DNA from: Prevotella sp.
Lineage (GTDB): Bacteria; Bacteroidota; Bacteroidia; Bacteroidales; Bacteroidaceae
Assembly (NCBI GenBank): GCA_017847725.1
Contig: JAGAXW010000030.1
Location: 1 to 39,282 of the forward strand
DNA: 39,282 bases
Direction: 5' to 3'
Positions 1 to 39,282 of this stretch are shown piece after piece. Within the stretch, counting starts at the first letter, position 1; every line of letters begins with the position of its first letter. The notes beneath the pieces were generated by a model. That model was not told the DNA's origin. It saw only the letters and a program-made list of their open reading frames with translations, and did not search any database. The position numbers were made by a program, and so were the translations under genes.

Positions 1-2
1 CG

Positions 3-264
3 AAGTCAGAGGATGTCATCAAGGCCCTGGAGACGATACCTGAGGAGAAGCGTGAGACGGTTACGGAGATAACCCTTGACCTGTCTGACTCCATGCGCAA
101 GATCGTCCGTAGCAGTTTCCCCAAAGCCCAGCGTGTCATCGTCCAATGCCGCGGCTGAGTCTTTCAACGCAAAAGTCAAGGCTTTTAGAGCTGCATTAAG
201 GGGTATCAGAGACGAAAAATTCTTCCTCTACAGGCTCGCTATGATATACGCTTACCCACACTAA
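3..264 (+). pseudogene. ISAon1/ISL3-type transposase, internally deleted
   Basis: The beginning reads in frame 3 as transposase (SDSMRKIVRSSFPKAQRVI). Near position 140 the reading jumps to frame 1, which gives the usual C-terminus of these transposases (AAAESFNAKVKAFRAALRG, then FFLYRLAMIYAYPH and a TAA stop at 262-264). The original frame runs into TGA at 156-158. The central part of the family, with much of the catalytic core, is missing, so the copy is dead. Its right end carries a terminal repeat (262-280). The 5' part lies outside the window. The related transposase at the right end of the window has the same C-terminal motif (ESFNAKVK). Confidence 0.8.
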
Positions 265-280
265 TTATCGACTGAGCCCA
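262..280 (+). repeat. Terminal repeat of the decayed IS
   Basis: These 19 bp start at the stop codon of the transposase remnant. The identical 19 bp recur at 33431-33449, and 17 bp of them are present inverted at 33407-33423. Position directly after the transposase stop and inverted recurrence elsewhere fit an IS terminal inverted repeat. Confidence 0.7.
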
Positions 281-311
281 AAATGAACGAAAACTGCGTG
301 CAAAAAAGCGA

Positions 312-334
312 AAACCGCCCTTAGTAGGCGGTTT
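312..334 (-). terminator. Rho-independent terminator of the tRNA cluster
   Basis: An 8-bp perfect stem (312-319 with 327-334) and a 7-nt loop are followed on the minus strand by a T-rich run. It lies just after the 3' end of tRNA-Glu and ends the minus-strand tRNA cluster. Confidence 0.85.
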
Positions 335-337
335 CAG

Positions 338-409
338 TAGTCGATAGGGGAATCGAACCCCTATGCCAAGATTGAGAATCTTGTATCCTAACCATTAGAT
401 GAATCGACC
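338..409 (-). tRNA. tRNA-Glu (anticodon CTC)
   Basis: A 72-nt cloverleaf with acceptor GGTCGAT pairing to ATCGACT (one G-T pair) and discriminator A. The T-loop is GGTTCGATTCC-like. The anticodon loop TTCTCAA sits on a 5-bp stem and gives anticodon CTC, reading GAG. No CCA is encoded. It is the last tRNA before the terminator. Confidence 0.9.
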
Positions 410-450
410 AACATTTCAAAAATGCACTCGCAGAGAAAATCCCTCGGCTG

Positions 451-537
451 CGGAAGGAGGGGGATTCGAACCCCCGGTACGGGAACCCGTACGGCAGTTT
501 AGCAAACTGCTGGTTTCAGCCACTCACCCATCCTTCC
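451..537 (-). tRNA. tRNA-Ser (anticodon GCT)
   Basis: An 87-nt class II tRNA with a 7-bp acceptor (GGAAGGA/TCCTTCC), discriminator G and the long variable arm expected of serine tRNA (TACGGGTTCCCGTA hairpin). The anticodon loop TTGCTAA gives GCT, reading AGC/AGU. It follows its own promoter at 586-617. Confidence 0.93.
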
Positions 538-585
538 AGGACTTTGGAGTTAGAAACCGTGGGGTTATCTCCTTGATTGCGGATG

Positions 586-617
586 CAAAGGTACAACATT
601 TATCTGAACCTTGCAAA
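586..617 (-). promoter_or_regulatory. Bacteroides-type promoter for tRNA-Ser and tRNA-Glu
   Basis: On the minus strand a TTTG -33 box (617-614) and a TACCTTTG -7 box (593-586) are 20 nt apart, matching the Bacteroides TTTG / TAnnTTTG pattern. Transcription should start near 580, about 40 nt before tRNA-Ser. Confidence 0.75.
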
Positions 618-664
618 TTTTTCATAGACTTTTTTTCTCATTTGCCATTTTTTCTTCTTTTTGG

Positions 665-737
665 AGCGGAATACGGGACTCGAACCCGCGACCCTCGGCT
701 TGGGAAGCCAATGCTCTACCAACTGAGCTAATTCCGC
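665..737 (-). tRNA. tRNA-Gly (anticodon CCC)
   Basis: A 73-nt cloverleaf with acceptor GCGGAAT/ATTCCGC, D-arm AGCTCAGTTGGTAGAGC and T-arm GGGTTCGAGTCCC. The anticodon loop TTCCCAA gives CCC, reading GGG. The discriminator is T. It lies 59 nt after tRNA-Thr. Confidence 0.93.
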
Positions 738-796
738 CTGATGGGAAGAAAACAGAGCCAGAATTAATATCCTGACTCTGTTTGTGGAAATCTGAG

Positions 797-869
<73 letters not shown>

Positions 870-905
870 AGCCTTTCATAGATCTCTTGCTTTTTTAAAG
901 CGGTG

Positions 906-936
906 CAAAGGTAATACTTTTTTCTGTAACTGCAAA
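906..936 (-). promoter_or_regulatory. Bacteroides-type promoter for tRNA-Thr and tRNA-Gly
   Basis: The -33 TTTG (936-933) and -7 TACCTTTG (913-906) boxes on the minus strand are 19 nt apart. The start is predicted near 900, about 30 nt before tRNA-Thr. The promoter sits in the short gap after the uvrA stop. Confidence 0.75.
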
Positions 937-946
937 ATATTTCGGC

Positions 947-3760
947 CTAAAGTTTTTCTTTTAGATATTTTCCTGTCAGACTATTCTTGTTGGCAGCCAC
1001 TTGTTCAGGTGTTCCGCTGCAGACCAGTTCGCCTCCGCGGTTGCCTCCGTCGGGGCCTAAATCGATGATATGGTCGGCACACTTTATGACCTCCATGTTG
1101 TGCTCGATGATGAGAATGGTGTGTCCACGTTCGATCAGCGCATTGAAGGCTTTGAGCAGTTTGTCAATGTCATGGAAGTGGAGGCCTGTTGTGGGTTCAT
1201 CAAATATAAATAAGGTGGGCGACTGTTTTTCTTGCCCGATGAAGTAGGCCAGCTTGACGCGTTGGTTCTCTCCGCCTGACAGTGTCGACGAGTTTTGGCC
1301 CAGCTTGATGTACCCCAGTCCTACGTCTTCGAGTGTCTTCAGTCGGGCCACGATGTTTTTCTGTCCGTGTTCTGCAAAGAATTGGATGGCTTCCGAGATG
1401 GTCATGTTCAATACGTCGTCGATATTCTTGCCGTGGAAGCGTACGTCGAGGATGTCCTTCTTGAAGCGGTGTCCATGGCATGCTTCGCACTCCAGGACGA
1501 GGTCGGCCATGAACTGCATCTCGACGGTGATGACGCCGGCACCCTTGCACTCATCACACCGGCCACCGTCGGCATTGAATGAAAAGTATTGCGACGTGAA
1601 GCCCATCTGCTGCGACAGAGGTTGCTCGGCAAACAAGTCTCGTATGGCGTCGTATGCTTTGACATAGGTGGCAGGATTGGAGCGTGTCGACTTGCCAATC
1701 GGGTTTTGGTCAACAAACTCGACATGCTGGACGGCATCCAGATCGCCCGCCAGTCCCATGTATTCGCCTGGAGCATCGCATACCTCTCCCAGATGGCGCT
1801 TGAGGGCAGGGTAGAGAATGCCTTTGATGAGTGACGATTTGCCGCTGCCGCTCACTCCAGTCACTACCGTCATGATGTTAAGAGGTATTTCCACGTCGAT
1901 GCCTCTCAGGTTGTTCATGCGTGCTCCCTTGACGACAATCTTCTGGTTCCACGGACGGTGTGTCTTGGGTGGCTCAATCTTGTCCAGATGTGTCAGGTAC
2001 CTTACCGTATGGCTATTGGGGAATTTGTCTATGGATTCCTTTCTGATGTCGGCGGCGCTGCCCTCGAATACAATCTCACCGCCCAGCCGTCCGGCATCCG
2101 GTCCTATGTCGATAAGGTAGTCAGCTGCACGCATGATTTCTTCGTCGTGCTCTACGATAACCACCGTATTGCCCAGGTCGCGTAGCTCTTTCAGTACCCT
2201 GATCAGCCTGTCGGTGTCTCTGGAGTGTAGTCCGATGCTGGGTTCGTCGAGAATATATAGCGAACCGACAAGCGACGAGCCCAGCGAGGTGGTCAGGTTA
2301 ATGCGCTGACTCTCGCCGCCACTGAGCGAATTTGACATGCGGTTCAGCGTCAGGTAGCCCAGTCCTACGTCGAGCAGGAATTGCAGGCGCGACCGTATTT
2401 CTGTGAGCAGTCTCCTCCCGATGTTCTGCTCCTGCTCCGTGAGTTCTATCTGGTCGAACCACTGCTTCAGATTGACAATAGGCATCTGTACCAGGTTGCT
2501 GATGCTGCGGCCGCCAATCTTTACATAGTCGGCCTCGGGCTTCAGCCGCGTACCGTGACACTTCGGGCATGTAGTTTTCCCACGGTATCTACTCAGCATC
2601 ACGCGATACTGTATTTTGTATTGGTTCTCCTTCACCATCTGGAAGAAAGCGTCTATCGACACTTGCTCGTGCACGTCCCTGTTCTTGTCCGAAGGCAGTC
2701 CGTGCCATAGCTGGTCTTTCTGCTTCTGGGTGAGATTGTAGTATGGCTCAAAGATGGGAAAGTCGTCCTTGGCAGCTCTGCGACAGAACTCGTCTTTCCA
2801 TATCTTCATCTTCTCGCCGTGCCAGCACACTACACAGCCGTCGTATACGGACAGCGTTGTGTTGGGGATAACCAGATGCTCGTCGATGCCGATAATCTTG
2901 CCGAATCCTTGGCACTCCGGGCAGGCACCTACGGGGGAGTTGAACGAGAACAGATTGTCAGACGGTTCCTCGAAGGCGATGCCGTCGGCCTCGAAGCGCA
3001 TCGAGAAGTCGTAGCAAATGTTTGAGGGCAGGAACATCAGACGGCAGTCGCCGTTACCCTCATAGAATGCCGTCTCTACCGAGTCGACTAGGCGCGAGAT
3101 GGCGTCTGGGGCATCATTTACCGACAGACGGTCTACCACCAGGTATATCATGTCGTCGGCAGCATCTTGGTTGCCGTCCAGCCATTCGCTGATTGAAATA
3201 ATCTTACCGTTTGCGAATATACGCACATAGCCGTTTTGTTGGTATACCTTCAGCTGTTTTTCCATGCTGCGGCCCTCAGTGGGATGGGTGGGAGCCATCA
3301 CCACAAACTTAGTGCCCTTCGCATATTGCAACGTGCAATCGATGATGTCCTCGGTCGAGTGCTTCTTCACCTCTTGTCCGCTGATGGGCGAGAAGGTTCG
3401 TCCGATACGGGCATAGAGCAGTCGGAGGTATTCGTAGATTTCCGTCGTCGTGCCCACTGTCGAGCGCGGATTGCGCGATATTACTTTCTGCTCGATGGCG
3501 ATGGCTGGTGGTATGCCTTTGATAAAGTCACACTCAGGCTTGTTCATGCGTCCCAAAAACTGGCGTGCATAACTTGACAGGCTCTCCACGTAGCGTCGCT
3601 GCCCTTCTGCATACAGTGTGTCAAAAGCAAGCGACGACTTGCCGCTGCCACTGACGCCGCTCACCACAACCAGTTGGTTGCGCGGTATCTTGACGTCCAC
3701 GTTCTTTAGATTGTTTACACGTGCACCTTTTATCTCTATAAAGTCGTTATGTTTTGACAT
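947..3760 (-). CDS. uvrA: UvrABC excinuclease subunit A
   Basis: A 937-residue UvrA, full length for the family. UvrA is the DNA-damage sensor of nucleotide excision repair: an ABC-type ATPase dimer that loads UvrB at lesions. Both ATPase halves are present: Walker [11 protein letters not shown] near residue 35 and again near 640, and signatures LSGGESQRI and LSGGENQRV. Zinc-finger cysteines appear as CPECQGFG and CPKCHG in the first half and CDECKGAG and CEACHG in the second. The start is supported by a promoter 23 nt upstream. The gene is monocistronic between addB and the tRNA cluster. Confidence 0.97.
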
Positions 3761-3782
3761 TCTGCAAAATTTATCAAGATTA

Positions 3783-3813
3783 CAAAAGTAATAAAAATCG
3801 CCCTACAAACAAA
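3783..3813 (-). promoter_or_regulatory. uvrA promoter
   Basis: On the minus strand the -7 box TACTTTTG (3790-3783) and -33 TTTG (3813-3810) are 19 nt apart. The predicted start gives a leader of under 20 nt. No LexA-type operator was recognised by eye. Confidence 0.65.
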
Positions 3814-3849
3814 ATGTTTGGTTCTTTTTTTGTTCGTGAACCGTTTATT

Positions 3850-6555
3850 TTATCGTCTGCACAGCAAGGCATAGGGGCATGTGCTGCAAATCTTCAGGTC
3901 GTCAGTAGGCACAAAGGGACTGTCGAGGTCGAAGATTTCCTGTATCTTCTGCTCCAGAAGTTCACAGAAGCGCTGGCTATAGTCGGCGATGTCTGTAATC
4001 TTCTCTTTGCCGAAGGCGAGGGTCGGATCGTAGTCGCTGACACCGGCATGCTGGATGAAGAGCAGGGCAGGAGAGACAGGGTGCTGTTGCTGACGGCGTA
4101 CGATGTCGGCATAGACGAAGGTCTGGAGGTAATAGTCTGTATGGTCGTGGACCTTTGTCGGGTCGAAGATGTCGTCGACAGCGGCAATTTTGGAGGTGAG
4201 TTTCTTGCCGCCCGTCTTGTAGTCTACCACACGTATGCGGCCGTCGGCCAGCTGGTCGAGGCGGTCTACGCGGCCGCCAATCCTGAGCTTTGGAGCGTTG
4301 CCGATGCCGCTGAGCGGACGCTGCACGTCTGTTTCTAATCCGAGGATGGTGAAGGGAGCCAACTGGCAGTCAACCTCTATCAGCTGACGCAGGTAGCGGA
4401 TGATGACCTCGCGATTGATAATATGCAGACCACCCTTTGGCGATTGGGGAATCTCCTGACGGAAGGCCTCGTCGACGGCTCTCTCTATCTCTATCTTATT
4501 CTTCAATAGATGTTTGAGCACATCGGCTGTAATCTGCTGTGGCAGTTGCTGGTATATAATCTCGGACGCTTTGTGGAACAGGTTTCCAAAGATGCGGTTG
4601 TCCAGTTCCTGTTCGTCGTCAGGTATGTCGGGCTCCTTGATGTCGGCCACATAGCGATAGTAGAAACTCAGCGGACAGCGCATATAGCGGTTGATGGCCG
4701 TAGGGCTCAGCAGTTGGGCGAACTGCTCCTGCATGATGCCGATGATATGGGTGTTCTTGATGATTGATTCCGGAGTCCAGCGGTCAACCGTTTTCCCCGA
4801 CAAGAGGGATTTGCGTTCGATGGAATGGGGACTTTCTGCCATCATCTGTAGCATGAAACGGCTCATTTCGCCCTGCTGGCCGTCTTCCGTAGCATTGTTA
4901 TACAGGATTGTTACATCATGGGCACGCTGCAGCAGTCGGTGGAAGTAGTAGGCATAGATAGACACCTTGTGGTCTATGGTGGTCAACTCGTAAGCATGGC
5001 GGATGTTGTGAGGGATGAAAGAACTGTCGTTGACGCCTTTCGGCATGTTGCCCTCGTTGCAGGAGAGTAGCAGCACGTGGTCGAAGTCGAGGTTGCGCGT
5101 CTCCAGTACGCCCATAATCTGGATGCCCTCAATGGGTTCGCCGTGAAAGGGGATGGATGTCTGTTGCATCAGTTGGCCGACGAGTCGCTGCATTGTGGCA
5201 CCGCTCACCTGTAAGTCACCGTTCTCAGCCAGAGCATAGAGCCGATTGACGAGGGTGTAACCCCTGAACAGCGACTCTTCGAACAGCGGATCGTGAATGT
5301 CGTCTTTTGCTTTCTGGGCTATTTGGCGTAGCATGTCTCTCAGGTCGCCCTGCAGGTCGTCTGCTTCGATGTATTTGGTGTACGGATGGCGTTTGAAGGC
5401 CCGCACCAGGCGCGGCGTGTATCCGCCCAGTCGCATGTCGTAGTAGAGTTGGATGAACGACGAGACGGGAGTCTGCGAGAGAGGGTAACCCGTGGTGATG
5501 TTCACCTTTTCGACTTCTGGTGGCAGGCTGTGTATGACGGTGGGCAGCAGATTCTCGTCGCAAAGGACGATTGCCGTGCTGCGGCCGTCGTTGTAGCGCT
5601 GTTGTTCGCGCAACCATGTGCTGACGTATCGGGCCTGTATGTTCTCCGTTGGCGCAGAGATGTAGGTAATCTGTTTCTTCTGTGCAAAGCGGTGGTAGAT
5701 GTCTTCTGCCCGACAGTCCAGTTCGTTGGGGAAGTGCTGGAGATATTGGGCAATATAGTGGCCAGCCTCGTGTCCATGCATGTAGTAGCGGTCGAAGTCC
5801 CAGTAGAAATAGGCTTTCCGCTCTCGCTGCAGGTACTCGAAGAGTCGTTGTTCTACTTTCTGAACCATGTTGAAGCCAATAAACAGATAGCGGTCGGCAG
5901 GAAAACTGCTGGCGGCTGTCTGGTCTGAGTCTTGCGACTGCCGCAGTGTGTTGGCGACACTTCTGTAAAGTGCTCCTTCATAGCAAAGTCCCTGAGCGGC
6001 AAGGCGTTCGTTGAAATCGTGGTAAATTTCAGCAAAGTGACTCCATAGGTTTAGGAATCGCTGCTTCAGTTCCGTTTCGTGTTCCTCGGTGAAATGGGCA
6101 AAAAAGCGCCTGAGTAGTTCGCGTTGTTCGTCGGTCAGATAGCTGAGGTCTGTAAGTTCGTGAATGTTACGCAGGTTTGCAAAGACGCGGTCGGCATCGG
6201 CCATGTTCTTGTCGATGTCGTCAAAGTCGGTGATGAGCAGTTGGCCCCATCCATAGAATTTGTCGAGCGACTCGCTGGAACCAGTCTTCAGGCAGAAGGA
6301 GCGGTGCAAGTCGCAAACCAGTTTGATAGGGTCGGCAACCTGCAGTGTCGACTGCCTGCGAAAGAGGTCGCTGATGGTGATATAGGAAGGGCTCCATAGT
6401 GGTTTGCCGCCACAGAGCCGTGCCAGACTCTCGTTGAGAAAGAGAGAGGCACGCTTGTTGGGAAATACGACCACCGTGCGAGAGAGGTCTGTGCCATACT
6501 TGTGCACAATGTCTTCTGCTACATATTCTAAAAAGCTCTTCATCGTTTCACTCAT
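3850..6555 (-). CDS. addB: AddB-like PD-(D/E)XK nuclease/helicase-like subunit
   Basis: A 901-residue protein of the AddB/RexB type, the second subunit of the recombination nuclease that processes double-strand breaks with AddA. The N-terminus (VVFPNKRASLFLNESLARL) is the degenerate helicase-like part; no Walker A P-loop is visible. The C-terminal nuclease has GGRVDRLDQ followed by VVDYKTGG and a QTFVYA helix, the D...DYK...QxxxY pattern of RecB-family nucleases. Cysteines near residue 626 (RYMRCPLSFYYRY) and at 890, 893 and 899 (CSTCPYALLC) match the Fe-S staple known in AddB. It overlaps addA by 8 nt, so translation is probably coupled. Confidence 0.85.
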   Translation of the reverse strand: MSETMKSFLEYVAEDIVHKYGTDLSRTVVVFPNKRASLFLNESLARLCGGKPLWSPSYITISDLFRRQSTLQVADPIKLVCDLHRSFCLKTGSSESLDKFYGWGQLLITDFDDIDKNMADADRVFANLRNIHELTDLSYLTDEQRELLRRFFAHFTEEHETELKQRFLNLWSHFAEIYHDFNERLAAQGLCYEGALYRSVANTLRQSQDSDQTAASSFPADRYLFIGFNMVQKVEQRLFEYLQRERKAYFYWDFDRYYMHGHEAGHYIAQYLQHFPNELDCRAEDIYHRFAQKKQITYISAPTENIQARYVSTWLREQQRYNDGRSTAIVLCDENLLPTVIHSLPPEVEKVNITTGYPLSQTPVSSFIQLYYDMRLGGYTPRLVRAFKRHPYTKYIEADDLQGDLRDMLRQIAQKAKDDIHDPLFEESLFRGYTLVNRLYALAENGDLQVSGATMQRLVGQLMQQTSIPFHGEPIEGIQIMGVLETRNLDFDHVLLLSCNEGNMPKGVNDSSFIPHNIRHAYELTTIDHKVSIYAYYFHRLLQRAHDVTILYNNATEDGQQGEMSRFMLQMMAESPHSIERKSLLSGKTVDRWTPESIIKNTHIIGIMQEQFAQLLSPTAINRYMRCPLSFYYRYVADIKEPDIPDDEQELDNRIFGNLFHKASEIIYQQLPQQITADVLKHLLKNKIEIERAVDEAFRQEIPQSPKGGLHIINREVIIRYLRQLIEVDCQLAPFTILGLETDVQRPLSGIGNAPKLRIGGRVDRLDQLADGRIRVVDYKTGGKKLTSKIAAVDDIFDPTKVHDHTDYYLQTFVYADIVRRQQQHPVSPALLFIQHAGVSDYDPTLAFGKEKITDIADYSQRFCELLEQKIQEIFDLDSPFVPTDDLKICSTCPYALLCRR

Positions 6556-9500
6556 CGCTCGTTACTTCTTCAATCCTGTTACTATATACATACCATAGCC
6601 AGCCTCTCACATGGGGCATGTTCATTTGGCGTAGCAGTCGCATGTATTCACGTACTTGTTCGAGATATTCTTCTTTGGGCTGACCGAATTTGAAATCTAC
6701 GACGTGCGTCTCGTGGCCGTCTGTCATTACACGGTCGGGGCGTCGCTCACGAACCTCGCCGTTGGGCATTAGTTGTAGTATGCTACATTCATTAAACAAA
6801 TTCCAACGATTTGAAAACCAATCTTTTGCTTGCTTGCTTTCAAGTCTTTTGCGAAGCATTTGCGCGAGCTTTTCCTTTGTTATCTCATTGTCGTAGAGCA
6901 CACCCTCCTGCTGCAAGCGCAGTAGGGCACCGTCGATGTCTTCTTCGGTTCGAATGGTCGAAAACAGTTCGTGCAGCACACTGCCAATCTTGATGTAGCT
7001 GGGGTCGGAATGTTCATCTTCGCCCTCGATGAAATCACGGCTTTTGTTGCTTTGGCGGAACTCTGTCTTGGCGTCGAAAACGTTTATGTCTACTTGTAGC
7101 GGTTCTGCGGGTTGCATAAAGATGTTTTGCGACTGCTGCTGGTTGTGCTGCTTGACGGAGAGTGTGCCGAAATGGAAGCGTAGCGGGGCATTGTCCTGCT
7201 CGACTCCTTCTAGTGTGCTGTTTGCGAGTTTGTCACAGAGGGCTGGCAGCACATTCTCGATGATGGCCGAACGGCGTGACTTGTCACCGCCTCGCTGCCC
7301 TATTACATATAGGTTGGCCACGGCGCGCGTGAGGGCTACATATAGCAGATTGAGGTTGTCGACCGTGTTCTGCAGGAGTTCGTCCAGATAGGCTTGCTCG
7401 TATATTGTTCCCTTCATTTGCTTGCCGCTGTAGCGTATGGGGATGACGGGCAGTGCGTTGAAGGGGGCTTCGTCAGGTTCGCACCATAGCGTGTCTCCAT
7501 GCACCAGTTGCCAGTTGCAGAAAGGAACTATTACATGGTTGAACTCCAGTCCCTTGCTTTTGTGTATCGACAAGATACGTATGCCTTCCGTGTCGTTACT
7601 CTGAATGGTCTTGCTGCATAGCGTATCGTCCCATTCTTTTACAAAGGCATCAATGTCCGTTGAGTTGTCTTGTGTAAATTTGTTCAGAGAGTCGTAGAAA
7701 GCACACAGGTAGGCACTTTGTTCGCCCAGTCGGTGTAGGTTGAAGATCTGGTACAGCCGTTCCACAAGTTCGAAGAGTGGCAGTCGCAGCAGCTCTTCGC
7801 GGTGTTCTGTGTATGCTTCGGGCATCAGTCCGTCCGTCGGAAGTCCCTTGATAAGCAGCTCTTCTTCGGAAGTGCTTTCTCCCAGTATGGACCGATGGTA
7901 TAGTTTTACGACGGTTGCTTTGGAAAGTGTATCGTCAGGATGAGTCAGCAGGTGGAGTGCTTGTACCAGTAGGCAGACAGCCGGACTGGCATCCAGGCGA
8001 AACGCTTCGTCGCTGACGATGCGCACGTCGGGTTTGTTGACAGAGAAATAGTTGGCGATGATTGGTATATACTTGTTGTTGCGTACCAGTATGGCGATAC
8101 TATCAGGAGTGGCACCTTGTTCCATCAGTTGTTCAACGATGGTGGATATCTCGTTGAGAGTCTGCTCTGTATAGTCTTCAGAAGGTAGCATGCAGATGCT
8201 GACCTGTCCCTCTGGCTGGCGATGCGCTGGCACTTGCTGCACCACGTCGGCATACGCACTGCGCAACTGCTCGGCTCTCTGCGGGCTCTCTGTATATAGT
8301 TCGTCATAGGTGAGTCGGACAGCCTCGGAGAAGAAAGCATTGTTGAACTCGATGATGTTGCGTAGCGAACGGTAGTTCGTCTCCAGCGGTTTGATTTCCA
8401 AGGTTTCATCGGGATATGGAAACTCCTGGTCGATAGCGTTCAGCAGCCGCCAGTCGCCAGAACGCCATCGGTAGATGCTTTGTTTGACGTCGCCTACGAT
8501 GAGGTTCTCCGTGTGTTGATGGCTCATGCACTCGCGCAGCAGCACTTTGAAGTTGCGCCACTGTATGGTGCTGGTGTCCTGAAACTCGTCAATCATGACG
8601 TGCTCCAGCTGTGTGCCTATCTTCTCAAAGATAAAGGGTGAGTCGCTGTCACTGATGAGTGCCTGCAGCAGATGCTGTGTGTCACTGAGCAGGAAGCGGT
8701 TCGTCTCGTCGTTGATGTTGCGTACCTGTTGATCTATATTCCCCAGCAGGCGCAGCTGATTGAGATGGTCAAGCGTTAGCGATGCCGACTTGAAAAGGCG
8801 ATACTGGCGTGGGCGTTCCTCTGTGGCATACCTGAGCAGTGGGATGAGTGTCTCGTCGGCCAGTGCCTGGATGAAAGCTGCACGAGGGTGGTCTTTTTTA
8901 CACCATTTGGCGGCAACTTCTTTACATTCGCAGACTCGTTTTCCCTCGATACTCTCGTCCATGACGCTGTTCCGCAGTTTCACGAAAAAACCGTAGACGC
9001 CCTTTTCTGCATATAAAAGGTCTTTGCCGCTGAGTCCTTCTCCCGCGAGTGTGTCGAAGAAGGTCTCTGCAATCTCTTTCATTCGCTCGGCGGCGGCGTC
9101 ACGTATCTGTTTCAGTTGCTGCGTATAGTTGTCGAAGAAATCCGGATCGGCCATTTTCTCGTTCAGCTCCTTCTTGTTCTCCTTATAATGGTCGTTGAAG
9201 ATGTTCTTGCCAAAACTCTTGACTTGTGAGATGATGTTCCACGAGCGGTCGTCACTGATTTTCTCCATGATGTAGCTCATAATCCACTGAAGCATCAGGT
9301 CGGTATGGGTCAGTGAGTCTATCAGTCTGTCGACAGCCTGTTCCTCTACTTGGGTGTCATTCAGGCTGATGCGCAAGTTGGCCGTCAGATCGAGCTCTCG
9401 TGCGATGTTGCGCAGCACACTCTGGAAAAAGGCATCGATGGTTTCCACCCTGAAGTAGCTGTAGTTGTGCAGCAGCAGGTGGAGCGCCGTTTCTGCACGT

Positions 9501-9766
9501 TCTCTGACGGTTTTTTCATCATACCCCGTCGCCTCTGCGACATGTTGCAGGTAGTGGTCTGAATCAGGCAGCCGTTTCCATATACCGTAGAGCTGGCTCA
9601 GGATGCGCATCTTCATCTCCTCCGTCGCCTTGTTGGTGAAGGTTACGGCCAGAATGTTCCTGTAGCTCGTGGGATTCATGACGAGCAGTTTGATATATTC
9701 CGTGGCCAGTGTAAAGGTCTTTCCGGAACCTGCGCTGGCCTTGTATACAGTAAGGGCTTTTACCAT
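6548..9766 (-). CDS. addA: AddA-like UvrD/RecB helicase-nuclease
   Basis: A 1072-residue superfamily 1 helicase with a C-terminal nuclease, the motor subunit of an AddAB/RecBCD-like end-processing enzyme. Visible motifs are Walker A KASAGSGKT (residues 9-17), motif II IDEFQDTST, VGDVKQSIYRWRSGDW, ILSIHKSKGLEFNHVIVP and LLYVALTRA. The C-terminus carries RRPDRV and VVDFKFGQP with a following QVREYM, a RecB-type PD-(D/E)XK site. It starts inside the end of the DUF5686-like gene (7-nt overlap) and runs into addB (8-nt overlap), so the three form one tight operon. Confidence 0.9.
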   Translation of the reverse strand: MVKALTVYKASAGSGKTFTLATEYIKLLVMNPTSYRNILAVTFTNKATEEMKMRILSQLYGIWKRLPDSDHYLQHVAEATGYDEKTVRERAETALHLLLHNYSYFRVETIDAFFQSVLRNIARELDLTANLRISLNDTQVEEQAVDRLIDSLTHTDLMLQWIMSYIMEKISDDRSWNIISQVKSFGKNIFNDHYKENKKELNEKMADPDFFDNYTQQLKQIRDAAAERMKEIAETFFDTLAGEGLSGKDLLYAEKGVYGFFVKLRNSVMDESIEGKRVCECKEVAAKWCKKDHPRAAFIQALADETLIPLLRYATEERPRQYRLFKSASLTLDHLNQLRLLGNIDQQVRNINDETNRFLLSDTQHLLQALISDSDSPFIFEKIGTQLEHVMIDEFQDTSTIQWRNFKVLLRECMSHQHTENLIVGDVKQSIYRWRSGDWRLLNAIDQEFPYPDETLEIKPLETNYRSLRNIIEFNNAFFSEAVRLTYDELYTESPQRAEQLRSAYADVVQQVPAHRQPEGQVSICMLPSEDYTEQTLNEISTIVEQLMEQGATPDSIAILVRNNKYIPIIANYFSVNKPDVRIVSDEAFRLDASPAVCLLVQALHLLTHPDDTLSKATVVKLYHRSILGESTSEEELLIKGLPTDGLMPEAYTEHREELLRLPLFELVERLYQIFNLHRLGEQSAYLCAFYDSLNKFTQDNSTDIDAFVKEWDDTLCSKTIQSNDTEGIRILSIHKSKGLEFNHVIVPFCNWQLVHGDTLWCEPDEAPFNALPVIPIRYSGKQMKGTIYEQAYLDELLQNTVDNLNLLYVALTRAVANLYVIGQRGGDKSRRSAIIENVLPALCDKLANSTLEGVEQDNAPLRFHFGTLSVKQHNQQQSQNIFMQPAEPLQVDINVFDAKTEFRQSNKSRDFIEGEDEHSDPSYIKIGSVLHELFSTIRTEEDIDGALLRLQQEGVLYDNEITKEKLAQMLRKRLESKQAKDWFSNRWNLFNECSILQLMPNGEVRERRPDRVMTDGHETHVVDFKFGQPKEEYLEQVREYMRLLRQMNMPHVRGWLWYVYSNRIEEVTSDE

Positions 9767-11769
9767 CTTCTGAATAGTTCTACGGTAAACTTACAACCGA
9801 TGCGGTTAAACTTGGTGTTTAGGAAACTGCTGAACACTGCTGCAGACAAATATCTGGTCTTGATGCCATAGCCTATTTCGAAATAGGGCCTGGTGTGCTG
9901 TATGGACATGGCGCTGAGGTAGAAACGCTCGGTCTCAATGTTCGGGCCGAGCAGTGGAAGCCACGACAGTACGAGCAGCGGAGAGTCGTAAGAAACATGG
10001 CTACGGAGGTAGTAGTTCGACTCGTTGTACCAGCGTGGGTCTATCAGCTGGAACTGTCCTGTCCAGTCGTCGTCCCATCCGCTTGGCAGGTTCTCGTCGC
10101 GGAAATTGGTAAAGTCCACAAAATAGTCTGTGCTGCGGTGTGTATAGAATCCGGTGCCAAGCCGCAGGTTCAATATGCGTACGCTCTGGGCTTTATATCT
10201 ATAGACGGCATCAAACTCCCAGCGCTCATAGCTTAGGTTGGCGCGCAGTATGTTCTTGATGCTTCGCTCATAGTTTGCGGTCAGCGTGGGCCCATTCCTC
10301 CAAGGTGTCAGTTTGATGGTCAGCATGGGGGCAAAACTGCGATACTCGTCGGGCAGTCCGACGCTTCGCATTTCGTCCTTGGCTGTAGAGCTGCGACGGT
10401 GATAGTTGATACCGCCCATTATCTCCAGCCAGTCGAAGGCTTCTATATTATTGACAATCTGTACGTACTCGTCTCTGTAGTCAGGCATGCTGGCCAGCGA
10501 ATCGTGCTTCAGTTTGCGATAGGTCTCGTAGAGTGTGCCGTTGTTGATGCGGTTGCCGTTGCCCCACGAAATCTCTGCATATCCATTGCGCTTGGGGTTA
10601 TAGGTCATGCGCAAGGGCAGATGATAGTAGAACTGCTTGATCTTAAAGCTGTAACCCAGATTAGGCTCGAGCGACAGATAGCGGTGCTTGTTCCAGGCAT
10701 ACCGTAAACCGATGTTCAGCTTGTACGAAACGCCTTTGCTGTGGCTATATCCCATGTAGAGCGGGTTCAGCAGCGGTGATATGCGTAGGGATACGTTGCT
10801 CGAACTGGCATGTAGGCTGTTTACCATATTGTCTCCAATGATATCCCATGCGATATGTCTCAGTTTCCTGTATCTGTCGGGGGTGCTGTCGTTGCTGATG
10901 GCCTCGTCCTCCATCCTGCGTTTTTCGTAGATGGCCTGTTCCTCTTCTGTCAGTGCGCGTGGGCGCAGTTTCTCTATCAGTTCCTGGTCCACCTTGTCGT
11001 CGATAGAGTCGGGCAGGGTGACAGGACAGTTGTAATAGGCCTCGAATCGTGAATTCACGATGTTGCCCATGAACTTGAACGTCGACTCCGTATGACATTC
11101 GGTGGGGAGCACGCTGTGCAGCTTGTTCTGGTCCATTGTCGCACTCACCGTAAAGCTGATCATGTCGAATTTTCCTGCAAACTCTACCGACAGGATGCGC
11201 CCTGTCTGGCGGTCGATATAGGCCTGGCCGTTGACCAGCTGTGTATTAGCACTGCGCGGACGGAAGATGATGTAGGCATAGCGGCCTTCGTACTTCATCC
11301 TATATTTATAAAAGAACCGGTTGGTACGGTGAAATGGGGAAAGCAGCTTGTCCGGATATATTTGTGTGTTGTACAGGTTGGGCGTCAGCATCTCGAACAT
11401 GGTTGGCATGACGCTGCGGTGACTGGGTATGGTGCCGCTCACCACCTGCCTTTTCAGACTATAGTCGTTGATGTTGCGGAAATTCAGTTTGCAGTAGGCC
11501 TCGCCGATATATTCCCTGTCGCCTTTGGCAATGCTGTACATGGTGGGGATGAGAAACAGGCTAAAATTGCGTCGCTTGGTGCCGAAACTGTATACCATGT
11601 ACACGTTGTTCTCTTCGCTCTCAGTACCGTTGACAAAGGTGCCATAATAGTCCCACACACGGTTAATCGTTGCCGAATCGACAGAACGGTCACGTGCAAA
11701 AGAAATGCCGGGCATGAGTGTCATCAAGCCCAGCACGTATAGGAGTATGGTATGCAGTCTATGATTCAT
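9760..11769 (-). CDS. DUF5686-like outer-membrane beta-barrel protein
   Basis: A 669-residue secreted protein. The chosen ATG (11769) begins a clear signal peptide (NHRLHTILLYVLGLMT..GISFA). An earlier in-frame ATG at 11802 is rejected because the promoter boxes lie between the two. The N-terminal half resembles the periplasmic part of DUF5686 proteins. The C-terminal half is rich in alternating aromatic strands (YLSLEPNLGYSFKIKQFYYH, TARPYFEIGYG-like) and ends in RRW, as in outer-membrane barrels. The function of the family is not known to me. It is first in an operon with addA and addB. Confidence 0.7.
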   Translation of the reverse strand: MNHRLHTILLYVLGLMTLMPGISFARDRSVDSATINRVWDYYGTFVNGTESEENNVYMVYSFGTKRRNFSLFLIPTMYSIAKGDREYIGEAYCKLNFRNINDYSLKRQVVSGTIPSHRSVMPTMFEMLTPNLYNTQIYPDKLLSPFHRTNRFFYKYRMKYEGRYAYIIFRPRSANTQLVNGQAYIDRQTGRILSVEFAGKFDMISFTVSATMDQNKLHSVLPTECHTESTFKFMGNIVNSRFEAYYNCPVTLPDSIDDKVDQELIEKLRPRALTEEEQAIYEKRRMEDEAISNDSTPDRYRKLRHIAWDIIGDNMVNSLHASSSNVSLRISPLLNPLYMGYSHSKGVSYKLNIGLRYAWNKHRYLSLEPNLGYSFKIKQFYYHLPLRMTYNPKRNGYAEISWGNGNRINNGTLYETYRKLKHDSLASMPDYRDEYVQIVNNIEAFDWLEIMGGINYHRRSSTAKDEMRSVGLPDEYRSFAPMLTIKLTPWRNGPTLTANYERSIKNILRANLSYERWEFDAVYRYKAQSVRILNLRLGTGFYTHRSTDYFVDFTNFRDENLPSGWDDDWTGQFQLIDPRWYNESNYYLRSHVSYDSPLLVLSWLPLLGPNIETERFYLSAMSIQHTRPYFEIGYGIKTRYLSAAVFSSFLNTKFNRIGCKFTVELFRRW

Positions 11770-11774
11770 GACCC

Positions 11775-11805
11775 CAAAGTTACAAATAAAAAACGGAGTC
11801 ACAAA
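11775..11805 (-). promoter_or_regulatory. Promoter of the DUF5686-addA-addB operon, near leaderless
   Basis: On the minus strand the -33 TTTG (11805-11802) and -7 TAACTTTG (11782-11775) boxes are 19 nt apart. Transcription would start at about 11768-11771, and the ATG of the signal-peptide ORF begins at 11769, so the mRNA may be leaderless. Confidence 0.65.
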
Positions 11806-11809
11806 AATT

Positions 11810-12682
11810 TTAGCCCAAATATTTCATGAGGATACGAGCATTGCCAGAGTCGCGCAGCTTTGCGATACTCTTTTCACGTATCTGACGAACGCGCTCACGT
11901 GTCAGACCCAGCTGGTCGCCAATCTCCTCCAGGCCTTTCTCGTGGCAGCCAATGCCGAAACATTCGCGGATAATGGTGATTTCGCGCTCTTTCAGCACCT
12001 TCTGCAGTACGCTGTTCAGCTCTTGAGCCATCGACTCGTGGTCTACGTGGCGGTCTGTGCGCGAGTCGTCGCCACTGGCCATCACGTCCAGCATGCAGTT
12101 GTCTTCACCATCCTGGAAGGGAGCGTCGATAGAGACGTGGTGGCCGTCGGCCATCAGGCTCTGCCCGATTTTCTCTTCGTCCAGACTGGTCACGTCGCTC
12201 AGTTCGGAGATAGAGGGGTGGCGCTGGTTTTCCTGCTCAAACTTATTGATTTCGTGGTTTATCTTGCTCAGCGAGCCAACTTGGTTGAGTGGCAGGCGCA
12301 CGATGCGGCTTTGCTCGGCAATAGCCTGCAGGATAGACTGGCGAATCCACCACACGGCATAGGATATGAATTTGAAGCCGCGTGTCTCGTCAAATTTCTG
12401 TGCAGCCTTTATCAGTCCGATATTACCCTCGTCAATTAGGTCGGTCAGCGTCAGGCCCTGATGCTGATACTGCTTGGCCACTGATACGACAAAGCGCAGG
12501 TTGGCAGTGACCAGTTTGTCCTTGGCGCGCTCGCCCTCGGGACCGCCTTTGCGAATCTTCTGGGCCAGTTCGATTTCCTCATCGATGCTAATCAATGGGG
12601 CACGACCGATTTCTACCAGATACTTGTCCAGTGCTTCGCTCGAACGATTGGTAATACTCTTTTGAATCTTTAGTTGTCTCAT
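11810..12682 (-). CDS. rpoD: Primary RNA polymerase sigma factor (RpoD/SigA)
   Basis: A 290-residue sigma-70 family protein of the short Bacteroidota type: region 1.2 (SEALDKYLVEIGRAPLIS), no region 1.1, region 2 (ANLRFVVSVAKQYQHQG, LTDLIDEGNIGLIKAAQKFD, FISYAVWWIRQSI), region 3 and region 4 (LTRERVRQIREKSIAKLR). It is the housekeeping factor that recognises the TTTG / TAnnTTTG promoters seen throughout this window. It is transcribed alone, between the DEAD helicase and the DUF5686-like gene. Confidence 0.97.
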   Translation of the reverse strand: MRQLKIQKSITNRSSEALDKYLVEIGRAPLISIDEEIELAQKIRKGGPEGERAKDKLVTANLRFVVSVAKQYQHQGLTLTDLIDEGNIGLIKAAQKFDETRGFKFISYAVWWIRQSILQAIAEQSRIVRLPLNQVGSLSKINHEINKFEQENQRHPSISELSDVTSLDEEKIGQSLMADGHHVSIDAPFQDGEDNCMLDVMASGDDSRTDRHVDHESMAQELNSVLQKVLKEREITIIRECFGIGCHEKGLEEIGDQLGLTRERVRQIREKSIAKLRDSGNARILMKYLG

Positions 12683-12756
12683 CTTTTACTCTTAAAATAT
12701 AGTATAACTATCTGAAAATCAGTATCCTGAATTAAATAATACCCTTTAAAGCGGTG

Positions 12757-12764
12757 CAAAGTTA
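12757..12764 (-). promoter_or_regulatory. Probable rpoD -7 box
   Basis: TAACTTTG on the minus strand, matching TAnnTTTG, lies 75 nt before the rpoD ATG. No convincing -33 TTTG is found at the right distance, so the assignment rests on one box. Confidence 0.45.
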
Positions 12765-12806
12765 CAAAAAAAATCTATTCGTTGTTCTTCTAGAGTCGAT
12801 TTTTTT

Positions 12807-12826
12807 GCATTAAAAATGTTTAATGC
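12807..12826. other. AT-rich hairpin after the DEAD helicase gene
   Basis: A perfect 8-bp stem (12807-12814 with 12819-12826) with a 4-nt loop lies 10 nt after the helicase stop. On the minus strand it is followed by A residues, not T, so it is a poor intrinsic terminator; it may instead protect the 3' end. Confidence 0.35.
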
Positions 12827-12835
12827 ACCGGGGCG

Positions 12836-14125
12836 TCATTTCTTCTTGCTTTTGGCTTTCTGGCCGCCTTGTTCTTTCGGTCGTGATGAATGGCGGCCGG
12901 AGTGACGGTTTTGTTTCTGTGCGTTGCGCCCTCTGCCGCCACGTCCTCGTGAGCTTTTTCGCGGACCGGATGTCTTGTACTCCGGTCCTTCGCCCACTTC
13001 GGCGGGCAGTTGGTTCTTGGTGATGTCCTTTTCCAGGAAGCGCTCGATGTCGGAGAAGTAGCGCATGTCGGCGTCAGAGACGAAGGTGATGGCTATACCG
13101 TCGCGCTGTGCGCGTGCTGTGCGGCCGATGCGGTGTACGTAGTCTTCGGCATCGCGTGGCACGTCGTAGTTGATGACCATCAGGATGTCGTCGATGTCGA
13201 TGCCGCGTGCCACGATGTCGGTTGCTACGAGCACGTCTACCTGTCCGGCCTTGAAGCGGTACATGACGTCGTCGCGTTCCTGCTGCGACAGGTCGCTGTG
13301 CATGGGAGCGCAGTTGATGTTCATGTGCTGCAGTTCTCGTGTGATGACCTTCACCTTCTCTTTCTTGCCCGAGAAGATGATGACACGTTTCAGTTCGCCG
13401 GCCTTGAAGAGATGGCGGATGACGGCCAGCTTCTGTGGCTCGTAGCAGACGTATGCCGACTGCTGTATCTTCTCAGCAGGTTTGGAAACGGCGATTTTCA
13501 CCTCTGCAGGATTCTGAAGCAGTGTGTGTGCCAGTTGCTGTATCTTGCTGGGCATTGTTGCCGAGAACATGATGGTCTGGTGGTTGGCAGGCAGCAGTTT
13601 GGCTATCTGCAGGATGTCTTCCGAAAATCCCATGTCGAGCATGCGGTCAGCCTCGTCGAGTACAAAGAATGAGAGGCGGCTGAGGTCAACATGCCCCATG
13701 CGGATGTGCGAGAGCAGGCGACCGGGTGTGGCGATAATCACGTCGGCACCCATCTTGAGCCCCTTCATTTCCTGGTCGAAGCGGTTTCCGTCGTTTCCAC
13801 CGTACACGGCGACAGAGGATACCCCGTCGAGATAATAGCCGAAGCCCTGCATGGCCTGGTCGATTTGTTGGGCGAGTTCGCGGGTGGGCGACATGATGAT
13901 GCAGTTGACGGCATCACGCGGAAAGCCGCCGTCGTCCAGCATGCTCAGTATAGGCAGCAGATAGGCGGCCGTCTTTCCCGTACCAGTCTGTGCCACGCCT
14001 ATCAGGTCGCGGCCGTCGAGAATTTCCGGGATGCAACGCTCCTGGATGGGCGTCATTTCCTCGAAGTGCATGTCATAGAGTGCATCGAGGATGTTGTCGT
14101 TGAGATATGTTTCTTCAAAAGTCAT
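12836..14125 (-). CDS. DEAD-box RNA helicase (RhlE-like)
   Basis: A 429-residue DEAD-box ATPase for RNA unwinding in ribosome assembly or mRNA decay. Motifs in order: Q motif (FEEMTPIQERCIP), Walker A AQTGTGKTAAYLLP, PTRELAQQ, VLDEADRMLDMGF, SAT in FSATMPSKI, ATDIVARGIDIDD and HRIGRTAR. The last 60 residues are a basic, Arg/Gly/Lys-rich disordered tail (SSRGRGGRGRNAQKQ) typical of RhlE-type proteins and likely RNA binding. The ATG directly follows the lptG stop with no gap, so it is co-translated with lptG. Confidence 0.93.
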   Translation of the reverse strand: MTFEETYLNDNILDALYDMHFEEMTPIQERCIPEILDGRDLIGVAQTGTGKTAAYLLPILSMLDDGGFPRDAVNCIIMSPTRELAQQIDQAMQGFGYYLDGVSSVAVYGGNDGNRFDQEMKGLKMGADVIIATPGRLLSHIRMGHVDLSRLSFFVLDEADRMLDMGFSEDILQIAKLLPANHQTIMFSATMPSKIQQLAHTLLQNPAEVKIAVSKPAEKIQQSAYVCYEPQKLAVIRHLFKAGELKRVIIFSGKKEKVKVITRELQHMNINCAPMHSDLSQQERDDVMYRFKAGQVDVLVATDIVARGIDIDDILMVINYDVPRDAEDYVHRIGRTARAQRDGIAITFVSDADMRYFSDIERFLEKDITKNQLPAEVGEGPEYKTSGPRKSSRGRGGRGRNAQKQNRHSGRHSSRPKEQGGQKAKSKKK

Positions 14126-15316
14126 TTAATTCGGTGCTTGTTTGTAACAATAATATGCCACGAAGGCGTAGAGAATATTAGGTATCCAGGCCGCCAGCAT
14201 GGGTGGCGTCCCGGCATTGATGGCAAAGGTGGCGCTGACTGTCTGCAGCAGGATGTAGGTGAACGACAGTGCCAGTCCGATGCCCAGGTACATACCCATG
14301 CCGCCTTTGCGCTTGCGCGACGACAGCGAAAGGCCGATGATGGTCAGGATAAACGAGGCGAAGGAGGAGGCGATGCGCTTGTGATACTCCACCTCATACT
14401 GTACCACGTTCGACGAGCCACGCTGCTGCTGCTTGGAGATATATCTCAGCAGCTCTGGCGAGGTGAAGGTCTCCTGCTGACCCTTGGAGAAGACGAGGTC
14501 CATGGGCTCCATCTGTATCATCGTGTCCAGTTCCACGCCGGTGGTTATCTGTTCGCGCATGCCCTTCAGCGTACGTATCTTGTAGTTGCGGGCTTTCCAG
14601 TGGTAGCGCGAGTCGCTGATGGTGTCATACTGGATGACGTTGGCGTTCAGCTGGCTGACCATCTTCTTGTTCTCGAACTTATACAGCGCAAAGCCATAGC
14701 CCGTCTTGCGGATGTCGTCGTACTGTGAGATGTAGGCCACGGTGCCCTTGTCCACCATCAGCTGGATGTTGGATGCCGACGTGTTCTTCGTGTTGTTCTT
14801 GTAGAGCGCCTCAAAGTCGTGGCGCACCACGGTGCCCTTGGGAATGATGTAGGCGCCCAGGTAGAAGTTCAGCACGGCGATGATGGCGGCAGAGATGAGG
14901 TAGGGGCGCATCAGTCGCTTGAAGCTCATGCCACAGGCCAGCATGGCGATAATCTCCGAATTGCCGGCCAGTTTGGAGGTGAAGAAGATGACGGCGATAA
15001 AGACGAACAGCGGCGAGAACAGGTTGGAGAAGTAGGGCACGAAATTGACGTAGTAGTCGAAGACGATGGCCCGCAACGGTGCATTGTTGGTGGTGAATTT
15101 CGCCAGGTTCTCGTTGATGTCGAAGACGATGGATATGGAGATAATCAGGATGATGGAGTAGAAGTAGGTGCCGATGAATTTGTTGATGATATACCAGTCC
15201 ATGCGCTTGACGTGGCTGAAGGGGTTGTACCTCTTCAGCCACTCCAATCGCTGCCACGGAATGTTTCTCCACAGCCTGCGCATGGTAATCATCATCTGTT
15301 TCAGTCGTTTGTTCAT
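14126..15316 (-). CDS. LptF/LptG-family lipopolysaccharide export permease
   Basis: A YjgP/YjgQ-family permease, part of the Lpt ABC transporter that extracts LPS from the inner membrane. The N-terminal helix IINKFIGTYFYSIILIISIS is followed by further membrane segments (FSPLFVFIAVIFFTSKLAG, LISAAIIAVLNFYLGAYII), a periplasmic beta domain, then C-terminal helices. The ATG at 15316 is chosen because it overlaps the tgt stop as ATGA; an upstream in-frame ATG at 15355 would overlap tgt by 43 nt. This gives 396 residues. Bacteroidota often have a single fused role for LptF and LptG, so I give no letter. Confidence 0.88.
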   Translation of the reverse strand: MNKRLKQMMITMRRLWRNIPWQRLEWLKRYNPFSHVKRMDWYIINKFIGTYFYSIILIISISIVFDINENLAKFTTNNAPLRAIVFDYYVNFVPYFSNLFSPLFVFIAVIFFTSKLAGNSEIIAMLACGMSFKRLMRPYLISAAIIAVLNFYLGAYIIPKGTVVRHDFEALYKNNTKNTSASNIQLMVDKGTVAYISQYDDIRKTGYGFALYKFENKKMVSQLNANVIQYDTISDSRYHWKARNYKIRTLKGMREQITTGVELDTMIQMEPMDLVFSKGQQETFTSPELLRYISKQQQRGSSNVVQYEVEYHKRIASSFASFILTIIGLSLSSRKRKGGMGMYLGIGLALSFTYILLQTVSATFAINAGTPPMLAAWIPNILYAFVAYYCYKQAPN

Positions 15317-16440
15317 CTGCGGCGTCCCAAGTTGTCTATTACGCTTCTTTTCCACTGGGTGAAGTCACCTATCTCTATATGTGCGCGCGCATCGGTCACC
15401 AGTCGCAGGTAGAAGCTGAGGTTGTGGATGGAAGCAATCTGCATGGCCAGCAGCTCCTGCGCCTTGAAAAGGTGGTGCAGATAAGCCTTGGAGTGTATGC
15501 GGTCTACGTCGCATCCGTCGGGGTCGATGGGTGAGAAGTCGTGTTCCCATTTCTTGTTGCGCATGTTCATGGTGCCCTCGTAGGTGAAGAGCATCGCGTT
15601 ACGCCCGTTGCGGGTGGGCATCACGCAGTCGAACATGTCGACACCGCGCTCGATGGCTTCCAGGATGTTCTGCGGCGTGCCGACCCCCATCAGGTAGCGG
15701 GGCTTGTCCTTTGGCAGGATGGCGTTCACCACTTCTATCATGTCGTACATCACCTCCGTAGGTTCGCCGACGGCCAGTCCGCCGATGGCGTTGCCCTCAG
15801 CGCCCTTGTCGGCCACATACTTGGCCGCCTCCTGCCTGAGGTCCTTATAGGTGCAGCCCTGTACGATGGGGAACAGCGCCTGCTTGTGGCCGTAGAGCGG
15901 CTCCGTCTCGTTGAAGCGCTTGATGCAGCGGTCCAGCCAGCGCTGGGTCAGTCCCAGCGACTTCTTGGCGTACTGGTAGTCGCTCTGTCCCGGCGGGCAC
16001 TCGTCCAGTGCCATCATGATGTCGGCTCCGATGATGCGCTCTGTGTCCATCACGTTCTCAGGCGTGAAGATGTGTTTTGAACCGTCGATGTGGCTGCGAA
16101 ACTCGCAGCCCTCTTCTCTCAGTTTGCGTATGCCCGTCAGCGAGAACACCTGAAAGCCGCCCGAATCTGTCAGGATGGGGCGGTCCCATGTGTTGAAGCG
16201 GTGCAGGCCGCCGGCCATGCGCAGCGTCTCGAGTCCGGGGCGCAGGTAGAGGTGATAGGTGTTGCCCAGAATGATTTGTGCCTTCACCTGCTCGCGCAGT
16301 TCGCTGAAGTGGACACCCTTCACGGAGCCACAGGTGCCCACGGGCATGAAGATAGGGGTCTTTATCTGTCCGTGGTCAGTGGTTATGATACCGCTGCGGG
16401 CGTCACTGCAGGTGTCGCTGTGTTGTATTTCGAACGTCAT
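15313..16440 (-). CDS. tgt: tRNA-guanine (queuine) transglycosylase
   Basis: A 375-residue Tgt, which exchanges G34 of GUN anticodons for a queuosine precursor. Family motifs are present: IFMPVGTCGSVKG, ILGNTYHLYLRPG, LTDSGGFQVFSL (catalytic Asp region), FPIVQG, GGLAVGEP and DCVMPTRNGRNA. The usual zinc motif CxCxxC is absent: the region reads GCDVDRIHSKAYLHHL, with only Cys310 left, while the downstream His339 (SIHNLSFY) is kept. The gene starts 18 nt after lon and overlaps lptG by 4 nt, so lon-tgt-lptG-DEAD helicase looks like one transcription unit. Confidence 0.95.
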   Translation of the reverse strand: MTFEIQHSDTCSDARSGIITTDHGQIKTPIFMPVGTCGSVKGVHFSELREQVKAQIILGNTYHLYLRPGLETLRMAGGLHRFNTWDRPILTDSGGFQVFSLTGIRKLREEGCEFRSHIDGSKHIFTPENVMDTERIIGADIMMALDECPPGQSDYQYAKKSLGLTQRWLDRCIKRFNETEPLYGHKQALFPIVQGCTYKDLRQEAAKYVADKGAEGNAIGGLAVGEPTEVMYDMIEVVNAILPKDKPRYLMGVGTPQNILEAIERGVDMFDCVMPTRNGRNAMLFTYEGTMNMRNKKWEHDFSPIDPDGCDVDRIHSKAYLHHLFKAQELLAMQIASIHNLSFYLRLVTDARAHIEIGDFTQWKRSVIDNLGRRR

Positions 16441-16458
16441 ATCCTTGCAGTAGCCGGT

Positions 16459-18930
16459 TTACTCCTCATTCTTCGTTTTCTCCTCTGGGATGTCGAACGT
16501 CAGCGGATGCTCTACAATCTCGTCGGTGAGTGCAAAGTTCCAGACGTCCTGTACGTTCTCCACATAGTGGAATGTCACGCCTTTCAGGTACATCTCCGGA
16601 ATCTCGTTGATGTCCTTCTCGTTTTCCTTGCACATGACGATGTCCGTGATGCCGGCGCGCTTGGCCGCCAGAATCTTCTCCTTGATGCCGCCCACGGGGA
16701 GCACCTTGCCGCGCAGCGTTATCTCGCCGGTCATGGCCGTGTTCTTGCGCACCTTGCGCTGCGTCAGTGCCGAGGCGATGCTGGTGGCGATGGTGATGCC
16801 TGCCGACGGACCGTCCTTGGGCGTGGCGCCCTCCGGCACATGGATGTGTATGTTCCAGTTGTCGAAGATGCGATAGTCGATGCCGAGCTTGTCGACGTGG
16901 GCCTTGACATATTCGAGGGCGATGACGGCCGACTCCTTCATCACGTCGCCCAGGTTGCCCGTCAGTGTCAGCTTGGAGCCCTTGCCCTTCGACAGCGATG
17001 TCTCGATGAACAGAATCTCGCCGCCTACGCTGGTCCATGCCAGTCCGGTGACGACACCGGCATAGGCGTTGCCCTGATAGATGTCGCGGTAGAAGGGAGG
17101 CTTGCCCAGCAGGTCTTCAATCTCAGTGGGAGTAATCTTCTCATAGGGCAGTTCGCCGTTTTCAGCCTTCTTGTAGGCCATCTTGCGCAGCGCCTTGTTG
17201 ATTTGCTTCTCCAACTGGCGCACGCCGCTCTCACGGGTATATTGCTCGATGATTTTCTCGATGGCCGTCTTGCTGAATGTCAGTTTCTTGTCGACGAGGC
17301 CGGTGTTCTCCTTCTCCTTCGGTATCAGGTGTCGCTTGGCAATCTCATATTTCTCTTCAGTGATATAGCCGCTCACCTCGATAATCTCCATGCGGTCCAG
17401 GAGCGGACGGGGAATGGTGCCCAGATTGTTGGCCGTGGCGATGAACATCACCTTCGACAGGTCGTAGTCCACGTCGAGATAGTTGTCATGGAAGGCTCCG
17501 TTCTGCTCCGGGTCGAGCACCTCGAGCAGTGCCGATGCCGGGTCGCCGTTATGGGTGTTCTGCGTCACCTTGTCTATCTCGTCGAGGATGAATACAGGGT
17601 TTGACGAGCCAGCCTTCTGGATGTTCTTGATGATGCGGCCGGGCATAGCGCCGATGTAGGTACGGCGGTGGCCGCGAATCTCAGCCTCGTCGTGCAGTCC
17701 GCCCAGCGATACGCGAACATATTTACGCTTCAAGGCGTCGGCAATCGACTTGCCCAGCGAGGTCTTGCCGACCCCCGGAGGACCGTAGAGGCAGAGGATG
17801 GGCGACTTCAGGTCGCCACGTAGCGACAGTACGGCGATGTATTCCAGAATACGCTCCTTCACCTTCTCCATACCATAGTGGTCGCGGTCCAGTATCTTCT
17901 GTGCCCGTTGCAGGTTCAGGTCGTCTTTCGTATATTCGCCCCAAGGCAGTCCTACCAGTGTCTGCAGGTAGGTCAGCTGCACGTTGAAGTCTGGCGAGTT
18001 CGGATTTACCTGATCCAGCTTCTCCACCTCCTTGTAGAAGAAGTCCTTCACCTCCTCGGGCCATTTCTTCTTGCGGGCCTTCTCCAGCAGTTCCTTCTTC
18101 TCAGGCGTGTTCTCGTTGCCCATTTCGGCCTGCAGGTTCTTGATTTGCTGCTGCAGGAAGTAGTTGCGCTGCTGCTCGTCGATGTCGTCGCGCGTCTTGT
18201 TGCGGATGTCCAGTTTCAGGGTTTGCAGCGATATCTCGCGGTTGACGATGCGCAGCGTGTTGAACAGTCGCTCCTTGATGGAGTCAATCTGCAGCAGGGC
18301 CATCTTCTCCTTGATGGAGAAAGGCATGTTCGAGCAGATGAAGTTGAGCGCCATGATGTTGTTGCCCACATTCTTGATGGCAAACGAGGCCTCTTCGGGA
18401 ATCTCGTCGCTCATCTTGATGTATTCGGCAGTCTGGTTGCGCAGGTCTTCCACGGCGGTGTAGAACTCAACGTCTTTGCGGTCGGGCTCCTCCTCGGGGG
18501 CGGCCGTCACCCGACCTATCAGGTAGGGCTTATATTTCATCAGCTCCATCAGGTGCAGGCGGCCTAGGCCTTGCACGATGGCCGTGATGTTGCCGTTGGG
18601 CAGTGTCAGTATCTTCAGCACCTTGGCGAAGACGCCCACGTCGTAGAGGTCGGCGCGGATGGGGCTCTCCACCTCCGGGTCGCGCTGGCACACCACACCT
18701 ATCAGGCCGTTGTTCTTCTCTGCCTTGCGAATGAGCGTCATGCTCGACTCGCGGCCAATCAGTATCGGCGAGACTACACCGGGAAACAGCACCAGGTTGC
18801 GTACTGCCAGGATGGGCAGCGAGTCGGGCATTTCCATATTTGTCAGGTCACTGTAATCGCCCTCTACGTCGGCAATCATCGAGAACGACCTGTTCCTGTT
18901 ATCCATGTACATTGTTATTTTCTCTTCCAT
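16459..18930 (-). CDS. lon: ATP-dependent Lon protease
   Basis: A Lon protease of 823 residues from the ATG at 18930. A longer in-frame start at 18942 lies upstream of the predicted transcription start and is rejected. Domains in order: N-terminal substrate-binding domain ([19 protein letters not shown]), coiled coil near residues 240-300, AAA+ module with Walker [14 protein letters not shown] and Walker [10 protein letters not shown], and protease domain with the Ser in [12 protein letters not shown] (about residue 709) and the Lys in GGIKEKI (about 750-752). It degrades misfolded and regulatory proteins in the cytoplasm, including labile antitoxins in other bacteria. Confidence 0.96.
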
Positions 18931-18939
18931 AATGAGCCG

Positions 18940-18947
18940 CAAAGGTA
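18940..18947 (-). promoter_or_regulatory. lon -7 promoter box
   Basis: TACCTTTG on the minus strand fits TAnnTTTG. It predicts a start near 18934, only a few nt before the ATG at 18930, and decides against the longer start at 18942. No clear -33 box was found. Confidence 0.55.
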
Positions 18948-19026
18948 CAAAATAAATTTCAAATATCAGACTGTTGATAAGATATTTTAATATCTTTGTG
19001 CAAAAACCCGTCTTGGCAGCCCTGCG

Positions 19027-20850
<1,824 letters not shown>

Positions 20851-20866
20851 TCGAAGAAAATTTCCA

Positions 20867-20874
20867 CAAAATTA
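20867..20874 (-). promoter_or_regulatory. Probable recQ -7 box
   Basis: TAATTTTG on the minus strand, 17 nt before the recQ ATG. The -33 match is weak, so this is a one-box prediction with a leader of about 10 nt. Confidence 0.45.
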
Positions 20875-20918
20875 ATATTTTTTTCCGAAAAAAATAACAA
20901 TATTTCAAAAATATTCAC

Positions 20919-20926
20919 TATATTTG
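20919..20926 (+). promoter_or_regulatory. Probable -7 box for the AraC-type gene
   Basis: TATATTTG fits TAnnTTTG and lies 38 nt before the ATG of the regulator gene. The region upstream is AT-rich without an obvious -33 TTTG. Confidence 0.5.
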
Positions 20927-20963
20927 CAAAGGAAATGTATAAAAGAATTAATCAATCAAGGGT

Positions 20964-21431
20964 ATGGCAAAGTACAATATCACTGAAAAGAAAGAAAAAG
21001 AGGCAGCCTACAGGAGCCTCGTCAGCCCGAAGTTGATGGACGAGATGAAGGAGCGGATCTTGAACATCATCGTCATGCAGAAGAAGTATAAGGATAAGAA
21101 TTATTCAGCCAAAAAACTTGCCGAGGATTTAGGCACGAACACCCGTTACATCTCTGCAGTGGTCAATGTTCGCTTCCACATGAATTACACCTCGTTTGTC
21201 AACAAGTTCCGAATTGAAGAAGCCATGGCTATCCTGGTGGACCGCAGGTATCAGAACCTGCGAATGGAGGAGGTGAGCGACATGGTTGGCTTTGCCAATC
21301 GACAGTCGTTCTACGCGTCGTTCTACAAGATTGTCAAGATGACTCCGCGCGACTATCGCCTGCAGCACTTGGCCCAGCACCCGTCGGAAAAGGTGAGGGC
21401 TGAAAAAAATCACACTAAAATTAGCCGATGA
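20964..21431 (+). CDS. AraC-type helix-turn-helix protein
   Basis: A 155-residue protein whose centre and C-terminus form an AraC/XylS DNA-binding domain: first helix-turn-helix KKLAEDLGTNTRYISAVVN, second RMEEVSDMVGFANRQSFYAS followed by FYKIVKMTPRDYR. The N-terminal 45 residues are charged and helical with no recognisable ligand domain. It overlaps the peptidase gene by 4 nt (ATGA), so the two are co-expressed, but its targets cannot be read from the sequence. The reading frame begins after a predicted -7 box. Confidence 0.85.
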   Translation: MAKYNITEKKEKEAAYRSLVSPKLMDEMKERILNIIVMQKKYKDKNYSAKKLAEDLGTNTRYISAVVNVRFHMNYTSFVNKFRIEEAMAILVDRRYQNLRMEEVSDMVGFANRQSFYASFYKIVKMTPRDYRLQHLAQHPSEKVRAEKNHTKISR

Positions 21432-23368
21432 ACTATTCAGTTGAACGTTTCGCAGACATCCAATTGCTCAGATACCGCTTGAACGGGTTTGAGCAATTGT
21501 CGTTATTACAGAAAAAACTCGTCTATTACCTCTCCAAGGCCACTCTCTATGGCCGCGACATCACCTTCGACCAGTTCGGAAAGTACAACCTCCGCATCCG
21601 CAAAATGCTGGAGACCGTCTACACAGACCTGACGGTAGACCGCGACAGCGACGACTTCAGGGCCATGGAGGTCTACCTGAAGCGCCTCTGGTTTTCCAGC
21701 GGCATCCACCATCACTACGGCTCGGAGAAGTTTCAGCCCGGTTTCTCGGCAGCATGGCTGGGCAGTGCGCTCAGCCGGGTCGACGCCACGCGCCTGCCGC
21801 TGCGGTCGGGCGAGACGCTGCAGCAGATGTGCGACGAGCTGTTTCCCGTCATCTTCGACCCCGCAGTGATGCCCAAGCGCGTCAACCAGGCCGACGGCGA
21901 CGACCTGGTGGCCACGTCGGCCTGCAACTTCTACGACGGCGTCACCCAGCAGGAGGCAGAAGCGTTCTATGCGCGGCAGAAGGCTGCCGACGACACCTCG
22001 ACGCCGCCATCCTACGGTCTGAACAGCACCCTCGTCAAGAGAAACGGGGTGATAGAAGAGGAGGTGTGGTCGGCCAACGGCCGATATGCCAACGCCATCC
22101 GCCACATCGTCTATTGGCTGCGCAAGGCACTCGACGTGGCGGAGAACGAGCGCCAGCGCCGCGCCATCGATTACCTTATTAGATATTACGAGACGGGCGA
22201 CCTGCAGCTGTTCAACGACTATTGCATCGAGTGGGTGGGCGAGCACGAGGGGCGCATCGACTTCGTCAACGGATTCATCGAGGTGTATGGCGACCCGCTG
22301 GGCCTGAAAGGCTCGTGGGAGGGCATCGTGGAATACAGGGACCTGGAGGCCACCAGGCGCACCCGCACCATCAGCAGCAACGCGCAGTGGTTTGAGGACC
22401 ACTCGCCCGTCGACCCCCGCTTCCGCAAGCCGCAGGTGAAGGGCGTCGTGGCTAACGTCATCTGCGCAGCCATGCTGGGCGGCGACGAATATCCCGCGAC
22501 AGCCATCGGCATCAACCTGCCCAATGCCGACTGGATACGTGCCGAGCATGGCAGCAAGAGCATCACCATCAGCAACATCACGGACGCCTACAACAAGGCA
22601 GCCCACGGCAACGGCTTCAGGGAAGAGTTCGTGGCCGACCAGGAGACGCTGGCGATGATAGAGCAGTATGGCGACATCTGCGACGACCTGCATACCGACC
22701 TCCACGAGTGTCTGGGCCACGGCAGCGGCCAGCTGCTGCCCGGCACCGACCCCGATGCCCTCAGGGTGTATGGCAGCACCATCGAGGAGGCGCGCGCCGA
22801 CCTCTTCGGCCTCTACTATATTGCCGACGCCAAACTGGTGGAGCTGGGCCTCGTGCCCGACGGCGAAGCCTATAAGGCACAATACTACACGTATATCATG
22901 AACGGACTGATGACCCAGCTCATCCGCATCAAGCCGGGCCACCAGATAGAGGAGGCACACATGCGCAACCGCGCCATGATAGCCCGCTGGTGCTACGAGC
23001 AGGGCGACGTCATACAGCTGGTGAGACGCGACGGCAAGACCTATGTGACCATCAGCGACTATACCCGTCTGCGCCAGCTGTTTGCCCGCCTGCTGGCCGA
23101 GATACAGCGCATCAAGAGCGAGGGCGACTACGAGGCGGCCCGCCTGCTGGTGGAGCGCTATGCCGTCAAGGTCGACGCCACGCTGCATCAGGAGGTGCTC
23201 GACCGCTACGAGCGGCTCGGACTGGCTCCCTACAAGGGATTCGTCAATCCCGTCATGCTGCCCGTCTACGACGACCACGGCGACATCTGCGACATCCAGC
23301 TGAACTACTCGGAAGACTATGCCCACCAGATGCTGCGCTACAGCACTGAATATGCCACACTGATATAA
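21428..23368 (+). CDS. Dipeptidyl-peptidase III (M49 family)
   Basis: A 646-residue zinc metallopeptidase that removes dipeptides from peptide N-termini. The M49 zinc motif appears as HECLGHGSGQ (His426, Glu427, His431), with the third ligand region EEARADLFGL near residues 453-462. Conserved family stretches such as TSACNFYDG and NLPNADWIR are present. No signal peptide or lipobox is visible at this start, so a cytoplasmic location is inferred. The codon use is strongly GC-rich. It overlaps the AraC-type gene and is followed 13 nt later by the AlkD-like gene. Confidence 0.9.
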   Translation: MNYSVERFADIQLLRYRLNGFEQLSLLQKKLVYYLSKATLYGRDITFDQFGKYNLRIRKMLETVYTDLTVDRDSDDFRAMEVYLKRLWFSSGIHHHYGSEKFQPGFSAAWLGSALSRVDATRLPLRSGETLQQMCDELFPVIFDPAVMPKRVNQADGDDLVATSACNFYDGVTQQEAEAFYARQKAADDTSTPPSYGLNSTLVKRNGVIEEEVWSANGRYANAIRHIVYWLRKALDVAENERQRRAIDYLIRYYETGDLQLFNDYCIEWVGEHEGRIDFVNGFIEVYGDPLGLKGSWEGIVEYRDLEATRRTRTISSNAQWFEDHSPVDPRFRKPQVKGVVANVICAAMLGGDEYPATAIGINLPNADWIRAEHGSKSITISNITDAYNKAAHGNGFREEFVADQETLAMIEQYGDICDDLHTDLHECLGHGSGQLLPGTDPDALRVYGSTIEEARADLFGLYYIADAKLVELGLVPDGEAYKAQYYTYIMNGLMTQLIRIKPGHQIEEAHMRNRAMIARWCYEQGDVIQLVRRDGKTYVTISDYTRLRQLFARLLAEIQRIKSEGDYEAARLLVERYAVKVDATLHQEVLDRYERLGLAPYKGFVNPVMLPVYDDHGDICDIQLNYSEDYAHQMLRYSTEYATLI

Positions 23369-23381
23369 ACCATCCGCCGCT

Positions 23382-24005
23382 ATGACAGACCCGCAGATAC
23401 AACAGCAAGTCAAGGACATCAAGCAGTCGTTCCGCCTGATGATGGACGGCGTCGTGGCCAAGTCGATGCGCGACAAGGGCGTGGCCTATCCGCTCAACTG
23501 GGGGGCCACGCTGCCCCGCCTGCGCGAGATGGCAGACGAACTGGGCAAGAACTACCATCTGGCCATCGCCCTGTGGAAGGAGAACGTGCGCGAGTGTAAG
23601 ATACTGGCCACGATGGTGATGCCTGCCGAGGAGATGCTGCCCGAGGTGGCCGACATCTGGATCGAGCAGATACCCACTCAGGAGATAGCCGAGCAACTGG
23701 CGTTCAACCTGTGGCAGCACCTGCCCTACGCCGCGGAGAAGGCCTTCCAGTGGCTGGCGTCCGACCAGGAATACTACCAGCTCTGCGGATACCACGTGCT
23801 GACGCGCCTCTTCATGAACGGACAGGAGCCCAACGAGCGTGGCATCAACGAGTATATCGACCAGGCGCTTTCTGCCCTTCAGGGGCCGTATCCTTCTGTC
23901 CGCAAGGCTGCCTTCCTGAGCGTACAGCGCTTTGCCGCGCTGGGGCTCGTCTATGAGCGCATGGCCAAAAGTGCGCTGAAGTCAGTAGGTCTGGAACTCC
24001 CTTAG
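23382..24005 (+). CDS. AlkD-like DNA alkylation repair protein
   Basis: A 207-residue all-helical protein resembling the AlkD HEAT-repeat family of DNA glycosylases (ECKILATMVMPAEEMLPE, NLWQHLPYAAEKAFQWLAS, PSVRKAAFLSVQRFA). Family members excise alkylated bases. Conserved Trp and basic residues are present, but I cannot confirm the AlkD catalytic Asp by eye, so a non-catalytic HEAT-repeat protein remains possible. It is last in the run AraC-type regulator, dipeptidyl-peptidase III, AlkD, and directly precedes the palindromic element. Confidence 0.7.
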   Translation: MTDPQIQQQVKDIKQSFRLMMDGVVAKSMRDKGVAYPLNWGATLPRLREMADELGKNYHLAIALWKENVRECKILATMVMPAEEMLPEVADIWIEQIPTQEIAEQLAFNLWQHLPYAAEKAFQWLASDQEYYQLCGYHVLTRLFMNGQEPNERGINEYIDQALSALQGPYPSVRKAAFLSVQRFAALGLVYERMAKSALKSVGLELP

Positions 24006-24023
24006 CCCTGTGAAAATACGCCC

Positions 24024-24471
24024 GGAAATTTCACTTTGACATTTTTCGCAAAAAAAATACCTAAAGTCTACACTAAACAACTTAACGATCTGTTTTATAA
24101 TCCGTTAGACCGTGTAGGCTTTCCCCAAACCCTACACTAACCCTACACAAGCCTACACAAGCCTACACGCGACGGGAATAAGAATTTCCACAGCGGGGAA
24201 AAGGGATTTCCACAACGTGGAAAACATATTTCCGCAGCGTGGAAAAAGGATTTCCCTGTCGTGGAAAACATATTTCCAAGGCGTGGAAATATTTATTTAG
24301 CTCCTGTTTCAGCCAGTATAGGCTTGTGTAGGCTTAGTGTAGGCTTGTGTAGGCTTAGTGTAGGCTTTGGGAAAAGCATACACGGGTTAAATAATAGTGT
24401 AATAGACAGTTAAGTCATTTAGTGTAGGCTTTAGGTATTTTTTTTGCGAAAAATGTCAAAGTGAATTTTCG
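24024..24471. repeat. 450-bp imperfect palindromic element with internal repeat arrays
   Basis: A non-coding element between the AlkD-like gene and fur. Its outer arms 24032-24077 and 24418-24463 are inverted repeats identical at 45 of 46 positions, including an 8-nt A/T run. The inverted symmetry continues inward in exact register around an axis near 24247.5, through arms of about 150 bp. The inner arms carry tandem decamers (AAGCCTACAC on the left, GTGTAGGCTT on the right). The centre holds five 22-bp hairpin units. No target-site duplication was seen. I do not recognise the element. A transcript would fold into one long hairpin. Confidence 0.9.
24184..24293. repeat. Five tandem 22-bp units, each a small palindrome
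   Basis: Units start at 24184, 24206, 24228, 24250 and 24272, with a period of exactly 22 bp and no partial unit. Each has TTTCC on the left, a variable middle and GGAAA on the right. Unit 2 is a perfect TTTCCAC-AAC-GTGGAAA hairpin; the others vary in the inner stem. The period equals about two helical turns, so the palindromes face the same side of the DNA. Confidence 0.9.
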
Positions 24472-24556
24472 TCTGCAAGATGATGGAAGCGGATACGGCA
24501 GATCGGACCCCATTTTGTGGCCAAAAGTCATAATTTAGAACTTTTTCAAATAAAAA

Positions 24557-24589
24557 TTGCTTTATTGTGGAGAAAAAATAGTAATTTTG
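24557..24589 (+). promoter_or_regulatory. Probable fur promoter
   Basis: A -7 box TAATTTTG (24582-24589) lies 30 nt before the fur ATG. The nearest -33 candidate TTG (24557-24559) is 22 nt away, slightly long for the Bacteroides spacing. It starts about 85 nt after the palindromic element. Confidence 0.5.
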
Positions 24590-24619
24590 TGCGGTTTTAA
24601 ACCAATTTAACCACATAAC

Positions 24620-25108
24620 ATGAGAGAAAACATCAAGGTAACGGTCAAGAACATCTTGACTAACTATCTGGAACTGAACAAGCACAGGAAGACGCAAGAG
24701 CGCTTCACCATCCTCGACGCGGTGTACAGCATGGACGGTCACTTCACGCTGGAGGAACTGGGGGACAAACTGACGAACGACTACAATTTTCCTGTGAGCC
24801 GTGCCACGCTGTACAACACGCTGAAGCTCCTCATAGAGCTGCGACTCGTGGTGAGGCACCGCTTCCAGACGACGACCAAGTATGAGGCATGCTACGACAA
24901 CAACAGTCACAGCCACCAGATATGCACGATGTGCGGGAAAGTGACCGAGGTGAAGTCGGCGCAACTGACAGAGGCCATCAACAACCTGCATACGAAGCGC
25001 TTCCGCAAGGACGGATTCACGCTCTACGTGTATGGCATCTGCAGCACCTGCCAGGCAAAGCTAACGCGACAGATGGCGAAAGGAAACAAGAAGAAAACTC
25101 AAAAATAA
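24620..25108 (+). CDS. Fur-family metal or peroxide regulator
   Basis: A 162-residue Fur-family repressor. The N-terminal winged helix (ERFTILDAVYSMDGHFTLEE, FPVSRATLYNTLKLLIEL) binds DNA. The C-terminal dimerisation domain carries NNSHSHQICTMCGKVTEV and GICSTCQAK, two CxxC pairs that bind structural zinc. Whether it senses iron, zinc or peroxide cannot be decided from sequence. It lies 10 nt before purA and is probably co-transcribed with it. Confidence 0.9.
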   Translation: MRENIKVTVKNILTNYLELNKHRKTQERFTILDAVYSMDGHFTLEELGDKLTNDYNFPVSRATLYNTLKLLIELRLVVRHRFQTTTKYEACYDNNSHSHQICTMCGKVTEVKSAQLTEAINNLHTKRFRKDGFTLYVYGICSTCQAKLTRQMAKGNKKKTQK

Positions 25109-25118
25109 GAAAAAGACT

Positions 25119-26390
25119 ATGAATCAAGGAAAAGTGGATGTCCTGCTCGGATTGCAGTGGGGCGACGAAGGAAAGGGTAAGGTGGTCGACGTACTAACCC
25201 CCCAGTACGATGTGGTTGCCCGCTTCCAGGGCGGCCCCAATGCCGGCCATACGCTGGAGTTTGAGGGACAGAAATATGTGTTGCGCTCTATCCCGTCCGG
25301 TATCTTCCAGGGCGGCAAGGTGAACATCATCGGCAACGGCGTCGTGCTGGCTCCCGACCTCTTTATGGAAGAGGCCAAGGCGCTCGAGGCCAGCGGCCAC
25401 GAACTGAGGGAGCGCCTGCACATCTCGAAGAAGGCACACCTCATCATGCCTACTCACCGCGTGCTCGACGCAGCCTACGAGGCGCAGAAGGGCAAGAACA
25501 AGGTGGGCACGACGGGCAAGGGCATCGGTCCTACCTATACTGACAAGGTGAGTCGCACGGGTCTGCGCGTGGGCGACATCCTTGAGAACTTCGAGGAGAA
25601 GTATGCTGCCCACAAGGCTCGCCACGAGGCCATCCTGAAGTCGCTCAACTTCGACTACGACATCGAGGAGGTGGAGAAGAAGTGGCTCGAGGGTGTCGAA
25701 TACCTGCGCCAGTTCCACCTGGTGGACTCGGAGCACGAAATCAACAAACTGCTGCGCAGTGGCAAGAGCGTGCTCTGCGAGGGTGCCCAGGGCACGATGC
25801 TCGACGTCGACTTCGGGTCGTATCCCTTCGTTACCTCGTCGAACACCATCTGCGCCGGCGCCTGCAGCGGACTGGGCATCGGTCCGAACAGGGTGGGCGA
25901 GGTATATGGCATCATGAAGGCCTACTGCACGCGCGTCGGTGCGGGCCCGTTCCCCACGGAGCTCTTCGACGAGACGGGCAAGAGAATTCGCGACCTCGGC
26001 CACGAGTATGGCGCCGTCACCGGCCGTGAGCGCCGCTGCGGCTGGATCGACCTGGTGGCCCTGCGCTACAGCATCATGGTGAATGGCGTCACGCAGCTCA
26101 TCATGATGAAGAGCGACGTGCTCGACGACTTCGACACCATCAAGGCCTGCACGGCCTATCGCGTGAACGGCGAACTGACGCGCGACTTCCCCTACGACAT
26201 CGAGCAGGGCATCGAGCCCGTCTACGAGGAACTGCCCGGCTGGAAGACCGACATGACGCAGTTTACCTCGGAGAGCCAGTTCCCCAAGCAGTTTGCCGAC
26301 TACGTCAAGTTCCTGGAGAAGGAACTCGAGACGCCTATCAAGATTATCAGCATCGGCCCCGACCGTGCACAAACCATCGTCAGAAAGTAA
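25119..26390 (+). CDS. purA: Adenylosuccinate synthetase
   Basis: A 423-residue PurA, which joins IMP and aspartate using GTP in the first step from IMP to AMP. The N-terminal [14 protein letters not shown] holds the catalytic Asp and the GTP loop. NAGHT, the IMP-binding [40 protein letters not shown] and the ERRCGWID stretch follow, all canonical. It is the second gene of the fur-purA-hisS-esterase run, 4 nt before hisS. Confidence 0.98.
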
Positions 26391-26394
26391 AAGA

Positions 26395-27744
26395 ATGAAA
26401 CCTTCAATTCCTAAAGGAACACGCGACTTCGGCCCGATAGAGATGGCCAAGCGCAACTATATCTTCAATACCATCCGCGAGGTGTACGCCCTCTACGGAT
26501 TCCAGCAAATAGAGACTCCCGCCATGGAGACCCTGCAGACACTGATGGGCAAGTATGGCGAGGAGGGCGACAAACTACTCTTCAAGGTGCTGAACTCGGG
26601 CGACTTCCTGTCGAAGACCAGCGACGAGGAGCTGCTGGGACGCAACGCGCTGCACCTGGCCGCAAAGCTGTGCGAGAAGGGACTGCGCTACGACCTGACG
26701 GTGCCCTTCGCCCGCTATGTGGTGATGCACCGCGAGGAGCTGCAACTGCCCTTCAAGCGCTACCAGATACAACCCGTATGGCGTGCCGACCGCCCGCAGA
26801 AGGGGCGCTACCGCGAATTCTACCAGTGCGACGCCGACGTGGTGGGCTCCGACTCGCTGCTCAACGAGGTGGAACTGATGCAGATTGTCGACGAGGTGTT
26901 CTCGCGCTTCGGCATCCGCGTGCAAATCAAGATTAACAACCGCAAGATTCTGTCGGGCATCGCCGAGGTAATCGGGGCCGCCGACAAGATAGTCGACATC
27001 ACGGTGGCCATCGATAAACTGGACAAGATAGGCATCGACAACGTGAACGCCGAACTGCGCGACGACGGTCTGACGGACGAGCAGGTGGAGAAGCTGCAGC
27101 CCATCATCACACTGGCTGGCACCAACGACGAGAAGCTGCAGACCATCGCCGAGGTGCTTAAGGACAGCGAGACGGGCATGAAGGGCATCGAGGAGTGCCG
27201 CACCATCCTGTCGTACCTGACCGGACTGAGAAACGAGATACAGCTCGACCTGACGCTGGCCCGCGGACTGAACTACTATACGGGGGCCATCTTCGAGGTC
27301 AAGGCGCTCGACGTACAGATAGGCAGCATCACGGGCGGCGGACGATACGACAACCTGACGGGCATCTTCGGCATGCCCGGCATATCGGGTGTGGGCATCT
27401 CCTTCGGTGCCGACCGCATCTACGACGTGCTCAACCAGCTCGACCTCTATCCGAAAGACTCGGTGGTGTCGACGCGCCTGCTCTTCATCAACTTTGGCGA
27501 AAAGGAGACCGCCTACTGCCTGCCTATATTAAATAAGGTGCGCTCGCGAGGCATCCGGGCCGAAATCTATCCCGACAGCACCAAGATGAAGAAGCAGATG
27601 GCATACGCCAATGCCAAGCAGATTCCCTATGTGGCGCTGGCCGGCGAGAACGAGATGAGCCAGGGCATGGTGACACTGAAGAACATGGAGACGGGCGAAC
27701 AGAAACTACTGACAGCAGAACAACTAATCACGGAAATCCTATGA
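26395..27744 (+). CDS. hisS: Histidyl-tRNA synthetase
   Basis: A 449-residue class II synthetase that charges tRNA-His. Motif 1 region ([20 protein letters not shown]), motif 2 ([19 protein letters not shown]), the histidine loop [13 protein letters not shown] and motif 3 ([27 protein letters not shown]) are present, with a C-terminal anticodon-binding domain. The ATG at 26395 follows the purA stop by 4 nt and begins the conserved [12 protein letters not shown] longer in-frame start inside purA is rejected. It overlaps the esterase gene by 4 nt. Confidence 0.97.
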
Positions 27745-28595
27745 AGAAACTAATCCTGTCAGCACTGGCTGTGCTGCTGCTGACTGCATCGGCACCGCAG
27801 AAGGTGACCACGATTTTCATCATCGGCGACTCGACGGCGGCCAAGAAGGACCTGTCGACAGGCTCGCCCGAAAGAGGGTGGGGCATGGCCCTGCAGTGCT
27901 ACTTCGACGAGGCCTTCATCCGTGTCGACAACCATGCCGTCAACGGACGCTCGTCGAAAAGCTTTATCAACGAGGGGCGCTGGGACAAGGTGCTCTCGCT
28001 CATCAAGCCCGGCGACTATGTCATCATCCAGTTTGGACACAACGACGAGAAACCGAAGGCCGACCGCCACACCGACCCGGGCTCGACGTTCGACTACAAC
28101 CTGGCCAAGTTTGTCCGCGAGACGCGCGAGAAGGGGGGCACCCCCATCCTCATGAATCCCGTGGTGCGTCGCAACTTCGCCGTGAAGGCGGCCAAGAGCG
28201 ACGACGACGAGGCCCTGCGCAACACGACCTTCAAGGATGCTCCCAAGCAGGTGGAGGGCGACTCACTGGTAGACACGCACGGACTGTACAGGGTGGCCCC
28301 GCGCGACGTGGCACAGCGCATGAACTGCCTCTTCGTCGACGCCAACCAGATTACGCACCGTCTGGAGCAGTCGATGGGCGTAGAGGGCTCGAAGAAACTG
28401 CACATGTGGTACAAGCCCGGCGAACACGAGGCGCTGCCCAAGGGCAGGCAGGACAATACGCACTACAACATCTACGGTGCTCACCAGGTGGCCAGGCTCT
28501 TCGCCGATGCCCTCTGCAAGGAGGTGCCGCTCTTCAGCAAATATCGCACCGACGACAAACCCTGCAAGATGGAGCAGCCGGCGCCCCGGAAATAG
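27741..28595 (+). CDS. Secreted SGNH/GDSL hydrolase, rhamnogalacturonan acetylesterase-like
   Basis: A 284-residue protein with a signal peptide ([17 protein letters not shown]). The SGNH blocks are IIGDSTAA (nucleophile Ser), NHAVNGRSS (Gly/Asn region), QFGHNDEKP (oxyanion Asn) and [14 protein letters not shown] (catalytic Asp/His region). The closest recognised family is CE12, which removes acetyl groups from pectin rhamnogalacturonan. Placement after hisS with an ATGA overlap is unrelated in function and suggests only shared transcription. The substrate is inferred. Confidence 0.85.
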
Positions 28596-28645
28596 AGGCA
28601 ATTCTTTTCCACACGGCAAATTTGGACAAAGAATAAATAACACAT

Positions 28646-28679
28646 AAAAGGCGGGAAACATTTGGTTTTTCGCCTTTTT
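28646..28679 (+). terminator. Hairpin after the esterase gene
   Basis: An 8-bp stem AAAAGGCG/CGCCTTTT (28646-28653 with 28671-28678) ends in a T run. The 17-nt loop contains the -33 box of the following rubrerythrin promoter, so terminator and promoter are interleaved. Confidence 0.55.
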
Positions 28680-28692
28680 CGTTGTATCTTTG
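28661..28692 (+). promoter_or_regulatory. Rubrerythrin promoter
   Basis: The -33 TTTG (28661-28664) and -7 TATCTTTG (28685-28692) boxes are 20 nt apart, a very good match to the Bacteroides pattern. The start is predicted near 28698, about 37 nt before the ATG. Confidence 0.8.
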
Positions 28693-28734
28693 CCAAAAGT
28701 AAAACAACTATACTAAACAAATATTTAAGAAACT

Positions 28735-29286
28735 ATGAAGAAGAAGTTTATTTGCGCCGTTTGTGGATATATCTACGAAGGCGATGCTGCTCCCGAGAAG
28801 TGCCCCATCTGTAAGGCTCCCGCCTCCAAGTTCTCTGAACTGAAGGAAGAGCAGGCTTATGCCACAGTCCACAAGATTGGTGACGGCAAGCCCGAAGGAG
28901 TTAGCGAAGAAATGATTGAGGACCTGCGTTGTCACTTCAACGGTGAGTGTGGCGAGGTAGGCATGTATCTGGCCATGGCTCGCCAGGCCGACCGCGAGGG
29001 ATATCCCGAGATAGCCGAAGCCTTCAGACGCTATGCTTTCGAAGAGGCCGACCACGCCAGCCGTTTCGCAGAGCTGCTGGGTGAGTGTGTATGGGACACG
29101 AAGACCAATCTGGAAAAGCGTGCCGCTGCCGAGGCTGGCGCTTGCGAAGACAAGTTCCGCATTGCCAAGAACGCCAAAGCCGCAGGCTTTGACGCTATTC
29201 ACGACACTGTACACGAGATGGCCAAGGACGAGGCTCGCCACGGTGCTGGTTTCGCAGGACTGCTGAAGCGCTATTTCGGAAAATAA
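28735..29286 (+). CDS. Rubrerythrin with N-terminal rubredoxin domain (reverse type)
   Basis: A 183-residue non-haem iron protein that reduces hydrogen peroxide in anaerobes. The rubredoxin-like Fe(SCys)4 site comes first ([11 protein letters not shown], then CPICKAP), followed by the ferritin-like diiron domain ([48 protein letters not shown] with the ExxxxH/ExxH ligands). This is the order of reverse rubrerythrin; the classical protein has rubredoxin at the end. It has its own strong promoter. Confidence 0.93.
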
Positions 29287-29310
29287 GAAAGCTGAAATAA
29301 TAAATAGGCG

Positions 29311-29349
29311 GAAAAGTCGTTTTATCAGTATATGATAAAGCGACTTTTC
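29311..29349 (+). promoter_or_regulatory. Long hairpin enclosing the lipoprotein start codon
   Basis: A 17-bp inverted repeat (29311-29327 with 29333-29349; 16 pairs plus one G-T) has a 5-nt loop. The ATG of the next gene (29332-29334) sits at the loop/stem edge, and the right arm codes for its first residues. The right arm ends in a T-rich stretch. It could terminate rubrerythrin transcripts and hide the start codon in read-through RNA. Confidence 0.7.
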
Positions 29350-30654
29350 TTTGCAGTTACTACACTTGCTGTCCTGCTCACCGGCTGTAAGGACAACGAC
29401 TCCTTTTCGGCCAGTCCCGACCAGCGGCTGACGTTCTCTGTCGATACCGTCAAGATGGACACGCTGTTTAGCGCGGTGCCCTCTTCAACCTATAACTTCT
29501 GGGCCTTCAACCGCTCGGGCAACGGCATACGCATCAAGAGCGTACGCCTGGAGCGCGGCAACCAGTCGGGCTTCCGCGTCAACGTCGACGGAACCTTCCT
29601 GAATCCGCTGGCCAACGACCTGGAGCTGCGCAGCGACGACAGCCTGCGCATCTTCGTCGAGGCTACCACCCACGAGAATATGCAGCCGGAGCCACAACTG
29701 GTGGAGGACAACCTGCTGTTCACGCTGGAGAGTGGGGTGGAGCAGCGTGTCAACCTGCGCACCGTCAGCTGGGACGCTGAGAAGATGACGAACCTGGTGG
29801 TCAGCAGCGACATGACCATAGAGTCTGAACGCCCCATCGTGGTCTATGGCGACGGCATTCGCGTCGAGAAGGATGTAACGCTGACCGTCAAGAATACGAC
29901 GCTCTACTTCCACGGCAATGCCGGAATCGTCGTCGAGGGTCGGCTCGAGGCTGAGGGATGCCTCTTCCGCGGCGACCGTCTGGACCACATGTTCGACTAT
30001 CTGCCGTACGACCGCGTCAGCGGACAATGGCAGGGCATCACCTTGCTGCCGAAAGTGGCCTCCTGCGAAATGAAGCGATGCGAGATACGCAGCGCCTGCG
30101 ACGGCATCATGGCCGACAGTGCGGTGGTGAAGCTCAACAACACCGTCATTCACAACTGCCGCGGCTACGGGCTCTTCGCCAGCGACTCGGAGGTGGTGGT
30201 CGACGGCTGTCAGATTAGTAACACGCTGAACGACTGTCTGGCGGTGCTCGGCTGTCAGGCGACGGTCGACCATACGACATTGGCCCAGTTCTATCCGCTG
30301 TCGGCCAACAGGGGCTTCGCCATCAACTTCGGAAAGACGGAAAAGCCGCTCAAACTGAACTGCACCAATACACTGATAACGGGGTATAACGACGACGTGC
30401 TGCTGGGCGAACCTCGCGTGGCAGAACAGACGGAGTATGTTTTTGAAAACTGCCTGATACGCACCCCTGTCGTCAACGACGCTGATGCCTTCAAAGACAT
30501 CGTGTGGGAGAAGACGGACGACGAGTGGTCGGGTGAGAAACACTTTGAGCGCGTAGACGCCGACAACCTGATCTACGACTTCCGCATCAAGGCGGAGTCG
30601 CCGGCCTACACCAAGGGCATCGGGTGGATTAGAGAAGAAGATAAGAAGGAGTAG
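29332..30654 (+). CDS. Lipoprotein with parallel beta-helix repeats
   Basis: A 440-residue lipoprotein. The signal peptide ends in the lipobox LLTGC (Cys19), so it should be lipidated and exported to the envelope. The first 140 residues look like a beta-sandwich. From about residue 155 on there are repeated short strands with Asn/Cys turns (VTLTVKNTTLYF, CEMKRCEIRSACDGIMA, VVKLNNTVIHNCRGYG, VVVDGCQISN), typical of right-handed beta-helix proteins. Such proteins often bind or cleave polysaccharide, but no catalytic site is recognisable. It precedes the WecB-like gene by 19 nt. Confidence 0.85.
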   Translation: MIKRLFFAVTTLAVLLTGCKDNDSFSASPDQRLTFSVDTVKMDTLFSAVPSSTYNFWAFNRSGNGIRIKSVRLERGNQSGFRVNVDGTFLNPLANDLELRSDDSLRIFVEATTHENMQPEPQLVEDNLLFTLESGVEQRVNLRTVSWDAEKMTNLVVSSDMTIESERPIVVYGDGIRVEKDVTLTVKNTTLYFHGNAGIVVEGRLEAEGCLFRGDRLDHMFDYLPYDRVSGQWQGITLLPKVASCEMKRCEIRSACDGIMADSAVVKLNNTVIHNCRGYGLFASDSEVVVDGCQISNTLNDCLAVLGCQATVDHTTLAQFYPLSANRGFAINFGKTEKPLKLNCTNTLITGYNDDVLLGEPRVAEQTEYVFENCLIRTPVVNDADAFKDIVWEKTDDEWSGEKHFERVDADNLIYDFRIKAESPAYTKGIGWIREEDKKE

Positions 30655-30673
30655 TCATCCAAGAGTCACTGCT

Positions 30674-31735
30674 ATGGAACACAACATTTGCATCTTTACT
30701 GGGGCGCGGCCCAATTTTATCAAGGTGGCACCGCTCATGCGCGTCATCGAACAGACACCGGCATGCAACTACCAACTGGTATACGCAGGATGTGAAGACG
30801 ACGAGACGCTGGAGAAGTCGCTCTTCGACGACTTGCAGATCAGGCGCCCCGACTGTTTTCTCGGGGTCGACTGCGAGAACCTGAACGAACTGACAGGTAG
30901 GGTGATGTCAGCGTTTGAAAGCTATCTGGAGCAGCACAAGACAGACACCGTCATAGTCGTCGACGACCTGGCATCGACCATGGCCGCCGCCATCGTGACG
31001 AAGAAACGGGGCCTGCGACTGGCGCATCTCGTCGCCGGAACCCGCTCGTTCGACATCACCATGCCCAAGGAAATCAACCGTCTGGTCATCGACGGACTGA
31101 GCGACCTCTTGTTTACCGCCGGCATGGGTTCGAGCAGCATTGCCACGCGCGAGGGGGCCGAATACAATAAAATATATATGGTGGGCAACATTCTGATGGA
31201 CACGCTGCGCTACAATCACAATCGCTGGACGCGCCCGTCCTGTCTCGAAGGCATAAAAGACGGGGAGTATGTCGTATTCACCCTGAACCGCAAGGTGTTG
31301 CTGGCCGACGAGGACAACCTGCAGAGAATGTTGAATGCAATCGAAGAAGCTGCTGGCCCATTGCCTGTTATAGCTCCACTGCGCGGAAAGGCACGTGAAC
31401 TGGTGGGCCGGATGACACGCTTTCAGATAGTAGACCCGCTGTCATATCTGGACTTCGGTTGGCTGACGGCTCACGCCAAGGTTATCGTGACCGACTCGGG
31501 CAACGTGGCTGAAGAGGCCACATTCAACCAGATTCCCTGCATCACGCTCAACTCCTATACGGAACACAGCGAAACGGTAGACAAGGGCACCAACACACTG
31601 GTAGGCGAAGACGCCCACCTGCTGCACAAGGTGCTGACAGACATACTTGCCGGCAAGAGCAAGAAGGCGTCGCTGCCCGACCGCTGGGACGGACGCACCG
31701 CAGAGCGTATTGTCAAGATACTGATGGAGAATTAA
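30674..31735 (+). CDS. WecB-like UDP-GlcNAc 2-epimerase homologue with altered active site
   Basis: A 353-residue GT-B-fold protein of the non-hydrolysing UDP-GlcNAc 2-epimerase family: GARPNFIKVAP at the start, HLVAGTRSF, MPKEINRLVID, VGNILMDTL and VTDSGNVAEEA. By alignment from memory to E. coli WecB, Asp95 is kept (Asp98) but Glu117 is Val120, Glu131 is Lys132 and His213 is Asn205. The protein may therefore not epimerise UDP-GlcNAc; a different substrate or a binding role is possible. It follows the beta-helix lipoprotein, hinting at surface glycans. Confidence 0.8.
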   Translation: MEHNICIFTGARPNFIKVAPLMRVIEQTPACNYQLVYAGCEDDETLEKSLFDDLQIRRPDCFLGVDCENLNELTGRVMSAFESYLEQHKTDTVIVVDDLASTMAAAIVTKKRGLRLAHLVAGTRSFDITMPKEINRLVIDGLSDLLFTAGMGSSSIATREGAEYNKIYMVGNILMDTLRYNHNRWTRPSCLEGIKDGEYVVFTLNRKVLLADEDNLQRMLNAIEEAAGPLPVIAPLRGKARELVGRMTRFQIVDPLSYLDFGWLTAHAKVIVTDSGNVAEEATFNQIPCITLNSYTEHSETVDKGTNTLVGEDAHLLHKVLTDILAGKSKKASLPDRWDGRTAERIVKILMEN

Positions 31736-31905
31736 GATGTTGGCAATCCACTCCTCAGCAAGAGCTTTGTACTCGGGAGTGACGATTGCCTTTTATGTAA
31801 ACCTTATATTACCACCGCCTTGTTTAGTTCGTTGCGGATGGCGCGGTTGATGAAGTCGTTTAATCCTCCCAGTTCTCCTGTGCCTTTTTTAATATAAATC
31901 TCTAA
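31735..31905 (-). pseudogene. Unidentified gene remnant
   Basis: Two protein-like pieces are read on the minus strand in different frames: EIYIKKGTGELGGLNDF continuing to a TAA at 31804-31806, and then KAIVTPEYKALAEEWIANI across 31735-31790. Both end in KAVV/KAIV-like stretches and look like the frameshifted C-terminus of one lost protein. The family is not recognised. The upstream piece overlaps the end of hipA in another frame. Confidence 0.35.
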
Positions 31906-32993
31906 AAATATTTGTTCAATTCTTTTGTCCCTTCTCTGACTTCCTCCATAATTTGCAAGCAACGAGCACGGGAGATGCGAATATTCGTACCAACGGTTAT
32001 CAGGTCTTCGTCCGTAGGAAGTCCTTTGAAATTGATGGTTGTGGCATGTTCGCCAAGGGTATCATCATTGGTCAAGTCGTAGGCTGGAGCCAGAGACCAT
32101 GTACCCTCTCGACAGATAAAGCTGAAGTTACGTGCATGATCATCCATATTATGGGCATAGACATTGAAAGTCATACGACGGAACTGCTGTTCTACGGCCT
32201 TTGGCGACTGTGTCAGATAGCCCGTTAATTGCAGCAGACTGTGGTAATCCATCTTTGGTGGAGATATCGGCTCGTTCAAAAGAGCGCTGGCGGTTAGTAC
32301 ATGCAAACGAATATCATTTTCAATATCGAATCGTTTCACGGCAAAGTATTTACCATCCATTAGTTTGAACTCTGGCACATCAATTCCACACTGCTTTGCA
32401 ACCTTATTATAATCATATTCTATCTCTCCCATATTCTTGGGATCGTAGGTATGGCGGAACTTTACTAACCAGTGCCCATCCGTGTCCGTGACAATAGCTT
32501 TTGGACGCACTCCCCCTGAGTTTCCACTCTTCAAATAAAGTTCGTCAACATGCTCGTCAGTCTTTTCAGAAAGCACATTGAGGGCAACCTCCTGCATTTC
32601 GTCGAGCGAAAGCGAAGAGCCTTCTTGCTGTAGTTTTGTTTCAGGTGCATAACAAAGAGCACCCATCCCGGAACTGCCAATAATACTCAGCCATTGAACA
32701 GGGTTAAGTGTTTGAGGGTCAATCCCCGATTTCTTCAGAACCTTACGCAACAGGTATTCGCCATAGCCCCCTGGCAGGCTGTCTTCAAATACGCCGAAAT
32801 TGCCATTGAAAGGCTGATAGTCGGCAGTGAACAGCCCGGCTTTCAGAGGTAATTTTAATGGAGAGATAGAAAAACCGTCCGTAAGCCAGTCTTTGTCATA
32901 CTCGAACTGACAATTCGACCTATTTCCCATAGACAACGTTCCTACTTTCCGTCCATGATACTTCACGCAGACAGCATGTACATCCTTCATCAT
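31902..32993 (-). CDS. HipA-family serine/threonine kinase toxin
   Basis: A 363-residue HipA-like protein. HipA kinases inactivate targets such as glutamyl-tRNA synthetase and slow growth. The HipA N-subdomain-1 is at the start (FEYDKDWL, LPLKAGLFT). The Gly-rich stretch SGNSGGVRPKAI (157-168) matches the ATP/autophosphorylation loop. The catalytic Asp284 is in NMDDHARNFSF and the metal-binding Asp306 in APAYDLT, so the kinase appears intact. It starts in an ATGA overlap with the antitoxin gene, the standard hipBA order. Confidence 0.88.
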   Translation of the reverse strand: MMKDVHAVCVKYHGRKVGTLSMGNRSNCQFEYDKDWLTDGFSISPLKLPLKAGLFTADYQPFNGNFGVFEDSLPGGYGEYLLRKVLKKSGIDPQTLNPVQWLSIIGSSGMGALCYAPETKLQQEGSSLSLDEMQEVALNVLSEKTDEHVDELYLKSGNSGGVRPKAIVTDTDGHWLVKFRHTYDPKNMGEIEYDYNKVAKQCGIDVPEFKLMDGKYFAVKRFDIENDIRLHVLTASALLNEPISPPKMDYHSLLQLTGYLTQSPKAVEQQFRRMTFNVYAHNMDDHARNFSFICREGTWSLAPAYDLTNDDTLGEHATTINFKGLPTDEDLITVGTNIRISRARCLQIMEEVREGTKELNKYF

Positions 32994-33301
32994 ACGCCTC
33001 GCTTTCTTGTACGGTTCTTATTGATTTCCAACAACTCTTCCATCGTATCGTATTTCGGTTCTGACAATAGTTGCATGATTTCTTCCGAGTAGCCTAAAGC
33101 CTTAGCCAACTTGACGTATGACTCCAAAGAGATGGAGTGCTTCAGTTCAAAGCGCTGAATACTTGAGGCTGGCACGCCACTCATTTCTGATAAGCTCTTC
33201 GTAGAGAGTTTCTTCTCCAGGCGTCTTACTTTCAGATTCTCAGCTAACCGCTGCATAGTTACCTGCAGAGGATAGGGATCAAAAACATATTTATTCTGCA
33301 C
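32990..33301 (-). CDS. HipB-like XRE antitoxin
   Basis: A 103-residue helix-turn-helix protein: LAENLKVRRLEKKLSTKSLS, then EMSGVPASSIQRFELKHS for the recognition part and LESYVKLAKALGYSEE. It should bind the paired HipA kinase and repress the hipBA operon through the direct repeats just upstream. The C-terminus is charged and flexible, as in labile antitoxins. Confidence 0.88.
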   Translation of the reverse strand: MQNKYVFDPYPLQVTMQRLAENLKVRRLEKKLSTKSLSEMSGVPASSIQRFELKHSISLESYVKLAKALGYSEEIMQLLSEPKYDTMEELLEINKNRTRKRGV

Positions 33302-33302
33302 T

Positions 33303-33353
33303 ATATATTATGCTTAATTTAGAGAAATTATATTTTATACATCATATATTATG
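33303..33353. promoter_or_regulatory. Probable HipB operator repeats
   Basis: The 10-bp sequence ATATATTATG occurs at 33303-33312 and again at 33344-33353, 41 bp apart, close to four helical turns. Each sits in a partly palindromic context (CATA...TATG in the second). They lie between the -7 box and the hipB start, a natural place for an autoregulatory operator. Confidence 0.5.
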
Positions 33354-33355
33354 TG

Positions 33356-33387
33356 CAAATATACTTCTTTTATTTGGAATAACCAAA
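33356..33387 (-). promoter_or_regulatory. hipBA promoter
   Basis: On the minus strand the -33 TTTG (33387-33384) and -7 TATATTTG (33363-33356) boxes are 20 nt apart. The start is near 33350, inside the second operator repeat, 50 nt before hipB. Confidence 0.7.
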
Positions 33388-33406
33388 CTTTTTGAAGAAA
33401 AAGTGA

Positions 33407-33449
33407 GGCTCAGTCGATAATTATTGGGGGTAATTATCGACTGAGCCCA
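33407..33449. mobile_element. IS remnant reduced to its two terminal repeats
   Basis: A 17-bp perfect inverted repeat (33407-33423 and 33431-33447) is separated by only 7 bp. The right copy plus two more bases (33431-33449) is identical over 19 bp to the IS end after the transposase remnant at 262-280. It is either the scar of an IS whose whole interior was lost or a minimal palindromic derivative. Confidence 0.75.
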
Positions 33450-33556
33450 TAAAAGGACATACGTTTTTAGCATGTTTAGCTGACAATGGCTATCATGCAG
33501 GGATTAAAAAAGTGGAAATGTTGGGGCAAAGTGTTATATCTATCAAAAAGATTTTG

Positions 33557-33564
33557 TATTTTTG
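33557..33564 (+). promoter_or_regulatory. -7 box before the small antitoxin-like gene
   Basis: TATTTTTG fits TAnnTTTG and lies 27 nt before the ATG at 33592. The -33 box is not clear. It rules out the longer reading from a TTG at 33562. Confidence 0.5.
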
Positions 33565-33591
33565 TCGCTAGATTATAAAACGAAGACGATT

Positions 33592-33861
33592 ATGATAGGA
33601 ACAGCAACACCAAGTGTAAGCCGCGACACGTTCACGCTGACCGTTCCGAAGGCCGATGTGAGCCTCTCCAAGTCGATTGCCATGAAGATGGGTTGTAAGA
33701 TTGAGCGAAAACGTTCGGCAAAGCCTCGTCTCTACGACCCTGAGACGGGCGATAGTCTGAACGATGCAACGATGAAGGTCATTGAGGATGCACGGAAGGG
33801 GAAGGATGTCATAGAGGTCGGCTCGATGGATGAATATCTGGAGTTGGTAAAAAACTTATAA
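33592..33861 (+). CDS. Small protein, possible antitoxin
   Basis: An 89-residue protein. The N-terminus (GTATPSVSRDTFTLTVPKAD) looks like beta strands; the rest is basic then acidic (KMGCKIERKRSAKP, then VIEVGSMDEYLELVKNL). Size, charge split and position before a RelE/HigB toxin remnant fit an antitoxin of a type II module, but I do not recognise the family. The ATG at 33592 follows a -7 box. Its stop overlaps the surviving toxin reading. Confidence 0.6.
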   Translation: MIGTATPSVSRDTFTLTVPKADVSLSKSIAMKMGCKIERKRSAKPRLYDPETGDSLNDATMKVIEDARKGKDVIEVGSMDEYLELVKNL

Positions 33862-33983
33862 CCGACGATGGCAACGTGGTGATGCTTTTCAATGGCTTCC
33901 AGAAGAAGTCGCAAAAAACGCCAGAGAAGGAAATCAACAAGGCAATACAATTAAAGAAGGAATATTATGCAGGAAAGAAATGA
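33858..33983 (+). pseudogene. Beheaded RelE/HigB-type toxin
   Basis: Only the last 41 codons of a RelE/HigB mRNA-interferase-like toxin remain, reading ITDDGNVVMLFNGFQKKSQ and then a lysine-rich helix to TGA at 33981-33983. The sequence LFNGFQKKxQKTP is typical of the end of these toxins. The frame is closed by TGA at 33831 and there is no start, so it is inactive. The stop overlaps the higA start by 17 nt, the natural toxin-antitoxin junction. Confidence 0.75.
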
Positions 33984-34275
33984 CATTATGAGCGTTGACG
34001 CCATGATGGACGAACGCTATGGAAAAGTCGGCTCGTCTGAACGTGAAGCCTTTCGCAAGGAGGCTTACGCCTATTGTGTCGGACAGATTATAAGTGATGC
34101 CCGCAAACGCGAGAAGGTCACACAGCAGGAGTTGGCCCAGCGTGTTGGCACCAACAAGTCATACATCTCCCGCATTGAGAATGGCAGTGTTGAGCCTGGT
34201 GCAGGTATGTTCCTCAGAATCCTCAGCGCCCTTGGCCTTCGCTTTGAAGTGTCCCAGCCACTGGCTTTTGGATAA
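33967..34275 (+). CDS. HigA-like XRE antitoxin
   Basis: A 102-residue helix-turn-helix protein: YCVGQIISDARKREKVTQQ, then ELAQRVGTNKSYISRIENGS, then PGAGMFLRILSALGLRFEV. This is the usual antitoxin partner of RelE/HigB toxins in Bacteroidota. The ATG at 33967 lies inside the toxin end; a second ATG at 33988 is a possible start. With the toxin reduced to its tail it is now an orphan regulator, unless it pairs with the protein encoded at 33592. Confidence 0.85.
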   Translation: MQERNDIMSVDAMMDERYGKVGSSEREAFRKEAYAYCVGQIISDARKREKVTQQELAQRVGTNKSYISRIENGSVEPGAGMFLRILSALGLRFEVSQPLAFG

Positions 34276-34320
34276 TTGTAGCCTGCAGAATTTTTGTACG
34301 AAATATAGAATATTATTAGA

Positions 34321-36009
34321 CTATTTCAAAGACAGAAAATCTTTCAAAATTCTTTTTGCCTCAGAGCCAGCCAAGAAATAATTCTTGTTTTCAGGCAAAT
34401 ATCTGTCAAAAGATGGGTACAATTGACTATACTTTTCAATACCCTGGTGGGCATTATTCTTTTCTCTTTCTTTTACATACCTATGATAATTCTCTATTAA
34501 GCTAGAAAGCTTAATTTTCTTATCTCGAAATTTGTATTGCAAATTGAATAAACAATCAAGACCAATAACTGTAAGAGGGCGAATTCTGCGCTTTACGGAT
34601 AATTCATATGAATTAACAATGTCACCAAACTTAATAGATAGGTAGTGATTTAGTCCGTTTAATCTGTATTTGTAATCAGTATAGATAACTACGGGATAAA
34701 TATTCAACTTTTTGTTGTAAGCGAATCCCAACGCTTCATATTTATTACCAACGTAGGCTTTTATGTATGCTTCTAATTGTTTTATCCCCTTCTTCTTTCC
34801 TTTGTCTGACTGGATGAAATTCCTATTCATGTGGTTTTCTATATAGGTGTAGTCAAATGATTCCATTACATCTTCTCCCATTAAGTTGTCCTTTAATTCC
34901 AAAACAAACAAACTATTTCCAATTTTAAATATTGCATCAGGAATTGCATCAGGAAACCCTTTTCCCTCATCATCAAAAGCAGATACTTGCCATGAATTGC
35001 AAAAAGACGTCACCAGCACATTCTTGAATAAGGTGTGTTCAATTATTTTTCCACAATCTTTTTTTATGCTCTGAATTCCACTTTCATTTAGTTTGTTTTT
35101 AAGTGCCATAAAAACGCCAATAAAAATCTGACTCAGCAGATAGTTCCAATGAAGAACATAATAGCCTCCATTATAATAGTATACAGGATGTGATTTCAAA
35201 TCTAAATACGTGTCTGGTTTAATACTGTTTGCCACTAATGAATCAAATAGTTTTTGGCTCTTCTCATCTTCTTTTATGCCCGCTTTTAATATTCTATCTC
35301 TAGTATAACTCGTAATAAAAATCATAAAAAAGATAGCCAAGAGGCTAGCATACGAACGATAACAATCAAGTCCCCTCTCTTGAAAGAAATCATTTATTAT
35401 TTTTTCTGTCTCCGGATATTTGTTTGTAATTCCTTCAACAAAAGACTTGATACGAAACATTTCATATTCTATTCTTGGAACCTCATTCACATCTGTTTCC
35501 TGCAACAATAGAGGCCAAAAAAGTTTTTCGTATGCAAATGCATCATTAGGGGTGATAGAATCAATATCTTTTTGCATGTTATCAGTTGAATGAATTCGCC
35601 TTTCATTTGCTATTAGGACGAGTTTTAAGTATAATAAGCGCTCACTAACAGACAAAGAAACATTATCACAATGACCTTTCTTGTATTTAAGCAACAAACA
35701 GTACAATTCCATCAATGTATAATTGTTGATATTCAAAGTTTTCTGGCTATGATCTGAAAGCCAATCAAGAATTTTATATCCTTCTTCTGTTCCTATTATA
35801 ACATCTTTGAATTCCATCATTATTTTTTCCTGTACGGAAGCACCTTCTATATGGCTTGCATAAAGCAGAGCAGAGATTGAAGTTGTGAAAACAATATACT
35901 TCTCTGCCAACCCTTCTTGTAAGAGATTGGCTATTACCTCCTCTTGTCCGTTTTTGAATACTTCGGTATAAGTAGGGAAAACGGGAAATGGTGATTTGGG
36001 ATTTGGCAT
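34321..36009 (-). CDS. Unrecognised 562-residue protein with a PD-(D/E)XK nuclease signature
   Basis: I recognise no named family. The first 330 residues are mainly helical, with a hydrophobic stretch at 222-235 (SLLAIFFMIFITSY). Residues 353-373 read PDAIPDAIFKIGNSLFVLEL-K, giving Asp358...Glu371-x-Lys373, and a following helix KGIKQLEAYIKAY has the Gln411/Tyr415 pair (QxxxY) of RecB-like nucleases. It lies on the same strand downstream of the methyltransferase and endonuclease genes and is similarly AT-rich. An anti-phage or restriction-associated role is inferred. It is convergent with higA, 45 nt away. Confidence 0.75.
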   Translation of the reverse strand: MPNPKSPFPVFPTYTEVFKNGQEEVIANLLQEGLAEKYIVFTTSISALLYASHIEGASVQEKIMMEFKDVIIGTEEGYKILDWLSDHSQKTLNINNYTLMELYCLLLKYKKGHCDNVSLSVSERLLYLKLVLIANERRIHSTDNMQKDIDSITPNDAFAYEKLFWPLLLQETDVNEVPRIEYEMFRIKSFVEGITNKYPETEKIINDFFQERGLDCYRSYASLLAIFFMIFITSYTRDRILKAGIKEDEKSQKLFDSLVANSIKPDTYLDLKSHPVYYYNGGYYVLHWNYLLSQIFIGVFMALKNKLNESGIQSIKKDCGKIIEHTLFKNVLVTSFCNSWQVSAFDDEGKGFPDAIPDAIFKIGNSLFVLELKDNLMGEDVMESFDYTYIENHMNRNFIQSDKGKKKGIKQLEAYIKAYVGNKYEALGFAYNKKLNIYPVVIYTDYKYRLNGLNHYLSIKFGDIVNSYELSVKRRIRPLTVIGLDCLFNLQYKFRDKKIKLSSLIENYHRYVKEREKNNAHQGIEKYSQLYPSFDRYLPENKNYFLAGSEAKRILKDFLSLK

Positions 36010-36021
36010 AACTACAAATTA

Positions 36022-36144
36022 TTATAACTGCGAAATCAGAGGAAAAATAGTCCCAATGGCCACGTTCACGATGATGGCGCCAAGATATGCCTTGATGGGA
36101 TGTCCTTCTATTGTCGGTGTTGTTGTAATGATAAACTTGTCCAT
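36022..36144 (-). pseudogene. Truncated YbjQ-like ORF
   Basis: A 40-codon ORF reading DKFIITTTPTIEGHPIKAYL and GAIIVNVAIGT, the start of YbjQ (DUF74) proteins, which are normally about 105 residues. After this the family resemblance stops and the frame closes at TAA (36024-36022). It lies 12 nt upstream of the 562-residue gene on the same strand. It looks like a recombination breakpoint, though a functional short peptide is not excluded. Confidence 0.6.
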
Positions 36145-36227
36145 GCTTGATAACATTATGATGGATTATACATGCAATTAAAAATGCATAAAACAATTAA
36201 CAAATGGACGGTTGTTCTATAACTGAT

Positions 36228-37190
36228 TTACCATAGAGAATTATAGAAATTATCCATTGTTCCATACTTTCGTCTGAAATCACCCAGCAAGAGTTCTATT
36301 CTAGTGTCAATTTTTTCTATTAGGCTTGTAGTTCCTAAAAATGCTTCTGCTGTAGACTGTATCGTATTCATTAATATTATGTGATAGTTGCTATTATCGC
36401 TAATATAATCCCACAATTCAGCACCAATCAAGGTCTTGTTGCGCCAATCTGCTACATAGGTTTCCAAAATGCTAGTTGAGACATACTCTCCATCTTTTTT
36501 CCCATAAGTAATGCCAAAGAAGGCTTTTTCGCCATTTCTCCTTACTTTATTTATAGCTTTGTCATACGATAAAATCTGAGTTTTATCCATGTCGTTTGGG
36601 CCAGATTTCACTTCTATATAACTTCTCACACCATCAAGTTTCTCTATGACAACATCCCATTTTGTTCCATAAGATGTTTCATAATGTTTGCCGTCATAAA
36701 CATTTGCGTTAGAATACAACATCAGATCTTGTACCAAATATCCCATGGATGTTACAATGCTTCTGGATATTGCGGAATATGTATAGAACTTCACAAACTC
36801 TTCTGGAGTGTTCAGCTTCAAAGCTCTACACAATAAAGGATTGGCATTCAAACCTTCTAATGTCATGTTGTTAATTGCCAATATTTGCTTTTGAATAAAA
36901 TCTTTTGTGAGGATGACAATAAAATTCTCTTCAATTGACAATGTAGGTTGCAGTGCTTGCTGTAATTTTCTTAACGCTTCCTCTTCTTTTGATGTCAGTG
37001 GAGGAAAGCATTTTACCCCTTCAACTGTTGTAAAAGAATTGAAAGTACTGATAGGGGTAGATTTAAAGACTTCAATTGTCGAAAATCTACTACCGATTGA
37101 TTCAAATTTATTTTTGTTACTTTTTGTGGCATCTCCAGAAATATAGATACTGCCACCTTTAATAATTAACTCCTTAAGTGTTGCTGCCAT
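36228..37190 (-). CDS. Type II restriction endonuclease, PD-(D/E)XK type
   Basis: A 320-residue protein following the methyltransferase gene by 1 nt. The catalytic core is Asp179 in GTKWDVVIEKL and Glu193-Val-Lys195 in SYIEVKSGPNDMDK, a clear D...ExK site. The N-terminal half is helical and unlike known DNA-binding folds that I can name. The pairing with a C5 methyltransferase makes it the cognate cleaving enzyme. The recognition sequence cannot be read from the protein. Confidence 0.85.
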   Translation of the reverse strand: MAATLKELIIKGGSIYISGDATKSNKNKFESIGSRFSTIEVFKSTPISTFNSFTTVEGVKCFPPLTSKEEEALRKLQQALQPTLSIEENFIVILTKDFIQKQILAINNMTLEGLNANPLLCRALKLNTPEEFVKFYTYSAISRSIVTSMGYLVQDLMLYSNANVYDGKHYETSYGTKWDVVIEKLDGVRSYIEVKSGPNDMDKTQILSYDKAINKVRRNGEKAFFGITYGKKDGEYVSTSILETYVADWRNKTLIGAELWDYISDNSNYHIILMNTIQSTAEAFLGTTSLIEKIDTRIELLLGDFRRKYGTMDNFYNSLW

Positions 37191-37191
37191 G

Positions 37192-38439
37192 TCAGTCGAT
37201 ACAAAATTCTAGTTGTAATTCTTTTGATTCTTCCGCAAGCTTTTTTTTACGGTTATATTCTTTTTGGGACAATTCAAAGATATGAGGGAATTCTTTGTCT
37301 GTAGTTCCTTTGTATCTTGAATAAGGAACTATATTGTGGTTGTCTTCATTTCCGCTCAATTCCCCCTGATCATATTTTAATATTTGTGAAGCTGCCATAT
37401 ATCCTAGCCCTACTGGAACCGCATTGCCTATTTGCTTATAAATATCATTGAGATCACCATCAAACTCCCAGTTATCGGGGAATTGCTGAATCCTGGCATA
37501 TTCCTTGATGCTTAAAGGACGTAACTCTGTCGGATGGCACAACAAGGTTGCAGGCATGGTCGGGCTTGTTACCAAGGTTGGCGAAGGTCGCTTAAAACTT
37601 AATCGTCTATAGAAGCCCGTCCTCCCTCCAGGCAAATCATAGGCTCCTCCCATAGCCTCTTTTGCGATTTCCTTTGGCAAAGATGTCCAGTATTGCCCTT
37701 CACCTATATATTGCATGTAATTCTCAGTCTTGTTTCTTAATGGTATGAAATCACACTCGTCTGCATTTACCAAGTCAGAAGCAACATCGCCAAATGTAAC
37801 CCATCTTGCAGTTCCGTTGACGGCATTCTCGCTGTGGGTAGGCTGTGGTAATGGGATTCGATTGCCAGTACTTGAACCAAAAATAATCATTCTTTCTCTT
37901 ATTTGAGGAACCCCGTAATTAGCAGCATTGAACAGAGCATAGCTAATTGTATATCCCATTTTCCTGAATTCTTGAGTCAGGAAACACATTACACTCCCTT
38001 TAATGTCTTTGATGTTTTCATATTCACAATAGTCATCTGGTACTTTATTCAGTTTGGCAGATAATAACCCCCTGACATTTTCAAGAATAAAATATTTTGG
38101 TTTTATGTCAGTAATAACTCTGAGGTATTGAATTATAACATTACCCCTAAAATCGTCAAGCCCCCTTCTCGCACCTGCTGTGCTGAAGGCCTGACAAGGC
38201 GGCCCACCTACGACTATAAACACATCTTCAGCATTCAGACCAGCCGTATCCAGCATTTCCTCTGTTGGGATGCTGTTTATGTCTCTGTCTATAACAGGGA
38301 TTTTTGTGTTTCGCCGAATAGTATTTACTGCATTCTTGTTCATTTCAACACAGAGTCTAATATCTATTCCTGCTTTTTCCACTCCAAGGTCTAATCCCAT
38401 TGCACCTGAGAATAGTGAAATTGCATTATATTTGCTCAT
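37192..38439 (-). CDS. DNA (cytosine-5) methyltransferase
   Basis: A 415-residue C5 methyltransferase that protects host sites from the adjacent endonuclease. Motif I AISLFSGAMGLDLG binds SAM, motif IV GGPPCQAFSTAG carries the catalytic Cys82, motif VI is LENVRG (Glu120), motif VIII QIRERMIIFG, and motifs IX-X are ARIQQFPDNWEF and YKQIGNAVPVGLG. The target-recognition region lies around residues 245-310. It is the first gene of the restriction operon. Confidence 0.95.
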   Translation of the reverse strand: MSKYNAISLFSGAMGLDLGVEKAGIDIRLCVEMNKNAVNTIRRNTKIPVIDRDINSIPTEEMLDTAGLNAEDVFIVVGGPPCQAFSTAGARRGLDDFRGNVIIQYLRVITDIKPKYFILENVRGLLSAKLNKVPDDYCEYENIKDIKGSVMCFLTQEFRKMGYTISYALFNAANYGVPQIRERMIIFGSSTGNRIPLPQPTHSENAVNGTARWVTFGDVASDLVNADECDFIPLRNKTENYMQYIGEGQYWTSLPKEIAKEAMGGAYDLPGGRTGFYRRLSFKRPSPTLVTSPTMPATLLCHPTELRPLSIKEYARIQQFPDNWEFDGDLNDIYKQIGNAVPVGLGYMAASQILKYDQGELSGNEDNHNIVPYSRYKGTTDKEFPHIFELSQKEYNRKKKLAEESKELQLEFCID

Positions 38440-38466
38440 TTATAATAGACAATTTATTTTTTTGCG

Positions 38467-38474
38467 CAAAGATA
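38467..38474 (-). promoter_or_regulatory. Probable -7 box of the restriction-modification operon
   Basis: TATCTTTG on the minus strand fits TAnnTTTG and lies 28 nt before the methyltransferase ATG. No -33 TTTG is found at the expected distance. Confidence 0.5.
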
Positions 38475-38564
38475 CGAATTTTCCATGAGAGACGTAACTA
38501 TTTCCCACAATTTTATACATCTTTTGATAGTAACTCAATTCATATTCTGTATTTCTCTGTCTAT

Positions 38565-38760
38565 GAAGACGTGCAGCTATGGTATCAGCTGGGCAGGATT
38601 GACTACGACACGTTCTGCCAAGAATTTCAAGGACTCAGTTCTTAAGACTCGCTACGCTCATATAAGCGGCAAAGCCGAGCGGGATGGACGGCAAGCGTAC
38701 ACCTCTCGACGGCAGACAGCTCAAACGGTATATAGCCTCGATGCGCGAGGTGGTGGATTT
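38565..38760 (+). other. Degenerate coding debris without a complete gene
   Basis: The region holds two protein-like fragments on the plus strand in different frames: YEDVQLWYQLGRIDYDTFCQ and further to TAA near 38645, and MDGKRTPLDGRQLKRYIASM with REVVDFYKS from 38684. Neither has a proper start or full length and I recognise no family. The stretch 38475-38564 shows nothing else. Confidence 0.3.
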
Positions 38761-39144
38761 TTATAAGTCTTTAGGATTTAAATCGTTGAATGACTGTTCA
38801 AACTGTTCTTTGATCCACAATGGTGGGTTGTCTTCAATTTTGTGAATACGGCTCTTCGCGATGTGCAGGGCGACGTTCCATTATCGTGCGATGAGATAGG
38901 AATAACGGCCTTGACCAGGTTGCGCTGTACGATGAAGTACATGATAGGTGCGTGTCTTGCGGTCAAGGCTTACACGATCCTCGCTGCCGTCAGGGTTTGC
39001 AAGGTAAATATTTCCCTCTTTGTCGAAAAAGGGTACAGAAACGCCTTGCTGCCATGCCTCTAGGTAGATTTTCTCCACTTCTTGACGCACAGCCTCGTTC
39101 ACCTCCTTGACGGTCTTTCCGTTGGGCAGTTCAATATTTTCGGG
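38761..39144 (-). pseudogene. Disrupted hypothetical gene
   Basis: A minus-strand reading begins after TGA (39147-39145) as PENIELPNGKTVKEV and continues through FFDKEGNIYLANPDGSEDRV and HRTAQPGQGRYSYLIAR to an in-frame TAA at 38883-38881. The same frame then stays open (WNVALHIAKSRIHKIEDNPP, then LWIKEQFEQSF) to TAA at 38763-38761. The 5' end is lost at the border with the IS to the right. The family is not recognised. Confidence 0.5.
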
Positions 39145-39165
39145 TCACATGAAAAAACGTGTGGC

Positions 39166-39282
39166 TTATGCGTAGATTTTTGTCAATCTGAACAGGAAAA
39201 ACTTTCTATCTATGATGCCACGCAACAGAGCCCTGAATTGTTTCACTTTTGCATTAAAGGATTCAGCAGATGCATTTGTAGA
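39166..39282 (-). mobile_element. ISAon1/ISL3-type transposase, C-terminal part
   Basis: The minus strand encodes ASAESFNAKVKQFRALLRG and then IIDRKFFLFRLTKIYA before TAA (39168-39166), the C-terminus of an ISAon1-type transposase. It runs off the window end, so the rest is unseen. It differs in sequence from the copy at position 3, so it is a different IS of the same family. The IS right end must lie in 39145-39165. Confidence 0.8.

Follow-up and report, generated by a model that had tools for sequence, protein, structure and literature searches.

Iteron palindromes in Prevotella: an intergenic copy, its relatives and a candidate partner ATPase

SaPI rep/ori and P4 alpha/ori-crr are origins built on iterons, and the foldback transposons of Drosophila, which are eukaryotic, have long inverted ends made of short tandem repeats. 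At a further iteron origin, the PLE RepA/ori of a phage satellite, short repeats are described as bound by a specific initiator (PMC7145576), and AEP-VirE fusions are described as predicted replication proteins of mobile elements (PMC5862659). Dispersed chromosomal repeats have been described as well. REPINs are inverted, hairpin-forming repeats found near a specific cognate enzyme gene (PMC3116915). BrickBuilt, a MITE of Porphyromonas gingivalis, is intergenic, has 19 copies, inverted ends and tandem 23-nt units, and its report describes ends that resemble IS5-family elements and array flanks that are non-repetitive (PMC4596501). PINSR of Prevotella intermedia is a 188-bp repeat that its report states to be without terminal inverted repeats (PMC4755523).

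We compared these systems with a 450-bp palindrome from a 39,282-nucleotide stretch of Prevotella sp. DNA, the whole of which we call the window. By description only, its long inverted ends of short tandem repeats liken it to the foldback transposons of Drosophila. Like BrickBuilt, it is intergenic, occurs in the same phylum and has inverted ends that flank a tandem array, with units of 22 bp rather than 23. Unlike BrickBuilt, it lacks that element's terminal repeat GAGACCTTTGCA, which is absent from positions 24006–24517 and has a single two-mismatch match in the window (at 9710), below chance expectation. A partner gene of the ATPase kind, which we describe below, is not a feature of BrickBuilt in the accessible part of its report (PMC4596501). 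The element shares with REPINs and RAYT the arrangement of dispersed, inverted, hairpin-forming repeats near a specific cognate enzyme gene (PMC3116915). However, the partner here is a degenerate-primase/VapE ATPase, whereas RAYT is a Y1 tyrosine transposase, and the palindromes are 320–620 bp long (448 bp in the window, with arrays) instead of two inverted 20–40-bp REPs. No RAYT was present among the scanned adjacent proteins, which were DNA_alkylation and FUR beside the window copy, and BT4734-like_N/VapE, DUF6078 and HU-HIG beside the gene-linked copies. At 29 loci of the genus, arrays of a gene-specific iteron lie beside an initiator-type gene, whose product may bind them as an initiator binds its repeats at an iteron origin; no such gene stands beside the window copy or was found in its assembly. 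Unlike iteron origins, there are chromosomal copies away from the gene, and the primase motif is degenerate. No integrase was recognised by eye in gene maps of the linked loci. PINSR, too, is an amplified intergenic repeat of Prevotella, and is set apart here by its published description only (PMC4755523). A first-pass annotation of the window, made from the letters alone, knew of no described element with this architecture, and our searches agree: the element had no blastn match in plasmid or phage collections at E 1e-5, and we recognised no paper describing the palindrome family in the open PMC literature, including that on REPINs (subscription papers and preprints fall outside this scope).

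On one side of the palindrome lies a gene whose product has a DNA_alkylation domain, and on the other a Fur-family gene, itself followed by adenylosuccinate synthetase (domain scan). Its best symmetry centre is 24247.5. Around this one fixed centre, the 46-bp outer arms (24032–24077 and 24418–24463) pair at 45 of 46 positions, the second arm block (24078–24123) pairs with its mirror at 30 of 46 and the third (24124–24168) at 35 of 45. The annotation was therefore correct both in placing a palindrome with 46-bp arms here and in describing an in-register symmetry whose identity dips and then rises. The innermost block (24169–24247) pairs at 24 of 79 positions, and the centre carries its own 22-bp symmetry instead. 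The gapped inverted-repeat score of the element is 205, compared with a mean of 14.4 and a maximum of 32 across 300 dinucleotide shuffles, which rules out a chance palindrome; the highest-scoring non-overlapping 450-bp interval elsewhere in the window scores 28. The predicted single-strand DNA fold has a free energy of -148.5 kcal/mol (DNA parameters), while 100 shuffles gave a mean of -45.0 with a standard deviation of 4.74 (z = -21.8). The annotation's statement that there is no ORF holds for frames of 80 aa or more lying wholly inside the palindrome, but one minus-strand ORF (24431–24991) overlaps the right arm. The element has no Rfam match at the gathering score; the window's matches are four tRNAs only. 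A cluster of four tRNAs (Glu, Ser, Gly, Thr) lies at 337–869 on the minus strand. The features of the element and its edges are listed in Table 1.

Table 1. Coordinates of the palindrome, its motifs and the edges of the inserted DNA (window positions)
Feature	Position	Strand	Evidence or spacing
Left copy of 11-bp direct repeat TGGCCAAAAGT, close to where the upstream DNA-alkylation-repair-like gene ends	23962..23972	+	
Left edge of insert outside the palindrome, after the upstream gene's stop codon	24006..24024	.	Without counterpart in aligned empty sites
Left terminal arm, A/T-rich end and outer iteron	24025..24077	+	Arm pairing 45/46
Outer iteron GTCTACAC (consensus GCCTACAC)	24066..24073	+	Fixed distance to next motifs in 7/7 full copies
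Inverted iteron GTGTAGGC	24112..24119	-	44 bp from outer iteron
Left iteron array: CCCTACAC, CCCTACAC, GCCTACAC, GCCTACAC at 24130, 24141, 24151, 24161	24130..24168	+	
Centre: five TTTCC-N7-GGAAA units at 24185, 24207, 24229, 24251, 24273	24185..24289	.	22-bp steps
Right iteron array: GTATAGGC, then four GTGTAGGC, at 24316, 24326, 24337, 24347, 24358	24316..24365	-	
Mirror of inverted iteron, GCATACAC	24376..24383	+	
Right terminal arm	24418..24470	-	Arm pairing
Right outer iteron GTGTAGGC	24422..24429	-	64 bp from last array iteron in 7/7 full copies
Right edge of insert outside the palindrome	24471..24517	.	Without counterpart in aligned empty sites
Right copy of 11-bp direct repeat TGGCCAAAAGT; begins a decayed second copy of the upstream gene's 3' end	24518..24528	+	

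The window palindrome is inserted DNA between genes that neighbour each other in related genomes. We searched 200 genomes of the genus for its flanking genes (147 matched) and examined 19 fetched loci besides its own. In 11 of the 19, from 11 species, both flanks are in place without the palindrome, separated by gaps of 95–189 bp; the gap is 95–100 bp in eight of the 11, and the same points are 640–695 bp apart in the window. Because the flanking genes lie close together without the element at these loci, the element is an insertion. The remaining eight loci, with right-flank alignment scores of at most 60, were left uncounted; the gap is 99 bp in one of them and 115 bp in another. Comparison with the empty sites places the inserted DNA at about 24006 to about 24517, which is longer than the extent of 24024–24471 given by the annotation. 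Its claim that there is no target duplication is true inside those coordinates, but an 11-bp direct repeat lies outside them (Table 1). Both flanks of the element align to the same upstream-gene end in the empty sites, overlapping by 19–22 bp in seven of eight aligned species and by 2 bp in the eighth, and following the upstream gene's reading frame to its stop by eye suggests a duplicated stretch of about 45 bp. The annotation missed this flanking duplication, as it missed the partner ATPase gene. Among the 17 elements tested there is no constant target duplication: four reach p <= 0.05, with differing lengths and offsets. The copy on contig C29 yielded no readable empty site; its two flanks were not found side by side in the relatives listed.

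A blastn search with the element found nine places in its own assembly (2.39 Mb, 80.6% complete), and so it is not single-copy. Seven are full copies, on contigs C38, C21, C54, C29, C24, C36 and C33. The other two are remnants, of which that on C17 (L271 5818–6005) lacks the centre and has its arms joined near the inner hairpin, and that on C6 is a single end of the element; all other matches were 15–26 bp long with E >= 0.9. Tandem pairs of the 22-bp unit (at most two mismatches) occur 28 times per strand, all within the seven full copies, while the reversed-sequence control gave none in the assembly. The copies are 66 to 87% identical over aligned positions. Array iteron number varies among the full copies, but the spacings of 44 and 20 bp on the left and 64 bp on the right are constant in all seven, as are the five 22-bp units, one of which is degenerate in C21, C36 and C33. 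Conservation reaches 98.4% in iteron columns and 98.6% in the 22-bp half-sites, compared with 72.9% in spacers and 71.4% in the inner 7 bp, a contrast that arises partly by construction, since the motif columns were selected as motifs. The conservation of motifs and spacing across copies looks like that of a binding site and not of a decaying passenger. Together with the same-design palindromes at the ATPase gene, it indirectly favours one of the annotation's candidate roles, that of a protein-binding site.

The two arms of a copy are alike in patches. Two copies are nearly perfect-armed, matching at 72/72 and 70/72 positions, and the arm identity of their 31-bp spacer is 1.00 and 0.97, against 0.59 between different copies. 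In the other five of the seven copies, spacer arm identity is 0.48–0.65, close to the between-copy level, and the arms of the window copy are near-perfect outside and diverged inside. This patchy likeness suggests arm-to-arm copying through a hairpin. Over all seven copies, arm likeness falls short of significance (permutation p = 0.055, rising to 0.37 when C33 is left out and to 0.13 when C54 is). We rejected arm covariation as proof of structure, since it reaches p = 0.055 over seven copies and rests on two of them.

We now turn to the gene beside which palindromes of this blueprint recur. PF08800 (BT4734-like_N) was found in 12 of 13 genomes chosen for motif arrays, the exception being the window's genome. 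In a first set of 30 loci, the TGTAGGC frame lies upstream of the PF08800 gene clearly in six and partly in two. When the motif is ignored and a palindrome is defined by an inverted-repeat score of at least 34 and a span of at least 300 bp within the 800 bp upstream, a long palindrome lies directly upstream in 12 of the 28 loci that could be tested (upstream DNA was too short at the other two). These thresholds were fixed after the first set, so the second set is the test: it comprises the top 30 loci for relatives of the G363 protein among 150 genus genomes, and 20 of its 27 testable loci have a long palindrome directly upstream. Three of the 20 are shared with the first set, leaving 17 of 24 new loci. 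The definition failed in 16/28 loci of the first set and 7/27 of the second, three of the latter seven having spans of 146–433 bp and scores of 25–30. Outside the genus, none of 18 BT4734-like loci (from 11 of 99 genomes) had a long upstream palindrome. Control regions upstream of other genes, taken from the same stretches and the window, gave 0/124 by score and span and 8/124 by score alone; 11 further control regions were set aside because a TGTAGG element lies inside them.

Palindromes of the same blueprint accordingly stand directly upstream of these ATPase genes at 29 distinct loci of the genus, as read from sequence. Their spans are 322–618 bp, and their inner ends lie 6–154 bp before the start codon. 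Two of the 29 loci (L383 and L384) encode proteins with a rounded identity of 1.00. At locus L106, found by motif alone, a PF08800 gene adjoins the palindrome. Iterons differ from gene to gene (AACCACCA, AACTACAC, CCGTCAC, CCTCTACT, CTCTTCAC, CCTTCAC and others), and the count of shared iteron motifs follows protein identity (rho = 0.20; 0/1000 Mantel permutations). In a protein tree of 37 rows (midpoint root, used only to draw it), one clade of 13 holds 11 of the 12 long-palindrome genes of the first set, and GCCTACAC occurs in two subclades of that clade. A divergent gene beyond the palindrome was recognised in 15 of the 29 loci, encoding DUF6078 in 11 and HU-HIG in four.

In the same genomes, and on the same footing, there are copies of the same motif that have no such ATPase gene beside them. 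Motif and centre are common to linked and unlinked copies within G373 and within G363 (by eye). In G018, the ACCACCA palindrome occurs both beside the gene and, as a full copy, on a contig that lacks PF08800 matches, and 36 contigs of G018 hold matches to the repeats of its centre. For the CCGTCAC type of G242 there is a copy beside the gene, and a contig where PF08800 is absent has a partial match. The window's own assembly has no PF08800 match, and hence no BT4734-like gene was found in it; at 80.6% completeness, the absence of this gene is not proven. No initiator-type gene lies beside the window copy, where the proteins are DNA_alkylation and FUR. On contig C28 of the assembly (L303 635–2841), a VapE-only ORF of 400 aa stands beside an HU-HIG gene; about three 22-bp-spaced palindromes around GCGACRGCCGTCGC lie between the two.

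Across the 20 fetched loci that we read, element-bearing loci have a common frame, which runs from an A/T-rich end through one or two iterons and about 45 bp of spacer to an array, followed by the mirror of these. The centres vary by species, yet each is built of short palindromes, which are forms of AAATTCTCTAGAGAATTT in G373, G315, G018 and G242, of GTTACAAAGGCCTTTGTAAC in G125, and of AAAACT-N3-AGTTTT in G363. Copies with the same iteron in one genome have the same centre in G373, G363, G125, G139 and G064 (two or three copies each, by eye). The G018 centre repeats (L313 1480–1790 and other loci) once lie beside inverted TGTAACCGA arrays, which look like a further iteron family. Several linked and unlinked palindromes occur in or next to apparent polysaccharide-synthesis clusters (L273, L275, L277, L280, L265 and L266, by eye), and a Stealth protein is encoded at the one in L266 (domain scan).

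Searches by sequence and by motif gave a wider distribution. Searched against 59 other genomes, the whole element matched in two of them, with short pieces only, one probably by chance. The pattern GCCTACAC-N0-4-GCCTACAC is found in 28 of 398 genus genomes, its own included, some of which may be chance, and its reversed control in four. Scans for triple GCCTACAC gave 92 stretches in genome contigs and 65 in viral contigs; many of these arrays lie in long open frames, chiefly with a 12-bp period, and motif matches alone were therefore not counted as members. TGTAGGC arrays lie directly behind primase-helicase genes at L192 5676 and L170 890, two viral contigs that encode the same protein (BT4734-like_N and AAA_25), and at L123 7703 in Aliiroseovarius, where a Prim-Pol stands beside the array. 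We discarded TGTAGGC arrays as a general mark of primase genes, because the other array-adjacent proteins scanned are unrelated. One IMG/VR contig (L231 744–1280), perhaps of bacterial origin, has a palindrome that closely resembles those of Prevotella sp. tc2-28.

The linked gene encodes a protein with BT4734-like_N, VapE-like and DUF5906 domains in all six proteins scanned. At primase motif I (hhhDhD), the first aspartate is absent in 29 of 29 long-palindrome proteins, which typically read LEVNNL, and the second is absent in 27. D-x-D is kept in nine of ten aligned out-of-genus proteins (ten of the 12 longer than 550 aa were included), in three other genus proteins and in viral L192; the degenerate motif also occurs in genus relatives without a long palindrome. 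Walker A is present in 28 of the 29. With the primase motif degenerate and Walker A kept, we predict these proteins to be ATPases or helicases whose primase domain is disarmed and which probably no longer prime DNA synthesis. A PDB sequence search returned one chain, similar to Dichelobacter nodosus VapE (7pds). At least one match to the G363 protein at E 1e-60 or better is present in 82 of 150 sampled genus genomes, some of them covering the VapE part only.

Our preferred reading, to which we give a probability of about 0.6, takes the element for an orphan iteron palindrome: its motifs would be binding sites for a BT4734-like/VapE ATPase of this genus, and the palindrome would also have spread as MITE-like copies. 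Motifs at near-helical steps, invariant distances, a gene-adjacent prototype and orphan copies make a site for the linked ATPase the simplest account. The ATPase, perhaps joined by DUF6078 or HU-HIG at loci that have one of them adjacent, would bind its own iteron, load at the palindrome in the manner of an initiator at its origin, and open the palindrome or extrude it as a hairpin. Occasional copying via the hairpin would spread the palindrome, non-autonomously, to new intergenic sites, and strand switching inside it would keep the arms alike. Spreading by the ATPase, and any benefit to the host, are steps that we infer.

The dispersal of the copies can also be explained by an ordinary MITE, an IS deletion derivative moved by a classical transposase, with the iterons and 22-bp units as passengers, as in BrickBuilt. 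The copies are dispersed within intergenic regions or at their edges, relatives have an empty site, the window copy has 46-bp inverted ends, and a minisatellite-bearing MITE has been published from the same phylum. But the target duplication is not constant in the 17 elements, the outer ends seem by eye less conserved than the inner motifs in the copy alignment, and the same blueprint recurs with other sequences in front of one enzyme family; no transposase-bearing autonomous element was recognised by eye in gene maps of the copies and linked loci. We find this explanation improbable, and of the annotation's MITE-like candidate we retain the dispersal and the empty sites, not a constant duplication. 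A regulatory operator that controls the ATPase gene and its divergent partner, with dispersed copies acting as regulatory sites or decoys, is unlikely, if a little less so. The nearness of the palindrome's inner end to the ATPase start codon, the divergent DUF6078 or HU-HIG gene in about half of the loci and motif steps of 10–11 and 22 bp are all consistent with it, whereas the own-genome copies sit beside unrelated genes, some at gene ends, as between the DNA-alkylation-repair-like and Fur-family genes, and a nested 320–620-bp palindrome is in our judgement bigger than an operator needs.

The differences in iteron between genes could also arise in a conflict or anti-phage module, in which iterons diversify under attack and chromosomal copies are sensors or decoys. 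A PADLOC scan of five proteins gave matches to CRISPR-associated PrimPol (3e-31) and weaker ones to RTasVirE-PriCT2 of DRT systems (about 1e-6), and iterons are described at the origin of a phage satellite (PMC7145576). Those PADLOC matches, however, cover only the shared primase domain or the N-terminal third, and we regard such a module as distinctly improbable. Least probable by far is a long structured RNA transcribed from the palindrome, another of the annotation's candidates: the very stable fold, predicted with DNA parameters, is what speaks for it, while Rfam has no match and in five of seven copies the likeness of the two arms in the spacer does not exceed that between different copies. 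The annotation's interpretation is, on balance, partly supported.

On the preferred reading of an orphan ATPase-binding palindrome, ATPase and palindrome look like a replication module turned chromosomal site-binding system, by analogy with the logic of REPINs and RAYT, and the evidence points to an undescribed partnership of a DNA-binding enzyme and its target sites. More tentatively, and with the odds somewhat against it, they may form a new enzyme-palindrome class, in which a replication initiator with a disarmed primase, retained as a helicase for a private, fast-changing iteron, maintains and spreads nested 300–600-bp palindromes across the chromosome by template switching, with no transposase or integrase.

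These findings place a frequent but uncharacterised gene of the Prevotella group in a context that hints at function, and make of a nameless repeat a protein-DNA pair open to testing, with natural specificity variants by the dozen. Should the palindrome's spread depend on the helicase, the palindrome would be a bacterial mobile element able to do without both transposase and integrase. Should the spread be independent of the helicase, the palindromes may instead form a private system of chromosomal addresses. In both cases, the reading from residue to motif is approachable from existing genomes.
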